DNA from: Candidatus Goldiibacteriota bacterium HGW-Goldbacteria-1
Lineage (GTDB): Bacteria > Oederibacteriota > PGYV01
Assembly (NCBI GenBank): GCA_002839855.1
Contig: PGYV01000002.1
Span: 249,191-313,190, forward strand
DNA length: 64,000 nt
Direction of reading: 5' to 3'
This document shows positions 1-64,000 of the stretch, piece by piece. The position numbers and the translations under genes are program-made. How positions within the stretch are numbered: position 1 is the stretch's first letter; every line of letters starts with the position of its first letter. Below the pieces are notes generated by a model. That model saw only the letters and a program-made list of their open reading frames with translations, did no database searches and had not been told where the DNA came from.

Positions 1-28
1 GAGCTAAAAAAAGTTAACGGAGGCAAAA

Positions 29-772
29 ATGGGATTACTGAACGGAAAGATAGCACTTGTAACAGGCGGAGCCCAGGGAATAGGCGAAACCATTGCGGCA
101 ACACTTGCGCGTGAAGGCGCGTCAGTGGCTGTTCTTGACGTAAATCTTGAAAAGGCGTCAGCCACGGCTGCAAAGTTAAAGGAATTCGGTGTGGATTCAG
201 AAGCTTATAAATGTGATGTTTCAAATGTGGCGGAAGTTGAAGAAACTGTGAACAAAGTAATTGACAAATTTAAGCGCATTGATATACTTGTCAACAATGC
301 GGGTGTTACAAGGGACAATCTTTTAATAAGGATGACGGAACAGGAATGGGACCTTGTAATAGCAATCAACCTGAAAGGTACTTTTAATTTCACCAAAGCT
401 GTAGGAAAGATAATGATGAAGCAGAGGGCAGGCGCAATAATTAATATTTCATCTGTTATCGGGCTTATGGGAAATGCAGGGCAGACAAACTATGCCGCCA
501 CAAAAGCCGGCGTTATAGGAATAACAAAAAGTGTTGCCAAAGAACTTGGTTCAAGGAATGTCAGGGTAAACGCGGTTTGTCCCGGATACATTAACACGGC
601 AATGACTGATAAACTGACAGAAGAAGTTAAGAATGCCATGATACAGATAATTCCTGCAAAGAAAATGGGTGAAACCCAGGATGTGGCAAACGCGGTATTG
701 TTCCTTGCATCAGACCTGTCTTCGTATGTGACGGGAGAAACAATTAGAGTCGACGGCGGAATGGCAATGTAA
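29..772 (+). CDS. fabG: 3-oxoacyl-[ACP] reductase FabG
   Basis: NADPH-dependent reduction of 3-oxoacyl-ACP in the elongation cycle of type II fatty acid synthesis, a cytosolic short-chain dehydrogenase. The 247-residue length is normal for the family. Visible motifs are the Rossmann glycine motif TGGAQGIG near residue 12, the NNAG motif near residue 89, the catalytic serine in NISSVIG near 142, and the catalytic YAATK motif with Tyr155. The C-terminal region ends in VDGGMAM as in typical FabG. A GGAGG-like ribosome site lies just upstream of the ATG. It is followed by acpP, fabF and rnc, the common bacterial fab gene order. The upstream part of the operon lies outside the window. Confidence 0.96.
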   Translation: MGLLNGKIALVTGGAQGIGETIAATLAREGASVAVLDVNLEKASATAAKLKEFGVDSEAYKCDVSNVAEVEETVNKVIDKFKRIDILVNNAGVTRDNLLIRMTEQEWDLVIAINLKGTFNFTKAVGKIMMKQRAGAIINISSVIGLMGNAGQTNYAATKAGVIGITKSVAKELGSRNVRVNAVCPGYINTAMTDKLTEEVKNAMIQIIPAKKMGETQDVANAVLFLASDLSSYVTGETIRVDGGMAM

Positions 773-826
773 ATGGATGCAATCCAAGGCAAGTCCGTAA
801 GGACGCAGCCGAAGATTAGCAGCCAT
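773..826 (+). ncRNA. Structured intercistronic hairpin between fabG and acpP
   Basis: Starting directly after the fabG stop, the RNA folds into one extended hairpin by eye: AUGG 773-776 with CCAU 823-826, UGC 778-780 with GCA 819-821, AUC 782-784 with GAU 814-816, GGC 788-790 with GCC 808-810, and GUCC 793-796 with GGAC 801-804 around a GUAA (GNRA-type) tetraloop. The internal loops are small and purine-rich (CAA/GAA and AA/GCA). The inner part resembles one stem of a GEMM-I cyclic di-GMP aptamer, but the second stem is absent, so I do not assign that class. It could set the stoichiometry of acpP expression or mark an RNase site. The same bases also read as a 23-codon ORF (773-844), so coding is an alternative. 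Confidence 0.45.
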
Positions 827-897
827 TTATACAAGTTAAAATAAAAAAGATTTTCAAATAAAAAAGAAAGTAAAACAAATTCAAGGAGGAAACAGAA

Positions 898-1143
898 ATG
901 GCAGACGAAAAGACAATTGAAGAAAGAGTGAAGGACGTTATCGTAGCACAGCTTGGTGTTGACGCAGCAGAAGTTAAACCGGAAGCATCGTTTATTGATG
1001 ACCTTGGTGCGGATTCACTTGATACCGTGGAACTTGTAATGGCGCTTGAAGAAGAATTCGGCGTAGAGATCCCGGATGAAGACGCGGAAAAGATCAAAAC
1101 AGTAGGCGAAGCCACAGACAGCATTAAGTCAAAGCTGGGCTAA
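898..1143 (+). CDS. acpP: Acyl carrier protein
   Basis: Carries growing acyl chains on a 4'-phosphopantetheine arm for all fatty acid synthesis enzymes. The 81-residue acidic protein has the hallmark motif [13 protein letters not shown], with Ser40 as the predicted pantetheine attachment site, followed by the recognition helix [16 protein letters not shown]. The start is preceded by a strong AAGGAGG site. It lies 125 bp after fabG, a gap that holds a structured hairpin, and 29 bp before fabF, so the three genes are probably one transcript with extra control on acpP translation. Confidence 0.97.
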
Positions 1144-1172
1144 ACTTCAAGTAATAAAAAAAGAGGTCAATA

Positions 1173-2417
1173 ATGGAAAAGAAAAGAGTTGTCATTACCG
1201 GTATGGGTGTACTTACCCCGGTTGGGAATAACGTAAAAGATACCTGGGATGCGGTGCTTGCCGGTAAAAGCGGCATTGGCCTTATTACCCAGTTTGATGT
1301 TACGGCGTATCCCACTAAGATTGCCGGAGAAATAAAAAATTTTGATGCTTCAGAGGTCATGGAAAAAAAAGAAATCAGAAGGACGCCCGGGTTCATTCAG
1401 TATGCTTTAAAAGCAGCTAAAGAAGCCGTGGAAATGTCGGGCCTTGAAAATGCATCAATTAATAAGGACAGGGTGGCTGTAATTGTAGGTTCGGGTATTG
1501 GCGGCATTTCCGTAATGGAAGAGCAGTACAAGATTCTTACCGAAAAAGGCCCATCCAGAGTTTCTCCTTTCTTTATCCCGATGATGATTATTAACATGGC
1601 GGGAGCCTATATATCTATGCGTTACGGTTATCGCGGGCCTAATTACGGAATTGTGACCGCGTGCGCGTCAGGAACGCATGCTTTTGGAGAAGGCGCAAAA
1701 ATGATTATCCGCGGCGATGCGGATGTAGCAGTGGTAGGCGGAGTTGAAAGTGCGGTCGGGCCTTTGGGCCTTGCCGGTTTCTGCTCGGCAAAATCACTGT
1801 CGCAGCGCAACGGCGATCCTACGACGGCCTCAAGGCCGTTTGACAAGGACCGCGACGGTTTTGTAATGGCGGACGGCGCCGGAATTCTTGTGCTTGAATC
1901 ACTGGAGCACGCCAAGGCGCGCGGCGCGAATATCATTGCGGAATACGCAGGCTACGGCGCTTCTGATGACGCTTACCATATGGTAGCGCCTCCGGAAGAC
2001 GGAGCAGGCGGCGTTCTTTGCATGAAAAACGCGCTGGCTGATGCCGGAATAAAACCGGAACAGGTGGATTACATCAACGCGCACGGTACTTCAACTAACC
2101 TGAATGATAAAACAGAATCAAGAATTATCAGGGAAGTTTTTGGAGCGCATGCCAATAAGGTTATGATAAGTTCCACCAAATCAATGACAGGGCATATGCT
2201 TGGAGCCACAGGAGCGGTGGAAACCGTTATGTGTGCTTTATCCTGCAAATACGATGTGGTTCATCCCACCATTAATCAGTTCACCACGGACCCTGAATGC
2301 GGCCTTGATTACGTTCCCAATGTAAAAAGGGAAGCGGTTATTAATTATGCCGCATCAAATTCGCTGGGTTTTGGCGGGCACAACGCAACAATAATAGTAA
2401 AAAAATATAAAGAATAA
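1173..2417 (+). CDS. fabF: 3-oxoacyl-[ACP] synthase II (KAS II)
   Basis: Condenses malonyl-ACP with acyl-ACP in chain elongation. At 414 residues it has the normal FabF length. The thiolase-fold active site is intact: nucleophile Cys164 in TACASGTHAFGEG, first histidine in NAHGTSTNLND, and the second histidine in TGHMLGATGAVE. The C-terminal NSLGFGGHNATI motif is typical of KAS I/II. The gene follows acpP in the classic fab order and is 6 bp from rnc, implying co-transcription. Confidence 0.97.
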   Translation: MEKKRVVITGMGVLTPVGNNVKDTWDAVLAGKSGIGLITQFDVTAYPTKIAGEIKNFDASEVMEKKEIRRTPGFIQYALKAAKEAVEMSGLENASINKDRVAVIVGSGIGGISVMEEQYKILTEKGPSRVSPFFIPMMIINMAGAYISMRYGYRGPNYGIVTACASGTHAFGEGAKMIIRGDADVAVVGGVESAVGPLGLAGFCSAKSLSQRNGDPTTASRPFDKDRDGFVMADGAGILVLESLEHAKARGANIIAEYAGYGASDDAYHMVAPPEDGAGGVLCMKNALADAGIKPEQVDYINAHGTSTNLNDKTESRIIREVFGAHANKVMISSTKSMTGHMLGATGAVETVMCALSCKYDVVHPTINQFTTDPECGLDYVPNVKREAVINYAASNSLGFGGHNATIIVKKYKE

Positions 2418-2423
2418 AATATT

Positions 2424-3110
2424 ATGCTTAAAGAAAGCTTCATTGAAGATTATCTTGACAAGAACGGGCTTTTAAATCAAAAGCCCGTTCTTGAAGCTTT
2501 AACACATAAGTCAGCCGAAGGCCCGCATTACGAAAGGCTTGAATTTTTGGGTGATTCGGTGCTTGGTTTGTGTGTTTCTGATTTTCTTTACAGCGAAATG
2601 TACGACACGGATGTAGGCTCCATTTCAAAAATTAAAGGTTATCTGGTAAGCAAGGATGTTCTTTACAGGATTGCGGTGGATAACAACCTTATCAAGCACA
2701 TTGTATTTGGCAGCGCGCTGACAAAGAAAGATATTAAGAATAACAGAAAAATAATGAGCGATGTCATTGAATCGCTTATAGGCGCCATATACCTGTTAAA
2801 AGGTTTTGAAGAAGTAAATGAATTCATAATGAATATTTATAAGGAAGAGTTTAAGAATATAGGCACAAAAAAAGACCTTGGCGATTATAAGTCGGAACTT
2901 CAGATGAAGATTCTTTCAAAAGGCACAAGGCTTCCTGAATACGCGGTGGTAAACGCGGAAGGCCAGGAGCATAAAAAAACTTTTTATGTGGAAGTTTCCC
3001 TGAATTCCGGGGTTATAGGAAAAGGAAAAGGAAAAACAATAAAGGAAGCTGAACAAGCTGCCGCTAAAAAGGCGCTGGGCTCCCCAAAAATCAAGGAGGC
3101 AAAGAAGTGA
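2424..3110 (+). CDS. rnc: Ribonuclease III
   Basis: Double-strand-specific endonuclease that matures rRNA and trims structured mRNA. The N-terminal nuclease domain carries the signature ERLEFLGDSVLG with metal-binding Glu40 and Asp44, and the second acidic motif SDVIESLIGAIY near residue 113. A C-terminal double-stranded RNA-binding domain covers about residues 155-225 and ends in EAEQAAAKKAL. The 228-residue length is typical. The stop overlaps the next gene's GTG start (GTGA), a translational coupling arrangement. Location directly after fabF is common in bacteria. Confidence 0.96.
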   Translation: MLKESFIEDYLDKNGLLNQKPVLEALTHKSAEGPHYERLEFLGDSVLGLCVSDFLYSEMYDTDVGSISKIKGYLVSKDVLYRIAVDNNLIKHIVFGSALTKKDIKNNRKIMSDVIESLIGAIYLLKGFEEVNEFIMNIYKEEFKNIGTKKDLGDYKSELQMKILSKGTRLPEYAVVNAEGQEHKKTFYVEVSLNSGVIGKGKGKTIKEAEQAAAKKALGSPKIKEAKK

Positions 3111-4282
3111 ATTATTTTCTCTCGGATGAAGAACAGATGATTGTGGAAACAAGCCGTGAACTTGCGGTTAAAAAGGTAAAGCCGGTAAGGGAACACTATG
3201 ACGAAGCCGGGATTTTCCCGTGGGACATAGTAAAAGAAATGGCAAACCTTGGACTTTGCGGCCTTTATATTCCGGAAGAGTACGGCGGAATGTCAGGCGA
3301 AGGCAGTAAGGGAATAATGCAGCTTGTACTGTGCGTTGAAGAAATGTCAAAAATTTGCGGCGGTATATCGCTTGCAATGGCGGCATCCGCGCTGGGAACT
3401 TTCCCTATACTTCTGGGAGCCACGGCCGAACAGAAAAAGAAATATCTTCCGGATATCGCTTCCGGTAAAAAACTTGCAGCATTCGGCCTTACAGAAGCCG
3501 GTGCAGGATCAGACGCAGGTGCGATGAGGACAACAGCGGTTAAAAAAGGAAATAAATATGTAATAAACGGTACAAAACAGTGGATTACAAACGGCAGCGA
3601 AGCCGAGACTTATACAGTTTTTGCAATAACAGATAAATCCAAAGGCACCAGGGGCTGTTCCTGTTTTATTGTTGAAAAAGGGACACCGGGATTCACATTT
3701 GGAAAGAAAGAAAATAAGATGGGCATCAGGGCTTCGGCCACCACAGAACTTATTTTTCAGGACTGCGAAGTTCCGGAGGAAAACCTTGTGGGCGGAAAAG
3801 AAGGAATGGGCTTTATACACGCGGTAGGCACGCTTAACCATTCAAGGCCGGGAGTTGCGGCACAGGCGCTTGGTATTGCAGCGGGCGCTCTTGATGAAGC
3901 TCTGGCTTATTCCAGGCAAAGGGAGCAGTTTGGCACAAAAATATCCTCTTTCCAGGCTGTTCAGCATATGCTTGCCAATATGGCGGTTGAAGTTGAAGCG
4001 GCAAGAGGGCTTATCTATAATGTAGCCCGCGGGGTTGATAAAGGAGCGGTAGATTTTGCTAAAGATTCGGCTATGTGCAAATATTACGCGTCAGAAGTGG
4101 CAATGAGGGTCACGACAAATGCGGTTCAGGTATTCGGCGGATACGGATATATGAAAGAATACCCCGTTGAAAAAATGATGAGGGACGCAAAAATCACACA
4201 GATATATGAAGGCACCAGCCAGATACAGTTAAACGAAATAGCCGCAAAGCTTATTAAAGAACACGCGATGAAGAAAAAATAA
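3107..4282 (+). CDS. Acyl-CoA dehydrogenase family protein
   Basis: FAD enzyme that oxidises an acyl-CoA to the enoyl-CoA, passing electrons to an electron-transfer flavoprotein. The 391-residue length, FAD-binding motifs AFGLTEAGAGSDAGA and WITNGSEAETY, and the C-terminal QIYEGTSQIQ motif with candidate catalytic base Glu368 match the short-chain type family. The start is a GTG overlapping the rnc stop, with an AAGGAGG site inside the end of rnc. The etfB and etfA genes follow, which strongly supports the electron partner. Substrate chain length cannot be read from the sequence. Its place behind fatty acid synthesis genes could mean lipid remodelling or a butyryl-CoA-type reaction. Confidence 0.92.
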   Translation: MNYFLSDEEQMIVETSRELAVKKVKPVREHYDEAGIFPWDIVKEMANLGLCGLYIPEEYGGMSGEGSKGIMQLVLCVEEMSKICGGISLAMAASALGTFPILLGATAEQKKKYLPDIASGKKLAAFGLTEAGAGSDAGAMRTTAVKKGNKYVINGTKQWITNGSEAETYTVFAITDKSKGTRGCSCFIVEKGTPGFTFGKKENKMGIRASATTELIFQDCEVPEENLVGGKEGMGFIHAVGTLNHSRPGVAAQALGIAAGALDEALAYSRQREQFGTKISSFQAVQHMLANMAVEVEAARGLIYNVARGVDKGAVDFAKDSAMCKYYASEVAMRVTTNAVQVFGGYGYMKEYPVEKMMRDAKITQIYEGTSQIQLNEIAAKLIKEHAMKKK

Positions 4283-4288
4283 AACAGT

Positions 4289-4331
4289 CCGGTTCTTGTC
4301 AGCCGTAAAATTGCGCCTGACAGGCGGCCGG
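4289..4331 (+). other. Intercistronic hairpin ahead of etfB
   Basis: Between the acyl-CoA dehydrogenase and etfB a hairpin can form: CCGG 4289-4292 with CCGG 4328-4331 and UUGUCAG 4296-4302 with CUGACAG 4317-4323. No T-run follows, so it is not an intrinsic terminator. It could stabilise the downstream message or be an RNase processing site within the operon. Confidence 0.4.
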
Positions 4332-4353
4332 GATAATTTACCAGGAGGAAAAT

Positions 4354-5145
4354 ATGAAAATTGTTGTATGCGTTAAACAGGTACCGGATACCACAAATAT
4401 AAAAGTTGATCCGGAAACAGGCACATTAAAAAGGGAAACTGCCGGGACTGTAATGAATCCTTTTGACATGTATGCTATTGAAGAAGGTTTAAGGCTTAAA
4501 GAAAAACTTGGCGGCACGGTTACTGTTGTTTCTATGGGGCTTCCGATGGCAAAAGATATGTTAAAGATAGCAATAGGAATGGGCGCTGATGAAGCAGTGC
4601 TGCTGTCAGACAGAAGGCTTGCCGGCTCGGACACATGGGCCACTTCTTACGCGCTTGCAAAGGTATGCGAAAAACTTGGATATGATGTAATTCTTTTTGG
4701 CAAACAGGCAGTTGACGGCGATACAGCTCAGGTTGGGCCTTCAACAGCAGCTTATCTGAATGTACCGCAGATTACATGGGTTAAAAAGATAAGGGAAATA
4801 AACGAAAAAGAGATAATTGCAGAAAGGCTTATGGAAGACGGCACAGACGTGGTTAAAGCATCGCTTCCTGTTGTGCTTACTGTTGTAAAAGAAATTAATG
4901 AACCAAGGCTTGAATCCCTTAAGGGGAAAATGAGGGCAAAGAAGTATGAAGTGCCCACGTGGACTCTTGATGATATCAATGGAGACGAGGCAATGGTAGG
5001 CGTAAAGAATTCGCCGACCAGGGTCAACAAATCCTGGACGCCTGTCAGGGAATTTGGCAAGGCGGAATTAATTACCGGCGCTGACGCAGCCGAGACTGCA
5101 GACAAGCTCTATGTTAGGTTAAAAGAGCTTGGCTTCATTAAATAA
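4354..5145 (+). CDS. etfB: Electron transfer flavoprotein, beta subunit
   Basis: Small subunit of the heterodimeric flavoprotein that accepts electrons from the neighbouring dehydrogenase. The 263-residue length and motifs KIVVCVKQVPDT at the N-terminus, FGKQAVDGDTAQVGP near residue 118, and the LPVVLTV strand are classic for EtfB. A strong AGGAGG site precedes the ATG. The gene overlaps or abuts etfA, which re-initiates 13 bp after the stop. Whether this pair is of the electron-bifurcating kind cannot be decided by eye. Confidence 0.95.
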   Translation: MKIVVCVKQVPDTTNIKVDPETGTLKRETAGTVMNPFDMYAIEEGLRLKEKLGGTVTVVSMGLPMAKDMLKIAIGMGADEAVLLSDRRLAGSDTWATSYALAKVCEKLGYDVILFGKQAVDGDTAQVGPSTAAYLNVPQITWVKKIREINEKEIIAERLMEDGTDVVKASLPVVLTVVKEINEPRLESLKGKMRAKKYEVPTWTLDDINGDEAMVGVKNSPTRVNKSWTPVREFGKAELITGADAAETADKLYVRLKELGFIK

Positions 5146-5158
5146 GGAGCTGATGAAA

Positions 5159-6163
5159 ATGGCCAACAAAGATGATTTTAGGGGAGTATGGATAGTAGCG
5201 GAGCAGCGCAATAATCAGCTGCATAAAGTAAGTTTTGAACTTCTTGGCAAAGGCCGTGAACTGGCTGATAAACTTGGAGTAAAATTATCAGCTGTGATAA
5301 TGGGCGATAAAGTACAGGAGCTTGCAAAAGAGCTTGTGGCATACGGCGCGGATACGGTATATGTGGCTGATAACCCCAAACTTGCTCATTTCAATGACGA
5401 GCTTTACACGGAAGTTGTAACAGAGCTTGCGAACAAACACAAACCGGAAATTATTATTACCGGCGCAACAGCGATAGGAAGGGCGTTTTTTCCGCGCGTT
5501 TCCATAAAGCTTAACGCGGGCTTAACAGCTGACTGCACGGATTTTGAACTTGATATGGAAAACAGAAACCTTCTGCAGGTAAGGCCCGCTTTTGGCGGAA
5601 GCCTTATGGCAAAGATTATGACGCCTGAAAAAAGGCCTCAGATGTCCACCGCAAGGTATAAAGTGTTTAAAGCCCTTGCAAAAGATGAAAGCAGAAAAGG
5701 CGAAATAGTGGATGCGGGCGTAAACGTGGATTCGTTTCAGGCAAAATCACAGTTTATGGAATTTATCCCTGAAGTTGAAACCACTATAAATATTGCGGAA
5801 GCCGACATGATTGTGTCAGGCGGGCGCGGTATCGGCGGAGCCGATAACTTTAAGATTGTAAAAGAATTTGCAGCTGCAATGGGATGCGCCGTCGGCGCTT
5901 CAAGGGCGGCGGTAGATTCAGGATGGATTCCTTACAGCCACCAGGTCGGCCAGACAGGAAAAACAGTTTCACCCAAGCTTTACATGGCGCTTGGCATATC
6001 CGGCGCTGTTCAGCACCTTGCAGGAATGCAGAGTTCTGATATTATAGTTGCGGTAAATAAAGACCCCGAAGCCCCCATATTTTCAGTGGCAAAAGTGGGC
6101 GTGGTAGGCGATGTATTCCAGATAATACCGGCACTGACGGAAAGAATCAAAAAAGGCTGTTAA
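5159..6163 (+). CDS. etfA: Electron transfer flavoprotein, alpha subunit
   Basis: FAD-binding large subunit of the electron transfer flavoprotein. The C-terminal FAD domain is unmistakable: SGGRGIGG near residue 220, GASRAAVDSGWIP, QVGQTGKTVSP, and GISGAVQHLAGM, ending in the KDPEAPIF segment. The open frame extends back to a TTG at 5129 inside etfB, but the AAGGAG at 5144-5149 favours the ATG at 5159 (9-base spacing) over the ATG at 5153 (3-base spacing). The product would be 334 residues, normal for the family. An intrinsic terminator follows, closing the operon that starts at or before fabG. Confidence 0.95.
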   Translation: MANKDDFRGVWIVAEQRNNQLHKVSFELLGKGRELADKLGVKLSAVIMGDKVQELAKELVAYGADTVYVADNPKLAHFNDELYTEVVTELANKHKPEIIITGATAIGRAFFPRVSIKLNAGLTADCTDFELDMENRNLLQVRPAFGGSLMAKIMTPEKRPQMSTARYKVFKALAKDESRKGEIVDAGVNVDSFQAKSQFMEFIPEVETTINIAEADMIVSGGRGIGGADNFKIVKEFAAAMGCAVGASRAAVDSGWIPYSHQVGQTGKTVSPKLYMALGISGAVQHLAGMQSSDIIVAVNKDPEAPIFSVAKVGVVGDVFQIIPALTERIKKGC

Positions 6164-6177
6164 AAGCCTGTTATAAG

Positions 6178-6208
6178 CAAAGGCCGTGGAGAAATCCACG
6201 GCCTTTTG
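6178..6208 (+). terminator. Intrinsic terminator after etfA
   Basis: A GC-rich stem of at least 10 bp (AAGGCCGUGGA paired with UCCACGGCCUU) closes on a GAAA loop and is followed by a short T-run. It lies 15 bp after the etfA stop and closes the fab-etf transcript. Confidence 0.85.
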
Positions 6209-6273
6209 CATTTATGTCGTTGTTTGGATTTTGTGTCTTTGCTTATTTAATTCTTGTGTATAGTCTTGGTAGC

Positions 6274-6291
6274 CGCACCCTTTAGGGTGCG
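6274..6291. repeat. Short intergenic palindrome, copy A of a dispersed hairpin
   Basis: CGCACCC and GGGTGCG form a 7-bp stem around TTTA, preceded by AGC. Two similar stems with different but complementary arms and a similar GCCGC-type left edge occur at 59963-59980 and 60106-60124. It lies in the etfA-rlmN gap (6164-6350), which otherwise holds only the terminator and AT-rich sequence. Confidence 0.45.
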
Positions 6292-6350
6292 TTGTTTAGA
6301 CTTATTTGTTATTCGATTATAGAATCTTTTAAAATGTTTCAGGGGTAAAA

Positions 6351-7385
6351 ATGGAAAAAACAGACCTGCGCAATTACACCAGAGATGAACTTGAAGTAAT
6401 CGTCAAATCCCGTGGCGGAAACAAAATTGACTCTGCGTCATTATTTGAATGTTTATACAGATTAAAAGCAACAGATTTTAGTGACATAAAAGGGGTAAAT
6501 TTAAAAGTTCTAAAACTTATAGAATCAGATTATTCATTAAGTCCTTTAAAGGTATGCGCCAGACAGGAATCCAAAAAAGATAAGACCATAAAAATGCTGC
6601 TTGCGCTTCCCGACGGCAAAAAAACAGAAAGTGTTGTCATTCCAAGCGGGCATGGATACTCCGCCTGCATTTCATCACAGGCAGGATGCGCCTGCGGGTG
6701 CGCTTTCTGCGCCACAGGCAAAATTGGTTTTAAAAGAGATTTAACGGTATCTGAAATAACAGGGCAGTATATGGCAGCAGAACATGCAGCCGGCGGTAAA
6801 ATTAATAATATAATTTTTATGGGGATGGGAGAGCCGTTTTTAAATTATGAAAATCTGATAAAAAGCATAAATATTTTAACTGACCATAAAGGGTTTGCCT
6901 TTCCGCAGACAAAGATAACCGTATCCACCTGCGGTATTGTGCCAAAAATAAAAGCCCTTGCGGATTCAGGGTTAAGGGTGAATCTTGCGGTTTCAATTGT
7001 TACAGCGGACGCAAAGCAAAGAAGCAGATTAATGCCGGTTAATAAGAAATATCCGCTTGCGGAAGTAATAAAAGCTGTCAAATATTACAATCAAAAGGCT
7101 AAAAGGCAGGTCTTTTTTGAATATATAATGTTTGACGGTATTAATGATAATCCTGAAGATGCCGAAAAACTTTATGAAATAATTAAAGATACAGACTGCA
7201 AGGTAAACCTGATAATTTATAACACCGTTAAAGGCGGGGAGTTTTCGTCCGCTCGTGATGAAAAAACAAAAGCATTCCAGAAGATACTTGTAGATAAGGG
7301 CATAAGGACTTATCAGCGCAGGGAAAAAGGCGCGGACATCTCAGCCGCATGCGGGCAGCTTGCAGGGGAAGCAGATAATGGGTAA
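6351..7385 (+). CDS. rlmN: Dual-specificity RNA methyltransferase RlmN (radical SAM)
   Basis: Methylates C2 of A2503 in 23S rRNA and of A37 in tRNAs by a radical SAM mechanism. The cluster-binding cysteines are visible as Cys113, Cys117 and Cys120 in AGCACGCAFCATG, followed by GKIGFKRDLTVSEI. FMGMGEPFLNY and the C-terminal SAACGQL motif with Cys334, equivalent to the methyl-carrying cysteine of the family, are present. The 344-residue length is normal. The last codons (7341-7370) are repeated exactly at 11624-11653, where the copy also runs in frame to a stop. This suggests that sequence was inserted at the gene's 3' end. Confidence 0.95.
   Translation: MEKTDLRNYTRDELEVIVKSRGGNKIDSASLFECLYRLKATDFSDIKGVNLKVLKLIESDYSLSPLKVCARQESKKDKTIKMLLALPDGKKTESVVIPSGHGYSACISSQAGCACGCAFCATGKIGFKRDLTVSEITGQYMAAEHAAGGKINNIIFMGMGEPFLNYENLIKSINILTDHKGFAFPQTKITVSTCGIVPKIKALADSGLRVNLAVSIVTADAKQRSRLMPVNKKYPLAEVIKAVKYYNQKAKRQVFFEYIMFDGINDNPEDAEKLYEIIKDTDCKVNLIIYNTVKGGEFSSARDEKTKAFQKILVDKGIRTYQRREKGADISAACGQLAGEADNG
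7341..7370 (+). repeat. 30-bp direct repeat, left copy (rlmN 3' end)
   Basis: These 30 bases encode the SAACGQLAGE end of RlmN and are identical to 11624-11653. Identity stops sharply on both sides: base 7340 is C versus A at 11623, and after the repeat the copies differ by a two-base insertion. The two copies bracket a 4.25-kb segment with two genes. Confidence 0.9.
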
Positions 7386-8436
7386 CAAGACAGCGGTTAA
7401 AGTTTCAATAATAATTGTGATTGTCTTTGTCATTATGCTGCTTTGCGGATGCGGCGAAAAACAGGTGTTTAATAAGGTTGGTTTTTATTACTGGAAAACT
7501 GTTTTTAACTTAACCTCTGCTGATACGGAACTTATGAAAAAATTCAGGGTAAGCAGTCTTTATGTAAGGATGTTTGATGTATCATATGACAATGTATCGG
7601 GAAAACATACCTTCAGGCAGCCGGTGATGAATTTAAAACCCGTTGAAGGGGTAGTGCTTTTTCCCGTCATATTCTTATTGCCTGATACGTTTGCGCGCGG
7701 CAAGGGTAATGATCCGAAAAAAGCTGCAGCAGTAATAATAAAAGAGCTGGATAAATTATGGAAGAGCCAGCTTGTAAAATACAGCGAAGTACAGTTTGAT
7801 TACGACTGGTCGCAGGGGACTAAAGAGGCCTATTTTGAATTTCTAAAAGCAGCTGGAGAAATATATGTAAAAACAGGTATTAAAATCAGTGTTACTGTAA
7901 GGCTGCACCAGTATAAATACTGGAAAAAACTTGGGGTTCCACCGTCTGACAGGAAAAAAGTCATGGTATATAATATGAGAGATCCGCAGACTTTTGGGGA
8001 GTTAAATACAATCCTTAATATTAAGGATATGAAGAGTTATATCAGGGGGAATGTGAAATATCCGGAAAAAGTGGATGTAGTACTGCCCGTATATTCATGG
8101 TATATACAGTATAACGGAGGGAAAATAGCGGGGATATTTACTGATATTCCCCGGGAACAGATATCAGAAGGCGGTTATTTTAAAAGATATAAAAAAAATA
8201 TTTTCATTGCCCAAAAAAGAGTTATGATAAAAGGGCATGAGATATCAGCAGGGGATATTTTAAAAAAAGAGTGTGTAACGGAGAAGGATTTAAACAGAAC
8301 TTTAAGCCATATAAAGAAAAATATGAATCTGTCTGGAGAGTTGATTTACTTTGGGTGGGATAAAAATAAAATTGACGAGGTGGGGAATGAAACGGTTTAT
8401 AGGAATGTTATTTCTGCTGTACACAGCAACGATTAA
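7378..8436 (+). CDS. Putative lipoprotein of unknown function
   Basis: I do not recognise a firm family; the N-terminal part (GFYYWKTVFNL and the following RVSSLYVRMFDV) resembles DUF3142-type TIM-barrel-like proteins. The protein starts with a lysine, a long hydrophobic stretch and a lipobox-like LLCGC, so it is probably a membrane-anchored lipoprotein facing the periplasm. An upstream in-frame ATG exists at 7360, but the AGGGGAAG before the ATG at 7378 favours the later start, giving 352 residues. It overlaps the rlmN stop by 8 bp and the next gene by 50 bp. It is the first gene of the segment bracketed by the 30-bp repeat. Confidence 0.7.
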   Translation: MGNKTAVKVSIIIVIVFVIMLLCGCGEKQVFNKVGFYYWKTVFNLTSADTELMKKFRVSSLYVRMFDVSYDNVSGKHTFRQPVMNLKPVEGVVLFPVIFLLPDTFARGKGNDPKKAAAVIIKELDKLWKSQLVKYSEVQFDYDWSQGTKEAYFEFLKAAGEIYVKTGIKISVTVRLHQYKYWKKLGVPPSDRKKVMVYNMRDPQTFGELNTILNIKDMKSYIRGNVKYPEKVDVVLPVYSWYIQYNGGKIAGIFTDIPREQISEGGYFKRYKKNIFIAQKRVMIKGHEISAGDILKKECVTEKDLNRTLSHIKKNMNLSGELIYFGWDKNKIDEVGNETVYRNVISAVHSND

Positions 8437-11400
8437 CATACTTGCATGTCCTATGGGGCCGTCGTTGGGCGGGTTAAAGCCAAGTTTTTATGAATATGAT
8501 GACTCCGTTTTATTTGAAGGCGTGACCGCCACGGCTTCGATGTATGGCAGGACTAATGATTACCCCGGAATTGCTCAGGAGTGGGAGGATTTTACAGGTA
8601 ATACCACAGCGGTTAATAATTTAATTCCGTATATTTACGGCAATGCAGATTACTTTGAAGAAAGTTATTATAATGATGAAACAAAGCAATATATAAAAGA
8701 TTTGCATGAAGTTTTTATTATGAATCGTGAATCGCCTTACGGGGAAAGTCCATATCAGGAAGGATTTGATGACAGAATCAAAGTTAAATTTGAAGCCGCT
8801 GAACAGCTTTTTATAAAAAAAAGATATGCGTATTTATTCATACGGGTTTGCTTTAGCATGAAGAAATATAATAAGGTTAAGGAAATGTATGAATCTGTAT
8901 TTCTGAGTGATAAATCGCAGGATATCCCTTATTATAGGTCGCGTGGATATTATGCGGGTTCGCTTTTAAAGCTGGGTGATAAGACGAAGGCTATTGATGA
9001 ATATATAACCTTATACAATGAATACCCAAACTACAGGGGTACAATCAAAGAGGATATAATAAAAAACTCCATAAGCAGTGAAATTGACGGTTATGCTAAA
9101 AGTACAACTGATACGGCAAAAAAGTATACCGTTGCATATATTTCAGGAAATCTGGATATTATGACTGATATCGGCCCGCAATACTGGGAAACCCTGTCAA
9201 CACTGCACCGCAGGTTTAAGGCGTTTCAAAGATCATATCTGGCAAATAACTGGAAGAATATTATAGGTAATAAAAATCCAGGGAGTTTCGGAGATTCAAT
9301 AAAGAAACTTTCTACAAAAGCCATGAATAACGAACTTGCGTTATATAAAGGGTATTTTGAAAAGATACTTGCAGGATCTCAGTCGCAGGTTGTATCTGCG
9401 TATTGTAATGCTTGCCTTGGATATATTTGCAGCTTGGAGGGTGACTGGAAAAATGCTTCAAAATATATTAAAAAAGCAAAGAAGTACGAGGAAGTTCCGG
9501 AGATATTGAAAAACCAGGTAGAAATATTCATGTATTTTAATGAACTTGCAGCGGCAACGGATACAAAAAAATTTTTAAAATCCAATGCCGAAGATTTTAA
9601 TATTTTTGCGAAGAAGAACTGCATGGTCAACAATAGTGAAGGCTGCTACGGTATGGGATGGATGGATAATGGGTACCCCGCGGATAACCTTATGATAATG
9701 CTTGCCCAAAAATTTTATCTTGAAGGCGATAAAACGCGAAGCGCCGCATGTTTTAATAAAACGTGTGTTGATGATATAGGAAAATTTCTTCTTGATATGG
9801 AGATGACGGACAAAGAGTTTGAAAAAACCGCCATCTTTATAACCGCTGCGCCTGATAACGAATTTGACGGTTTTCTTAAAGAGGGTTTCTATATAAATGA
9901 TTTAAAGGAATGGAATTACCTGCTGGGGGTACGGAAACTGCGGGAAAAAGATTTTGTGTCGGCTTCCAAATACTTGAATGCCGCAGACCGGGACATGTTC
10001 TTTGCTCCGGATGAAAAAAAGTATTATTATTACGATTATAATTATAGAGATAATAGGGGTGTTAAGCTGTTAAATAAAACAGTATATTTTAAATCTGCCG
10101 AAGACAAGTCTGAAGTAAAGAATAAAAAGGAAATAGCAGAATACCTTGAAGCCCTTGAGAAAAGTGCTAAAAATGGGAAAGATGCCGCGGAGAACTACTT
10201 TAAAATGGGGCTGGCATATTACAGCTGCCCTTACATAGGATATTCTGATATTTTATGGAATGGCGGGATGTGGTACGGTATCAGGTACTATTGTGAACCT
10301 GATTGCTGGATAACAAGAGGGATAATAGATAATAAAAAGATGAGCGGTATTATTTCATCGTTTTATGAGGATAAATATAACAGGTTGAAATCCGCGCGGG
10401 AATATTTCATTAAGGCGGAAAAGGAAAATATGAAATCAGGCAATAAAGAACTTAGCGCAAACTGTCTTATTTATACCGCACAGACAAAAGTGAAGACGAA
10501 ATATACCAAAGATCATATAGGATATTTAAAAAGCCTTCCGGAATATAAGGAATTAATTAATAATTACCTTGAAACTGAAACAGTTAAAAATTTTGTAAAC
10601 TCCTGCTCCTGGTTTGCGTCTGCCGCAGATGGCAGGGTAACTGTTATACCAACTGCCACAAATACGCCGAATGTCACCGCCACTGTAATTGCACAACAGA
10701 CAGCAGCGGTACATGCGCGTGAAACCGCCACGATGACGGCAATTTTTGTGACAAAATGGGAGACTCAGAGGGATAAAAACGGGGAAACAGGAGATCCTAA
10801 GAGCATGACAATTGACAGCCAAAACAACATTATAGTTGTTGATAATAAACTGCATAATATTCAGAAATATTCTGCTTCAGGAGCGTTGCTGAATATTATG
10901 GGATCTGTAGGGGCGGATGAAGGACAGTTTATTAAAGCTGCAGGAATAGCAGCTGACAGCCAAAACGATATTTATATATACGATAATGAGTTGAAGTATA
11001 TTTCTAAATTTTCATCGAAAGGTGAATTTATTAAGAGATTTAAGCTTAATTATACGGAGGATACATATTTTCTGTCGAATATCCGCCAGGTATGCATGGA
11101 CAGTAAGGGCTTTGTATATTTGTGGTACGGAAACAAAGTTTTAAAGGTAAAACCGGATAAAGATATAATTGAAATAACTCCTGCGGATGTAATGGTTTTT
11201 GATTATGTGATAAACGGAATTGCAGTTGACTCAAAAGATAATTTGTATCTTCATGACGAAAAATCAAATACGATTCATAAAATACGTAATAACGGCAAAA
11301 TATTGGATTTAAATGTTGAAAAAAAGATTAAAGGCGCTTTTTGGTATCTTAGAATTGCTGTTGACCGGAATGAAAACATATATCTTGTGGAAACTGACAA

Positions 11401-11581
11401 GTACATAGCGAAATATTCATCTAAAGGCAAATATATTATTGGATGGCAAAACATAGGTACACGCGACGGCGTTTTTGAGTATATTAATTCCATTGACCAG
11501 CTGGCAGTTGACAGGGATGGATATTTATATGCTTTAGCTTATGCTTCTAACGGGAGATTTGTACTGAAATTTAAGCTGTAA
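8387..11581 (+). CDS. Large exported TPR / NHL-propeller protein
   Basis: A 1064-residue protein with an N-terminal signal (KRFIGMLFLLYTATINILA) and a Cys just after it that could be lipidated. The long middle part is helical and TPR-like (for example the repeats with YAGSLLKLGDKTKAIDEYI and CLGYICSLEGDWKNASKYIK). A short Thr/Ala-rich linker follows around residue 755, then five or six NHL-type propeller blades (SMTIDSQNNIIVVD, GIAADSQNDIYIYD, GIAVDSKDNLYLHD, IAVDRNENIYLVE, LAVDRDGYLYAL). The start at 8387 is chosen for the GAGGTGGGG ribosome site; an upstream start at 8351 is possible. It probably forms an envelope scaffold with the preceding lipoprotein, whose frame it overlaps by 50 bp. 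The role is unknown. Confidence 0.75.
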   Translation: MKRFIGMLFLLYTATINILACPMGPSLGGLKPSFYEYDDSVLFEGVTATASMYGRTNDYPGIAQEWEDFTGNTTAVNNLIPYIYGNADYFEESYYNDETKQYIKDLHEVFIMNRESPYGESPYQEGFDDRIKVKFEAAEQLFIKKRYAYLFIRVCFSMKKYNKVKEMYESVFLSDKSQDIPYYRSRGYYAGSLLKLGDKTKAIDEYITLYNEYPNYRGTIKEDIIKNSISSEIDGYAKSTTDTAKKYTVAYISGNLDIMTDIGPQYWETLSTLHRRFKAFQRSYLANNWKNIIGNKNPGSFGDSIKKLSTKAMNNELALYKGYFEKILAGSQSQVVSAYCNACLGYICSLEGDWKNASKYIKKAKKYEEVPEILKNQVEIFMYFNELAAATDTKKFLKSNAEDFNIFAKKNCMVNNSEGCYGMGWMDNGYPADNLMIMLAQKFYLEGDKTRSAACFNKTCVDDIGKFLLDMEMTDKEFEKTAIFITAAPDNEFDGFLKEGFYINDLKEWNYLLGVRKLREKDFVSASKYLNAADRDMFFAPDEKKYYYYDYNYRDNRGVKLLNKTVYFKSAEDKSEVKNKKEIAEYLEALEKSAKNGKDAAENYFKMGLAYYSCPYIGYSDILWNGGMWYGIRYYCEPDCWITRGIIDNKKMSGIISSFYEDKYNRLKSAREYFIKAEKENMKSGNKELSANCLIYTAQTKVKTKYTKDHIGYLKSLPEYKELINNYLETETVKNFVNSCSWFASAADGRVTVIPTATNTPNVTATVIAQQTAAVHARETATMTAIFVTKWETQRDKNGETGDPKSMTIDSQNNIIVVDNKLHNIQKYSASGALLNIMGSVGADEGQFIKAAGIAADSQNDIYIYDNELKYISKFSSKGEFIKRFKLNYTEDTYFLSNIRQVCMDSKGFVYLWYGNKVLKVKPDKDIIEITPADVMVFDYVINGIAVDSKDNLYLHDEKSNTIHKIRNNGKILDLNVEKKIKGAFWYLRIAVDRNENIYLVETDKYIAKYSSKGKYIIGWQNIGTRDGVFEYINSIDQLAVDRDGYLYALAYASNGRFVLKFKL

Positions 11582-11623
11582 TATATATTTTGAAGTTTTT
11601 ATCAGGTTAAATATAATTCCGGA

Positions 11624-11653
11624 TCAGCCGCATGCGGGCAGCTTGCAGGGGAA
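11624..11653 (+). repeat. 30-bp direct repeat, right copy (rlmN tail remnant)
   Basis: Exact copy of 7341-7370. Read in the rlmN frame it encodes SAACGQLAGEKQA and then a TAA stop, so it still looks like a working RlmN C-terminus. There is no coding sequence for the rest of rlmN upstream of it. This is best explained as the original or a donor rlmN tail left behind after the 4.25-kb segment arrived. Confidence 0.85.
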
Positions 11654-11721
11654 AAGCAGGCTTAAAATAATGTTTAAAAATGGTATAATTAAAACTATTA
11701 AATCTTAACAGGCGGTTACAA

Positions 11722-12600
11722 ATGAAAAAAATATTAAGAAAGATACGTCAGTTTATAAACAGGCCGATTGCAGATGAGATGGAGCGTGCCCGTCTTGCGC
11801 AGGGCAGGATTGAAAAAAGGCAGGTGCTAAGTTCAAAAGTTGAAAAACTGGCGCAGGCTGAATTTCAGGTTTTTTCGCAGCACGGGGAAGACGGAATAAT
11901 TCAGTATCTGCTTTCAAAAGTGGCTGTAGAAAATAAGTATTTTATTGAATTCGGAGTGGAATCTTACAGGGAATCAAACACCCGTTTTCTTCTTATGAAT
12001 GACAGGTGGCAGGGGCTGATTATAGACGGCGGCTGCGACCACATCAACTATATTTCAAAGGAATCTTTTCTTGGCATCAATCATGACATTAAAGCTGTCC
12101 AGGCAATAATTACTCCGGAAAATGTTGAACTGCTTTTTAAACAGGCAGGCGCCCCGTACGAACCTGGAATAATCTCTGTAGATATTGACTATAATGATTA
12201 TTTTATACTAAAAGCAATTAAGGCATATAAACCTGCAATTTTTATAACAGAGTATAACAGGGCTTTTGGACCTGAAAAGCAGGTAACGCTTCCATTTATG
12301 AAAGGGCTTAATAGGTACAATTCGGGTATATATTTTGGCGCATCGCTTGCGGCAATTAATTCGCTTATGAAAGAAAATGGCTATGTGCTTGCCGGTTCTG
12401 AATCATGGGGTGTTAATGCTTTTTTTGTACGTAAAGATCTTGCCGTGAATATAAATGAAATAACTCCGGCAGGAGTATTTGAAAATCTGACCGCTTCTGA
12501 AAAGTACGGCAGGGATGAATTGGCGGGGATAAAAGACAGTGTTCTGCTTGATCTTGAGTCAAATAAAGAAAGAACTATAAAAGATATTTATAATTTATAG
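11722..12600 (+). CDS. FkbM-type methyltransferase-like protein
   Basis: 292 residues. The segment QVFSQHGEDGIIQYLL followed by YFIEFGVESYRESNTRFLL matches the N-terminal part of FkbM-like methyltransferase-fold proteins often found in glycan gene sets. The classical glycine-rich SAM motif is weak (FIEFGVE), so activity is uncertain. There is no signal peptide, and the N-terminus is basic (KKILRKIRQFINRP). A TATAAT (11684-11689) with a poor -35 element lies upstream, so it may be transcribed alone. Substrate unknown. Confidence 0.65.
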   Translation: MKKILRKIRQFINRPIADEMERARLAQGRIEKRQVLSSKVEKLAQAEFQVFSQHGEDGIIQYLLSKVAVENKYFIEFGVESYRESNTRFLLMNDRWQGLIIDGGCDHINYISKESFLGINHDIKAVQAIITPENVELLFKQAGAPYEPGIISVDIDYNDYFILKAIKAYKPAIFITEYNRAFGPEKQVTLPFMKGLNRYNSGIYFGASLAAINSLMKENGYVLAGSESWGVNAFFVRKDLAVNINEITPAGVFENLTASEKYGRDELAGIKDSVLLDLESNKERTIKDIYNL

Positions 12601-12706
12601 CATTGGTTTTTAATATATTACATAATCCATATAGATACATCCTGTAAGGTGTTCAAATTTGTAATTACCTGTAAAAAAAATCATTATAATTAATCCAAGG
12701 AATAAT

Positions 12707-13981
12707 ATGAACAGATTAAAGGTAATATTCAGAGCATTCAAATATAGAAATTACCGGTTGTTTTTCGCGGGGCAGGGCTTGTCTGCTTTGGGCGGAATGA
12801 TGCAGCAGATGGCGCAAAGCTGGCTTGTTTACCGTATTACCGACTCTCCGCTTATGCTTGGTATTGTGGCATTTGCGGGGCAGGTTCCCGCATTTTTGCT
12901 TACTCCGGCAGCAGGTATTGTAAGCGACAGGCATGACAGGCGGTTTATAATACTTATTGCGGATATTGCCCAGATGGCAGTTGCTTTTATTTTTGCCGCG
13001 CTTGTATTTTCCGGCCTTATCCGCGCGTGGCACATAGTAATTTTAAGCATTGCGGCAGGGTCTGCAGCGGCTTTTGAAATGACCACAAGGCACTCTTTTG
13101 TCCCGCAGATGGTGGAAGATAAGAACGACCTTGGGAACGCCATTGCCCTTAATTCTGTTATGTTTAATTCGGCGCGCCTGCTTGGCCCCGCGCTTGCGGG
13201 TGTGGTTGTGGCATTTGCCGGCGAAGGTATCTGTTTTTTGATAAATGGAATAAGTTTTATGGCGGTAATATCCGCCCTTTTAATGATGAATATTAAAAAA
13301 CATGTATATACCCGGCACAAAAGCCCCTTGAAAGAACTTAAAGAAGGTTTTAAATATGTTACTGAATCTGTACCGCTTAAAAGTATAATTATCCTTATGG
13401 CTTTTGTAAGCCTTTTTGGTTCCGGTGTTACAATATTGCTTCCTGTTTTTGCGCGCGACATACTTCACGGAGATTCAATGACTTACGGTTTTTTAACGGG
13501 GGCGGTTGGATTAGGCGCCCTGTTGGGCGCTTTAAGCATGGCTGTTAAAAAGACCTTAAGGGGGTTAGCCGCCCTTATGGCGTCGGCTGCCGCGCTTTTT
13601 GGAGCCGGCCTTATTGCGGCGTCATTTTCCGGAAACTTATATATCGCGATGGCGCTGCTTATGTTTGTGGGCGCCGGCACAATGCTGCATATGGCCGCTT
13701 CAAATACAATCATTCAGACCGTGGCGGATGACGATAAACGCGGCAGGGTGATAAGTTTTTATATCCTTTCTTTTTCGGGATTTATGCCTCTTGGAAGTTT
13801 AATTTCGGGCTGGGCCGCGAAAATATTCGGAGTAAGGCATGTAATTGCCGCGGGCGGGGTTTTGACGCTTATTGCGGCTGGTATTTTTGTATTTTTTTTG
13901 CCGCGGATACGCAGCCATCTTAGGTCAGTATATATTAAGAAAGGCATAATTCCTGCTGAAACGGTGGTAGAAATAAAATAA
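12707..13981 (+). CDS. MFS transporter (EntS/MFS_3-like exporter)
   Basis: 424 residues with about 12 hydrophobic segments. The opening FKYRNYRLFFAGQGLSALGG and QMAQSWLVYRITDSPLMLG, and the loop motif GIVSDRHDRR between TM2 and TM3, are typical of MFS_3 / enterobactin-exporter-like proteins. The two halves are separated by a cytosolic loop near residue 205 (KSPLKELKEGFKYV). It acts in the inner membrane, probably as a drug or metabolite exporter; the substrate cannot be inferred. An AAGGAAT site precedes the ATG. It is separated from both neighbours by about 100 bp. Confidence 0.88.
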   Translation: MNRLKVIFRAFKYRNYRLFFAGQGLSALGGMMQQMAQSWLVYRITDSPLMLGIVAFAGQVPAFLLTPAAGIVSDRHDRRFIILIADIAQMAVAFIFAALVFSGLIRAWHIVILSIAAGSAAAFEMTTRHSFVPQMVEDKNDLGNAIALNSVMFNSARLLGPALAGVVVAFAGEGICFLINGISFMAVISALLMMNIKKHVYTRHKSPLKELKEGFKYVTESVPLKSIIILMAFVSLFGSGVTILLPVFARDILHGDSMTYGFLTGAVGLGALLGALSMAVKKTLRGLAALMASAAALFGAGLIAASFSGNLYIAMALLMFVGAGTMLHMAASNTIIQTVADDDKRGRVISFYILSFSGFMPLGSLISGWAAKIFGVRHVIAAGGVLTLIAAGIFVFFLPRIRSHLRSVYIKKGIIPAETVVEIK

Positions 13982-13992
13982 GGCATTTAAAA

Positions 13993-14021
13993 TTGACTTA
14001 TTTTACCCGCGGGGTTAAAAT
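13993..14021 (+). promoter_or_regulatory. Promoter for the histidine kinase gene
   Basis: TTGACT at 13993-13998 and TAAAAT at 14016-14021 with a 17-bp spacer, about 45 bp upstream of the kinase start. Confidence 0.6.
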
Positions 14022-14066
14022 AAATTTATAAGATTATTTAAGGGGTAAAAGTATTCAGGAGGGTTT

Positions 14067-16127
14067 ATGTTTGAACTGTTAAAAAAAAGGGCGAATAAGA
14101 CTTTTTATAATAGTTCAAAAAATGAAAAACTTAACGGCGAAGAGACACTTCTTTTAAGTCAATTCCGCGGCGATATCTGGAAAATGTCAAATAATTATCA
14201 TCTATCCGAAGAACAGCTTACAGAAGAGCTTATTTCAAAAATAGGCGGTTTTTTTGATGCTGAAAGGTGTGTTTTCAGCAGGATAAAAGGAAACAATATT
14301 TATGCACAGACAGAATGGAAGAACAACAGGGTTAAAGGTGTTTCCGCGGGGCTTTCGGTTCCGCTGGACCTTATAGAAAAACTTAAAGCTGATCAACAGC
14401 GCACAGTCACTCTTGAAGAAATGATGGACGCGATAAGCGGCGCCAAAACGGACTTTCTTAAGCCTGTTATCCACGCCATGGTTGCCGCTATCGGAGATGC
14501 GCCTTCTTTGTCAACGCCGGTAAAGGTTAATGGAAGCCTTATGGGGTTTATAACAATGCGTTTCTTTAATTCGAAAATTGAGATGTACACAAAAAATGTA
14601 AAGGACGTTATAACTGACGCGGCAAATATCATAGCCCTTACCATAGAACGCAGGCGGTCGGAAGAGATGTTCAGGGCGTCCTTTGATTTAAACCCTGACG
14701 CCATGATTTTTGTAAACGTTTCTGACGGAAAAATTTTTGATGTGAATGAAGGTTTTATCCGTGCCAGCGGTTTTTCAAGAGAAGAAGCAACAGGAAAAAC
14801 CACGACAGAACTGAAGTTATGGTACAGCGAAGACGAAAGGCAGGAAATTGTTATGCTTTTAAAAAAAGATGGAATTGTCAAGAATAAGGAGATAAAATTC
14901 AGAAGAAAAGATGGATGTGTCATTACCTGTTTATATTCGTCCAGGTTGATTAATCTTAACGGAGCGGCAAGAGTATTTACCTCAATTAAGGATATTTCTG
15001 ACAGGAAAGAAATGGAAATGAAGCTTGCCGCAAGCGAGGAAAAGTTCAGGGTGGCATTTAATACAAGCCCTGATTCAATCAATTTAAACAGATTAAGTGA
15101 CGGGATATTTGTTGAAGTTAATGAAGGGTTTTCCAGAGTTATGGGTTTTTCAAAAGATGACGTGAATGGAAAGACCTCCGCTGAAATAAAAATATGGGTT
15201 GATGCTGCTGACAGGGCAAAACTTATTTCCGGGCTGGAAAAATACGGTTTTTTTGATAATCTGGAAGCAAAATTCAGGTGTAAAGACGGAAGCGTTAAGA
15301 CAGGCCTGATGTCCGCAAGTATAATTACTATATACGGTGAACCTCATATATTGTCGGTTACAAAAGATATTACGGAAAGAAAAAATATGGAACAAAACTT
15401 AATGAATACTACGGAGAAATTAATAAATACAATAGATACGCTTGAAAAGACAAATGAAGAACTTGAACGGTTTGCCTATGTGGCATCTCATGACATGCAG
15501 GAACCCTTAAGGATGATGTCAAGTTACGCGCAGCTTATGGAAAGAAAGTATAAGGGCAGGCTTGACGGTGACGCGGATGATTATCTTGGATACATTATAT
15601 CCGGAGCCTTCAGGATGAGCGCTCTTATTAAAGACATGCTGGAATTCTCCCGTATCGGGAGTAAAGGCAGAAACTTAGAAAGTGTTGACATCAATACGCT
15701 GCTAAAACAGGTCACTGATGCTCTTCAACTGCAGGCAGACGGCGTTAACGCCGTAATTACTGCCGGACAAATGCCGGAATTAAAATGCGATCAGATGCAG
15801 ATTTTTCAGGTTTTTCAGAACCTGCTTACAAACGCGCTTAAATTTGTAAAGAAAGGGCAAATACCACAAATTAATATTACTGCCGAACATAAGGGTAAAG
15901 AATGGATTTTCTGCGTGAAAGATAACGGGATCGGCATATCACCGCAGTATTTTAACAAAATTTTTGTAGTGTTTGAAAGGCTGCATTCAAAGGATGAATA
16001 CGAAGGCACTGGTATAGGCCTTTCTATCTGTAAAAAAATAGTGGAACATCACGGGGGCAGAATCTGGGTGGAATCTGAACCGGGTAAAGGGGCGTCTTTC
16101 TTTTTTGTACTTCCCGAATCGGATTAA
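14067..16127 (+). CDS. PAS-domain sensor histidine kinase (cytosolic, orphan)
   Basis: 686 residues, no membrane segments. A GAF-like domain covers about residues 45-195 (FDAERCVFSRI to IIALTIERRR). Two PAS domains follow at about 200-320 and 325-445, each starting like FDLNPDAMIFVNVSDGKIF and ending DISDRKEME or DITERKNME. The HisKA domain has the phosphoacceptor His475 in VASHDMQEPLRMMSSYAQ, and the HATPase domain shows NLLTNALKF, DNGIGI and GTGIGLSICKKIVEHHGG. The HisKA type resembles that of phytochrome-like kinases. No response regulator is adjacent, so its partner must be elsewhere. It has its own promoter and an RBS AGGAGG. Confidence 0.93.
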   Translation: MFELLKKRANKTFYNSSKNEKLNGEETLLLSQFRGDIWKMSNNYHLSEEQLTEELISKIGGFFDAERCVFSRIKGNNIYAQTEWKNNRVKGVSAGLSVPLDLIEKLKADQQRTVTLEEMMDAISGAKTDFLKPVIHAMVAAIGDAPSLSTPVKVNGSLMGFITMRFFNSKIEMYTKNVKDVITDAANIIALTIERRRSEEMFRASFDLNPDAMIFVNVSDGKIFDVNEGFIRASGFSREEATGKTTTELKLWYSEDERQEIVMLLKKDGIVKNKEIKFRRKDGCVITCLYSSRLINLNGAARVFTSIKDISDRKEMEMKLAASEEKFRVAFNTSPDSINLNRLSDGIFVEVNEGFSRVMGFSKDDVNGKTSAEIKIWVDAADRAKLISGLEKYGFFDNLEAKFRCKDGSVKTGLMSASIITIYGEPHILSVTKDITERKNMEQNLMNTTEKLINTIDTLEKTNEELERFAYVASHDMQEPLRMMSSYAQLMERKYKGRLDGDADDYLGYIISGAFRMSALIKDMLEFSRIGSKGRNLESVDINTLLKQVTDALQLQADGVNAVITAGQMPELKCDQMQIFQVFQNLLTNALKFVKKGQIPQINITAEHKGKEWIFCVKDNGIGISPQYFNKIFVVFERLHSKDEYEGTGIGLSICKKIVEHHGGRIWVESEPGKGASFFFVLPESD

Positions 16128-16181
16128 AAATCTGCTGCTAAACAGCAGGTGTATCTTGTTTAAACAGTAACAACTGCCTGC

Positions 16182-16210
16182 TTGTATTATTTCTCGTATT
16201 TCGGTATATT
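16182..16210 (+). promoter_or_regulatory. Promoter for the LacI-type sensor-domain gene
   Basis: TTGTAT at 16182-16187 and TATATT at 16205-16210 with 17-bp spacing, 28 bp before the next gene start. A small CTGCTG/CAGCAG hairpin between the kinase stop and this promoter (near 16132-16148) may end the kinase transcript weakly. Confidence 0.5.
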
Positions 16211-16237
16211 ATTAATTAAGGATGAAAAGAGGGGAAT

Positions 16238-17119
16238 ATGAAAAAGAAAACGGGCACGAAGGTAAAATTAAAAGCGGCATTTAATTCAATTGCCTTTATC
16301 AGCGGCAGGATGGGTTCTGTTTTTAATTCAACTGTGGCAAAAGGCATTGAAAATCATGTTGCACTGCTGGGCGGCGGCAAGAAAACAATCCTTTATCACC
16401 TGCCAAGGGACGGTTCGGCAGAAGCCTGCAGCGCGGAAATTAATGATGTTATAAAACAAGGCGAGGCTGACGGTTTAATCTGCCTTAGTTTTACCCCGAC
16501 GGAAAGCGCCGTGCAGAAAATCATAAAAAGCGGAATGCCCGCGGTATTTGTTGAAAGAAAAATAAAAGGGCTTCATTCCGTGAAAGTGGATAATTATAAA
16601 GGGGGATACACAGCGGGTGAATATCTTGCAAGAAAGGGTTATAAGAAAACCGGTTTAATAATTGACCCGCAGTGCGCGGATGAAAAATCCGCTTCTTATG
16701 AAAGGCTTTTGGGTTTTAATAAAGCGCTTGATTTTTATGGCATAAAACAGTTAAAAGGCGCAAGCGTTATGGCAGCCAGGCATAGCATAGAGTGCGGCAG
16801 GGATGTTTTTGAAGAGTTTGAAGATAAAATAAAAGGGATTGATTCTGTATTTTCTGTGGCCGGCGACCTTGTAGCGATAGGTTTTATGATGGAAGCAAAG
16901 GCCGGCGGGATGAAGTTTCCTGAAGATATAGCAATAATGGGTTATGACGGGATTGAAGCGGCTAAAGCGGTTTTCCCGGTTCTTACCACAATTAAGCAGC
17001 CCATTGAAAGAATGGGAATGGAAGCGGTGGAAATTATTAATGGCTGTTTAAAAGGCTTAATTGACGGGGAAAAGCACCTTGGTATTGACACGGAATTATC
17101 TGAAGGCGGCACTGTTTAA
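16238..17119 (+). CDS. LacI-type ligand-binding domain protein without HTH
   Basis: 293 residues with the sensor fold of LacI/GalR regulators: IAFISGRMGSVFNSTVAKGIE at the start, a recognised DGLICLSFTP segment, HSVKVDNYKGGYTAGEYLARKGYKK, SVFSVAGDLVAIGFMMEA, and the C-terminal IAIMGYDGIEAAKAVFPVLTTIKQP. The usual N-terminal helix-turn-helix is absent, replaced by a short basic stretch (KKKTGTKVKLKA). No signal peptide is visible, so it is probably cytosolic and not a periplasmic binding protein. It may sense a sugar or nucleoside and act on a partner protein, or be the decayed remnant of a regulator. The start at 16238 has a clear AGAGGGG site. Confidence 0.8.
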   Translation: MKKKTGTKVKLKAAFNSIAFISGRMGSVFNSTVAKGIENHVALLGGGKKTILYHLPRDGSAEACSAEINDVIKQGEADGLICLSFTPTESAVQKIIKSGMPAVFVERKIKGLHSVKVDNYKGGYTAGEYLARKGYKKTGLIIDPQCADEKSASYERLLGFNKALDFYGIKQLKGASVMAARHSIECGRDVFEEFEDKIKGIDSVFSVAGDLVAIGFMMEAKAGGMKFPEDIAIMGYDGIEAAKAVFPVLTTIKQPIERMGMEAVEIINGCLKGLIDGEKHLGIDTELSEGGTV

Positions 17120-17225
17120 GAATTCAGATTCATTATTAAAAACGCTAGAGTGCCCGGCGTATTAAAAAAGTATTTGCTGATTTTTAAATATTCATTTTAA
17201 ACCTAAAATAATAACATGGGGATTT

Positions 17226-17867
17226 ATGGCAGAAAAAATAATTGAATGCAGGCTGTGCGGTGAAAATGCCTGTTTTTTTACATCTTACAGGCATGCGGAT
17301 TTTTATAAGTGTTCTGTATGCGGTTCTGTCATGACGCATGAAAACGCATTTATGCCGATTGATAAGGAAAAAAAACGTTATGAAAAGCATAACAACGACA
17401 TAAATGACAGCGGTTACAGGGCTTTCACGGCGCCTGTTGTAAAGGCTGTTACAGGCAAATACAGTAAAGACAGCGCCGGGCTTGATTTTGGGTCCGGCTC
17501 GGGCCCCGTTATTACAACTGTGTTAAAAGAAAAAAATTATAACATTGAAACTTACGATATATTTTTTGATAACGATTTAAAGAAACTTGAACATAAATAC
17601 GATTATATTGTGTGCTGCGAGACGGCGGAGCATTTTAAAAAACCGGCAGCGGAATTTGCCCTTCTTTTTGGGCTGTTAAAACCGGGCGGCGCTGTTTTTT
17701 TAATGACAGAGATGTATGAAGATACTTTAAATTTTAGTCAATGGCACTATAAAAATGACGCTACGCATGTGTTTTTTTACACGCGAAAAGCTTTTGAGGT
17801 AATAAAGAAAAAATTTGGTTTTGCTGAAGTTATATTTGACGGCCGCCTGATAACGCTGCTGAAATAA
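17226..17867 (+). CDS. Class I SAM methyltransferase with N-terminal zinc ribbon
   Basis: 213 residues. The N-terminus has two CxxC pairs (CRLCGE near residue 8 and CSVCGS near residue 30), a likely zinc ribbon. The methyltransferase core follows with the SAM motif GLDFGSGSGPVI near residue 85 and a later CCETAEHFKKP segment, then FALLFGLLKPGG. The overall layout resembles the proteins annotated as class I SAM-dependent methyltransferases related to UbiE/Methyltransf_23. Substrate unknown. It stands alone with short AT-rich intergenic sequence on both sides. Confidence 0.82.
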   Translation: MAEKIIECRLCGENACFFTSYRHADFYKCSVCGSVMTHENAFMPIDKEKKRYEKHNNDINDSGYRAFTAPVVKAVTGKYSKDSAGLDFGSGSGPVITTVLKEKNYNIETYDIFFDNDLKKLEHKYDYIVCCETAEHFKKPAAEFALLFGLLKPGGAVFLMTEMYEDTLNFSQWHYKNDATHVFFYTRKAFEVIKKKFGFAEVIFDGRLITLLK

Positions 17868-18015
17868 AACACGCCTTTTTTTATGAAATAATTAAGACCG
17901 ATACGGCTATTGGTAATTTTTAGCTCGCGGCCGCCCGAATAAGGAAATTTACGCAGCAACAGTCAGAAAACGCCGTTTTTATGGTAAAAACAGTTAAAAA
18001 TACATTCTAAAACTA

Positions 18016-18044
18016 TTGAAACAAAAAACCCGTTGTGATATGAT
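18016..18044 (+). promoter_or_regulatory. Promoter for ppdK
   Basis: TTGAAA at 18016-18021 and TATGAT at 18039-18044 with a 17-bp spacer, leaving an 80-nt leader. The rest of the 17868-18125 gap holds no gene I can see. Confidence 0.65.
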
Positions 18045-18125
18045 TATACCGTTTTGTATTACACAATTACATTACCTGATTAAGCTTTTTCAAGCGTTTC
18101 AGGAAATCAAAAGGAGGAAGTAGAA

Positions 18126-20909
18126 ATGGCCAAAGCGAAGAAATCTGCAGCAAAGAAGCCGGCCGGAAAAGCCAAAAAGTATGTTTATTTTTTTGGCAAT
18201 GGAAAGGCTGACGGCGAAGGGCACCAGAAGGCGTTACTTGGAGGAAAAGGAGCAGGTCTTGCGGAAATGACAAAAGCAGGCGTGCCTGTACCCCCGGGAT
18301 TCACGGTTACAACAGAAGTCTGCAACCTATATTATGAAGTGGGAAGGAAAATCCCTGAAGCTGTTGAAAAAGAAATGCTTATGCACGTTGACAAACTTGA
18401 AAAGTCAACCGGCAAAAAATTTGGCGGGGACAATCCGCTTTTAGTTTCCGTACGTTCAGGCGCAAAGTTTTCCATGCCGGGAATGATGGATACTATTTTA
18501 AATCTGGGATTAAATGACAATTCTGTATTATCCCTTATCAAGCAGACAAAGAATGAAAGGTTTGCTTATGACAGCTACAGAAGGTTCATAATGATGTTTT
18601 CTGACGTTGCTATGGATGTTCCAAAAAACAAATTCGAGCACTTATTTGAAGAGGCAAAACATAAAAAGAACGTTAAGCTTGACACCGAACTTGACGCGAA
18701 AGACTTAAGGGAAATCTGCGAAAGGTTTAAAGAACTTTTCAAGAAAGAAAAAGGAATGGACTTCCCGCAGAATCCGCTTGAACAGCTTAAGCTTGCAAGG
18801 AACGCGGTTTTTAATTCCTGGATGAATGACAGGGCGATATATTACAGAAAGCAGAATGACATTCCTCACGACCTTGGAACAGCTGTTAACATACAGTCCA
18901 TGGTATTTGGAAACATGGGAAATGATTCAGGAACAGGCGTTGGTTTCACAAGGAACCCCGCAACCGGAGAAAACGTATTCTACGGCGAATACCTTATCAA
19001 CGCGCAGGGTGAAGACGTGGTTGCAGGCGTAAGGACACCGCAGCCTATTGCTTCGCTTGAAAAAGACATGCCGGAAGTTTACAAACAGTTAAGGCAGATT
19101 ACTTCAAAACTTGAAAAACATTACAGGGACATTCAGGATTTTGAATTCACAATTGAAAAGGGAAAACTTTTCATGCTTCAGACCCGTTCAGGAAAAAGAA
19201 CGGCTAAAGCAGCTGTAAGAATAGCGGTAGAAATGGTCGGAGAAAAGCTTATTTCAAAAGAAGAAGCGGTTTTAAGGGTATCCCCGGCATCGCTTGACCA
19301 GCTTTTACACCCTGTATTTGACCCCAAAGCGGAACTTCAGGTAATAGCCAAAGGGCTTCCGGCATCACCGGGCGCTGCTACAGGCAAAGCTGTATTTACG
19401 GCTAATGAAGCTGTTGAATGGGACGAAAAGGGCGAACACACCATCCTTGTAAGGCAGGAAACATGCCCGGATGACATCCACGGAATGGACGCCGCAAACG
19501 GAATTCTGACAGCACGCGGCGGAATGACATCGCACGCTGCGGTTGTAGCGCGCTCTATGGGTAAATGCTGCGTAGCAGGATGCGAAGACATTAAGGTTGA
19601 CGAACATTCCAAGACCATGACCACAAAGTCAGGCCTTGTAATTAAAGAAGGGGACTGGATTTCAATTGACGGTTCCACAGGAAAAGTTATTAAGGGAAAA
19701 GTGCCTACAGTTGAACCTAAACTTGAAGGTGAATTTGGCACGTTTATGAAATGGGCTGACGCATACAGGACATTAACAGTACGCGCCAACGCAGACGTTC
19801 CAAGGGACGGAAAAGTAGCAAGGGAATTTGGAGCGGAAGGCATAGGCCTTTGCCGTACTGAACATATGTTCTTTGACGCTGACAGGCTGCCTCACATGCA
19901 GGCTATGATTCTTGCAACAGATGAAGCAGGACGCAGAAAAGCGCTTGAAAAGCTTCTTCCTATGCAGCGCAGCGACTTTAAGGGCCTTTTTGAATCTATG
20001 GATGGGTACAGCGTAACTGTAAGGCTTCTTGACCCTCCTCTTCACGAATTCCTGCCAAAAAGGGAAGAATTAATGGTTGATATCGCCAAAGCAGAAGCTT
20101 CCGGCAAAACCACCATTGAAACAGAAGGATTAAAGAAAGCGCTGGAACTTATCAAGACAAACGGCACAGAGCTTGAAAAAGCAAAAATGCTTCTTTCCCG
20201 CGTTGAAGAACTTCATGAATTCAACCCGATGCTTGGACACAGGGGATGCCGTCTTGGAATCACATACCCTGAAATAACAGAAATGCAGGCAACAGCCATA
20301 TTTGAAGCGGCAGCGGAACTTATCAAAGCCGGCAAAAAGGTTGTCCCTGAAGTAATGGTACCGCTTGTTGGAAATGTAAAGGAATTCAAGGACCAGAAGG
20401 TTATCATTGACAACATGGCAAAGAAAGTAATAAAGGAAAAAGGCGTAAAGATGCAGTACATGGTCGGAACAATGATTGAAGTTCCAAGGGCTGCTGTTAC
20501 AGCTGATAAGATTGCCGCAGAAGCGGAATTCTTCTCATTCGGAACAAACGACCTTACCCAGACAGCGCTTGGCTTCAGCCGCGATGACGCGGGTAAGTTC
20601 ACCAAAGCTTATATTGACAAGTTTATCTTTGAAAAGGACCCCTTCCAGACTCTTGATCAGGACGGCGTAGGCCTTCTTATGATAGACGCGGTTAACAAAG
20701 GAAAAGCCACAAGGCCCGGCATTAAGCTTGGCATCTGCGGCGAACACGGCGGAGACCCGGCATCTGTTGAATTCTGCCACAGAATCGGATTAAACTATGT
20801 TTCCTGCTCGCCTTACAGGGTTCCAATTGCAAGGCTTGCGGCTGCACAGGCAGGTATCAATTTTCCTGTTAAGAAAGCTGCGGCAAAGAAAACTGCAAAG
20901 AAGAAATAA
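18126..20909 (+). CDS. ppdK: Pyruvate, phosphate dikinase
   Basis: Interconverts pyruvate, ATP and Pi with phosphoenolpyruvate, AMP and PPi, a pyrophosphate-linked step common in anaerobes. 927 residues, about 30-50 more than typical. The nucleotide-binding domain begins VYFFGNGKADG and LLGGKGAGLAEM, the swivelling phosphohistidine is His470 in GGMTSHAAVVARSMGKCC, and the PEP-binding barrel has GLCRTEHMFF and the C-terminal GICGEHGGDPASVEF with SCSPYRVPIARLAAAQA. Odd feature: both termini carry Lys/Ala-rich tails (KAKKSAAKKPAGKAKK at the start, KKAAAKKTAKKK at the end), unlike ordinary PPDK. The start has a clean AAAGGAGG site and a good promoter. Confidence 0.96.
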   Translation: MAKAKKSAAKKPAGKAKKYVYFFGNGKADGEGHQKALLGGKGAGLAEMTKAGVPVPPGFTVTTEVCNLYYEVGRKIPEAVEKEMLMHVDKLEKSTGKKFGGDNPLLVSVRSGAKFSMPGMMDTILNLGLNDNSVLSLIKQTKNERFAYDSYRRFIMMFSDVAMDVPKNKFEHLFEEAKHKKNVKLDTELDAKDLREICERFKELFKKEKGMDFPQNPLEQLKLARNAVFNSWMNDRAIYYRKQNDIPHDLGTAVNIQSMVFGNMGNDSGTGVGFTRNPATGENVFYGEYLINAQGEDVVAGVRTPQPIASLEKDMPEVYKQLRQITSKLEKHYRDIQDFEFTIEKGKLFMLQTRSGKRTAKAAVRIAVEMVGEKLISKEEAVLRVSPASLDQLLHPVFDPKAELQVIAKGLPASPGAATGKAVFTANEAVEWDEKGEHTILVRQETCPDDIHGMDAANGILTARGGMTSHAAVVARSMGKCCVAGCEDIKVDEHSKTMTTKSGLVIKEGDWISIDGSTGKVIKGKVPTVEPKLEGEFGTFMKWADAYRTLTVRANADVPRDGKVAREFGAEGIGLCRTEHMFFDADRLPHMQAMILATDEAGRRKALEKLLPMQRSDFKGLFESMDGYSVTVRLLDPPLHEFLPKREELMVDIAKAEASGKTTIETEGLKKALELIKTNGTELEKAKMLLSRVEELHEFNPMLGHRGCRLGITYPEITEMQATAIFEAAAELIKAGKKVVPEVMVPLVGNVKEFKDQKVIIDNMAKKVIKEKGVKMQYMVGTMIEVPRAAVTADKIAAEAEFFSFGTNDLTQTALGFSRDDAGKFTKAYIDKFIFEKDPFQTLDQDGVGLLMIDAVNKGKATRPGIKLGICGEHGGDPASVEFCHRIGLNYVSCSPYRVPIARLAAAQAGINFPVKKAAAKKTAKKK

Positions 20910-20930
20910 GATAAATAATATGTAATAGAA

Positions 20931-20964
20931 AAAGGCGGGGCCGTAAGGCTCCGCCTTTTTTTTT
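20931..20964 (+). terminator. Intrinsic terminator after ppdK
   Basis: AGGCGGGGCC pairs with GGCUCCGCCU around a GUAA loop, followed by a run of eight or nine T. Confidence 0.9.
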
Positions 20965-21016
20965 AGTAACGGTTTTATGGTACGCATGGCCTTAAATGCA
21001 AATTACGGAGGTAAAG

Positions 21017-22486
21017 ATGTCAAAGGACAGCATTGGTATCAAATTACTGTATTTGAATTCATTCATAGCCGGTCTGGTTACACTTATTATTGAAATTGCC
21101 GGTACAAGGATAATGGCGCCTTTTTTTGGAACAACCGTATTTACATGGTCGGCGTTGATTGGAGTCACGCTGTTATCACTGGCGGTGGGGTATTACGCCG
21201 GCGGTATTTTTGCCGAAAAAAATAACAGGCAGTGGGCGGTTTTTGCCGCGTCTTTAGCGGCAGGCGCGGTGACTGCAATAATAATGCTGTACAAAGATCC
21301 GGTGCTGAAACTTTCTGATTTGATGGGTGCAAAAGCCGGGGTGATTACAGCTTCTATTTTGCTTTTCTCTCCGGCGCTGTTCATACTTGGGGCAATATCG
21401 CCATTGTCGGTTAAGTTTGCATCTTCAAAGTTAGGCGCCGGAAAATCAGCCGGTATGATATTTGCGGTGTCCACTGCAGGCAGTTTTTTAGGAGCCATCC
21501 TTGCGGGATACTGGCTTATACCGCATTTTGGAATAAGAACTGTATTTATTATCTGTTCGGTATTGCCTGTTTTAACGGGGTTAGCCGGTATAGCGGTATT
21601 AAAAACAGATATAAAACCCGGGATTGTAACTTTATGCGCGGTACTTTTGGCAGGGCTGACAGGTTATGCGGTATCCGGAAAAAATTACGGTAAAAATATT
21701 AAAGTTGTATATGAAAAAGAGAATCATTTTGGAAGGATTCTTATAATCGATTCGCCGCAAAATATAAGGATTCTTATGGTGGACGGTACAATTCAGATGT
21801 ATTATGACCTTAATAAAAAAGAATCAGGGGCAGAATACGTTGATTTACTTGAAAAAGGCGCTGATTTGGCGGGGCAAAAAAATACGGCGCTTGTAATAGG
21901 CGCGGGCGCAGGCGCGCTTACCGGAAAACTTGAAAAAAGGGGTATTCATACAGATAACGTTGAAATAGATAAAGATATTGCTTTTGCGGCAAAAGAATAT
22001 TTTGGCAGCACATCTGAATTTATTATTGAAGACGGCAGAAGATACATACGCCGCTGCGGCAAAACCTATGACATGATATTTTTTGATGTATTTAAGGGGT
22101 ATTCCATCTGCCCGTACATGGCAACAAAAGAGAGTTTTCAGGAAGCAAAAAATATACTGAATCAGGGCGGCGTTCTGTCGATGAACATAGTGGCCGAAGC
22201 TCCGGGGCCGTCAGGTATTCATGGAAACACCGTAAATTTGGTATATTCAACAATGAAAAGTGTCTTTAAAGATGTTAAAATATCGGTGATGACTGAAGGC
22301 AATTTTGCCAACTATGTTTTTTACGCGTCGGACAGCGGTATTAATTATGGTGATACTGTTAAACTGCAGGGTAAACATGCTGTTTTAACTGATGACAAAA
22401 ACAATATGGAAAACATTTATTCATCTGTTATAGAAAAATGGCGCGACAGCAATAAAAAGCTTTTGGGCAGCAGGTTTATGCTGTAA
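21017..22486 (+). CDS. Membrane-fused spermidine-synthase-like protein
   Basis: 489 residues. The N-terminal half has about seven or eight hydrophobic segments (VTLIIEIAGTRIMAPFFGT, GVTLLSLAVGYYAGGIF, LFSPALFILGAISPL, VSTAGSFLGAILAGYW), as in the fused MFS/spermidine-synthase family. The C-terminal half carries the aminopropyltransferase/SAM fold with VIGAGAGALTGKLEKRG, a DNVEIDKDI motif, EDGRRYIRR and the FFDVFKGYS segment that contains the candidate catalytic Asp. True polyamine synthesis is not proven for such fusions; a methyltransferase or transport role is possible. A start at 20996 is in frame, but the CGGAGG at 21006-21011 points to 21017. The next gene follows 18 bp later. Confidence 0.8.
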   Translation: MSKDSIGIKLLYLNSFIAGLVTLIIEIAGTRIMAPFFGTTVFTWSALIGVTLLSLAVGYYAGGIFAEKNNRQWAVFAASLAAGAVTAIIMLYKDPVLKLSDLMGAKAGVITASILLFSPALFILGAISPLSVKFASSKLGAGKSAGMIFAVSTAGSFLGAILAGYWLIPHFGIRTVFIICSVLPVLTGLAGIAVLKTDIKPGIVTLCAVLLAGLTGYAVSGKNYGKNIKVVYEKENHFGRILIIDSPQNIRILMVDGTIQMYYDLNKKESGAEYVDLLEKGADLAGQKNTALVIGAGAGALTGKLEKRGIHTDNVEIDKDIAFAAKEYFGSTSEFIIEDGRRYIRRCGKTYDMIFFDVFKGYSICPYMATKESFQEAKNILNQGGVLSMNIVAEAPGPSGIHGNTVNLVYSTMKSVFKDVKISVMTEGNFANYVFYASDSGINYGDTVKLQGKHAVLTDDKNNMENIYSSVIEKWRDSNKKLLGSRFML

Positions 22487-22504
22487 ATAATTAAGGAGGG
22501 CAAA

Positions 22505-22798
22505 ATGGATATTGAACGCAAAAATACAGGTGATGAAAAACTTACTAAAATAAGAAGCGTTAATGAGGAATTTGAAATAGCGGATACTTTTATTATGATA
22601 AGAAGCAGGGATATTGACGCGGCCCCTCTTGGGAAAGTTATGTTTAAAGAGGTAAAAAGTATACTTATTAAACCGGCAGGGACATTATACGACGGGGAAG
22701 TTAAATTTGAACTTATTTCGGGAGATGAGCTTAAGTTTGCGGTAAAAAAGTATCAGCAGGAAGATTTTGAATTGTTAAAAAAGCAGATAGGGAAATAA
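22505..22798 (+). CDS. Small protein of unknown function
   Basis: 97 residues with no family I recognise. It is charged, with alternating hydrophobic strands (EIADTFIMIRSR, KSILIKPAGTLY, VKFELISGDELKFAV) that suggest a small beta-rich domain, possibly PH-like. An AAGGAGG site precedes the ATG. It is 18 bp downstream of the spermidine-synthase-like gene and is probably co-transcribed. The following 220 bp hold no gene. Confidence 0.6.
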   Translation: MDIERKNTGDEKLTKIRSVNEEFEIADTFIMIRSRDIDAAPLGKVMFKEVKSILIKPAGTLYDGEVKFELISGDELKFAVKKYQQEDFELLKKQIGK

Positions 22799-23018
22799 TT
22801 TTTAAGCGGGAAAAAGCAAAGTTGTTATAGTGAAAAACCATATAAAAGCCTGCCGGGTAAGCGGATAATTGATATTTTCATGGCTCCGCGAAAATTATAA
22901 ATAATTATTTTGTTAAAATTGACTTTTAATATTTTATAATGTATAAATCAGTCAAGGGGAAATAATCTAAAAACATCTGCTAAAACTCCTTTATTAAAAG
23001 TTATAAAAGGGGGCAGTT

Positions 23019-24017
23019 ATGGAGAATGTATCAAAAGAACACATCAATGAAATGGTGACCACTCTGTATGAATCCTGGAAAGGTTCTTTAATCACGGCGG
23101 GGCTAAATTCCGGTATTTTCGCGTCTATGAATTATAATAATCCAGTAACTATTGATTTCCTGGCTGAAAAAATGAACTATGACAGGGAAAAACTTGATAA
23201 ATGGTTTTATTTTTGTTCAAGCGCCGGGCTTGTAAGCAGAATGGATGGCGGATATATTTTATCGCCTAAATGTCATACTTTTATGCCGGATTCCCCGTTT
23301 AAGGATATTGTAGGATTTATGAGGTTAAATGACTTCTTCATGCGGTCAGTTGTTGAAGCGCAGCACAGTTTTAAAAAGGGAAACAGCCTTGATAAACTGA
23401 CTGAGGGCAAAATAACAAGGAATTATCAGCCAAGCGTCAGCGATAATTTATCACTTGAATTAATTGAGTATTTTAAGCAGTATAATATGGGCGGCGATGA
23501 CACAGTGCTTGATGTGGGGTGCGGGATTGGGGCCTTTGCGAGGACTGTCCTTAAAAACATACCGACACTTAGAATAACCGGGCTTGATCCAAATCTTTTT
23601 GCTATTGAATGGGGGCGCAAAGAAAACAGGGAAAAAGGACTGGGAGAAAAACTTAAGATGGTCGTTGGCGACGCGGTTGATGATATAGGTGAATTTGCGG
23701 ACAAATCATTTGACTGGGTTATAGCGGTAAACCTTTTTCATTTTTTTCCCGTGCAGCACAGATTAAAACTTATGGAAAATATGATAAGAATAGCAAATAA
23801 AGGGGTTTTCTTTACGGAAACAGTAATTGAAAAATCCAAGCTGGCAATTGCGGCAGACCCTTTAATGGCGCTGTTATGGAATGATTATACGGGCTTTTTC
23901 AGGGAAGAGGATGTGGATAATATTAACAATAAATTAATTGCAGGGCATCCGGAAGTAAAAGCGGTAAAACATCTGATTCTTCAGAATTCCACGTATCTTA
24001 TGACATTTATTAAATAA
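23019..24017 (+). CDS. SAM-dependent O-methyltransferase-type protein
   Basis: 332 residues. The N-terminal third is helical and resembles the dimerisation/winged-helix domain of acetylserotonin-type O-methyltransferases (LITAGLNSGIFASMN, KWFYFCSSAGLVSR). The catalytic domain has the SAM motif TVLDVGCGIGAFARTVL near residue 160, then ITGLDPN and the FADKSFDWVIAVNLFHFF segment. Substrate unknown. It precedes the SpoIIE-phosphatase operon by 17 bp, so it probably belongs to that transcript. A TATAAT at 22935-22940 lies upstream but without a well-spaced -35 box. Confidence 0.82.
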   Translation: MENVSKEHINEMVTTLYESWKGSLITAGLNSGIFASMNYNNPVTIDFLAEKMNYDREKLDKWFYFCSSAGLVSRMDGGYILSPKCHTFMPDSPFKDIVGFMRLNDFFMRSVVEAQHSFKKGNSLDKLTEGKITRNYQPSVSDNLSLELIEYFKQYNMGGDDTVLDVGCGIGAFARTVLKNIPTLRITGLDPNLFAIEWGRKENREKGLGEKLKMVVGDAVDDIGEFADKSFDWVIAVNLFHFFPVQHRLKLMENMIRIANKGVFFTETVIEKSKLAIAADPLMALLWNDYTGFFREEDVDNINNKLIAGHPEVKAVKHLILQNSTYLMTFIK

Positions 24018-24034
24018 CATAAAAGGAAGCGTTT

Positions 24035-25465
24035 ATGAAGCAGAGGAAAATTTTGTTTCCGGTTGTGGATAATATTTTAAGCTCCGGAATCAGGCATGGG
24101 GATGATATACAAAGAATACGCCTGATCCGCCAGGTGAATGGTTTAAACCTTTTTTTTATATTTATTGCCTCAAGCGTGACGATTATATTTACAATTATCA
24201 CATCTTCACCTGAACTTAAAATAATTCAGGGTTTAGCCACCATATTATACGCCGCCAGCTTGTACATAAATTCAAAAGGAAACCTTAAACTTGCTTCAAA
24301 TATGACGATGTATGTATTTGAAGTGCATATTTTTGGAGTGATGCTGCTTACTAATGGATGGAACAGCGCCGCAATAACGCTGATTATACTATATCCGCTT
24401 ATGGCAGCACTGCTGGAAGTGCCCATAAAACGGCATTTATTCATAGGCCTTGGGCAGGCGGCTGTATTGTTTATAATTTATAGGTTTATCCCGGGGCTGG
24501 ATGCTTATCTTGTTTATAAAAGTAATATCGGACCGGATGCGGTGTTTGTGTTAAGCCTGATGGCTGTCACTTATACACCAATCATGGCGGCTGTAATAAT
24601 AACCATAATATTTAAGGAAAATATTCTGGCAAGAAAAAAACAGAAGGAAATGCTTGTGGAAATATCAGATGTTAACAGGCAGCTTGAAATTTACGCGACA
24701 CAGTTAAAAGATGAAACCCAGAAACTTAAAGCGGAAGTCAGTATTGCGAAAAAGATACAGACAATGGTTCTGCCTTCGTTAGAGGAAATAAAAGAGATAA
24801 AAGAACTTGATATTGCCTGCATAATGAGGACGGCGACAGAAGTCGGCGGCGACTATTACGACATTATAAAAATTGACGGAACAATTACAATAGGTATTGG
24901 GGATGTAACCGGACACGGGCTGTCAAGCGGGCTGATTATGCTTATGGCGCAGACCGCTGTAAGGACGCTGGCAGAAATGAAGGTGAAGGAACCCAGCCTA
25001 TATCTGTCTTTGTTGAATAAAATATTATACGCCAATATCAGCAGGATAAAAGAAGACAGAAGCATGACTATGATAATAATTACTTATGTCAATAACAGGT
25101 ATTATATCTCGGGTCAGCATGAATCTGTGATTATATGCAGGAAAAACGGCGAAATTGAAGTCATTGACACAATGGATAATGGTTTTTATGTGGGAATGAC
25201 CCTTGATGTACCGGATATATATAAAAACATGGAACTTGTCCTTGAAAAAGACGATGTTATGTTTCTTTATTCTGACGGCGTCACAGAGGCGGAAAACATT
25301 AGAAAAGAGCAGTTTGGGATATCCAACCTGTGCGACACATTAAAGAAGTACCATAATTTAACCGCGGAAAAAATTAAAGATAAGTTCATGAAAGATCTGT
25401 ACAACTTTATGGGAGAGACAGAAATATATGACGATATAACGCTTGTGGTAATAAAACAGAAATAA
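24035..25465 (+). CDS. Membrane SpoIIE-type PP2C serine phosphatase
   Basis: 476 residues. The first 200 have about six hydrophobic segments (NLFFIFIASSVTIIFTII, LATILYAASLYI, FGVMLLTNGW, LFIGLGQAAVLFIIY, AVIITIIFK), so it is an inner-membrane sensor. A coiled coil (about residues 205-240) leads into the SpoIIE domain with AKKIQTMVLPSLEEI, the metal-binding motifs VGGDYYD and GDVTGHGLSSG, and the C-terminal FLYSDGVTEAEN. In known partner-switching systems this kind of phosphatase dephosphorylates a STAS protein. The next genes encode a GHKL ATPase and a STAS protein, which supports exactly that role here. Confidence 0.92.
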   Translation: MKQRKILFPVVDNILSSGIRHGDDIQRIRLIRQVNGLNLFFIFIASSVTIIFTIITSSPELKIIQGLATILYAASLYINSKGNLKLASNMTMYVFEVHIFGVMLLTNGWNSAAITLIILYPLMAALLEVPIKRHLFIGLGQAAVLFIIYRFIPGLDAYLVYKSNIGPDAVFVLSLMAVTYTPIMAAVIITIIFKENILARKKQKEMLVEISDVNRQLEIYATQLKDETQKLKAEVSIAKKIQTMVLPSLEEIKEIKELDIACIMRTATEVGGDYYDIIKIDGTITIGIGDVTGHGLSSGLIMLMAQTAVRTLAEMKVKEPSLYLSLLNKILYANISRIKEDRSMTMIIITYVNNRYYISGQHESVIICRKNGEIEVIDTMDNGFYVGMTLDVPDIYKNMELVLEKDDVMFLYSDGVTEAENIRKEQFGISNLCDTLKKYHNLTAEKIKDKFMKDLYNFMGETEIYDDITLVVIKQK

Positions 25466-25479
25466 GGGAGGTATAAAAA

Positions 25480-26031
25480 ATGAAAATTGGAGATTATCTG
25501 GAAATTCCGGAAACAAAAAAAGTAATTCTGCTAAAGCTGACGCACGCGGACCTGCTTAAGATATGGAAAAGGTGCGGGTTAACCGCCAATTACGGGGCAA
25601 GTTATCTGGCATCATCATGCCCGGAAAAGAAAGATGTTATGAATTCGGTTTCAATGATAATTAATGAACTTCTGGAAAATGCCGCAAAGTATTCGGATGA
25701 GGAAATGGGATGTATAGAACTTACAATAACACTTTCCGGAGATTCGGCAATTTTGCAGGTGGATAACATAATTGACGAGCAGAGATATATGATTTTTAAG
25801 AAGTTTGCCGACAAAATAGCAAACTGTGATGACGTAAATTCCATGTATATGGAAAAACTGCAGTCTTTCGGTGAAGATGACAGCATGAAATCGGGAATAG
25901 GGCTGCTGACAGTATTAAGTTTTTTTAATCCAAAAATGGGTTTTATGTTTCAGCCTCTTAAGGAAGCGAATAAATACAGGGTGTCGGTTCAGGCCGCAAT
26001 GCCTATAGAGGGGGCGGCATCATGCAGATAA
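25480..26031 (+). CDS. GHKL ATPase-type protein (slr1658-like, anti-sigma-like kinase)
   Basis: 183 residues. The N-box NELLENAAKYSDEEMG is visible with Glu63 and Asn66, and the later SGIGLLTVLSFF segment is the glycine motif of a shortened GHKL fold. The region in between (QVDNIIDEQRYMIFKKFADKI) is characteristic of slr1658-like proteins found beside SpoIIE phosphatases. It is likely the serine kinase or switch partner of the STAS protein encoded next, whose frame it overlaps by 10 bp. An AAGGGAGG site is present. Confidence 0.85.
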   Translation: MKIGDYLEIPETKKVILLKLTHADLLKIWKRCGLTANYGASYLASSCPEKKDVMNSVSMIINELLENAAKYSDEEMGCIELTITLSGDSAILQVDNIIDEQRYMIFKKFADKIANCDDVNSMYMEKLQSFGEDDSMKSGIGLLTVLSFFNPKMGFMFQPLKEANKYRVSVQAAMPIEGAASCR

Positions 26032-26375
26032 AGGGAGAAGACTATTCAATTGTATTTGATGACAAGCTAAATACCGTTAATTTCAGCGGCTCCCTTCGCC
26101 TTGAAAACATGGGGGAATATAAGTCAATAGAGCAGTTTCTTCTTGATGTGCATGAATTGAACCTTCCGTTTTTAAACCTGGATTTTAAAGCGGTTGATTT
26201 TCTTAACAGTTCCGGGATTGCAATGCTTTGCAGATTTATTATGGATGTAAAAAAACAGGACAAAATGCCTGTTATTGTCACGGGAAATGACGATATTTTA
26301 TGGCAAAAGAAGTCATTTGCCAATTTAAAACTGCTCTGGGATAAAGTGGAAGTAAAATTCGGAAGGGCGCAGTAA
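26022..26375 (+). CDS. STAS-domain protein (slr1659-like anti-sigma antagonist-type)
   Basis: 117 residues. The FLNSSGIAMLCRF motif with Ser63/Ser64 is the phosphoserine region of STAS anti-anti-sigma-type proteins, set between an LNLDFKAVD strand and the following helix. The QKKSFANLKLLWDKVEVKF tail matches the slr1659-type arrangement. It probably cycles between phosphorylated and free forms under control of the upstream kinase and phosphatase. No sigma factor is nearby; the next gene is a diguanylate cyclase. Confidence 0.88.
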   Translation: MQIKGEDYSIVFDDKLNTVNFSGSLRLENMGEYKSIEQFLLDVHELNLPFLNLDFKAVDFLNSSGIAMLCRFIMDVKKQDKMPVIVTGNDDILWQKKSFANLKLLWDKVEVKFGRAQ

Positions 26376-26392
26376 ACAAAAGGGGTAAAATT

Positions 26393-27037
26393 GTGGGTGA
26401 TGAGGAAAATATTAAAAAGCCGGATGAATTGCGCGATGAACTGGAAGAGTTAAAAAAAGAGAATGAGGACCTTAAACTGCTTTATGATACTATTGTAAAG
26501 CACGCTACGACACTTGAAAACGACCTTGAAAAAAAACTGCGTGAAATTACGGTAATGTCGGTGACCGATTCCCTTACGAATATATTTAACCGCAGGAAAT
26601 TTACGGACAGCCTTCTTTTTGAAGTGAAAGGCGCTTTAAAAAACAGCACCCCTCTTGCGCTTATCATATTTGACATAGATAATTTTAAGCAGATAAATGA
26701 TAAATACGGCCATGATTACGGTGATTTTGTCCTTGTGACGTCGGTAAGCATAATAAAAAAAGTGCTTTTGAAAAATTCTATTTTTGCCAGGTGGGGCGGC
26801 GATGAATTTACAATTCTGCTGCCGGGAACCAATGCCGCGCAGGCGGTAAAAATAGCGGAAGCGGCGCGGGAAGAACTTCATAATCACTATCTGAATATTC
26901 ACAGGGAAGTATCGTGCAGTTTTGGCGTGACGGAACTGCTTTCAACTGACAATATTAAAAGTTTCATAGTAAGGGCTGATAACGCGCTGTATGACGCTAA
27001 GAATAACGGCCGCAACAGCGTTAAATGTTTTTTATAA
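26393..27037 (+). CDS. Diguanylate cyclase (GGDEF domain)
   Basis: Makes cyclic di-GMP from two GTP. 214 residues: a coiled coil at about residues 5-55 and then a GGDEF domain with the start motif DSLTNIFNRRKF, FDIDNFKQINDKYGHDYGD, and the signature RWGGDEF at residues 133-139. I see no RxxD inhibitory site at the usual place before GGDEF. The start is a GTG with an AAGGGG site. There is no sensor domain, so its input is presumably the upstream partner-switch proteins acting through the coiled coil. It ends the operon. Confidence 0.93.
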   Translation: MGDEENIKKPDELRDELEELKKENEDLKLLYDTIVKHATTLENDLEKKLREITVMSVTDSLTNIFNRRKFTDSLLFEVKGALKNSTPLALIIFDIDNFKQINDKYGHDYGDFVLVTSVSIIKKVLLKNSIFARWGGDEFTILLPGTNAAQAVKIAEAAREELHNHYLNIHREVSCSFGVTELLSTDNIKSFIVRADNALYDAKNNGRNSVKCFL

Positions 27038-27068
27038 CAGGATTATAATTACAAGGAAAACAGATGGC

Positions 27069-27097
27069 TTGACATATCACTAAAATGGTAGTAATCT
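27069..27097 (+). promoter_or_regulatory. Promoter of the hydG leader
   Basis: TTGACA at 27069-27074 and TAATCT at 27092-27097 with 17-bp spacing. Transcription would start near 27104 and give about 180 nt of untranslated leader. Confidence 0.65.
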
Positions 27098-27103
27098 TAT
27101 ATT

Positions 27104-27264
27104 GAAATAAAAGATGAATCAAAAGGCTTTTTGCCTGACGGTGAATCTTCGGTTATTAAATTTATTGTGCTGAGTTGAAAGGGTTAAAACCCGACTGCAA
27201 AGGCAAGATAATAGTTAATCTTATTTATATTATCCCCGCGCTTTCGGTGCGGGGATTTTTTTTT
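27104..27264 (+). promoter_or_regulatory. Structured leader with attenuator ahead of hydG (candidate riboswitch)
   Basis: A possible aptamer closes on UUGCCU 27131-27136 with AGGCAA 27201-27206. It contains AGUUG 27173-27177 with CGACU 27192-27196 around a GGGU/ACCC hairpin, plus an early AGGC-UUUUU-GCCU hairpin. Next come GAUAAUA 27207-27213 and UAUUAUC 27228-27234, which can pair and would occupy the 5' edge of the terminator stem. The terminator AUCCCCGC/GCGGGGAU with nine T follows (27232-27264). This layout of promoter, folded leader, competing stem and terminator ahead of the ribosome site is that of a regulated attenuator. I cannot match it to a known class; HydG substrates or cofactors (SAM, tyrosine, iron) are possible ligands. 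Confidence 0.55.
27232..27264 (+). terminator. Attenuator terminator before the hydG operon
   Basis: Eight-base-pair GC-rich stem (AUCCCCGC with GCGGGGAU) followed by nine T, located 20 bp upstream of the regulator's start. It lies between promoter and genes, so it is expected to be conditional. Confidence 0.85.
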
Positions 27265-27284
27265 AGTATAAAAAGGAGGAAGTT

Positions 27285-27554
27285 ATGGAAACCAGAATTG
27301 CTGTTGTAAGCATAATTGTTGAAGAAGCAAAGGTGTCAGAGGAACTAAATGCCATAATTCATGAATATAGAAGTTATATTATAGGCCGGATGGGTATTCC
27401 ATATCAGAAACATAATCTTGCGGTTATAAGTATAGTGATGGATGCGCCAAATGACATTATAAGCGCTTTTTCCGGAAAGGTTGGAATGCTGCCTGATGTG
27501 ACGGCTAAAACCGCTTATTCAAGGGTGTTAAGTGATACAGAAGTTAAAAAATAA
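27285..27554 (+). CDS. TM1266-like iron-only hydrogenase system regulator
   Basis: 89 residues with the TM1266/NikR-C-terminal-like ferredoxin fold often encoded beside FeFe-hydrogenase maturation genes: RIAVVSIIVEE, LNAIIHEYRSYIIGRMGIP, HNLAVISIVMDA and the FSGKVGMLPDVTAKTAYS end. It has no DNA-binding domain of its own. It lies 36 bp before hydG and shares its leader. The exact function of the family is not established. Confidence 0.85.
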   Translation: METRIAVVSIIVEEAKVSEELNAIIHEYRSYIIGRMGIPYQKHNLAVISIVMDAPNDIISAFSGKVGMLPDVTAKTAYSRVLSDTEVKK

Positions 27555-27590
27555 AATAAACGGTTAAATGACCGCGCGGAGGTATTAATT

Positions 27591-29012
27591 ATGTATAACG
27601 TAAAATCCAAAGACGCAAACGAATTTATAGATGATGCTGAAGTTCTTGAGTCTGTTGCGCAGGCAAAAATACTTGTTAAGGATAAGAATGCAATTGAAAC
27701 GATTCTTGAAAAAGCCGAAACCTGCAAAGGGTTAACGCACAGGGAAGCCGCCGTTTTGCTTGAAGTTGACGATGATGAAACCCTTGAAAAAATGTATAAG
27801 TCCGCGAAGAAAATAAAAGAAAAAATATACGGCAACAGGATAGTTTTGTTTGCGCCCCTTTATCTTTCAAATTACTGCGTGAATAACTGCAAATATTGCG
27901 GCTATAAATGTACCAATAAGATAGACCGGCTTCAGCTGTCACAGCAGCAGCTGCGCGAAGAAATTATAGCGCTTGAAGGAATGGGGCATAAACGGCTGCT
28001 TTTGGAAGTGGGAGAGGATGATGAAAAATGCCCGATAGATTATGTGCTTGAATGCATAAAGACAATTTACGCCGAAAAATTTGAAAATGGTTCTATAAGA
28101 AGGGTTAATATAGACATTGCAGCCACAACCGCGGAAAATTACAAAAAGTTAAAGGACGCGGGAATAGGCACATACCTGCTTTTTCAGGAAACGTATCATA
28201 AGCCCACTTATCTTGCTATGCATAAAGGGCCCAAACAGAATTATGAATGGCACACGGAAGCCATGGACAGGGCAATGATAGAAGGCGGTATAGATGACGC
28301 AGGCATAGGCGTGCTTTATGGGCTTTATGACTACCATTACGATACCGTGGCTTTAATAATGCATGCGGAGCATATGGAAGCTGCCGCGGGTGTCGGGCCT
28401 CATACAATATCTTTTCCAAGATTATTACCTGCGGAAGGAATTGATTATAAAAGTTTTCCATATCTGGTAAAGGACAGGGATTTTAAAAAATTAGTAGCTG
28501 TAACCCGCCTGGCAGTACCTTATACCGGTATGATACTTACCACAAGAGAAAGCGCTGAATTCCGCAAGGAACTTCTGGATGTGGGATTCTCTCAGATGAG
28601 TGCGGGTTCAATAGTCGGGGTGGGCGGATACGCAAAGCGCGTTAAGGAAGAGAGCAACAATGAAAAGCCGCAGTTTGATGTTGCTGACCACAGAAAACCT
28701 ATGGATGTTATAAAGGGGCTTGTAAAAGACGGGTATATTCCAAGCTACTGTACTGCATGCTATCGCGAGGGAAGAACCGGCGACCGTTTTATGCCGCTGG
28801 CAAAATCCGGGCAGATTGGAAACTTCTGCCATCCAAACGCGCTTTTGACATTTGAAGAATACCTTAAAGACTACGCGGATGATGAACTTAAGGAAATGGG
28901 AAGAAAAATGGTGGACAGGGAAATACAGAACGTGCCGGATAAGACAAGAAGGGAAAAAGCGCTTGCCTATCTTGAACGTATCCGCAAAGGCGAAAGGGAT
29001 CTGAGATTCTAA
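27591..29012 (+). CDS. hydG: [FeFe]-hydrogenase H-cluster maturase HydG
   Basis: Radical SAM tyrosine lyase that makes CO and cyanide ligands for the H-cluster. 473 residues, normal length. The radical SAM cluster cysteines are Cys96, Cys100 and Cys103 in NYCVNNCKYCGY. The diagnostic C-terminal cluster motif CX2CX22C is intact at Cys387, Cys390 and Cys413 (CTACYREGRTGDRF and GNFCHPNALLTF). That motif separates HydG from thiazole synthase ThiH. The preceding TM1266-like gene agrees. hydE, hydF and a hydrogenase are not in the window. Downstream the next gene begins 5 bp after the stop. Confidence 0.95.
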   Translation: MYNVKSKDANEFIDDAEVLESVAQAKILVKDKNAIETILEKAETCKGLTHREAAVLLEVDDDETLEKMYKSAKKIKEKIYGNRIVLFAPLYLSNYCVNNCKYCGYKCTNKIDRLQLSQQQLREEIIALEGMGHKRLLLEVGEDDEKCPIDYVLECIKTIYAEKFENGSIRRVNIDIAATTAENYKKLKDAGIGTYLLFQETYHKPTYLAMHKGPKQNYEWHTEAMDRAMIEGGIDDAGIGVLYGLYDYHYDTVALIMHAEHMEAAAGVGPHTISFPRLLPAEGIDYKSFPYLVKDRDFKKLVAVTRLAVPYTGMILTTRESAEFRKELLDVGFSQMSAGSIVGVGGYAKRVKEESNNEKPQFDVADHRKPMDVIKGLVKDGYIPSYCTACYREGRTGDRFMPLAKSGQIGNFCHPNALLTFEEYLKDYADDELKEMGRKMVDREIQNVPDKTRREKALAYLERIRKGERDLRF

Positions 29013-29017
29013 AAAAC

Positions 29018-30052
29018 ATGAAGAATAATATTAAGCATACGTTATTACTTGCAGTGTTTCTGTTATTGTCAGCCGCTTATCCGGTTTATGCCTCTGATTT
29101 GTTCAGCGTGTTACCATGGAACGGATATACAGGCGCGGTTTCGCTGACTTTTGATGACGGAGACCCCATTCATTTGGACCTTGCGATACCCGAAATGCAG
29201 AAACGCGGATTAAAAGGAACGTTTTTTCTGATTGCCGGAAATACTTCAAGGCAGGAAGAGTGGAAAAAAGCAGCGCGGGACGGAATGGAAATAGGAAATC
29301 ATTCAATGAACCACAGGCGGGCAGCGGAACTTTCAGCTGATGATGAAATTACGGAAGTTGACTCTGCCGGAGAAATATTGAAAGAATTATCGGGACAGCC
29401 TGTTATTACATTTGCTTATCCGTTTGTTGAAATAACTGACGGGCTTAAGGCAAGAATAGAAAAAAACTGCATTGCCGCAAGGGGCGGATATGGGCAGTAT
29501 AATTATAATTCTGAATCGCAGCCGGATTGGCTTAATATATCCAGCCGGACAACGATGACGGATTATGATATTGAAAAATATAAAAGCTGGATTGATCAGG
29601 CAATGTATTCGGGGGCGTGGACTGTGTTTATGATACACGCGGTGGAAGGGTCTGACTGGTACCAGCCGGTTCCAAAAAAAACATTCCTGGGAATTCTGGA
29701 TTATCTTAAAGAAAATGAAAAAGACCTTTGGATTGCCCCGTTTGGGGAAGTGGCCGCTTATTGGAAAGCTCAGAAAATTCTTGAAAACGCGAAAGTAATA
29801 AAAGTAAATAATAATTACTATTTAAAGTGGAGTAAATCTAAAATTTTTCCATGCGGAGTTATTGTTAAAGTAAAGGTTTATGGCGATAAATTTATTATTT
29901 CTCAGGATGGCAGTGAATTAAAACAGATATCACCGGGGGTCTATCCCGTAATGTTTGATAGCGGAAATCTGGAGTTTCGTAGATTAAAAATGTTGAAAAA
30001 GACAGGGCGTGTAATAGAACCTGAATCCCTTGTTTTAAACGGCAAAATATAG
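29018..30052 (+). CDS. Polysaccharide deacetylase (NodB-type), exported
   Basis: 344 residues with a signal peptide (KHTLLLAVFLLLSAAYPVYA). The NodB core is visible: the TFDDGDP motif with Asp46/Asp47 and the NHSMNH motif with His95 and His99 as the metal site, then FAYPFVEI and the late FMIHAVEG motif. It probably deacetylates a cell-wall or exopolysaccharide in the periplasm. The C-terminal part (after about 260) is beta-rich and unassigned. No clear ribosome site is visible, so translation may be coupled to hydG. Confidence 0.85.
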   Translation: MKNNIKHTLLLAVFLLLSAAYPVYASDLFSVLPWNGYTGAVSLTFDDGDPIHLDLAIPEMQKRGLKGTFFLIAGNTSRQEEWKKAARDGMEIGNHSMNHRRAAELSADDEITEVDSAGEILKELSGQPVITFAYPFVEITDGLKARIEKNCIAARGGYGQYNYNSESQPDWLNISSRTTMTDYDIEKYKSWIDQAMYSGAWTVFMIHAVEGSDWYQPVPKKTFLGILDYLKENEKDLWIAPFGEVAAYWKAQKILENAKVIKVNNNYYLKWSKSKIFPCGVIVKVKVYGDKFIISQDGSELKQISPGVYPVMFDSGNLEFRRLKMLKKTGRVIEPESLVLNGKI

Positions 30053-30162
30053 CGGATAAGATTTATACTAAACGCCATACTTGATTTTATCGGGAAATTT
30101 CTGTGTTTTTTGGGTTGTGGGCCGTTTAATAATACTCTTATTTTTAAAGCCTTTTCTGCGGT

Positions 30163-30191
30163 TTGCTTGATTTGTATTAGTATGTTATAAT
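30163..30191 (+). promoter_or_regulatory. Promoter for the cyclic glucan synthase
   Basis: TTGCTT at 30163-30168 and TATAAT at 30186-30191 with 17-bp spacing and a TGT extension before the -10 box. The remaining 30053-30265 gap shows no gene. Confidence 0.55.
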
Positions 30192-30265
30192 ACTTATAAT
30201 TTGACCGTTCAACAAATAATCGGCAGGGCAATAATTGTTTTTTTGTTTTAATAAAAGGAGGAGTA

Positions 30266-33200
30266 ATGCGCGGATTTTTTACGGATTTACCCCGAAAAAT
30301 ACAGGAAATTTTTACAATAAATCTGCCGGCAAAAAAAATAATAAATGAACAGCCTCTAAGGGCTGAACTTTTCAGTATGGATCAGTTTGAACTGCATGCC
30401 AAATTTCTGGCAGAGAAACATGATGTAAGCCTGAAAAAAACCCGGGAAAAACTCCTTATCCGCCTGAAAGATAATGAACAGATACTGCTGCGTACAAATA
30501 AAATGCTTAATGAAGCGGATAAAGCAAAAAATACCATTACTCCTGCCGGAGAATGGATTCTGGATAATTATTACCTTATAGAAGAACAGATACGCCTTGC
30601 GCAGAAATTCTTCCCAAAAGTATACAGCCGCGAACTTCCCGGCTTGTCTTCAGGGCCTATGTCCGGTTATCCAAGGGTTTATGATATTGCAATGGAAATA
30701 GTATCGCATGGCGACGGCCGTATTGACGTTAAGGGTTTAACCGCGTTTATTTCATCTTATCAGACAATAAAAAAATTGAAACTTGGAGAGTTATGGGCAA
30801 TTCCCATTATGCTGCGGCTTGCTCTTATAGAAAATCTAAGGCGTGTTTCTGTTTACATGATGGTTACGCAGGTGGACAGGGATAAGGCGGATTACTGGGC
30901 AAACAGAATTCTGGAAGTGGCGGTTAAAGATACTGATAATTATATTCACGAGATAGCGGCAATGGCAAAAGATAATCCCCCCATGTCGGACTCTTTTGTG
31001 TCGGAATTTGTAAGGCGGCTTCAGGGGCAGAGCGCGAACATTGATCTTCCTTTAAACTGGCTGGAAAAGAAACTGTCAGAGCAGGGCGAAACAGTGGAAA
31101 GGCTGATACGATCAACCAGCCGTAAACAGGCGGCTAATCAGGTTTCTATTGCTAATACTATAGAAAGTTTAAGGCTGCTGGAAGGCACCGACTGGCATGA
31201 ATTTGTTGAAGCGCTAAGCGCTGTTGAAGAGGTTTTAAGAAAAGACCCGTATGGTGTTTACGGCACAATGTCTTTTGAAACCCGAGATGCATACCGTCAT
31301 GTCATTGAAAAGTTGGCAAACAAGAGCAGGCTTACAGAAGAAGATGTGGCTTTACGGGCTTTGCAGATTGCGTCTCTGGCGGCGGCAGATAATAAGGGTA
31401 AAGATGCATCCGCGCATATAGGGTATTATCTTATTGACAAAGGGTTAAAACAGCTTTATAGCGAGCTGAAAATAAGGTTTCCTATAAGCGCGCTTTTACA
31501 GGCCAAAAAGACGGCATTGTCAATGTCATTATATACGGGGTCTATTGTATTATTTACATGTATCGGTTTAGCGGCAGGTTTGTTTTTAGCGGGCATATTA
31601 GGGCTGCGCGGCTGGCTGAATTACGCTATTCTTTCAATACCCCTTCTTTTTGTCACAAGCCAGACAGTTGTTTCCATTATTAACTGGATATCCACTATTA
31701 TCGTAAAACCAAATAATCTGCCAAAAATGGATTTTTCTAAAGCAATAACAGCCGGCGCGCATACGCTTGTAGTTGTGCCCACGCTGCTTAATAACAGGCA
31801 GGGGATTGAATCGCTTATAGAAAATCTGGAAGTCAGCTACCTTGCGAATAAAGATCCGCAAATAAGTTTTGCACTTCTGACTGATTTTAAAGATGCCCTG
31901 CAGGAAAACATGCCGGAAGATGAATCGCTTCTGTCTTTTGTAATCGAAGGGGTAGAAACGTTAAACAACAAATATCCGGGCAAAGACGCTGAAATATTCT
32001 ATTTTTTTCACAGGAACCGTAAATGGAATCCGCGTGAAAAGTTGTGGATGGCATATGAAAGAAAAAGGGGAAAACTTTCCGAACTTAACATGCTTCTTAG
32101 GGGCAATGGCAAAGATAAATTCAGTGTTATAAAAGGTGATGTACAGCACCTGCAGGACGTAAAATATGTAATTACGCTGGATACAGATACAAGAATGCCA
32201 AGAGATGCGGTGAAAAACCTGGTGTCTATTATCTGCCATCCGCTTAACAAACCCGTGTATGATGAAGAAAAGAAACGCGTGGTATCCGGATACGGAATTC
32301 TTCAGCCAAGGGTGGAAGCCGGCTATCCGGGGGAAAATCCATCCGCTTTTGTGAAAATTTTTGGCGGCGAAACAGGCATTGACCCGTATACAAAAGCCGT
32401 TTCAGATGTTTATCAGGACCTGTTTTTTGAAGGTTCATTTATAGGAAAAGGCCTTTATGAAGTCGATGCTTTTGAAAAATGTTTAAAAGACCGGCTGCCG
32501 GAAAATCTGATACTTAGCCATGATATGCTTGAAGGGTGTTATGCCCGCTGTGCCCTTGTGACCGAAGTTGAACTGCATGAAAAGTACCCTACGGCATATT
32601 TAAAGGATGTCAGCCGCAGGCGCCGCTGGATACGCGGCGACTGGCAGATAACACAATGGCTGTTTTCAACAGTTCCCGGTTTTAACGGTAAAAAAGTAAA
32701 AAATCCGCTGTCTTTTTTATCGCAGTGGAAAATACTTGATAACTTAAGGCGCAGCCTTGTTCCTGTCTCTGTTTTTATAATATTTTTATCCGGATGGATA
32801 ATGTTTAAATCTTCGTGGCCATGGACTATATACATTATACTGCTTTCAGGCCTGCCTATACCGGTAAAATTGATGTATGACGCGGGAAGAAAACCGGAAG
32901 GCATAAGCATGGAATCCCATATGTCGGCATTATCTGCTTCGTTAACAAACCGAGGCCTGCAGTTTTTGCTTTCTTTTGTATTTATAGTGTATGAAGCCTA
33001 TTACAATATCGCAGCCGTGGTTACCACTTTCTGGCGTAAGTTTATCACGCGCAGTAAGCTGCTGGAATGGAATACTTTCGCGGAAACGGAACTTGCGGGA
33101 AATATTACCGCGTTTGATTACGTCAGAAAAATGATTGCGGCTCCGTTTGCGGCGTTGTTATGCGCCGCATCGGGATGCGTAAAATCGGACCTGCCTGCGG

Positions 33201-36200
33201 TTATGATATTGATTTCATGGATGGCTTCTCCTTTAGTTGCTTATATTATAAGCAGGCCGGTTTCATTACGCCGCGACGTACTGTCCGCGTCAAAGAAACT
33301 CTTTTTAAGGATGTGCGCAAGAAAAACGTGGAGATTCTTTGAAGAATTTGTGACCGCCCGAGACAATTTTTTGCCGCCGGATAATTTCCAGGAAGAACCA
33401 TTGGGCATGCCCGCGCGCAGGACTTCTCCCACAAACATTGGGCTGTCTCTTTTGTCCAATCTCACGGCATATGATTTTGGCTACATTTCAATGGCGGTAA
33501 TGCTTGACAGGACAAAGAAAACACTGGGCACCATGAACGCGATGGAAAAATACAGGGGTCATTTTTACAATTGGTACAGCACAGAGACCTTAAAACCCCT
33601 GCTTCCGCTGTATATTTCTTCAGTTGACAGCGGCAATCTTACAGGCAATTTACTTGTTATGCGTTCGGGAATTCTGGAAATGCGCGGGGAAAAGATTATT
33701 TCTTTTAAAATAATTGACGGCCTTTTGGATACGCTTAATTTAATCGTGGAAAGTTTTAAGGAGCCGGTAAAAAACACGTCTGCCGCATCCAGGGAAACCG
33801 CTGTAAGAATAGAAGCAAGGCTTAAGCGGATGGGTGATAAACTTTTATCTGTGCCTGAAACACTTCCGGAATTGCACATGCTGATACGCCATTTGTCAGC
33901 CGAGTGTTCCAAAATGATAATTGACCTTGATTTTATGGGGCTTGTAAAAACCAAGAAATGGGGCATGGCTTTTGAAAAACATTGTTATCACTGCCTTGAA
34001 GATATGGTATATATGGCGCCATGGCTGCAGCTTCCTACGGAAATACCGGGCATGTGGGATAAAGATGAAGAAAAGCAGAACGAAATGCGCGCTATTTTAC
34101 GGGAAGAATTAAGGCATCTTGAAACGATACCTGTTCTTAACGATGCGGCAAGGCTGGAATTAAAACTTATTCCGTTAATAGATAAAATTCTTAACTCTTC
34201 TGAATACAGTAATGATGAAAAAACATGGTTTATGGCTCTTAAAGACGCGGTATCACGCGCGGGGACAAGGGCGTATGAACGGATAGCTATAATTGAAGAA
34301 CTGGCGCTTTCCTGCGGTGAAATGTCAAATGTTGAATATGATTTTCTTTATAATAAGTCCAAACATTTGTTTCATATAGGATATAACGCGGGTGAAAGAA
34401 AAACTGATGCTTCGTGCTATGACCTTTTAGCGTCGGAATCTCGCCTGGCAAGTTATATTGCCATTGCTCAGGGAAGCGTTCCTCAGGAACACTGGTTTAT
34501 GCTTGGAAGGCTGCTGTCAAAACGCGGCGGAGATCCGGTTTTGGTATCGTGGGGCGGTTCTATGTTTGAATACCTGATGCCGCTTCTTATAATGCCGGAT
34601 TACGAAGGTACGCTTCTTAACAGGACTTATAAAGCCATAGTGGGAAGGCAGATAGACTACGCAAGGCGCAATGAAGTGCCATGGGGCATATCAGAATCAG
34701 GATATAATAAAGTTGATGTTACCATGGCTTATCAGTACCGTTCATTTGGCGTGCCGGATTCTGGCTTTAAAAGGGGATTGGCAGAAGACCTTGTAATTGC
34801 CCCATACGCGTCTGCAATGGCTTTAATGGTGGAACCGGAAAAAGCATGTGAAAATCTGGAACTTTTGAAAGATAACGGATTTGAAGGGGATTATGGTTTC
34901 TATGAAGCCATAGATTACACGCCGGCGCGCCTTGCCACGGATGAAAATTACTCGGTGGTAAAATCATATATGGCGCATCATCATGGTATGTCGTTTTTAT
35001 CTTTCGCTTATGTCCTTTTAAACAGGCCTATGCAAAGGCGTTTTTTGGCTGATCCAATGTTTAAGGCCACAGAACTTCTGCTGCAGGAAAGGGTTCCTGT
35101 GGATGTGCCTTTTCTTTATGACACAGAAGTCACAGGGCCGCTTAGGCAGGTGGAAGAAAGGGAAGCTTTACTGCGTGTATTTACAAATCCGGATACTCCT
35201 ACGCCGGAAATACACCTTTTATCAAACGGAAAATACAGCGTTATGGTTACAAACGCCGGCGCCGGGTACAGCAGATGGAAAAATATCGCGGTAACCAGAT
35301 GGCGTGAAGACGCGGCTTTGGATAATGAAGGCACATTTGTGTACTTAAGGGATGTTAAGACCGGGGATTTTTGGTCTGCCGCGCACCAGCCGACACTGAA
35401 AAAATCAAAAAATTACGAAGCGGTTTTTTCGCAATCACGCGCGGAATTTAAAAGGCGTGATTTTAATATTGACACGCATACAGAGATAGTTGTGTCGCCG
35501 GAAGATGACGTGGAATTACGCAGAATCAACATAACCAACAGGTCGCGCGATAAACGCCGGATAGAGTTTACCAGCTACGCGGAAGCGGTGCTTAATTATC
35601 CTGAAGCGGATCAGGCACACAGCGCTTTCAGCAATCTCTTTATACAAACGGAAGTTATTAAACCTTATCAGGCTATAATCTGCGGCAGAAGGCCGCGTTC
35701 TGAAAATGAAGCGTATCCTTTTATACTTCATCTTATGGCTGTTCATGGCAATTCAACAACGCCCGCTTCATACGAAACTGACCGAAGTAAATTTATAGGG
35801 CGCTGCGGTACGACGGCAGACCCCGCGGCAATGCACGATAAGGGAGTCCTATCGGGTACTCAAGGGGCGGTAATTGACCCTGTGCTAAGCATACGAGGCT
35901 GTGTGGAACTTGATTCCCAGGAATCGGCTGTGATTGATTATGTTACGGCAGTATGCGGCAGTATGGAAGACGCAAAAAAACTGATTGAAAAATACAGGGA
36001 CCGTAACCTTGCGGACAGGGTTTTTAATCTGTCCTGGACACACGGGCAGGTGGCGCTGCAGCAGATAAACGCGACAGAAGCGGAAGCGCAGCTTTATGGG
36101 CGCCTTGCCGGCGCTATTGTATATGCCAATCCGGCGTGGCGCGCGGCCGCAAGTGTACTTAAAAAGAACCTTAGGGGGCAGCCGGATTTATGGGGGTACA

Positions 36201-39031
36201 GTATTTCAGGCGACCTGCCTATAGTTCTGGTGCGCGTGGAAGACCCGGAAAATCTTGATATAATCGACCGGCTTATTCAGGCGCATTCATATTGGCGTAT
36301 GAAAGGTTTAAGGGTGGATCTTATTATATGGAACGAGGATCATTCAGTCTATAGGGATGATATGAGCGAGAAGATAAACAGCCTTATATCCAAGAACGGT
36401 CCGGGCATGTCAAACCAGCCCGGAGGAATATTTTTAAGGCGCGCCGATCAGATGTCCGAAGAGGACAAAATACTTATGCAGGCCGTGGCGCGGATAATAA
36501 TTACAGACAGGGGCGGAACACTGGCTGAACAGATAGAACGCATGTCGCACATAAGGCCGCAGCGGCCGCAGTTAAACGTAACTAAAAGGTTTGGTATTGA
36601 AAAAGAAGATGAAGGTATCAGCGAGCGTAAAGACCTTGAATATTTTAACGGACTGGGCGGGTTTACCCGCGACGGCAGAGAGTATGTCATTAATACAGCG
36701 CCCGGCAGAAGAACGCCGGCGCCATGGGCAAATGTGCTGGCAAATAAAAACTTTGGAACGGTAATATCAGAAAGCGGAAGCGCCTATACCTGGAGCGAGA
36801 ATGCACACGAGTTCCGCCTGACCCCATGGAAAAATGACCCTGTTACCGATACCTGCGGAGAAGCAATGTACATCAGGGATGAGGAATCCGGGCGTTTTTG
36901 GTCGCCTACACCGCTTCCCGCGTCGGGAAAAACAGGATATGTATCGCGCCATGGTTTTGGTTACAGTGTTTTCGAACATAGAGAAAACGGGATAGAATCG
37001 GAACTGACTGTTTTTGTCTCTCTTGAACATCCTGTAAAGTTTTCTGTTTTAAAAATAAAAAATCATTCCGGGCGCAGGCGCAGTTTGTCAGCCACATCAT
37101 ACAATGAACTGGTAATGGGCACGCACAGGGATAAATATCACATGCATATTATTACAGAGGTTGACCCTAAAAGCGGCGCTATGCTTGCGTACAACCATTA
37201 CAATAAGGAATTTCCGGACAGGGTTGTATTTCTTGATACAAGCGAGACCGCCCGTTTTGTAACAGGAGACAGGCACGAGTTTTTGGGAAGAAACGGGTCT
37301 ATGGGTTCGCCGGCTGCAATGTATAAAGACAGGCTGTCGGGTAAAACCGGCGCGGGATATGACCCCTGTGTAAGCGCGCAGGTTAAATTTGAATTAAATG
37401 ATAATGAAGAAAAGGAAATAGTATTTCTATTTGGTTCAGGCAAAAGCCCTGACGAGGCGCGTGAAATACTTCAGAGCTATAACGGTTCAGCATTGGTGCA
37501 TAAAGAACTTGAAAATGTATGGGAACACTGGAAAAGAAGCCTTGGCGTAATTTATGTTGAAACACCGGATAATTCCGTTAATTTTCTTGTGAACGGCTGG
37601 CTTCAGTATCAGGTAATAAGCTGCCGTTTGTGGGGGCGCAGCGGTTATTATCAGTCAGGCGGCGCTTATGGTTTCAGGGATCAGCTGCAGGATGTTATGG
37701 CGCTTATGCATTCTCATCCGGAAATGATAAGGGAACAGCTGCTTACTTTTGCCTCTCATCAGTTTACAGAAGGTGATGTTCAGCACTGGTGGCATCCGCC
37801 GTCAGGAAGGGGCGTCAGAACAAAGTGTTCTGATGACTATTTATGGCTGCCTTTGGTTGCTTCTGTATATGTTATGGAAATCGGAGATACGGGAGTATTA
37901 AATGAAAAAGTGCGTTTTCTGTATGGGCCGCAGGTAAATCCCGATGACGAGTCATATTACGGCATGCCGGGGATATCAGAAAACCGGGGAACTCTTTATG
38001 AACATTGTGTTGCGGCAGTCAGGCACGCTTTAAGATACGGAATACACGGGCTTCCGCTTATTGGCAGCGGAGACTGGAATGATGGCATGAATCTGGTTGG
38101 TAAAGACGGAAAAGGCGAAAGTGTCTGGCTGGCATTCTTTCTGCATAAGGTACTTATGTCTATGTCGCAAATGGCAAAGCAGCACGGGGATGAAACTTTT
38201 TCCGATGAATGCCTTGAAGAAGCCGCAAAGCTTTCTAAAAATATAGATAAAAACGCGTGGGATGGAAAGTGGTATCTGCGGGCTTATTTTGACAATGGAG
38301 AGCCGCTGGGTTCTTCGTTAAATACAGAGTGCCGTATAGATTCTATTCCGCAGTCATGGGCCGTTATTTCCGGTGCGGCAGATCCGGCAAGGGCAAAAGA
38401 AGCAATGGACAGCGTGGATAAACTGCTTGTTGACAGGCAGGGCATGCTGATAAAACTTTTTACCCCGCCTTTTGATAAAACTTTAAATAATCCGGGGTAT
38501 ATAAAAGGCTATGTGCCGGGCGTAAGGGAAAATGGGGGGCAGTATACACACGCTGCTGTGTGGTCTGTAATGGCATTTGCCGCGTTAAAAGACAGATCAC
38601 GGGCGTGGGAACTGTTGAATTTAATAAACCCCATCAGGCACAGCGATACGGCAGAAAAATCCGCCTTATATAAGGTGGAACCATTTGTTATGGCCGCTGA
38701 TGTGTACGGTGTTGAATCTAACACGGGCCGCGGCGGCTGGACCTGGTACACGGGTTCTGCTTCGTGGATGTATCAGCTTATTGTCAAGAATCTGCTGGGA
38801 ATTCAGCTTAAAGTTGACCGGTTATATTTTGAACCGTGCCTTCCGAAAGACTGGCAGTCATTTAAGGTTCATTACCGTTTCCGGGAAACTTTTTATCACA
38901 TATCACTGCAAAGGTCGGGGGCAGAAGATAAAGTAATATCGGTAACTGTTGACGGCAACGCGCATCAGGATTTATCCATCCCGCTTGTTGATGACAGAAT
39001 AGAACATACGGTGGAAGTGGTAATAGGGTGA
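30266..39031 (+). CDS. Cyclic beta-1,2-glucan synthase (NdvB/Cgs-like)
   Basis: 2921 residues, close to the size of the known NdvB and Cgs enzymes. The layout is intact. The N-terminal region and first membrane segments (about 415-470) are followed by a GT84-type glycosyltransferase with the DTDTRMP motif at residue 639 and the RRRRWIRGDWQ segment near 784. More membrane segments follow, then a glucoamylase-like region with SESGYNKVDVTMAYQYRSFG. The C-terminal GH94-type phosphorylase regions include GSGDWNDGMN, where the candidate catalytic Asp is about residue 2606. In proteobacteria these enzymes initiate, elongate, cyclise and trim periplasmic beta-1,2-glucans involved in osmoadaptation. 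Here it is a single gene with its own promoter and an AAAGGAGGAG site. Confidence 0.93.
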   Translation: MRGFFTDLPRKIQEIFTINLPAKKIINEQPLRAELFSMDQFELHAKFLAEKHDVSLKKTREKLLIRLKDNEQILLRTNKMLNEADKAKNTITPAGEWILDNYYLIEEQIRLAQKFFPKVYSRELPGLSSGPMSGYPRVYDIAMEIVSHGDGRIDVKGLTAFISSYQTIKKLKLGELWAIPIMLRLALIENLRRVSVYMMVTQVDRDKADYWANRILEVAVKDTDNYIHEIAAMAKDNPPMSDSFVSEFVRRLQGQSANIDLPLNWLEKKLSEQGETVERLIRSTSRKQAANQVSIANTIESLRLLEGTDWHEFVEALSAVEEVLRKDPYGVYGTMSFETRDAYRHVIEKLANKSRLTEEDVALRALQIASLAAADNKGKDASAHIGYYLIDKGLKQLYSELKIRFPISALLQAKKTALSMSLYTGSIVLFTCIGLAAGLFLAGILGLRGWLNYAILSIPLLFVTSQTVVSIINWISTIIVKPNNLPKMDFSKAITAGAHTLVVVPTLLNNRQGIESLIENLEVSYLANKDPQISFALLTDFKDALQENMPEDESLLSFVIEGVETLNNKYPGKDAEIFYFFHRNRKWNPREKLWMAYERKRGKLSELNMLLRGNGKDKFSVIKGDVQHLQDVKYVITLDTDTRMPRDAVKNLVSIICHPLNKPVYDEEKKRVVSGYGILQPRVEAGYPGENPSAFVKIFGGETGIDPYTKAVSDVYQDLFFEGSFIGKGLYEVDAFEKCLKDRLPENLILSHDMLEGCYARCALVTEVELHEKYPTAYLKDVSRRRRWIRGDWQITQWLFSTVPGFNGKKVKNPLSFLSQWKILDNLRRSLVPVSVFIIFLSGWIMFKSSWPWTIYIILLSGLPIPVKLMYDAGRKPEGISMESHMSALSASLTNRGLQFLLSFVFIVYEAYYNIAAVVTTFWRKFITRSKLLEWNTFAETELAGNITAFDYVRKMIAAPFAALLCAASGCVKSDLPAVMILISWMASPLVAYIISRPVSLRRDVLSASKKLFLRMCARKTWRFFEEFVTARDNFLPPDNFQEEPLGMPARRTSPTNIGLSLLSNLTAYDFGYISMAVMLDRTKKTLGTMNAMEKYRGHFYNWYSTETLKPLLPLYISSVDSGNLTGNLLVMRSGILEMRGEKIISFKIIDGLLDTLNLIVESFKEPVKNTSAASRETAVRIEARLKRMGDKLLSVPETLPELHMLIRHLSAECSKMIIDLDFMGLVKTKKWGMAFEKHCYHCLEDMVYMAPWLQLPTEIPGMWDKDEEKQNEMRAILREELRHLETIPVLNDAARLELKLIPLIDKILNSSEYSNDEKTWFMALKDAVSRAGTRAYERIAIIEELALSCGEMSNVEYDFLYNKSKHLFHIGYNAGERKTDASCYDLLASESRLASYIAIAQGSVPQEHWFMLGRLLSKRGGDPVLVSWGGSMFEYLMPLLIMPDYEGTLLNRTYKAIVGRQIDYARRNEVPWGISESGYNKVDVTMAYQYRSFGVPDSGFKRGLAEDLVIAPYASAMALMVEPEKACENLELLKDNGFEGDYGFYEAIDYTPARLATDENYSVVKSYMAHHHGMSFLSFAYVLLNRPMQRRFLADPMFKATELLLQERVPVDVPFLYDTEVTGPLRQVEEREALLRVFTNPDTPTPEIHLLSNGKYSVMVTNAGAGYSRWKNIAVTRWREDAALDNEGTFVYLRDVKTGDFWSAAHQPTLKKSKNYEAVFSQSRAEFKRRDFNIDTHTEIVVSPEDDVELRRINITNRSRDKRRIEFTSYAEAVLNYPEADQAHSAFSNLFIQTEVIKPYQAIICGRRPRSENEAYPFILHLMAVHGNSTTPASYETDRSKFIGRCGTTADPAAMHDKGVLSGTQGAVIDPVLSIRGCVELDSQESAVIDYVTAVCGSMEDAKKLIEKYRDRNLADRVFNLSWTHGQVALQQINATEAEAQLYGRLAGAIVYANPAWRAAASVLKKNLRGQPDLWGYSISGDLPIVLVRVEDPENLDIIDRLIQAHSYWRMKGLRVDLIIWNEDHSVYRDDMSEKINSLISKNGPGMSNQPGGIFLRRADQMSEEDKILMQAVARIIITDRGGTLAEQIERMSHIRPQRPQLNVTKRFGIEKEDEGISERKDLEYFNGLGGFTRDGREYVINTAPGRRTPAPWANVLANKNFGTVISESGSAYTWSENAHEFRLTPWKNDPVTDTCGEAMYIRDEESGRFWSPTPLPASGKTGYVSRHGFGYSVFEHRENGIESELTVFVSLEHPVKFSVLKIKNHSGRRRSLSATSYNELVMGTHRDKYHMHIITEVDPKSGAMLAYNHYNKEFPDRVVFLDTSETARFVTGDRHEFLGRNGSMGSPAAMYKDRLSGKTGAGYDPCVSAQVKFELNDNEEKEIVFLFGSGKSPDEAREILQSYNGSALVHKELENVWEHWKRSLGVIYVETPDNSVNFLVNGWLQYQVISCRLWGRSGYYQSGGAYGFRDQLQDVMALMHSHPEMIREQLLTFASHQFTEGDVQHWWHPPSGRGVRTKCSDDYLWLPLVASVYVMEIGDTGVLNEKVRFLYGPQVNPDDESYYGMPGISENRGTLYEHCVAAVRHALRYGIHGLPLIGSGDWNDGMNLVGKDGKGESVWLAFFLHKVLMSMSQMAKQHGDETFSDECLEEAAKLSKNIDKNAWDGKWYLRAYFDNGEPLGSSLNTECRIDSIPQSWAVISGAADPARAKEAMDSVDKLLVDRQGMLIKLFTPPFDKTLNNPGYIKGYVPGVRENGGQYTHAAVWSVMAFAALKDRSRAWELLNLINPIRHSDTAEKSALYKVEPFVMAADVYGVESNTGRGGWTWYTGSASWMYQLIVKNLLGIQLKVDRLYFEPCLPKDWQSFKVHYRFRETFYHISLQRSGAEDKVISVTVDGNAHQDLSIPLVDDRIEHTVEVVIG

Positions 39032-39035
39032 ACTT

Positions 39036-39105
39036 AGTTACAAGTTACAAGTTACAAGTTACAAGTTACAAGTTACAAGTTACAAGTGGCAAGTTACAAG
39101 TTACA
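39036..39105 (+). repeat. Heptamer array AGTTACA x10
   Basis: Ten tandem units of AGTTACA; seven are perfect, the eighth reads AGTGGCA, and two more perfect units follow. A second, degenerate array of four units in the opposite orientation occurs at 39498-39525. The two arrays flank the four-helix-bundle gene. Confidence 0.95.
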
Positions 39106-39135
39106 GTAATAACTTAAAAAAATAGATGACTAAAG

Positions 39136-39543
39136 TTATATGCGATTATGTTTAGCTGTTTTAATTGATGCGTGTATCATGGCTGCTATTTCGTCAGCTT
39201 CTTTGTATAGAACTGTTACACTAGACTCTATTACTAAAGCTGATTCAACTAATAATTCAAACCAATGCTTGCTTTCATCAATTTCTTCGGCAACAATGCC
39301 CAGCTTTGCGATAAATTCAGCAGTAGAACGTGCTTTTTTAGCGGCACGGTAATTAGCCGACACCGACGTTGCGCTTCTTAAAAGTTGATTGCCTAACGAT
39401 TTATAAATATGATCATAAGGAAAGTTTTTTACAAGTTTTATGACATCAACTGCAAATTTCTTTGTCCTGTTTTTTAACTGATCTTTTTCATTAAGTTGTA
39501 ACTTGTCACCTGTTACTTGCAACTTTATATCCCCACTTTCCAA
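39136..39543 (-). CDS. Four-helix-bundle protein (S23 / 23S IVP family)
   Basis: 135 residues read from a TTG; there is no internal ATG before the conserved part, so the true start is unsure. The core [33 protein letters not shown] and [17 protein letters not shown] is typical of the small four-helix-bundle family that includes proteins encoded in 23S rRNA intervening sequences and Avd-like proteins of retroelements. The first residues ([11 protein letters not shown]) are encoded by a degenerate heptamer array, probably not original protein sequence. The gene overlaps the 3' end of comM by 19 bp. Function is not established for stand-alone members. Confidence 0.8.
39498..39525 (-). repeat. 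Degenerate inverted heptamer array (4 units)
   Basis: Four 7-base units read on the minus strand as AAGTTGC, AAGTAAC, AGGTGAC and AAGTTAC. They are the inverse of the long array at 39036-39105 and code for the N-terminal KLQVTGDKL of the four-helix-bundle frame. The array abuts the comM stop codon. Confidence 0.75.
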
Positions 39544-41078
39544 TGCTCTCTGTCCAGGCTTCTGTACTGAATGGCTTCCGCAATGTGGGTGGATGTAATA
39601 TCCTCCGCGCCTTCTAAATCCGCTATTGTCCGTGATACTTTTAAGACACGGTCGTAGGCACGGGCGGATAGCCCTAAATTCTCTATTGCTGTTTTTAATA
39701 ATGCCTGCGATTCGTTATCCAGCTGGCAGAACTTTCTTGTGTGCCTTGGGCCCATGTGGGCGTTAAAGAAAACTCCGGATTTTTCAAACCTTTTTTCCTG
39801 GGCTTTACGCGCTGCGTTTACGCGCTGCCGTATTGACGCTGAAGTTTCCGCCTCTGCTTTTGACGCCAGTTCGTTATATTCCACTACCGGGACTTCCACA
39901 TGAATGTCAATTCTGTCCAGAAGCGGGCCGGATATTTTGGACATATATTTTTCACGCTGAGCCGGCGTGCAGGAACAGCTTTTGGTAGGGTGCGTGGAAT
40001 ATCCGCAGGGGCAGGGGTTCATTGCGGCAAACAATACAAACCTTGCCGGATAAGTTATAGAAACAGCCGCGCGTGAAATTGTCACATGCCCGTCCTCTAA
40101 CGGCTGCCTTAAAACTTCCAGCACGTTTCTGTTAAATTCAGGCAGCTCATCAAGGAATAAAACGCCGTTATGCGAAAGCGACACTTCGCCGGGTCGAGGT
40201 ACGGCGCCGCCGCCTATTAACCCGGCGTCAGAAATTGTATGGTGCGGTGAGCGGAATGGGCGTGTGGCAATAAGCGCGGTTTTTTCGCGCATGTATCCGG
40301 ATACGCTGTGTATTTTAGTTGTTTCAATTGCTTCGGTTAAATTCATTTCCGGCAGGATAGTGGGGAACCTGCGGGCAAGCATTGTCTTGCCGGAACCGGG
40401 AGGCCCTATTAAAATTATGTTATGTCCGCCGGCGGCGGCTATTTCCATTGACCGCTTAACGTGCTGCTGGCCTTTAACCTCTGAAAAATCAATGTGATAA
40501 ACTGAAGCCCTGGAAAAAACTTCTGTGATGTCTATTTCGTGCGCGTCAAGGGTAATTTCCCCGTTTAAAAAGTCAAATACCTGCCTGAAGTGTTTTACCG
40601 CAAATACATCAATTCCTTCCACCACAGCTGATTCATCGGCGTTGGCAAAGGGGACGATAATGCCTTTATAACCAAGGTTCTTTGCAAGCAGCGACATTGA
40701 CAATGCGCCTTTGACAGAGTTAATAGAGCCGTCAAGCGACAACTCGCCGGTTATCATGTAGTTTTCAAGTTTAGCGGTGTTTAAGGTGCCGCAGGCGGCT
40801 AAAATGCCTATGGCTATGGGCAGGTCAAACGAAGGCCCTTCTTTTTTGCGGTCAGCAGGGGATAAATTCAGGGTAATTTTCTGGTTGGGGGGAAACTCTA
40901 TCATGGAATTGGTAATGGCCGACTTCACCCTGTCTTTGCTTTCTTTGACGGAAGTATCGGGAAGGCCGACAATTGAAAAACCCGGAATTCCAAAGGTCAT
41001 GTCTGTTTCTACTTCCACTTCATAAGCGTCAATGCCTAAAATAGATGCGGATTTAACTTTGCTTAACACAATAATCAC
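39525..41078 (-). CDS. comM: ComM/YifB-type magnesium-chelatase-like AAA+ ATPase
   Basis: 517 residues. The N-terminal ChlI-like domain ([40 protein letters not shown]) is followed by the AAA+ domain with Walker A GPPGSGKT at residues 225-232, the [12 protein letters not shown] Walker B region, [14 protein letters not shown], and the C-terminal helical Mg-chelatase domain. Known relatives are hexameric helicase-like proteins that promote branch migration during natural transformation. The start is GTG at 41078; a second GTG three codons in is possible. A GCCGCATGCGGC palindrome lies upstream (41090-41101). Confidence 0.93.
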
Positions 41079-41138
41079 CTGTAACTGCGCCGCATGCGGC
41101 CCAGCCCCTCTATGTTTTTATAACTGAATCTTAAATTA

Positions 41139-41594
41139 TTATTCTATCCAGAAAGATATTACTTCCAGATTTTTGTTTGCCTGGCGCAGCCTGTTGCATA
41201 AAACACGCACAAGTATGTCAATTACTTTTAACGCTGTCTGCGGATATTTCTGCCTTAAAATCAGGTAGTTGGTGCGGGAAATTGAAATTACCACGGAATC
41301 GCCCGCGGTTTTTGCAGCGGCAGAACGGGGCATTCCGTCTAAAAGCGCCATTTCGCCGAAAAATTCCCCGGGATTAAGCACCGCTATGGTGTTTTCCTGG
41401 CCTTTAATTTTTTTTGTTATTTTTACCGAACCGGATTTTAATATGTACATTTTATCTCCGGGCCCTTCTTCCGGAAAAATGGTTTCATTTGGTTTAAGAT
41501 TTTCTTCAGCGCATACGCTGTTTAAAGCTTCTATATCCTGCGGGGTTAAATCTTTAAAACCTTTTGATCCTGACAGAAAGTCAGCTGTTCCCAT
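41139..41594 (-). CDS. Stand-alone cyclic-nucleotide-binding domain protein
   Basis: 151 residues forming one cNMP-binding domain: YILKSGSVKITKKI, then the phosphate-binding cassette GEFFGEMALLDGMPRSAAA with Glu81 and Arg90 in the positions that contact the cyclic nucleotide. There is no helix-turn-helix or effector domain, so it is not a classical Crp. It could be a regulatory subunit for an unknown partner, or bind cAMP or another ligand. It has its own promoter and an AGGAGGGT site, and is followed by comM. Confidence 0.85.
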   Translation of the reverse strand: MGTADFLSGSKGFKDLTPQDIEALNSVCAEENLKPNETIFPEEGPGDKMYILKSGSVKITKKIKGQENTIAVLNPGEFFGEMALLDGMPRSAAAKTAGDSVVISISRTNYLILRQKYPQTALKVIDILVRVLCNRLRQANKNLEVISFWIE

Positions 41595-41631
41595 ATAAAG
41601 TACCCTCCTATAATTAATCTTTAATTTTTAT

Positions 41632-41660
41632 AGAATATCACGCGGTATAAACAATGGCAA
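41632..41660 (-). promoter_or_regulatory. Promoter for the cNMP-binding gene
   Basis: On the minus strand TTGCCA (41655-41660) and TATTCT (41632-41637) are 17 bp apart with a TGA extension, about 40 bp before the start. Confidence 0.5.
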
Positions 41661-41680
41661 CTGCAAAATATAAAGAAATA

Positions 41681-43351
41681 TCAGTAGAAACTGCGTGTGA
41701 TTTTGGGCGGCGGGGGATTGTCGTCTTTTTTAGGCACCATTGGTTTTATGGGTTCTTCCGGTTTTACAGTTATCTGCCGGTTTGTAACCGCGGCTTCATT
41801 GAATTCAGGCATGGAATCAGTGGGTACAGGCGCGTCTGACCCCACAGCTTTTATTATTGTTTCCCGGTATGCTTCCGGCGGAAAATAAGTGTTATTCTGT
41901 GCGGGCGATGCTGAAGGGGGCTGCGGGGTTTCAAACAATGAAGGGCCTTCAAGTGATATAACCTGTATGGATGGTTCCAGCATAAAGCTGTTATTAACAT
42001 GTGCGGACTCTTCAAAAGTGGGAAGTTCTACAACCTGCGGGCCGCTGTCAATTACCTGAAAATCATGCGTGTTCACGGTGGGGGGGATAACAGGCGGCGG
42101 GATAACAGGCGCGACCTGCATTGCAGCGGCTGATTCTGCGGCCATACGGGCAGCCTGTTCCTGTTTTATTTTCTCGCCAAGTTTTTTCATATATTCACTT
42201 CTATCATCTTCTGATTCGGCAGTGGTGTTAATAACCGGGGCAGCCACAGGCGGCACAACAACTGCCTTAACCTCCGGCGGTGTTTTAATTTCGTGTTTTT
42301 CTTCCTGTGGTTTTATATATCTGCTGAATAATTTCTGCACTTCTTCATAGGGTATCTTTTTTAAATCGGCAATACGCGAAATGCAGTCGTCCACAATTGC
42401 CCCGGATTCCTGAATACGTATTTGCGTGGTGAATTCAGCAATTGCCTTATCTGTATTGCCCCTGTTCTGATAAATCTGGGCAAGCATATAATGCGCGTTG
42501 GAATAAGCAGGGTCAAGTTCCACTGCTTTTTTGTAAGCTTTTACAGCCGTATCCGGATTTTCCATTTTGTCATATAGAAGCCCGATAGTGTTATATAGTT
42601 TGGCGTTTTTGGGATTAAGATACGCGGCGCGTTCAAGGGCTTTAATTGCCAGCATGTAATTTTCTTTGTGCTGGTAGGCATAACCAAGGTTTATATACGC
42701 GCTTATATAGTTGTTATCAATTGAAAGCGCCTGGTTAAAAGAAGCGACAGCTTTGTCGTACATATGCTGTTCAAGATAAGCCATTCCAAGGTCATGCATT
42801 GTTTTTGCTTTATTCATATTTTTCTTTGCGGCTTCTTCAAGCTTCTTTATGGCATCATCCATTTCGCCGCCTTTAATAAAGGCGTCAATTCCAAGGTGAT
42901 AAAGCCGTTCGCTGTAAGCGGGATTAAGGTCGCCGGCTTTTTTGAAATTTATAAGCGCGTCCGCGTAACGGCCCATATCGTAAAGCAGGTTGCCCATGTT
43001 GTTGTATAACAGGGCGGCATCGGGGTTGTTTTCAACGCCTTTCTGATATACGAAAAGGGAATCGCTGTACTTGCCCTGGCGGGCAAATAAAAGTCCAAGG
43101 CTGTTATACGCCTCTGTGTGTTTGGGATTGGTGTTTATAAGTTTCTTAAAAAGCGCATAGGCGTTTTTATACTGGCGCATATCAGAAAATATGAAACCCA
43201 GGTTAAAAAGGGCGTCTTCATCAGCCGGATCCATTTTCAGGATCTTTTCAAACTCTTTTATTGCTTTGTCGTTTTCGTTTTTGTTTTCATATTCAAGGCC
43301 TTTTTTCAGAAATTCCTGTTTCTTTTCTTCTTCTGATTTAAAGAGCGCCAT
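41681..43351 (-). CDS. TPR-repeat protein with proline-rich tail
   Basis: 556 residues, cytosolic. Residues 10 to about 340 are tandem TPR units of 34 residues, about nine or ten, for example YNSLGLLFARQGKYSDSLFV, YNNMGNLLYDMGRYADALIN and YNTIGLLYDKMENPDTAVKA. The rest (about 360-556) is low-complexity, rich in Pro, Val, Glu and Ala, and likely disordered, ending near PPPPKITRSFY. It lies 24 bp downstream of the barrel-protein gene, so it is probably in the same operon. A protein-interaction scaffold is likely; the partner is unknown. Confidence 0.85.
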   Translation of the reverse strand: MALFKSEEEKKQEFLKKGLEYENKNENDKAIKEFEKILKMDPADEDALFNLGFIFSDMRQYKNAYALFKKLINTNPKHTEAYNSLGLLFARQGKYSDSLFVYQKGVENNPDAALLYNNMGNLLYDMGRYADALINFKKAGDLNPAYSERLYHLGIDAFIKGGEMDDAIKKLEEAAKKNMNKAKTMHDLGMAYLEQHMYDKAVASFNQALSIDNNYISAYINLGYAYQHKENYMLAIKALERAAYLNPKNAKLYNTIGLLYDKMENPDTAVKAYKKAVELDPAYSNAHYMLAQIYQNRGNTDKAIAEFTTQIRIQESGAIVDDCISRIADLKKIPYEEVQKLFSRYIKPQEEKHEIKTPPEVKAVVVPPVAAPVINTTAESEDDRSEYMKKLGEKIKQEQAARMAAESAAAMQVAPVIPPPVIPPTVNTHDFQVIDSGPQVVELPTFEESAHVNNSFMLEPSIQVISLEGPSLFETPQPPSASPAQNNTYFPPEAYRETIIKAVGSDAPVPTDSMPEFNEAAVTNRQITVKPEEPIKPMVPKKDDNPPPPKITRSFY

Positions 43352-43375
43352 TGAAATAACCCTGTAAGTTACGCA

Positions 43376-44218
43376 TTAGTAATTCATTAAAACGCCGGCG
43401 CCTATTACAAGCCCGCTGAAATCAAAAGCAATATCGTTTTCGGATGCATTTATGACAGTATCAGTTTCAATATATGTACCTTTTGCTTTCATCGTAGGCA
43501 GGTTAGCTATTCTATAACCGGCTGTTATTCCTGCAGAGATAGCGGTATTTATCATGTAGTCAAGCCTAAGGTCAAAGTCAGCGGCAAAGCATGAACCATA
43601 AATTTCTGACCTTTTCGGAACATTGGCTGTTCCGCCCACGTTTTCTTCAAACGTACCGTTTGCCCAGGCGTAGCCCGCGTAAGCGCCCGCTGAAATTATA
43701 AAATCAAGGTCAGTCAGGTAATAACTGTAAGTTAAACCGGCCATTACCGGAAGCAGTGAAACATCAATTTTATTCAAAGTACCTGTGCCTTCCGCGAAAG
43801 CTTTGATAAATTCAACTCTTGGGCCGGCTGACAAACACTGAAGAATTTTGATTCCAAAATCAACGCCCACTAAAAGCGCTGATTTAATCTGCTGAATATT
43901 GGAATTTGATGCAAACTTATTATAGTCAGCCATATTTAGGGTTGTATATCCCGCGAAAAAACGGACATCGCCAAAATAAATAGACTTGCTTGCTTCGTCA
44001 GGAAGGGCGGGGGATGTTTCCGGCTGTTCTGCTCCTTTTGTATCAAGTTCTTCCGCTTCTTCCGCGGCTTCGGCTTCTTCTGCGGAAGGTTTTGTATCTT
44101 CAACACTTACTTTTCCGGATTGAATATCCGCGTCAACAGGAAGTGTTTCTGCGGCAAAAATCGCTGCAGGAATAAAAAAAAGTAATAAGGCGGCTAAAAG
44201 TATTGCATATCTTTTCAT
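43376..44218 (-). CDS. Predicted outer-membrane beta-barrel-like protein A
   Basis: 281 residues with a signal peptide (KRYAILLAALLLFFIPAAIFA). A Glu/Ala-rich linker (EDTKPSAEEAEAAEEAEELD) follows, then about 180 residues of alternating strands (IYFGDVRFFAGYTTLNMAD, GVDFGIKILQCLSAGPRVEFI, LTYSYYLTDLDFIISAGAYAGYAW) ending in FDFSGLVIGAGVLMNY. This pattern fits a small outer-membrane barrel. It resembles the neighbouring gene at 44352 in layout, so the two are probably distant paralogs. The start at 44218 is preceded by a GGGGGT site; the frame begins further upstream. Confidence 0.75.
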   Translation of the reverse strand: MKRYAILLAALLLFFIPAAIFAAETLPVDADIQSGKVSVEDTKPSAEEAEAAEEAEELDTKGAEQPETSPALPDEASKSIYFGDVRFFAGYTTLNMADYNKFASNSNIQQIKSALLVGVDFGIKILQCLSAGPRVEFIKAFAEGTGTLNKIDVSLLPVMAGLTYSYYLTDLDFIISAGAYAGYAWANGTFEENVGGTANVPKRSEIYGSCFAADFDLRLDYMINTAISAGITAGYRIANLPTMKAKGTYIETDTVINASENDIAFDFSGLVIGAGVLMNY

Positions 44219-44247
44219 GTTGTACCCCCACAATTTTTATTTATATT

Positions 44248-44277
44248 ATTATAACATTAAAGACAGGTGAAAATCAA
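44248..44277 (-). promoter_or_regulatory. Promoter for barrel-like protein A
   Basis: Minus-strand TTGATT (44272-44277) and TATAAT (44248-44253), 18 bp apart with a TGT before the -10 box. Confidence 0.5.
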
Positions 44278-44285
44278 AAGTAAAA

Positions 44286-44330
44286 ATATAAAAGCGGCAG
44301 GGTGTTTATCACGCTCTGCCGCTTTTATAT
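44286..44330 (-). terminator. Intrinsic terminator after barrel-like protein B
   Basis: Perfect 15-bp stem (ATATAAAAGCGGCAG with CTGCCGCTTTTATAT) around a 15-base loop. On the minus strand, after the stem, comes a T-rich run. It closes the 44352-45128 gene before the promoter of the next minus-strand gene. Confidence 0.8.
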
Positions 44331-44351
44331 GAAGGGTAATTTATGTAACTG

Positions 44352-45128
44352 TTAAAACCTTATATTTAATCCAACGCCTGCAAGAAAACCGGTATAGTTA
44401 ACCTTTAATTTATCGCCGGCAAGGGATGTAAGCTGTTCATCGGCGCTTATAAGCACGTCTCCTGAAATAGGGTCTTTAACTTCATTTGTTACGTTAACAT
44501 TTTCAATTAATGCGTACCTGTATCCGGCGTTTACAGTAAGGTTTATCATGGGCAGTATGTTCCATTCAATTGCAGCCGCGGCGTCTGCCATAAAACCGCC
44601 GCCGTCATATGGGACGGCATAGCTGATTTCCGGAATTGAAGTGCTGCTATTGGTTATTTTTGTCTGGTCAAGCCCGAATGCAAAACCGTAACCTGCGTAA
44701 CCGCCTATGGTTATGGACACGGGGATAAAGCCAAGGTCCACATTGGCTGAAGCGCCAAATTCAACAGGCACAAGTATTGAAGAAACGGTATTCTTCTGTG
44801 TAACAAAATATGAAGGGTCCGGGTCATAGACATAACTGATGGTATTGGTTACCGGCAGTACATATTGAAGCCCTGCTCGCGGCCCGACGTTAAGGGCGGG
44901 TAAAAGCGACATTCCAAAATCCACATTTACAAATATGGAATCGCCGAACCTCTTTACGTCAGAAGGAAGATTTTGTTCCTGTGCATCAGTTTTGGCAATT
45001 TCCCAGCCGTTATTCATCTGGTCCATGTTGGCATACGCGTAACCGGCGCTTACGCCCGCGTTCATAAGAGAAAAAGAAGGTACGGCAAAAACGGTAAAAA
45101 CAAATAGTGCAAGAAAAAGTTTTTTCAT
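44352..45128 (-). CDS. Predicted outer-membrane beta-barrel-like protein B
   Basis: 258 residues with a signal peptide (KKLFLALFVFTVFAVPSFS). The mature part alternates short strands, for example NAGVSAGYAYANMDQ, FVNVDFGMSLLPALNVGPRAG, GFIPVSITIGGYAGYGFAFG and MINLTVNAGYRYALIEN, ending in YTGFLAGVGLNIRF with a terminal Phe as is common in barrels. It is similar in layout to the barrel-like protein at 43376. It has its own promoter and a strong terminator. The cargo or role is unknown. Confidence 0.75.
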   Translation of the reverse strand: MKKLFLALFVFTVFAVPSFSLMNAGVSAGYAYANMDQMNNGWEIAKTDAQEQNLPSDVKRFGDSIFVNVDFGMSLLPALNVGPRAGLQYVLPVTNTISYVYDPDPSYFVTQKNTVSSILVPVEFGASANVDLGFIPVSITIGGYAGYGFAFGLDQTKITNSSTSIPEISYAVPYDGGGFMADAAAAIEWNILPMINLTVNAGYRYALIENVNVTNEVKDPISGDVLISADEQLTSLAGDKLKVNYTGFLAGVGLNIRF

Positions 45129-45160
45129 TTAATCCTCCTGTTTTTATTTTGTATAGAATA

Positions 45161-45189
45161 AATATATCAATCATAATTTTATAAGTCAA
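45161..45189 (-). promoter_or_regulatory. Promoter for barrel-like protein B
   Basis: Minus-strand TTGACT (45184-45189) and TATATT (45161-45166), 17 bp apart with a TGA extension, about 30 bp before the start. Confidence 0.65.
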
Positions 45190-45248
45190 GTGGCATCAAA
45201 AATTAAAATTTTACGGCTAAATTTAAAAGCTTTATTTTATGTTTGATA

Positions 45249-45277
45249 TTGACTTGCCTTTATTTAAGTGGTATATT
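45249..45277 (+). promoter_or_regulatory. Promoter for tRNA-Gln
   Basis: TTGACT at 45249-45254 and TATATT at 45272-45277 with 17-bp spacing, 17 bp before the tRNA. Confidence 0.65.
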
Positions 45278-45294
45278 TTAAAAGTTTTTCAGGT

Positions 45295-45370
45295 TGCCGG
45301 GTAGCCAAATTGGTAAGGCATCAGTCTCTGAATCTGAAGATTGTTGGTTCGAGCCCAGCCCCGGCAGCCA
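45295..45370 (+). tRNA. tRNA-Gln (CTG)
   Basis: Acceptor TGCCGGG pairs with CCCGGCA, and the D stem GCC/GGC is present. The anticodon loop CTCTGAA gives CTG (reads CAG), with a T-T mismatch closing the stem. The T arm is GTTGG/CCAGC with TTCGAGC. Discriminator G and an encoded CCA complete the gene. A perfect terminator follows directly. Confidence 0.92.
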
Positions 45371-45406
45371 AAAACAAAAAGCCCCTGTAAAGGGGCTTTT
45401 TGTTTT
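45371..45406 (+). terminator. Intrinsic terminator after tRNA-Gln
   Basis: AAAACAAAAAGCCCC pairs with GGGGCTTTTTGTTTT around TGTAAA, giving a 15-bp stem and a T-rich tail. Confidence 0.9.
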
Positions 45407-45548
45407 TATACGGGCGAGAAACAAAAACGCCGCTGACAAAAGTCAGAAAAGCGGGCAGTGGGCGGGCGTCAGGCGCGAGGTAAAATTACTATTTTCTTTT
45501 AATCCATATTTGTTGTAGAATTATTCATCACTTATCGGAGGTAATATA

Positions 45549-46394
45549 ATGGGTAATATTATTGACGGAAAAGCACTTGCGGCAAAGATAAAGGCGGAAA
45601 TAAAAGAGGCGGTATCAGGCTTAAATTCAAAGCCCGGACTTGCGGTAATACAGGTGGGGGATGACCCTGCTTCAAAAGTATATGTGGGCGGCAAGGAAAA
45701 GGACGCGCTTGAAGTCGGATTTCATTCGGAAATTCACAGGCTTCCTGCTGATTCAAAACAGGAAACAGTTATAGAATTGGTTAAGAATCTTAATGAAAAA
45801 AAAGAGATTAACGGCATCCTTGTTCAGCTGCCGCTTCCCAAGCACCTTAATGAAGAACTTATTACAAATTCTATAGACCCGCTGAAAGATGTTGACGGTT
45901 TTACTTATAACAGCGCCGGCAGGCTGTTTACAGGAAGTAAATGCCTTGTCGCGTGCACGCCAAGCGGATGTATAGAGATGATAAAAAGCGCGGGCTGCGA
46001 AATTAAAGGAAAAAATGCGGTTGTAATAGGCAGAAGTAATATTGTGGGCAAACCAATGGCGATACTTTTGCTGCAGGAACACGCAACAGTTACCATCTGC
46101 CATTCACGGACACAGGATCTGGCTTCAATTACTTCCAAAGCGGATATTCTTGTTGCCGCTATCGGCAAAACAAAGTTTGTAAAATCGGATATGGTAAAGC
46201 AGGGGGCGGTTGTAATTGACGTCGGCATGAACAGGGATGAAAACGGAAAACTGTGCGGTGACGTGGATTTTGAAAATGTAAAAGATAAAGCATCGTTTAT
46301 TACTCCGGTTCCGGGCGGGGTTGGTTTAATGACAAGGGCGATGTTAATGAAAAACACGCTTGAAGCATATAAAATGCAGTTAACGGGAGGGTAA
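45549..46394 (+). CDS. folD: FolD: methylene-THF dehydrogenase / methenyl-THF cyclohydrolase
   Basis: Interconverts 5,10-methylene-THF, methenyl-THF and 10-formyl-THF in one-carbon metabolism. 281 residues, normal. The catalytic motif has Tyr45 and Lys49 in KVYVGGKEKDALEVGF, then VQLPLPKHLN, DPLKDVDGF, the cofactor motif VIGRSNIVGKPMAILL and the C-terminal TPVPGGVGLMTRAML. An AGGAGG-like (GGAGGTAA) site precedes the ATG. coaD follows 5 bp later, so the two are co-transcribed. Confidence 0.96.
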   Translation: MGNIIDGKALAAKIKAEIKEAVSGLNSKPGLAVIQVGDDPASKVYVGGKEKDALEVGFHSEIHRLPADSKQETVIELVKNLNEKKEINGILVQLPLPKHLNEELITNSIDPLKDVDGFTYNSAGRLFTGSKCLVACTPSGCIEMIKSAGCEIKGKNAVVIGRSNIVGKPMAILLLQEHATVTICHSRTQDLASITSKADILVAAIGKTKFVKSDMVKQGAVVIDVGMNRDENGKLCGDVDFENVKDKASFITPVPGGVGLMTRAMLMKNTLEAYKMQLTGG

Positions 46395-46399
46395 TAAAT

Positions 46400-46885
46400 A
46401 TGAAAAAAACAGCGGTATATCCAGGGACTTTTGATCCGGTAACTAACGGGCATATAGATATAATAAAAAGGGCTTCTAAGATGTTTGACAGTGTAATAAT
46501 TGCTGTTTCTGAAAGTAAGCATAAAAAACCGCTTTTTAGCCTTGAAGAAAGGGTGAAAATGACAAAAAGCGCGGTAAAAGGAATAAAGGGTATAACTGTA
46601 GAGACCTATTCAGGCCTTTTGGCGGATTATCTAAAAACCACCGGCAGAAACGTGGTAATAAGGGGTATAAGGGTAATTTCTGACTTTGAATACGAGTTTC
46701 AGCTGGCGCTTTTAAATAAAAAACTTAATCCGGACGCGGAAATGATATATCTGATGCCGGACGAGAAATATCTTTACATTTCATCGTCTGCGGTAAAAGA
46801 AATAGCGGTTTATGGCGGAAAAACAGAATTGTTTGTGCCTGCACATGTTTCAAAAGCCCTTAAATCTAAAACTAAAAAGGCATAA
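46400..46885 (+). CDS. coaD: Pantetheine-phosphate adenylyltransferase (CoaD)
   Basis: Penultimate step of coenzyme A synthesis, joining 4'-phosphopantetheine and ATP. 161 residues, normal. The N-terminal YPGTFDPVTNGHIDII motif contains His18 of the nucleotidyltransferase signature, GLLADYLK and RGIRVISDFEYEFQLAL follow, and the C-terminal YISSSAVKEIAVYGG motif is typical. The gene is immediately after folD. Confidence 0.96.
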   Translation: MKKTAVYPGTFDPVTNGHIDIIKRASKMFDSVIIAVSESKHKKPLFSLEERVKMTKSAVKGIKGITVETYSGLLADYLKTTGRNVVIRGIRVISDFEYEFQLALLNKKLNPDAEMIYLMPDEKYLYISSSAVKEIAVYGGKTELFVPAHVSKALKSKTKKA

Positions 46886-46964
46886 ATTTAAGGAATATTT
46901 ATATTTTAAATAGAAATGTTATTATGCTTTTTATTGGATATTGCCTTGCGATGCGATAAAACCC

Positions 46965-46993
46965 TTGACTTTTAAGGGGTTTTAAATTATACT
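46965..46993 (+). promoter_or_regulatory. Promoter for the HU gene
   Basis: TTGACT at 46965-46970 and TATACT at 46988-46993 with 17-bp spacing, about 32 bp before the start. Confidence 0.7.
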
Positions 46994-47025
46994 TTAAAAA
47001 AGCTTAAAAGGAGGGTACCATAAAC

Positions 47026-47319
47026 ATGACTAAAATTGAGATTGTTGACAAAATCGGTGAAAACATTGCGCTTCCAAAAAAGGACATTGAAAAAGTACTT
47101 GATCAGTTTGTGAAAATTGCTCAGGACGCATTACAGGAAGGCACAAAAATTTCAGTAACCGGCCTTGGTTCTTTTTCTGTTAAAGAAAGAAAAGGCAGGC
47201 TTGCAAGAAATCCTAAAACCGGGGAAAAGGTTGAAGTTCCGGCAAAGAAAGTTGTTAAGTTTAAACCCGGCAAAGAACTTGTTGAAGTGATGCTGGGAAA
47301 ACCTCCGGCCGCACAATAA
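47026..47319 (+). CDS. HU-family DNA-binding protein
   Basis: 97 residues of the bacterial histone-like HU/IHF fold: the N-terminal helices IEIVDKIGENIALPKK and VLDQFVKIAQDAL, the GLGSFSVKERKGRLARNPKTG arm, and KVVKFKPGKELVEVML. It bends and compacts DNA as a dimer. It has a strong promoter and an AAGGAGG site, and stands alone. Confidence 0.95.
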   Translation: MTKIEIVDKIGENIALPKKDIEKVLDQFVKIAQDALQEGTKISVTGLGSFSVKERKGRLARNPKTGEKVEVPAKKVVKFKPGKELVEVMLGKPPAAQ

Positions 47320-47442
47320 ATAATTTAATAAATATAGGCGGCAGTATTTTGCTGTAATTTTTGTTTTGCCTGACGGGAAAGTATTTTCGCACGCTGTTGG
47401 GTTAGTTTATGAAATGCATAATATATTTAAGGAGATGTAAAA

Positions 47443-48654
47443 GTGGCGGCAAAAAAGGTTGTAAAAAAAACAGCTGTTAAAAAATCGGAAGAAAAACCAG
47501 TTAAAAAGACTGCTTCAAAAGCGGTTTCAAAAAAATCCGATAAGCCTGTTTTAAAAGCCAAGGAAAAAGCCGCCGTTAAAAAAACCGAAAAGCCAATTAA
47601 GAAAGAGGCTGTAAAAAATATAGCCGAGGAAAAACCGGAAAAAGCAATAAAACCTGCCGGAAAAAAGCTTTTGGCAAAACCTGCGGATAAAGAAAAGTTA
47701 ACAGAAAAGAAAGTCATTAAAATTAAAAAAGCAAAAGCAGATATTCTTTCCGGCAAGACAATGTTAGAAGATGAAGAAAGTGAAGTGGAAGCCGCAAAAT
47801 TTTACGCTCCTCAGGCAAAAAGTGATGAACTAAAAAAATACGAAGCTTCAATCGCCAAAGGCAGCATGCATGAAGGCGAACTTCCGGAGCGTTACTACGA
47901 CAATAAACTTGTATTAATGGCACGAGACCCTTATTGGTGCTATGCGTACTGGGATATTTCACCCGAAGTGATGGCACAGAACACCCGTGCTGTTCAAGAT
48001 GAATGGGGAAGGCACTGGCTTGTATTAAGGGTATATGATGTTACCGGGGTCAGTTTTGACGGGACGAATTCAAACAAATATATAGATATTTCCGTAACCG
48101 GGGACGCCAATAACTGGTATTTAAATGTATGGGAAGCCGGAAAAACATATCTTGTAGAACTTGGTTTTAAAACCACTGACGGCCATTTTATTTCAATAGC
48201 AAGATCCAATCAGGTTGGTACGCCGCTTGATGCTGTATCCACAATTGTTGAAGAGGAATGGATGTCGGTTGACGAGGATTTTGATGAAATCTTTAAACTG
48301 TCAGGCGGAGGCAAGAACACAATTGGCGCGTCTGAAAGGGCGGGGTTAAATCTTAACGAAACACTTTCATCGCAGGGCGGATCAGAAATTTACGGCAGCA
48401 ATCAGGGAGTGCCCGGGGAAAAGAAACGCAAGTTTTTTCTTGTGGCTGACACAGAACTTATATTATACGGCGCAACAGAACCCGACGCAAAGCTTACAAT
48501 AAAGGGCGAACTTGTAAAACTTGAAAGTGACGGTTCGTTTTCGGCAAGATACCACCTGCCGGACGGCGTGATGATTCTTCCCGTAGACGCGACATCCTAT
48601 GACGGTGTTGATAATTTAAAAATAACATTTACCGTTGAAAGAAGCAAAAAGTAA
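47443..48654 (+). CDS. DUF4912 protein with histone-H1-like Lys/Ala N-terminus
   Basis: 403 residues. The first 110 are extremely Lys/Ala/Pro-rich (AAKKVVKKTAVKKSEEKPVKK and similar), like H1-type tails, then a DUF4912 domain starts at LPERYYDNKLVLMARDPYWCYAYWDIS near residue 150 and continues to the ISIARSNQVGTP segment. A C-terminal beta-rich domain with TELILYGATEPDAKLTIKG follows. It starts at GTG with an AAGGAG site. In several bacterial lineages DUF4912 genes sit beside GH57 branching-enzyme genes, as here (3 bp apart), which suggests a role in glycogen metabolism. The basic tail suggests binding to a nucleic acid or polyanion. Confidence 0.85.
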   Translation: MAAKKVVKKTAVKKSEEKPVKKTASKAVSKKSDKPVLKAKEKAAVKKTEKPIKKEAVKNIAEEKPEKAIKPAGKKLLAKPADKEKLTEKKVIKIKKAKADILSGKTMLEDEESEVEAAKFYAPQAKSDELKKYEASIAKGSMHEGELPERYYDNKLVLMARDPYWCYAYWDISPEVMAQNTRAVQDEWGRHWLVLRVYDVTGVSFDGTNSNKYIDISVTGDANNWYLNVWEAGKTYLVELGFKTTDGHFISIARSNQVGTPLDAVSTIVEEEWMSVDEDFDEIFKLSGGGKNTIGASERAGLNLNETLSSQGGSEIYGSNQGVPGEKKRKFFLVADTELILYGATEPDAKLTIKGELVKLESDGSFSARYHLPDGVMILPVDATSYDGVDNLKITFTVERSKK

Positions 48655-48657
48655 TTT

Positions 48658-50256
48658 ATGAAAAAGGATCCTTCGGGATACTTAGCCCTAATATTGCACG
48701 CACACCTGCCTTTTGTAAGGCATCCTGAATACAATGACCCCCTGGAAGAAAACTGGTTTTTTGAAGCAATAACAGAAACCTATATACCTCTTATTAATAC
48801 CTTCAATAAACTTATTGACGACGGTGTTGATTTCAGGATAACAATGTCACTTACCCCGCCTTTAATATCAATGATGCGCGATGAAATGCTTCAGCTGCGT
48901 TATTTAAAACACATAAACAGGCTTATAGAACTTATAGAAAAAGAAGTTACCAGAACGAAATTTGAACCACACTTTAACGAGACTGCAAAAATTTACAGGG
49001 AAAAATTTCATAATGCCAGGTTTGTCTTTGAAGAGAAATGCAAAATGGACCTTGTATCGGCTTTTGCAAAACTGCAGGAAGCCGGCAAACTTGAAATAAT
49101 AACCTGCGGAGCCACGCACGGTTTTCTTCCGCTTGACCCCCAGAAACACGCGGCTAACGCGCAGGTAAAAGTGGCGGTTGACCATTATACGGAAACTTTT
49201 GGAAGACGGCCAAAGGGAATTTGGCTGCCGGAATGCGGTTATACGCCCGGCGATGATGAAATTCTAAAAAATAACGGCATAAGATATTTTATGGTGGATA
49301 CGCACGGAATTCTGCACGGAAATCCACGGCCCAAGTACGGCGTCTTTGCACCGGTCTATTGCAAATCGGGGGTTGCGGCCTTCGGGCGCGATATGGAATC
49401 ATCCAGGCAGGTCTGGAGCGCCAAATCGGGGTATCCAGGGGATTTTCGGTACAGAGAATTTTACCGCGATATAGGATATGACCTGGATTATGATTATATA
49501 AAACCTTATATACATGAAAGCGGAATAAGGGTTAACACAGGAATAAAATATCACAAGATAACCGGGGGCGTGGACCTTTCGGGGAAACAGCCGTATAATT
49601 ATTATGATGCGCTTGAAGCTGCCGCCACGCATGCTGGCAATTTTATGTTCAACAGGGAAAAACAGGTGGAACATTTAAGGTCGGTAATGAAACGCAAGCC
49701 TGTAATTGTGGCGCCCTATGACGCGGAACTTTTTGGGCACTGGTGGTATGAAGGCCCTAATTTTATAGATTACCTTTTAAGAAAAATGCATTATGACCAG
49801 AACACCGTTGACACTATAACGCCTTCTGAATACCTTGAAAAATATCCTGAAAACCAGGTGGTAACGCCGGCCTTTTCAAGCTGGGGCGCCAAAGGTTATG
49901 CTGAATTCTGGCTAAATTCCACCAACGACTGGATATACAGGCATCTGCATAAGACATATGAAAAAATGCACGAACTGGCTGTAAAATACAAATTCAAACC
50001 AATAGACCCGATGACAGAGAGGTTATTAAAACAGGCGGCAAGGGAAGTGCTTCTGGCGCAGTCAAGCGACTGGGCGTTTATCATGAGAACGCAGACTATG
50101 GTTGAATACGCTGTTAAGCGCACAAAGAACCACATTATGCGTTTTTATAAGATAAACGAAATGCTGTTGTCTGAAAATATTGACGCGGAATACCTTATGG
50201 AAATAGAATTAAGGGATAATATCTTTCCTAATATTGATTGGACTTCGTTTGCGTAA
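48658..50256 (+). CDS. GH57 1,4-alpha-glucan branching enzyme (DUF1957 type)
   Basis: Adds alpha-1,6 branches to glycogen-like glucan. 532 residues, typical. LILHAHLPFVRHPEYND opens the (beta/alpha)7 barrel. The candidate nucleophile is Glu192 in WLPECGYTPGDDE and the general acid Asp355 in APYDAELFGHWWYEGP. AAREVLLAQSSDWAFIM in the C-terminal helical domain is typical of the group. It follows the DUF4912 gene by 3 bp and has no clear ribosome site, which suggests coupling. It implies that the organism stores glycogen. Confidence 0.94.
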   Translation: MKKDPSGYLALILHAHLPFVRHPEYNDPLEENWFFEAITETYIPLINTFNKLIDDGVDFRITMSLTPPLISMMRDEMLQLRYLKHINRLIELIEKEVTRTKFEPHFNETAKIYREKFHNARFVFEEKCKMDLVSAFAKLQEAGKLEIITCGATHGFLPLDPQKHAANAQVKVAVDHYTETFGRRPKGIWLPECGYTPGDDEILKNNGIRYFMVDTHGILHGNPRPKYGVFAPVYCKSGVAAFGRDMESSRQVWSAKSGYPGDFRYREFYRDIGYDLDYDYIKPYIHESGIRVNTGIKYHKITGGVDLSGKQPYNYYDALEAAATHAGNFMFNREKQVEHLRSVMKRKPVIVAPYDAELFGHWWYEGPNFIDYLLRKMHYDQNTVDTITPSEYLEKYPENQVVTPAFSSWGAKGYAEFWLNSTNDWIYRHLHKTYEKMHELAVKYKFKPIDPMTERLLKQAAREVLLAQSSDWAFIMRTQTMVEYAVKRTKNHIMRFYKINEMLLSENIDAEYLMEIELRDNIFPNIDWTSFA

Positions 50257-50291
50257 GTAATTTTGTAAGTTAAATATAATTAACAAAAAAC

Positions 50292-50320
50292 TTGACAAGA
50301 GTATCTTATTAATGTAATAT
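50292..50320 (+). promoter_or_regulatory. Promoter for the ribbon-helix-helix gene
   Basis: TTGACA at 50292-50297 and TAATAT at 50315-50320 with 17-bp spacing. Confidence 0.7.
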
Positions 50321-50371
50321 TTAAGCAAGAACAGGACTTCAATCGACAGGTACCAGGGGGCGGTGGATACT

Positions 50372-50638
50372 ATGGCGGCTAAAAAGAACGGTAATTCTAC
50401 CGAAACGAAGGCGGATTATTTCAGGGTTTCATTAACACTTCCAAAAGAACTTGATGACTATCTGGAAAAGTTCGGGTCCGAAGCAAAGTCCAAAGGCGGT
50501 TTCAAGCTGGCCAAGACAACAATCATACGTTCCATGGTCAGGGCATTAATGCATTTAAAAGTGGATTTGCAGGGAGTTAAACAGGAAGAAGAACTTGAAA
50601 AAAGAATAGAAGCCGCATTTAAAAAGAACGGCAAGTAA
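50372..50638 (+). CDS. Ribbon-helix-helix (CopG/Arc-type) DNA-binding protein
   Basis: 88 residues. DYFRVSLTLPKELDDYLEKF forms the ribbon strand and first helix, and LAKTTIIRSMVRALMHLKVDL the second helix of a ribbon-helix-helix fold. A Glu-rich coiled tail follows (EEELEKRIEAAFKK). A GTG at 50363 is in frame, but the GGGGG at 50356-50360 favours the ATG at 50372. No toxin gene is adjacent, so an antitoxin role is unlikely. The target is unknown; the region just downstream contains three TGCGCAT-type words that might be its operator. Confidence 0.75.
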   Translation: MAAKKNGNSTETKADYFRVSLTLPKELDDYLEKFGSEAKSKGGFKLAKTTIIRSMVRALMHLKVDLQGVKQEEELEKRIEAAFKKNGK

Positions 50639-50647
50639 ACTGCCTTA

Positions 50648-50683
50648 ATGCGCATCTTAAAACCGGTGCGCATATCTATGCGC
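50648..50683. promoter_or_regulatory. Three TGCGCAT-type words, possible operator or hairpin
   Basis: ATGCGCAT (50648-50655), TGCGCAT (50667-50673) and ATGCGC (50678-50683) lie within 36 bases. The last two form a perfect inverted repeat GCGCATA/TATGCGC. No T-run follows, so it is not a plain terminator. It may be an operator of the adjacent ribbon-helix-helix protein. Confidence 0.3.
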
Positions 50684-50794
50684 TGGTATAACCATAAAAT
50701 CCCTCATATAATCATATATATATCTAAAAAATTTACGGCATAAAAAATGCTTATATCATATCAACTTGGTTTAAATAAATGTAAGGGGTAAAAA

Positions 50795-51211
50795 ATGAAA
50801 AAGTTGATAATAATAAGCTGCGCCTTGATTATGCTGTTTAATTGCACGGGATGCGCCACGCTTGCTTCCTATTTTGTTCCTGAAGAAAAAGATAATTATT
50901 TTGATTATCTGAACCCAATGTCGGGGTTTAATGAAATAGCAGCTAAACCGGTAAAAGCGGTTGCTGCCGGACTGAAAGAAAGAGCGAAAACTAAAAGCAC
51001 CCCCGAAAATACTGTTCTGACAATTATTATGACTGCGGTAATAATTGCAGGTCCGATAATTGGCGCGACAATGGCGTATAAAGAGACGGAACCGCATGTA
51101 CGTAATGGGGCATATATATTTGGGGTTATAGGCGCCGGACTTGGCCTTTTGGTAAGTTGTATTATTGACGCAGTGCTGTGGACTATAACGTCTTCAGATC
51201 AAGAACTTTAA
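50795..51211 (+). CDS. Small lipoprotein with two membrane-like segments
   Basis: 138 residues. A lipoprotein signal with the box FNCTGCATL at about residues 15-22 is clear. Two hydrophobic segments follow (TIIMTAVIIAGPIIGATMAY and AYIFGVIGAGLGLLVSCIID). No family recognised. The gene is preceded by an AAGGGG site and followed by a 10-bp perfect inverted repeat. It stands between the RHH gene and the TPM-domain gene. Confidence 0.6.
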   Translation: MKKLIIISCALIMLFNCTGCATLASYFVPEEKDNYFDYLNPMSGFNEIAAKPVKAVAAGLKERAKTKSTPENTVLTIIMTAVIIAGPIIGATMAYKETEPHVRNGAYIFGVIGAGLGLLVSCIIDAVLWTITSSDQEL

Positions 51212-51239
51212 TAGGACCTATTGGTCTTATAGGTCCTAT
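51211..51239. repeat. 10-bp perfect inverted repeat
   Basis: ATAGGACCTA and TAGGTCCTAT surround a 9-base loop right at the stop of the preceding lipoprotein gene. No T-run follows, so it may be a weak terminator or an operator. Confidence 0.5.
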
Positions 51240-51253
51240 CAAGGTCAGTTCTA

Positions 51254-51281
51254 TTGAAAAACCTTCCATATATGATATAAT
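51254..51281 (+). promoter_or_regulatory. Promoter for the TPM-domain gene
   Basis: TTGAAA (51254-51259) and TATAAT (51276-51281) with a 16-bp spacer and a TGA extension, 6 bp before the start codon. The start site of transcription would therefore lie at or after the ATG, so the start codon may be slightly downstream or the message leaderless. Confidence 0.45.
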
Positions 51282-51287
51282 CTTTTC

Positions 51288-52034
51288 ATGAAAAAAATAT
51301 TATTTATTACAGTATTTATATTAACCGCCATGTTTACTGCGGTTTTTGCCTTAACTACAAAAGAACTTAAGCCGTCAGCGTGGGTTAATGATTACGCGGG
51401 CATAATGGATGAAGCGGGTAAGCAGAAGACAGAAGCGCTTATAAACCTGGTGCAGGCACAGTCCGGGGCGGAAATAGCTGTGGTCACGCTTAGTTCTCTT
51501 GAAGGCAATGATTTAAATGACTTCACAAACACGCTCTTTGAACAGTGGGGAGTCGGCAAAAAAGGCAAAGACAACGGTATAATGCTTTTGGTGGCGTTTA
51601 ACGAAAGGCAGGTCCGCATTGAAACCGGCTACGGCCTTGAAGGCGCCATTCCTGACAGCAGGGCAGGCACAATAATAAGAGAGACAATTGCGCCGGCTTT
51701 TCGGCAGAATGATTATTCCGGCGGAATTTACGCTGCGGTGTATCAGCTTGCCGCAATTGCTGCGGCTGAAGCGGGCGTTGAATTAAACGTACAGGCGCCG
51801 ACAGCATATTCCTCTCAGGGCACAACAAGGCAGCTGACTAAAGGCGAGAAAATACTTATGGTTATCTTTATGATAATAATGATTCCTGTTATAATAAAAA
51901 ATCCCTGGATATTATTATATCTGTTAAGCAGCGGGCGCGGCGGCGGCTACAGCGGACGGGGCGGTTTTGGCGGCGGCTTTGGCGGTTTTGGAGGAGGAAG
52001 TTCCGGCGGCGGCGGCGCGTCGGGAGGATGGTAG
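51288..52034 (+). CDS. TPM-domain membrane protein (YgcG-like)
   Basis: 248 residues. A signal peptide or anchor (KKILFITVFILTAMFTAVFA) precedes the TPM domain with WVNDYAGIMDEAGKQKTEALI, GAEIAVVTLSSLEGND, GKKGKDNGIMLLVAFNERQVRIETGYG, and GTIIRETIAPAFR. A transmembrane segment (ILMVIFMIIMIPVIIK) and a Gly/Ser-rich tail follow. TPM proteins are often encoded with LemA, as here 760 bp downstream, with a nucleotidyltransferase gene between them. Phosphatase-like activity is reported for some family members; the role here is unknown. Confidence 0.85.
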   Translation: MKKILFITVFILTAMFTAVFALTTKELKPSAWVNDYAGIMDEAGKQKTEALINLVQAQSGAEIAVVTLSSLEGNDLNDFTNTLFEQWGVGKKGKDNGIMLLVAFNERQVRIETGYGLEGAIPDSRAGTIIRETIAPAFRQNDYSGGIYAAVYQLAAIAAAEAGVELNVQAPTAYSSQGTTRQLTKGEKILMVIFMIIMIPVIIKNPWILLYLLSSGRGGGYSGRGGFGGGFGGFGGGSSGGGGASGGW

Positions 52035-52073
52035 TAAATATGCCGTATATGGATGAAATATACAGGAGGATAC

Positions 52074-52775
52074 ATGGATAAAAAAATTGAAAAGTTTATT
52101 AAAGAAGTAAAGACGGCGCTGGGAGAAAACCTGAAGTCTTTCATACTTTATGGCTCGGCGGCATCTAATGACAGTTACAAGACATCAGATATAAACACCC
52201 TTATTGTTGTTAAGGAATGTGATACCGTGACTTTAAAATCGCTCTCCGCGCCTTTTAAGAAATGGATAAAAACAGGAAATCCGGCTCCGCTTCTGTTTAC
52301 GTATGACAGGATAAAATACGCGGATGATATTTTTCCGATGGAGTTTCTTGATATAAAAGAAAACCATGTAATGCTTTTTGGCGATGACATCTTCAAAAAG
52401 ATGAAGATAAGGACGCAGCATCTAAGGCTTGAAATAGAGCGCGAAATGAAAGGCAGTATTCTGCGGTTAAGGCAGGCATATATTCTTACGGGCGGAAACA
52501 GCAGGGATGTAATAAAACTTATCAGGGGTTCTGTTTCCACGTTTGTTGTTATTTTTAAAGCCATATTAAGGCTGTACGGAAAAAAAGTACCTGCCAAGAA
52601 ATGGGATATTATTATGAATATGCCCAAAAACTTTAAACTTAACCACAGTATTTTCGCGGACGCGCTGGCTTTAAAAGAAGGGCGGGAAACCGTGGCGGAC
52701 GCGAATATGTTTTTCAGCACATACATGGCGGAAATAGAGAAAGTAAACCTGATAATAGACAGGTTTAAAAAATAA
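52074..52775 (+). CDS. Nucleotidyltransferase-fold protein
   Basis: 233 residues. The nucleotidyltransferase motif LYGSAASNDSYKTSDINTLIVV is near residue 35; the second acid of the usual SDxD pair is Asn (SDIN), so catalysis is doubtful. After it comes an alpha-helical domain (residues 110-233) like MNT/HEPN-type partners. An in-frame start at 52053 exists, but AGGAGG at 52064-52069 points to the ATG at 52074. It lies between the TPM and LemA genes and is probably co-transcribed with them. The function is unknown. Confidence 0.7.
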   Translation: MDKKIEKFIKEVKTALGENLKSFILYGSAASNDSYKTSDINTLIVVKECDTVTLKSLSAPFKKWIKTGNPAPLLFTYDRIKYADDIFPMEFLDIKENHVMLFGDDIFKKMKIRTQHLRLEIEREMKGSILRLRQAYILTGGNSRDVIKLIRGSVSTFVVIFKAILRLYGKKVPAKKWDIIMNMPKNFKLNHSIFADALALKEGRETVADANMFFSTYMAEIEKVNLIIDRFKK

Positions 52776-52797
52776 AAAACATAAGGAGAATATTAAG

Positions 52798-53367
52798 ATG
52801 AAAAGCGGAATGAAGGTACTGGCGGTAGTCCTTGGCCTGGTGTTGCTTGTGGCTATGCTTTTTGGATCTGTTTACAACAAACTGGTTAAGTTTGACGAAG
52901 GCATAACAGCTGCATGGGCACAGGTGGAAAATGTCCTGCAGAGGCGCGGTGATTTAATTCCGAACCTTGTAAATACAGTTAAAGGCTACGCGAAGCACGA
53001 AAAAGAAATTTTTGAAAACGTGGCAGCTGCAAGGGCGGGGCTTGCCGGCGCAAGAACAGTTGATGAAAAGGCAAAAGCGGCAGGGGTTATGGATACGGCT
53101 ATTTCAAGGCTTCTGGCTATCGCGGAAAATTATCCGCAGCTTAAAGCAAATGAAAGTTTTAATAAATTAATGGATGAACTTGCAGGATCTGAAAACAGGA
53201 TAGCCGTTGAAAGAAAAAAGTACAATGATGTTGTTCAGGCGTATAACACAACTGTCAGGACGTTTCCGGCAAATATCATAGCCGGCATGTTTGGTTTCCA
53301 GAAAAAAGAAGTTTATTTTAAGGCGGAAGAAGCAAAAAAAGAAGTCCCGGCAGTAAACTTTAATTAA
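52798..53367 (+). CDS. LemA-family membrane protein
   Basis: 189 residues with an N-terminal hydrophobic anchor (VLAVVLGLVLLVAMLFGSVYN), then the LemA signature AWAQVENVLQRRGDLIPNLVNTVKGYAKHEKEIFENVAAARA and the ENYPQLKANESFNKLMDELAGSENRIAVERKKYND segment. Function of the family is not established; it is often next to TPM proteins and membrane proteases. The stop overlaps the next ATG by one base. Confidence 0.92.
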   Translation: MKSGMKVLAVVLGLVLLVAMLFGSVYNKLVKFDEGITAAWAQVENVLQRRGDLIPNLVNTVKGYAKHEKEIFENVAAARAGLAGARTVDEKAKAAGVMDTAISRLLAIAENYPQLKANESFNKLMDELAGSENRIAVERKKYNDVVQAYNTTVRTFPANIIAGMFGFQKKEVYFKAEEAKKEVPAVNFN

Positions 53368-53858
53368 TGTTTTACGGCTTATTTAAAAGTAAATTCGGCA
53401 CGGGAGCAGTTGTCCTGTCTTTAAATGGCGCCCTTGTTGAGGTGTTTTTGCCGGATGCGGGTATTGAAAAGACGTTGAATAAGAAGTATCCCGGTGCTGT
53501 AAGAAAAAGTGTTAAAGAAGCCGCGATGCTGGAAAACTATTTTGCAGGTAATGATGAAAGTTTTAAAGGCATTAAAATTGATTTTTCAGGGCTGCCGTTA
53601 TTTACCGTTAAGGTATTAAAGGCAATAAGAAATATACCGCGCGGTGAAACGGTGACTTATAAACAGGCAGCCGCCATGGCAGGCAATATTAAAGCCGCAA
53701 GGGCGGCAGGCAGCGCTTTGTCACGCAATCCTGTGCCGGTAATAATCCCGTGCCACAGGGTACTGGCAAAAAACGGGCTTGGCGGTTTTTCGGCGGGGAT
53801 TAAATGGAAATTAAGGCTGCTTGAAATTGAAAAAAAGAAAATTAACCGGGAGATTTAA
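53367..53858 (+). CDS. ogt: Methylated-DNA-[protein]-cysteine S-methyltransferase
   Basis: DNA repair protein that removes O6-alkyl groups from guanine by accepting them on its cysteine. 163 residues. The PVPVIIPCHRVLAKNGLGGFSAG motif holds acceptor Cys129, and the upstream IRNIPRGETVTYKQAAAMAGNIKAARAAG helix-turn-helix wing is typical. Start ATG overlaps the LemA stop (TAATG), so translation is coupled. Confidence 0.94.
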   Translation: MFYGLFKSKFGTGAVVLSLNGALVEVFLPDAGIEKTLNKKYPGAVRKSVKEAAMLENYFAGNDESFKGIKIDFSGLPLFTVKVLKAIRNIPRGETVTYKQAAAMAGNIKAARAAGSALSRNPVPVIIPCHRVLAKNGLGGFSAGIKWKLRLLEIEKKKINREI

Positions 53859-53860
53859 AA

Positions 53861-54262
53861 ATGAAAAAAACTGTAAAAACTGTTCAGAAGAAAACGGTTT
53901 ATAAGGCCGCCTGTGCGGACTGCGGCGCGCTTATACCTGAAGAACAGGTATGCGTAAAAGACGGAAAACATTATTGTGTTTCCTGCGCGGTCAATGAAAA
54001 ACAGCCTTCCTTGTACGCGCCTAAAGGTTTTTTAAAAGTTATAGTTTATATTTTGTGCCTTAATCCGGTAATCGGTTTCCTGATAGGCACTTTGTATCAT
54101 TCACAGCCGGATAAAACAAATAAGGCTTTTGCAAAGGTTTGCTATATTATCATGGCGATAGGGCTTGTGTTCTGCCTGTTTTTTCTTTTTTTAATGGCCG
54201 CGGCGGGTAGTTTTATGTCCGGCGCTGAAGGCGGGGCATACATACAGGAAGGATATTACTAA
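53861..54262 (+). CDS. Small zinc-ribbon membrane protein
   Basis: 133 residues. N-terminal CxxC pairs (CADCGALIPEEQVCVKDGKHYCVSC) form a LIM- or ribbon-like zinc site, and two hydrophobic segments follow (VIVYILCLNPVIGFLIGTL and VCYIIMAIGLVFCLFFLFLMAAAGSF). The N-terminus is Lys/Thr/Val-rich. No family recognised. It sits between ogt and recO, each with gaps of only 2-3 bp. Confidence 0.65.
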   Translation: MKKTVKTVQKKTVYKAACADCGALIPEEQVCVKDGKHYCVSCAVNEKQPSLYAPKGFLKVIVYILCLNPVIGFLIGTLYHSQPDKTNKAFAKVCYIIMAIGLVFCLFFLFLMAAAGSFMSGAEGGAYIQEGYY

Positions 54263-54265
54263 ATA

Positions 54266-54907
54266 ATGGAAATTAAAACTTCCGGGATTGTTTTAAAAAG
54301 GTTTGACAGGGCGGAAAATGACAATGTTACTTCTGTTTTTACGGAAGGCGCAGGCAAGATATACGTTGTTTCCAAAGGCACCAGAAAACCTGCCAGCCGT
54401 TTTAAAAATTCGCTGGAACTTTTCAGTTTAAGCGATTTTATGCTTACAAGAAAAAATCCTGATTCGCGTTATTTTACCCTTATACAGGCAAAGCCGCAGA
54501 ACTCTTTTGCAGGCATAAGAAGCAGTTTAAAAAAAATCGCGCTTGCTTATTACATCATAGAACTTGTGGAAAAGTTTATGCAGCCGGAAGACGTCAATAA
54601 TGAGATGTATGGCCTTGTTTTAAAGACACTGCTGGCGGTTGAAACCTGCGGGGTAAAAGAAGCGGCGGAGCACGGCGCAAGGTTCAAGGCCCAGCTTCTT
54701 AAATGCGCGGGGTTTAACCCGTCTGATGACGCGGAATTTCTGGATGCCCGCTGTGTTGAAACCTGCGTCAGAGAGCAGTTAAAAGAGATGGGCAGCGGTG
54801 ATAATGGATGCTATTCGGATGCCCTTAATAACATACTGGATTCATACATTACGACAGTCCTTGAAGAAGAGCCTGAAAGCATGAAGTTTTACGGGAGCAT
54901 AAAATGA
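54266..54907 (+). CDS. recO: DNA repair protein RecO
   Basis: 213 residues. The N-terminal OB fold is visible as TSGIVLKRFDRAENDNVTSVFTEGAGKIYVVSKGTRKPASRF, followed by LELFSLSDFMLTRK and the helical domain with LKKIALAYYIIELVEKF and LLAVETCGVKEAAEHGARFKAQLLKCAGFNPS. Known RecO loads RecA with RecF/RecR in gap repair. The zinc finger of some RecO proteins is not obvious. The stop overlaps the next start by 4 bp (ATGA). Confidence 0.85.
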   Translation: MEIKTSGIVLKRFDRAENDNVTSVFTEGAGKIYVVSKGTRKPASRFKNSLELFSLSDFMLTRKNPDSRYFTLIQAKPQNSFAGIRSSLKKIALAYYIIELVEKFMQPEDVNNEMYGLVLKTLLAVETCGVKEAAEHGARFKAQLLKCAGFNPSDDAEFLDARCVETCVREQLKEMGSGDNGCYSDALNNILDSYITTVLEEEPESMKFYGSIK

Positions 54908-55365
54908 ACCGGAAGATTATTTATCTTATGGCGGCTGTGCTGTTTCTTTTTTCGGCGTGTGCTTCATTAAAAGGTTCGGGTGAGACTGCAAGGGCTTCCG
55001 GGCCGAACGCAAACGCAAGGGAAGCCGTGGTAAACGCGGCCAAGGATATGCTTAACAGAAGCTATCAGTATGGATCGCTGGACTGTTCCGGGCTTGCACA
55101 GAAAGCTTATTCTAAGGCCGGTATTAGCATTCCAAGGACAGCTTTATCGCAGTATTCAAAGTCAAAAAAAATCGGCAGGTCAAACCTTGAAAAAGGGGAT
55201 CTGGTCTTCTTTAATACAAGCGGCGGCGGTGTGTCGCACGTGGGCGTATATATAGGCGGCGGTGTGTTTATTCACGCCCCCAAAACAGGCGACTCTGTAA
55301 GAAAAGACGAACTTGAAAACGTCTATTGGAAAAGAGTTTATATGGGCGCCGGACATTACTTTTAA
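54904..55365 (+). CDS. NlpC/P60 lipoprotein endopeptidase 1
   Basis: Peptidoglycan hydrolase of the NlpC/P60 class. 153 residues with a lipobox (FLFSACASL), a short linker, and the catalytic domain with Cys61 in LDCSGLAQKAY, His112 in VSHVGVYIGGGVF and a second His in FIHAPKTGD. The lipid anchor places it in the periplasm. A second copy of the family follows 11 bp downstream. The N-terminal overlap with recO (4 bp) shows translational coupling. Confidence 0.93.
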   Translation: MNRKIIYLMAAVLFLFSACASLKGSGETARASGPNANAREAVVNAAKDMLNRSYQYGSLDCSGLAQKAYSKAGISIPRTALSQYSKSKKIGRSNLEKGDLVFFNTSGGGVSHVGVYIGGGVFIHAPKTGDSVRKDELENVYWKRVYMGAGHYF

Positions 55366-55376
55366 GAGGTAATAAT

Positions 55377-55952
55377 ATGAGACTATTTAAAACAGCAGTC
55401 ACAGGGGTTCTGGTTCTGGTTTTTATTATATCTTCGGGTATAATTAGCAGGGCTGAATTATATAATCTTGAAGTGCAGCAGGAAATTGAAAAAGAAGCTC
55501 AGCTTAAAGAAGCCGCAAAAAAGCCTGTAAAGAAAAAAGAGAAAAAGAAACCTAAATTGACGGGTGAAGCTGCCAAACGGGAAAAAATTGTAAACGCTGC
55601 CATGGCGCTTATAGGCCAGGATTACTGGCCGGGCGGGACAGGCAGCGAGGAAGATTATGGCTACGATTGTTCCGGGTTAACACAGCATGCTTATATGGCA
55701 GCGGGTATAGCCATTCCAAAGAAATCAACAGAACAATACAGAAAAGCAAATATCATACTGCAGAGGGAATTAAAAAGAGGGGATCTTGTATTTTTTAACA
55801 CGCGTGGAACGGGTGTGAATCATGTGGGTGTTTATATAGGCGGAGGTATGTTTGTACACGCGCCGGGTATTGGCAAACAGATTCAGACAGCGGATTTAAA
55901 TAAAAACTATTGGGGTTCCAGATTTTTTGGGGCGGGAAGATACATAAAATAA
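55377..55952 (+). CDS. NlpC/P60 endopeptidase 2
   Basis: 191 residues from the ATG at 55377 with a GAGGT site; an in-frame start at 55326 overlaps the previous gene. The protein has a hydrophobic signal (FKTAVTGVLVLVFIISSGIISRA), a long Lys/Glu-rich linker (AAKKPVKKKEKKKPKLTG), and the catalytic domain with Cys98 in YDCSGLTQHAY and His149 in VNHVGVYIGGGMF. It is paralogous to the preceding hydrolase but has an extra GGTGSEEDYG loop before the cysteine. Confidence 0.92.
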   Translation: MRLFKTAVTGVLVLVFIISSGIISRAELYNLEVQQEIEKEAQLKEAAKKPVKKKEKKKPKLTGEAAKREKIVNAAMALIGQDYWPGGTGSEEDYGYDCSGLTQHAYMAAGIAIPKKSTEQYRKANIILQRELKRGDLVFFNTRGTGVNHVGVYIGGGMFVHAPGIGKQIQTADLNKNYWGSRFFGAGRYIK

Positions 55953-55973
55953 ATTTACGCTGCGGGGGTTAAA

Positions 55974-57209
55974 ATGGATTTGAAAAAATTAAAGAGCCGG
56001 GTTACCTTTATCAAACTGATGATATTTGTGGTTTTTGCCGTTGCCATCTTTTTTGCGGTCACTTCAAAGCCTAAACTTAGCCCTGAACTTGCCGCCAACC
56101 TTACAGAGGTGGTTTTTAAATCTTTCGGAGGCGAAAGGGCGGATTGGGCGTGGACACTTCTTGAAGATAATGGTTATGTAGCGGTGGGCGACACGGCTTC
56201 ATATGGAGCCGGGCTTACGGATGTATATCTTATAAAGACAGATTATGACGGCAGCCTTTTATGGACAAGGACTTTTGGCGGCGCCGGAAAAGATAATGGG
56301 ATAGCTGTTATAAAAGGGCATAAACAGGGTTATGTCATAGCGGGCGGCACCGGTACTGATACCGCGGGAGAGATGGACGCGTATATTGTAAGGACGGACA
56401 GCGACGGGGAAAAAGTCTGGGAAAAGACATTTGGCGGCGAAAACTATGACTTTGCTTATTCTGTAGCCAAAACACGCGACGGTAATTATGTGGCGGCGGG
56501 GTATTCAAGTTCTTTTAATACGGAAAAAAATTCTGACATTTACATTTTTAAGTTTGATGATAAAGGCAATAAGATATGGGATACAGTTTACGGCGGAGCC
56601 GGCTGGGACACGGCGTACAGCATAATTGAAACAAAAGACGGCGGGCTGATTTACACCGGATATATTGATAAGCAAAAAGAAGGCGAGACAGATATAATAT
56701 TGATGAAAACAGACGCTGAAGGAAACTGCAGATGGGCAAGGACATACGGAGGCGTAAGAAAAGACGTGGGGACTAATGTCATAGAAACTAAAGACGGCGG
56801 TTATCTGATAACCGGAAAGTCCACGTCATATATAGGAAGAGGAATGGGATGGGATATAATAGCGCTTAAGACGGATGCAAAGGGCAACAGCCAGTGGGCG
56901 GCATTTCTGCCTGCAGCAGAGTCTGATGTGGGCTACAACGCCGTTGAAGAAAAAGGCGGTTATACGATAGCCGGTACAAAAAGGTGTTACGGAATATGTG
57001 ACGCGAATGTTTACATTGCTAAAATTGACCTTAAGGGCAACACGCTCTCTTATAAGATTTACGCGGGCAGCAAGGATGATAATTGCAGCTCTATAATTAA
57101 AGATTCAAAGGGCGATTATGTCCTTGCTGGTACCACTTCTTCCGCCGGAAACCTAAGCGGCGATATATTCCTTATGAAAGTTGACCCGCAGGGAGTTAAA
57201 ACCTGGTAA
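55974..57209 (+). CDS. Exported beta-propeller-like repeat protein
   Basis: 411 residues. An N-terminal signal-anchor (FIKLMIFVVFAVAIFFAVTS) precedes about seven repeats of a blade-like unit: WTLLEDNGYVAVGDT, IAVIKGHKQGYVIAGGT, SVAKTRDGNYVAAGYSSS, SIIETKDGGLIYTGYI, NVIETKDGGYLITGKST, AVEEKGGYTIAGTKR, SIIKDSKGDYVLAGTTSS. Each contains a K-T/D-D-G or D-A-x-G-N turn. This repeat is known from many uncharacterised exported proteins. The gene lies 21 bp after the second NlpC/P60 gene and 2 bp before the MBL hydrolase. Confidence 0.7.
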   Translation: MDLKKLKSRVTFIKLMIFVVFAVAIFFAVTSKPKLSPELAANLTEVVFKSFGGERADWAWTLLEDNGYVAVGDTASYGAGLTDVYLIKTDYDGSLLWTRTFGGAGKDNGIAVIKGHKQGYVIAGGTGTDTAGEMDAYIVRTDSDGEKVWEKTFGGENYDFAYSVAKTRDGNYVAAGYSSSFNTEKNSDIYIFKFDDKGNKIWDTVYGGAGWDTAYSIIETKDGGLIYTGYIDKQKEGETDIILMKTDAEGNCRWARTYGGVRKDVGTNVIETKDGGYLITGKSTSYIGRGMGWDIIALKTDAKGNSQWAAFLPAAESDVGYNAVEEKGGYTIAGTKRCYGICDANVYIAKIDLKGNTLSYKIYAGSKDDNCSSIIKDSKGDYVLAGTTSSAGNLSGDIFLMKVDPQGVKTW

Positions 57210-57211
57210 AG

Positions 57212-57805
57212 ATGAAAATTCATACATTGGTATCAGAAGATTACGGGGAAAACACTTATATTCTGGAAACGGGTGATAATAAAGCTGTTGTAATAGACCC
57301 GGGAGCGGAATATCCGCAGATTTTATCTGTGCTACAGGAAAACAAACTTAATGTTGAATATGTCCTGCTTACTCACGGACATTACGACCATACAATAGCG
57401 GCGGAAAATTTCAATTCCGCCATCATTTACGCTCACGCCGAAGAAAAAGACCTGCTGGCAGCTCCTGCATACAATCTTTCCGCCTATACAGGACGGCAAA
57501 TAAGTGTAAAAAACATTAATTATATAGAGGGTAATGAAGCACAGGTTAACGGCATGAAATTCTATCACACCCCCGGGCATACTTTAGGCTGCATGGTAAT
57601 TCTTATCGGGGATATCCTTTTTTCAGGGGATACGCTTTTCTATGATACGGTGGGAAGGACAGACCTGCCGTCGGGGGATTCGAAAAAACTTCAAAACAGC
57701 TTAAAAGTATTTGATAAATTTGATAAGGATATAACTGTTTACCCGGGGCACGGCACACCATTTACGCTTAGGGATGCTTATAAAATAAACTATTTTTTAA
57801 AGTGA
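57212..57805 (+). CDS. MBL-fold metallohydrolase (GloB-like)
   Basis: 197 residues with the metal-binding motifs THGHYDH (His55, His57, Asp59, His60), a GHTLGC histidine, GDTLFYDTVGRTD and the C-terminal YPGHGT motif. This is the hydroxyacylglutathione-hydrolase-like, glyoxalase II-type layout, but substrate is not decidable. It probably binds two zinc or iron ions. It is in the same transcript as the propeller gene. Confidence 0.88.
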   Translation: MKIHTLVSEDYGENTYILETGDNKAVVIDPGAEYPQILSVLQENKLNVEYVLLTHGHYDHTIAAENFNSAIIYAHAEEKDLLAAPAYNLSAYTGRQISVKNINYIEGNEAQVNGMKFYHTPGHTLGCMVILIGDILFSGDTLFYDTVGRTDLPSGDSKKLQNSLKVFDKFDKDITVYPGHGTPFTLRDAYKINYFLK

Positions 57806-57901
57806 TAAATTGCCGGCCAAACATACTGATTTATAATATAAAAAATCGTTCGTGATAAATAATTCCGGAAAATATATGTATAACAGGCAGTTGGAGGGAA
57901 A

Positions 57902-58645
57902 ATGAATAAATACTTAATGATGATAATGTTTCTTTGTATTTTTTTAACTTCATGTCAGACTGCTCCGGTTATAGATAGTGCCAATTCAATGAAGGCAAAT
58001 GAAACTAAAATGATTAATTCTTTAAGGTATTGTAAACAAGTATTTAGTAAAGGAACGGGGTTGCCGATTGATGAAACGGTATGGTATTTTGATATTGCAG
58101 CAGGTCCCAGAATTGGATTAGATGATTACTGGGAAGTTGGTGGTGTTGCAGGGCTTGGGCTTTCTTATTTGGGTGGTGATATAAAGCGCGAGCTTTTTAA
58201 TGTGGGAGGTTTTTATACATCGGTGGATCTTAATCTGATTCTTCATATACAATATTTTCAATATGGTTTTTTATTGCTTTCAACATTGGAAATACCTGAC
58301 AGTTTTAATATAACTGCTGAAGTTGGAATTTGTTCTGTAAATGGATTTAATTCAAAAAATTATGCCGGTGGAGATAGAATGCCGACATATTTTCTTCCGG
58401 TAAGTGCGGCATATTTTGATGCCGGAATAATAGTAACGCATAAAGTGGGTGAAATGTCGGATAAATACGAAACGGACACGTCAGCAACTTCGAAAACAAT
58501 AGAAACAAAATATGATATTTTATTAGGTATAAGTTTAATGTACAGAAAAGAAATTTCTGACTGGAAACTGGATTCATTTATACCTGGCCTGCTTATTACT
58601 TATCACGCTGCGAATAACAGGATATTTAATAATCCTCCAAAATGA
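57902..58645 (+). CDS. Lipoprotein of unknown function
   Basis: 247 residues with a lipobox (FLTSCQT) near residue 19. The mature part contains alternating strand-like segments (VWYFDIAAGPRIGLDDYWEVGG, LGLSYLGGDIKRELFNVGGFYTS, LLLSTLEIPDSFNITAEVGI), which suggest a small barrel-like or beta-sandwich protein. An AGGGAAA-like site (GGAGGG) precedes the ATG. It stands alone; no family recognised. Confidence 0.65.
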   Translation: MNKYLMMIMFLCIFLTSCQTAPVIDSANSMKANETKMINSLRYCKQVFSKGTGLPIDETVWYFDIAAGPRIGLDDYWEVGGVAGLGLSYLGGDIKRELFNVGGFYTSVDLNLILHIQYFQYGFLLLSTLEIPDSFNITAEVGICSVNGFNSKNYAGGDRMPTYFLPVSAAYFDAGIIVTHKVGEMSDKYETDTSATSKTIETKYDILLGISLMYRKEISDWKLDSFIPGLLITYHAANNRIFNNPPK

Positions 58646-58764
58646 ATTTTTAATGCGCGCCCGCAAAAAGGGGTTTTATAAAAATTATATGTCCTAAAAA
58701 TTTTATTTTGGACAACTGCAACAGGGAATAGGAGTTTTATCCTGAAAAATCTTATAATTACCCG

Positions 58765-58793
58765 TTGACATAACCCTGAATATACAATATAAT
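58765..58793 (+). promoter_or_regulatory. Perfect consensus promoter P1 of the small-protein pair
   Basis: TTGACA (58765-58770) and TATAAT (58788-58793) with an exact 17-bp spacer. It lies 72 bp upstream of a second perfect promoter with the same orientation. Between them is CTCA-N10-TGAG (58801-58818). Confidence 0.8.
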
Positions 58794-58836
58794 CAATTTA
58801 CTCAAATGATTAAATGAGAATACACGCTTTAACATA

Positions 58837-58865
58837 TTGACAAATTCCACGTTAGTTAATATAAT
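58837..58865 (+). promoter_or_regulatory. Perfect consensus promoter P2 of the small-protein pair
   Basis: TTGACA (58837-58842) and TATAAT (58860-58865) with an exact 17-bp spacer, 62 bp before the next start codon. Confidence 0.8.
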
Positions 58866-58927
58866 TTATATAACAAAATATTTAAAAAACACAATCGTGG
58901 TCAAAATAAGTATTAGGGAAGGTTTGG

Positions 58928-59245
58928 ATGACAAAAGAAGAATTCTACGAAGCTGTCAATCTGCTTGAGGCGGTTTATATTCAGTTTAATAACCGTACGC
59001 TTCGTTATAATTATATTGATGAAAAGCAGGGGATGAACCTCTTGAAAGTTGTGTCTGTTCTTAGAATTAGCCCTGAATATAAAGGTACTCCCGCCGAAGC
59101 TTTTCTAAATAAAGCGGTCTCTTTTTCAGGTCTAAAGGACTGCTCCAGGATTGATGCCGTATTTGAGATGATTAAAGAGATAAAAAAATACATAGAAGAA
59201 ACAGCGGCCGGCAAAAGGCTGAAGAAAAAGAACTTCATATTCTGA
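58928..59245 (+). CDS. Small helical protein A (paired with the next gene)
   Basis: 105 residues, all-helical by composition, with a basic C-terminus (KRLKKKNFIF). No family recognised. Its layout matches the next protein: a first helix (EFYEAVNLLEAVYI / EFTENLQTWLEIYR), a loop ending in an aromatic, a second helix (GMNLLKVVSVLRI / GMLRVCSAFRV), then TPAEAFL / TPAKEVI and two more helices. The pair are probably distant paralogs that bind each other or the same target. The AAGG-AAG site before the ATG is weak, but both consensus promoters are just upstream. Confidence 0.55.
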   Translation: MTKEEFYEAVNLLEAVYIQFNNRTLRYNYIDEKQGMNLLKVVSVLRISPEYKGTPAEAFLNKAVSFSGLKDCSRIDAVFEMIKEIKKYIEETAAGKRLKKKNFIF

Positions 59246-59256
59246 CGGAGATGGCT

Positions 59257-59556
59257 ATGGATACCCAGGAATTCACGGAAAACCTTCAGACATGGCTTGA
59301 AATTTACAGGGATAATGACAAAGTGAATATCCCGTACGATGATAAAACTGAAGATCAGGTACGTTGGGAAAACGGCATGCTAAGGGTATGTTCCGCTTTC
59401 AGGGTGCCGGAAGCAATGGAAGCCACCCCCGCAAAAGAAGTGATAACCACGCTTATAGAAAAATCAAAATCAGGCGACAGAAAAGTGCTTGGTGAAGTTT
59501 ATGAAAATGCCTGCCTTATAGAGAAGTTCTTGAAAGGCTTTGAAAGTAATTCTTAA
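59257..59556 (+). CDS. Small helical protein B (paired with the previous gene)
   Basis: 99 residues. An ATG six bases earlier (59251) abuts the GGAG site, so the ATG at 59257 with 6-base spacing is preferred. The sequence has the same four-part helical layout as the preceding protein but little identity. No family recognised. Translation follows directly after the first gene's stop (11 bp). The next 180 bp are AT-rich and lead to tRNA-Val. Confidence 0.5.
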   Translation: MDTQEFTENLQTWLEIYRDNDKVNIPYDDKTEDQVRWENGMLRVCSAFRVPEAMEATPAKEVITTLIEKSKSGDRKVLGEVYENACLIEKFLKGFESNS

Positions 59557-59686
59557 CAGTATCTAATCCGCATTAATCCCAAAAAATTGTACCCTTAAGT
59601 TTTTCGGAATATATATTAAAATATCCTGAATAATAAAATTTCTTCTTTATTAATACACTTACGGAATTATGCTTGCGTTTAATGCG

Positions 59687-59714
59687 TTGACAGAATGTTG
59701 TTTATGGATATAAT
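59687..59714 (+). promoter_or_regulatory. Promoter for tRNA-Val
   Basis: TTGACA (59687-59692) and TATAAT (59709-59714), a 16-bp spacer, 15 bp before the tRNA. Confidence 0.7.
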
Positions 59715-59729
59715 CAAATTATACAAGGT

Positions 59730-59806
59730 AGGCCGGTAACTCAGCTGGTTAGAGTGCCATCCTCACACGATGGAAGTCGGCGGTTCAAATCCGTTCCGGC
59801 CTACCA
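59730..59806 (+). tRNA. tRNA-Val (CAC)
   Basis: Acceptor AGGCCGG pairs with CCGGCCT, D stem ACTC/GAGT, anticodon stem CCATC/GATGG with loop CTCACAC (anticodon CAC at 59764-59766), T arm GGCGG/CCGTT with TTCAAAT, discriminator A and encoded CCA. Confidence 0.95.
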
Positions 59807-59819
59807 GAAAAAAACATAC

Positions 59820-59878
59820 GGGCTGTCAGCAAAGGGAAGTTTTAAGGCGAAACTTTTTTTGCTGACAGCCCTTTTTTT
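59820..59878 (+). terminator. Intrinsic terminator after tRNA-Val
   Basis: GGGCTGTCAGCAAA (59820-59833) pairs with TTTGCTGACAGCCC (59858-59871), followed by seven T. An inner AAGTTT/AAACTT stem extends it. Confidence 0.9.
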
Positions 59879-59962
59879 ATCTCGTAATTGTATTTAAAAG
59901 GTATTTTATACGCTGGCCTTTAGCCCGCGGATTTTGAAATTTGTATTTGTAGATCTGATTGC

Positions 59963-59980
59963 CGCGCCTTTTAAGGCGCG
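59963..59980. repeat. Dispersed hairpin, copy B
   Basis: CGCGCC and GGCGCG around TTTTAA, preceded by TTGC; similar in plan to 6274-6291 but with changed, compensated arms. The following TGTTTTTTT makes it a possible terminator. Confidence 0.45.
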
Positions 59981-60105
59981 TGTTTTTTTGATTTAAATAC
60001 AACCTATAAAACCAACTGCCGCACATAATACCGAGCAATTTCATAATAGGCCAGGTATTAAAAAGGTGCGCCTACCGGAACAAGAGCGTTATTAAGAGCA
60101 ACTGC

Positions 60106-60124
60106 CGCGGGCTAAAGACCCGCG
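60106..60124. repeat. Dispersed hairpin, copy C
   Basis: CGCGGG and CCCGCG around CTAAAGA, preceded by CTGC and followed by TCTACC; the third member of the hairpin group. Confidence 0.45.
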
Positions 60125-60304
60125 TCTACCACGGCTAACCGCAAATACTTGACTTCCGCTAATGCTTATCTGCTTATAGGTTAAGGTGCTTTTTAAGATA
60201 ATTATCTTGTTTTCCTATATTTATAATGATAAAATCGTATAAACATAAGGTTGTTTTTATGCCTTGCTGATGGCTCTGAATAGCGCTATTTATACGGAGG
60301 AAGT

Positions 60305-61207
60305 ATGTCTTTGATTATTGTAGGTTCGATGGCTTATGACACAATTGCAACACCTTTTGAACGCCGCGAGCGCGTATTGGGCGGGGCGTGTACTTACGCG
60401 TCTTTGGCTGCCTGTAAATTCTCCAAACCCGGTATTGTCGGGGTAATAGGTGATGATTTTCAGGAAAAACACCTTAAAATGCTTGAGAATCGTGGCGTTG
60501 ACATAACGGGAGTAAAGCGTGAAAAAGGAAAGTCTTTCTTCTGGGAAGGCGTTTATCATCTTGACATGAATACAAGGGACACGATAACCACGGAATTGAA
60601 TGTGTTTGAAAAATTTGACCCTGTGCTGCCGGATTCATATGTGGATATGCCGTACCTTTTTTTGGCAAACATAGACCCCGCGCTTCAGCTTAAGGTCTTA
60701 AAACAGATGAAAAATGTAAAGTTCTCGGTGTGCGACACCATGAACCTGTGGATAGACATAAAAAGGGCTGAAGTGACAGAGGTATTTTCAAAGGTTACAT
60801 GCGTGGTGCTGAACGATTCAGAGATAAGGCAGTTTACAAAAACCCCCAACCTGATACTGGCTGCAAGGGAAATAAGAAAGCTGGGGCCAAAGTACGTAAT
60901 AATAAAAAAAGGCGAACATGGCGCATCTATTATTGGCCCCGAAGGAATGTATTTTTCAATACCGTCATATCCGGTGGAAAATGTAATTGACCCAACCGGC
61001 GCGGGCGATTCATTCGCGGGCGCTTTTATCGGGCACATTGCGGGTCAGGATAAAACAGATGAAACTGTTCTGAAAAAAGCCATGGTTTACGGCAACACAG
61101 TGGCCTCTTTTGCCGTGGAAGGGTTTGGAACAGACCGCCTTGCGGAAGCAGGTATGGATAAAATAGAAGACAGAATAAAAGAGTTAAGAAAAATAACTGA
61201 CTTTTAA
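60305..61207 (+). CDS. PfkB-family sugar/nucleoside kinase
   Basis: 300 residues of the ribokinase fold. Opening MSLIIVGSMAYDTIATPFERRE with RVLGGACTYASLAACKF and GIVGVIGDDF gives the first PfkB motif, and the second, DPTGAGDSFAGAFIGHIAG, contains catalytic Asp235. The substrate cannot be read; the extended N-terminal loop resembles adenosine-kinase-like or sugar kinases of anaerobes. GGAGGAAG precedes the ATG. The aminotransferase follows 38 bp later. Confidence 0.88.
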   Translation: MSLIIVGSMAYDTIATPFERRERVLGGACTYASLAACKFSKPGIVGVIGDDFQEKHLKMLENRGVDITGVKREKGKSFFWEGVYHLDMNTRDTITTELNVFEKFDPVLPDSYVDMPYLFLANIDPALQLKVLKQMKNVKFSVCDTMNLWIDIKRAEVTEVFSKVTCVVLNDSEIRQFTKTPNLILAAREIRKLGPKYVIIKKGEHGASIIGPEGMYFSIPSYPVENVIDPTGAGDSFAGAFIGHIAGQDKTDETVLKKAMVYGNTVASFAVEGFGTDRLAEAGMDKIEDRIKELRKITDF

Positions 61208-61245
61208 GTTTTATAAACTTAATATAAAATCCGGAGGAAGTAAAA

Positions 61246-62433
61246 ATGATTGCTGACAGGATGAAAAAGGTACAGGCTTCAATCACGCTTGCAATTGACG
61301 CGAAGGCAAAACAGATGATAGCAGAAGGTGTTGACCTGGTGGGTTTTGGAGCCGGGGAGCCGGATTTTAACACCCCTGATAACATAAAGGTGGCGGGTAT
61401 TAAGGCCATTGTGGACAACAAAACAAAGTACACGCCTTCTTCCGGTATGCCGGACCTGAAAAACCCGATAGCCAAAAAACTTCTTGAAGATAACAAACTT
61501 GAATACAAGCCTTCCAATATAATAGTGTCATGCGGCGCGAAACATTCGCTGTATAACATCTTTATGGCGGGAATTAATCCCGGCGATGAAGTCATTATAT
61601 TTTCACCTTACTGGGTATCCTATGTGGAAATGGTCAATATGGCGCAGGGAATTCCCGTGCTTGTACAGCTTGATGAATCCAAAAAATTTGAAATTGATTT
61701 TGAACTTTTAAAATCAAAGATAACAAAAAACACAAAGATGATGATTATTAATTCGCCGTCAAATCCCACCGGCTGTGTGCTTTCAAAATCATCGCTTGAG
61801 AAACTGGCGGAAATCTGCCTGGCAAACAACATACTTATGATATCCGATGAAATATATGAAAAAAACCTTTATAACGGCAAAACACACATTTCCATCGCTT
61901 CGCTTTCAAAAGAGGCAAAGGCAAAAACAGTTGTGGTAAACGGCGTTTCCAAATCACACGCCATGACAGGGTGGAGGATAGGTTACATTGCCGCCGATGA
62001 TATGGAACTTGTAAAGGCGATGGATAACATGCAGTCGCATTCCACTTCTAACCCGACCACTATTTCACAGATGGCGGCAATTGAAGCGTTAAAGACAGAT
62101 TCCGCGATTGTAAATAAAATGGTGGCGGAATTTGATAAAAGAAGAAAGTACATTCTGCAGAGGGTGAACGCGATATCGGGGCTTACCTGCGTGGAACCGG
62201 AAGGCGCTTTTTATGTGTTTCCTAATTTCAGCAGCCTTGTAGGTAAAACTTTTAACGGAGTGAAGATAGAAAATTCCATGAACCTGGCTGACGCGCTTTT
62301 AACGTCCGCCAAGGTGGCGGTTGTTCCGGGTGTGGCGTTTGGAAGCGATGTGCATTTCAGAATGTCATACGCGACTTCAATGGAAAAGATTGAAAAAGGG
62401 CTGAACAGAATAGAAGAGTTTTTTAAAGGATAA
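61246..62433 (+). CDS. Class I/II pyridoxal-phosphate aminotransferase (aspartate aminotransferase-like)
   Basis: 395 residues. Motifs are GFGAGEPDFNTPDNIK, SPSNPTGCVLS, the MISDEIYEKNLY segment with the PLP-contacting Asp/Tyr, and the Schiff-base Lys236 in NGVSKSHAMTGWRIGYI. The C-terminal FRMSYATSMEKIEKGLNRIEEFF is typical. It is the aspartate aminotransferase Ib-like type, transferring amino groups between aspartate or a related amino acid and 2-oxoglutarate. An AGGAGG-type site (GGAGGAAG) precedes the start. Confidence 0.93.
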   Translation: MIADRMKKVQASITLAIDAKAKQMIAEGVDLVGFGAGEPDFNTPDNIKVAGIKAIVDNKTKYTPSSGMPDLKNPIAKKLLEDNKLEYKPSNIIVSCGAKHSLYNIFMAGINPGDEVIIFSPYWVSYVEMVNMAQGIPVLVQLDESKKFEIDFELLKSKITKNTKMMIINSPSNPTGCVLSKSSLEKLAEICLANNILMISDEIYEKNLYNGKTHISIASLSKEAKAKTVVVNGVSKSHAMTGWRIGYIAADDMELVKAMDNMQSHSTSNPTTISQMAAIEALKTDSAIVNKMVAEFDKRRKYILQRVNAISGLTCVEPEGAFYVFPNFSSLVGKTFNGVKIENSMNLADALLTSAKVAVVPGVAFGSDVHFRMSYATSMEKIEKGLNRIEEFFKG

Positions 62434-62435
62434 AG

Positions 62436-63131
62436 ATGAGCGGATATTTATGGTTAAAAGAGGTTAAATGCCCGGCGTGTGAAGCGCCGTTTAAGACCGC
62501 CAGAGTAAAGGCGTCTTCGCTTAAAGTAAAAGGAATTGATACGGATTTTCATAAAACATACGAAGATGTAAAGCCGATGTTATACGCGGTTACCGTGTGC
62601 CCGGAATGCAATTTTGCGGCGCGTAATGACGATTTTGACAAGGCCATGCTGGACTATCAGAAAGAAGTAATTCAGATAGCGCTTGCGGTTAAAGCGGCAA
62701 AAAAGAACGTGCGTTTTACGGAAACGTTTGAAACAAATACAGAAGACGCGGTAAAAAAACACCTTCTTGCGGTGACGTACGCGAAACACTTTAAGCCGGA
62801 AAATCCGAATACAATAGCCGGCCTGTACATGCATATCACCTGGATGTACAGGGAAGACGGCAATACGGATAAAGAAAAAGAATATATGATAAAAGCGCTG
62901 AAATATTACATTAAGACCTTTGAAAAGGGCACGTTTATTCCCGAAAAAATAGGCGAACCGGGAATAATTTATCTGATAGGCGAATTAAACAGGCTGCTTG
63001 GCAATAATAACGAAGCCGTGCAGTGGTTTTCAAGGGGTGTCAGGCACGACCATATAAGCAATTTCCCGAACATTGAACATCTTATCAGGGATGCGTGGGA
63101 AAAGATTACTGAAGAAAAAAGGAAACAATAA
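62436..63131 (+). CDS. DUF2225 protein
   Basis: 231 residues. KEVKCPACEAPFKTARVKASSLK and YAVTVCPECNFAARNDDF carry two CxxC pairs forming a zinc-ribbon-like head; the rest is helical and TPR-like (TIAGLYMHITWMYREDGNTDKEKEYMIKALKYY, LGNNNEAVQWFSRGV). This is the DUF2225 family; its function is unknown. It starts 2 bp after the aminotransferase stop and is presumably translated with it. The next gene starts 34 bp later. Confidence 0.88.
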   Translation: MSGYLWLKEVKCPACEAPFKTARVKASSLKVKGIDTDFHKTYEDVKPMLYAVTVCPECNFAARNDDFDKAMLDYQKEVIQIALAVKAAKKNVRFTETFETNTEDAVKKHLLAVTYAKHFKPENPNTIAGLYMHITWMYREDGNTDKEKEYMIKALKYYIKTFEKGTFIPEKIGEPGIIYLIGELNRLLGNNNEAVQWFSRGVRHDHISNFPNIEHLIRDAWEKITEEKRKQ

Positions 63132-63165
63132 TAGGGGCTTAAACCCGATATAACAGGAGGATTGC

Positions 63166-64000
63166 ATGAAAATTTTAATGGTAACAGACACATACAGGCC
63201 AAGGGTAAACGGGGTTGTTACGTCAATTGATACATTTGCAAATGAATTCAGAAAACTTGGGCACGAAGCTCACATTGTGGCGCCGGAATTCCCGGCACAG
63301 AGAAAGACAGACCACCTTGCTGATGCGGAAGCAATGGAAAAGTTTGTCACAAGGATAAAATCACATTACCTTTTCTTTGACCCGGAAGACAGGCTGCCGA
63401 ACCCTTACCTGCCTTCAGCAAGGATTAAAATCAAGAAAGAAATACTTGAGAGAAAATATGACATAATTCACACGCAGACTCCTTTTGCCCTTGGAATAGA
63501 GGCGATAAAATGGGCAAAAAAAATGGACTGCCCCATTGTGCAGACATATCACACCCTTTTTGAATCATACATTCACTATTTCAGGTTTATGCCAAGATGG
63601 ATGTCCTTAAGGCTGGCAAAGGGAATAAGCAAATGGTACAGTCAGAAGATGGACTTGAATATTACGCCTTCCACACAGATGAAAGACCTGCTTTTACAGT
63701 ATGGCGTAACCAAACCCGTGGAAGTTAACCCCACTGGTATTAAGATGGACAAGTTTAAAATATTTCATGGGGATGATTTCAGGAAAAAATTTGACATTCC
63801 CTCGGATACAATACTGTTCCTTTTTATGGGCAGGATAGGTCATGAAAAAAATATTCCTTTCCTTTTTAAAATGTTAAAAAGGGTATTGGCTGTTAAGCCC
63901 AATGTGAAGTTAATAGTTGCGGGAAAAGGGCCGGCAGAAGAAGAAGTTCACGAAGCGGCTAAAGCGGAAGGGGTAATTGACAACGTAATATTCCTTGGAT
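63166..64000 (+). CDS. GT4-type glycosyltransferase (partial, runs past window end)
   Basis: First 278 codons of a GT-B glycosyltransferase. ILMVTDTYRPRVNGVVTSIDTF, HTQTPFALGIEA, QTYHTLFESYIHYFRF, the PVEVNPTGIKMDKF linker and LFMGRIGHEKNI with LIVAGKGPAEEE match GT4 group-1 enzymes such as those acting on glycolipids. The ATG at 63166 has an AACAGGAGG site. The C-terminus lies outside the window, so the acceptor cannot be discussed. Confidence 0.9.
   Translation, partial: MKILMVTDTYRPRVNGVVTSIDTFANEFRKLGHEAHIVAPEFPAQRKTDHLADAEAMEKFVTRIKSHYLFFDPEDRLPNPYLPSARIKIKKEILERKYDIIHTQTPFALGIEAIKWAKKMDCPIVQTYHTLFESYIHYFRFMPRWMSLRLAKGISKWYSQKMDLNITPSTQMKDLLLQYGVTKPVEVNPTGIKMDKFKIFHGDDFRKKFDIPSDTILFLFMGRIGHEKNIPFLFKMLKRVLAVKPNVKLIVAGKGPAEEEVHEAAKAEGVIDNVIFLG

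What the first reader, a model, noticed from the sequence alone, without database searches (positions are those of the whole stretch)
39036..39525. Four-helix-bundle gene framed by inverted heptamer arrays, like a stand-alone 23S-IVS unit
Ten AGTTACA units lie at 39036-39105 and four units in opposite orientation at 39498-39525, with an S23/IVP-family gene between them, so the transcript's two ends could base-pair. Intervening sequences in 23S rRNA have the same plan (complementary ends, four-helix-bundle ORF). Here the unit sits at the 3' end of comM. The heptamers even code for the start of the protein, so its real start is unclear.
Basis: partly seen in the sequence, partly recalled or inferred. 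Interest (0 to 1): 0.7.

Follow-up and report, generated by a model that had tools for sequence, protein, structure and literature searches.

The report
S23 gene cassette with inverted heptamer arms
A small gene of the family found inside split bacterial 23S rRNAs sits here between two mirror-image arrays of a 7-base repeat, and the same framed gene recurs between ordinary genes in at least a dozen bacterial phyla, so it looks like an undescribed, portable relative of rRNA intervening sequences that lives in messenger RNAs.

Summary
In detail: ten AGTTACA units (39036-39105) and about four degenerate inverted units (39497-39524) frame an S23/IVP gene (PF05635) abutting the comM stop codon. It is not a local curiosity. 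Of 77 nearest S23 homologues from a dozen or more phyla, 70 have significant inverted repeats on both sides (controls 1/149); so do 46/90 S23 genes of the phylum (controls 3/165). The arms are usually 4-5 degenerate heptamers, alike within a locus and different between loci. S23 is in operon sense (110 versus 3). In the window's genome and in G033, S23-less hairpins share the local heptamer "dialect" and polarity of the S23 cassette. Within Mucilaginibacter the nuoC-nuoD gap is occupied, arm-only or empty. S23 is under purifying selection and folds like the S23/Avd pentamer subunit. A true 23S IVS (Coxiella) has the same parts: S23 ORF, 28-bp terminal stem, tandem heptamers before S23 (PMC4990558). 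I read it as an IVS-like cassette carried in mRNAs, with S23-less derivatives. RNA excision is inferred; a G-U test gave no support for selection on RNA pairing, and how it inserts is unknown. No reverse transcriptase is present, and RAYT transposases carry other ends.

The parts
39036..39105 (+). Distal arm (downstream of S23): 10 tandem AGTTACA units; it starts 5 bases after the stop of the convergent gene 30266-39031
39497..39524 (-). Proximal arm (upstream of S23): 4 degenerate units, inverted, abutting the comM stop codon and continuing into the S23 reading frame
39136..39522 (-). S23/IVP four-helix-bundle gene, likely TTG start at 39522 (longest frame starts at 39543)
   Evidence: AlphaFold2 pLDDT about 98 over the four helices; PDB 2RLD/2GSC by fold
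39172..39477 (-). Conserved S23 domain (PF05635 match)
   Evidence: C2:288362-288667
39525..41078 (-). comM/yifB, same-strand host gene just upstream of the cassette
30266..39031 (+). Convergent neighbour (2921-aa ORF) ending 5 bases before the distal arm

Best explanation
The feature is one copy of a widespread IVS-like cassette: an S23 gene enclosed by two inverted arms made of tandem degenerate heptamers, placed directly behind the stop codon of a same-strand gene and expressed from that gene's transcription. Shown here: the architecture, its recurrence across phyla, its orientation, locus-specific arms that change together, purifying selection on S23, occupied/arm-only/empty states of one site, and S23-less hairpins with the same genome-specific heptamers. 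Inferred: in the transcript the arms fold into a roughly 30-bp stem around the S23 ORF that RNase III can cut, as in 23S IVSs, freeing S23 mRNA from the host message; S23, expected to form a pentameric ring like Xcc0516 and related to the DGR protein Avd, binds the arms or their stem; S23-less hairpins are non-autonomous derivatives maintained in trans. The insertion mechanism is unknown.
For: Inverted repeats flank 70/77 close S23 homologues at p<=0.01 (controls 1/149) and 46/90 S23 genes of the phylum (controls 3/165). Matched arms score 19.9 against 10.5 for mismatched pairs, and 0/75 control ORFs reach the cut-off. Lag-7 identity is 0.45-0.58 only at about -100..-20 and +20..+110 from S23, with peaks at 7, 14, 21. 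S23 is in sense between tandem genes 110 to 3. One intergenic site is occupied, arm-only or empty in different species of one genus. Arms of six nuoC-nuoD copies show 5 pairs changed on both sides, although synonymous sites of the neighbouring nuoC are saturated (pS 0.7-0.9). S23 is under purifying selection: dN 0.012/dS 0.344 and 0.056/0.407. S23-less hairpins with the same dialect and polarity: 11 of 15 sampled array sites in G000 and the sampled sites in G033. Coxiella 23S IVS: S23 ORF, 28-bp terminal stem, tandem heptamers GACAGAT before S23p, RNase III cut at the first repeat (PMC4990558). Fold: 2RLD and 2GSC (pentamers), Avd 4DWL and DGR RNP 8UB7.
Against: Arm mismatches show no excess of sense-strand G-U over A-C (335 v 340; strict 83 v 114), and the compensated pairs never show a one-sided G-U state, so selection on RNA pairing is not supported; copying between arms or protein-binding sites would fit as well. 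The folded transcript is only 2.3 sd more stable than shuffles. No cleavage data exist. The window's two arms are unequal (10 v 4 units). About half of the phylum's S23 genes lack clear arms. No unit was seen inserting: the Mucilaginibacter states may be losses of an old copy, and the comM locus is complicated by a comM 3' duplication in G002.
Confidence: 0.6

Rival explanations
1. The arms are DNA-level binding or recombination sites, not an RNA stem: S23 rings bind tandem heptamers, and arms and solo hairpins spread and are homogenised by recombination or an unknown transposase. In effect a gene-plus-hairpin system like RAYT-REPIN with S23 as the trans factor.
For: Genome-specific dialects shared by S23 cassettes and S23-less hairpins; arms change together without G-U intermediates; constant polarity of hairpins.
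Against: S23 has no known catalytic activity; no transposition event was seen; S23 is tied to the host gene's sense strand (110 v 3), which a DNA element need not be.
Confidence: 0.3
2. Two independent things: intergenic heptamer satellites of this genus expand by slippage in gaps between genes, and an S23 gene happens to lie in one such gap.
For: 768 pattern hits in this genome, mostly without S23; only 2 of its 6 S23 genes carry AGTTACA-type arms.
Against: Arms of the same design surround 70/77 homologues in unrelated phyla against 1/149 controls; G002 retains the S23 copy with arms. It explains array length here, not the association.
Confidence: 0.06
3. S23 here is a host-adapted regulator of its operon (for example of comM expression), and the arms are ordinary attenuator or mRNA-stability hairpins.
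For: Purifying selection on S23; cassette almost always behind a same-strand gene; possible translational coupling to comM.
Against: Host genes differ from locus to locus (comM, nuoC-nuoD, a surA-like/pdxA-like pair and others by sequence inspection) and the cassette comes and goes within a genus.
Confidence: 0.1

Closest known systems
23S rRNA intervening sequence (IVS) with S23 ORF, e.g. Coxiella burnetii, Leptospira
   Same: S23 ORF in the loop, complementary termini (28-bp stem in Coxiella, about 29-32 bp here), tandem heptamers just upstream of S23 (Coxiella GACAGAT; read in another register GATGACA, close to AGTGACA/GGTGACA here), sporadic distribution, ORF-less versions exist
   Different: Not in rRNA: no rRNA match in 20 S23 loci including this one; lies between protein genes; both arms are heptamer arrays; cleavage untested
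RAYT-REPIN systems
   Same: One gene flanked by inverted elements, many short hairpin derivatives, genome-specific sequence dialects
   Different: No HUH/Y1 transposase in the cassette; the RAYT-type genes of this genus carry other terminal sequences
DGR accessory protein Avd (PDB 4DWL, 8UB7)
   Same: Same four-helix-bundle fold (TM-score about 0.70)
   Different: No reverse transcriptase (PF00078) in G000, G001, G002, G007, G033, G041; no template/variable repeats seen
Heptameric repeats of other bacteria: TAACTGA in Beggiatoaceae (PMC4679880), STRR in cyanobacteria
   Same: Tandem heptamers in intergenic regions
   Different: Reported as direct repeats without a framed S23 gene; whether they are solo arms was not tested here

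Membership tests
S23/IVP protein family (PF05635, TIGR02436) | Significant match to the family model and four-helix-bundle fold | tested here: met
   (66.7 bits over a cut-off of 33.8; 89.6 over 24); fold
23S rRNA intervening sequence | Located inside an rRNA gene | tested here: not met
   Lies between comM and a convergent ORF; no rRNA model hit
23S rRNA intervening sequence | Complementary termini enclosing an S23 ORF | tested here: met
23S rRNA intervening sequence | Excision from the precursor RNA by RNase III | not testable with these tools
   Needs RNA data; the RNA-pairing selection test was negative
DGR (Avd) | Reverse transcriptase in the genome, next to avd | tested here: not met
   no RVT_1 in G000
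RAYT-REPIN | Heptamer arrays at the ends of a Y1 (PF01797) transposase gene | tested here: not met
   both G000 Y1 genes have other terminal repeats and no heptamers nearby

The most novel reading that the evidence does not exclude
S23 proteins are the trans-acting factor of a previously unrecognised class of bacterial mobile gene-plus-hairpin system, without transposase or reverse transcriptase, whose heptamer arms (about one unit per subunit of the S23 ring) are recognised, copied and homogenised genome-wide; rRNA IVSs are the special case that landed in rRNA.
Probability: 0.3. Interest if true: 0.92.

Novelty: new variant of a known kind. Interest (0 to 1): 0.77.

Why it matters
S23/IVP genes are widespread, uncharacterised, and named after rare rRNA insertions. 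This gives them a defined genetic unit with ends, polarity, non-autonomous derivatives and candidate ligands, so the old questions of what S23 does and how IVSs spread become directly testable in harmless lab bacteria.

Tried and rejected
RAYT-REPIN as mobiliser and DGR/reverse transcriptase rejected. An early idea that each array is a 3'-end element of its neighbouring gene was dropped because palindromes also fill gaps between tandem genes (L043, L046). A single-arm period-7 threshold was too strict for degenerate units (25/78 upstream arms) and was replaced by a shuffle test on the two flanks. A G-U asymmetry test for RNA-level selection was negative. A 24-sequence S23 alignment was too diverse for the collection scan. 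Literature: searches for the heptamer strings and for S23 with heptamers found only the Coxiella IVS paper; subscription journals are not held. Codirection could not be calibrated on the window because nearly all its genes point the same way (44/46).

Full report
OBSERVATION. The window holds ten tandem AGTTACA units at 39036-39105 (period 7, score 126) and four degenerate inverted units at 39497-39524. Between them, on the minus strand, is an S23/IVP gene (PF05635 E=2.5e-18; TIGR02436 E=1.4e-25). The 14-mer of two units occurs 11 times (two mismatches allowed) against 0.41 expected. The proximal arm abuts the comM stop; the distal arm starts 5 bases after the stop of the convergent 2921-aa ORF. 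Arm bases are read as the N-terminus of S23. AlphaFold2 gives a four-helix bundle (pLDDT about 98) with residues 1-17 at low confidence, closest to S23 structures 2RLD and 2GSC and then to Avd 4DWL and the DGR complex 8UB7. 2GSC is a ring of five four-helix bundles, by the title of Lin et al. 2006 as cited in PMC3936711.

THIS LOCUS IN RELATIVES. In G001 (98% identical comM) the place holds another gene (193 aa) that overlaps the comM end, and no S23 or heptamers. In G002 the cassette survives as a broken copy with both arms recognisable, behind a duplicated comM 3' end, 83% identical over about 740 bp. So the unit predates the G000/G002 split, is decaying in one species, and the longer G000 distal array looks like a recent expansion. 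The N-terminal extension and its TTG are shared.

HEPTAMERS IN THE GENOME. A degenerate unit, R-S-T-N-R-C-A three times over, hits 768 places in G000, 206 in G001, 57 in G002 and almost nothing in 38 further genomes of the phylum, with 0 hits for the reversed control in G000. Fifteen array sites were read: 13 are a plus run followed by a minus run (hairpins of constant polarity), and only two enclose S23, the window and C8. In G033 the heptamers GCTCACA/GCTGACA/GGTCACA form S23-less hairpins with short loops, and its S23 gene L082 has arms of the same units. Cassettes and hairpins of one genome thus share a dialect.

S23 GENES ELSEWHERE. In 41 relatives, 92 S23 hits over the cut-off were taken and their flanks read. 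Upstream flank against reverse-complemented downstream flank scores 19.9 on average when matched and 10.5 when flanks of different loci are paired; 43/91 reach the 99th percentile of mismatched pairs; 0/75 control ORFs do. The arms are locus-specific: AGTTAGG (L113), AGTTTTA (L075), AATTTTG (L118), GATTTAC/GATTGAC (L129), and so on. Some more distant S23 subfamilies use units of 8-10 bases. Eighty homologues (48-58% identical) were then fetched from genomes of Acidobacteria, Chloroflexi, Planctomycetes, Verrucomicrobia, Cyanobacteria, Bacteroidetes, Ignavibacteria, delta-, alpha- and other Proteobacteria, Nitrospinia, Omnitrophota, Poribacteria, Gemmatimonadetes and CPR groups. In a dinucleotide-shuffle test 70/77 have inverted repeats at p<=0.01, against 1/149 displaced controls; in the phylum set 46/90 against 3/165. 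Lag-7 identity is 0.45-0.58 just outside S23 and 0.25 elsewhere. Best period within arms is 7 in 66 of 78. Typical units are GATTTTG, GATTTTA, GATTGCG, GAATGCG.

ORIENTATION AND PLACE. Where S23 lies between two tandem host genes it is in their sense 110 times and antisense 3 times. Arms commonly begin at the upstream stop codon and end at the next start codon, so the cassette fills an intergenic gap and probably depends on outside transcription; no convincing promoter was seen at this locus.

OCCUPIED, ARM-ONLY AND EMPTY SITES. The nuoC-nuoD gap of Mucilaginibacter was read in about 90 genomes: seven contain S23 there, several keep one arm or arm remnants without S23, several are plain gaps of 30-60 bp, and others hold unrelated repeats. 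In the six copies aligned, five positions changed on both arms, none on one side only. Neighbouring nuoC is saturated at synonymous sites while arms stay nearly identical, so arms are constrained or repeatedly homogenised. S23 itself is under purifying selection.

HOW IT MAY WORK. The arms can form a stem around the ORF (MFE structure pairs them, z=-2.3). In Coxiella the IVS has a 28-bp terminal stem, S23p in the loop, two or three tandem heptamers GACAGAT before its start, and an RNase III cut at the first repeat (PMC4990558). The window cassette has every sequence part of this except the rRNA location. I therefore propose an IVS-like cassette whose transcript is cut in the arms. Against an RNA-only view, mismatches between arms show no bias toward sense-strand G-U pairs, and paired changes lack G-U intermediates, which fits copying between arms or protein-binding arrays. 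The fold relation to pentameric S23 and Avd suggests nucleic-acid binding by a ring; one heptamer per subunit is speculation.

ALTERNATIVES. No reverse transcriptase exists in G000 or most arm-bearing genomes tested, which speaks against a DGR. The two Y1 transposases of G000 have other terminal repeats, which speaks against RAYT-REPIN. Coincidence of satellites and S23 is made very unlikely by the cross-phylum test.

LIMITS. Nothing here shows RNA cleavage, protein binding or a new insertion event. Empty sites may be losses. About half of the phylum's S23 genes lack detectable arms. The literature library lacks most subscription journals, so an earlier description cannot be ruled out.

Noticed in passing
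L173 (G002:C66) 3810-3927; L174 (G007:C77); G015:C62; G036:C211: Duplicate comM 3'-end fragments lie near intact comM in several genomes, as if this gene's 3' end is a recurrent duplication or insertion point.
   Followed up: partly
L172, L173, L175, L176, L177: A second S23-like gene (about 160-193 aa, weak PF05635 match) overlaps or abuts the comM stop in most order relatives but is missing in the window's genome.
   Followed up: partly
L046 642-740; L386 (G002:C128): A different REP-like palindrome (GGTAGACGCGGGTCTTTAGCCCGCGGCAG) sits in the loop of one heptamer hairpin and also flanks a RAYT-type Y1 transposase gene.
   Followed up: partly
L063 (G007:C75): One S23 gene has a nested arrangement: inverted arrays of AACATAG/AACAAAG-type heptamers on each side, each side itself a palindrome.
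   Followed up: no
L057, L061, L088, L089, L110, L065: S23 subfamilies with other unit lengths: 8-mers (GATGCTTG), 9-mers (GTTTATAAA) and 10-mers (GTCTGTAAAA) in inverted arms.
   Followed up: no
Mucilaginibacter nuoC-nuoD gap, L284-L373: The gap is a general hotspot: besides S23 cassettes it holds several unrelated long palindromes (e.g. GTCATTGCGAGG...CCTCGCAATGAC) and other small ORFs in different species.
   Followed up: partly
L212 (Nostoc) 1501-1797: An S23 cassette with intact arms carries a stop codon inside S23, while the orthologous cassette L201 is intact.
   Followed up: no
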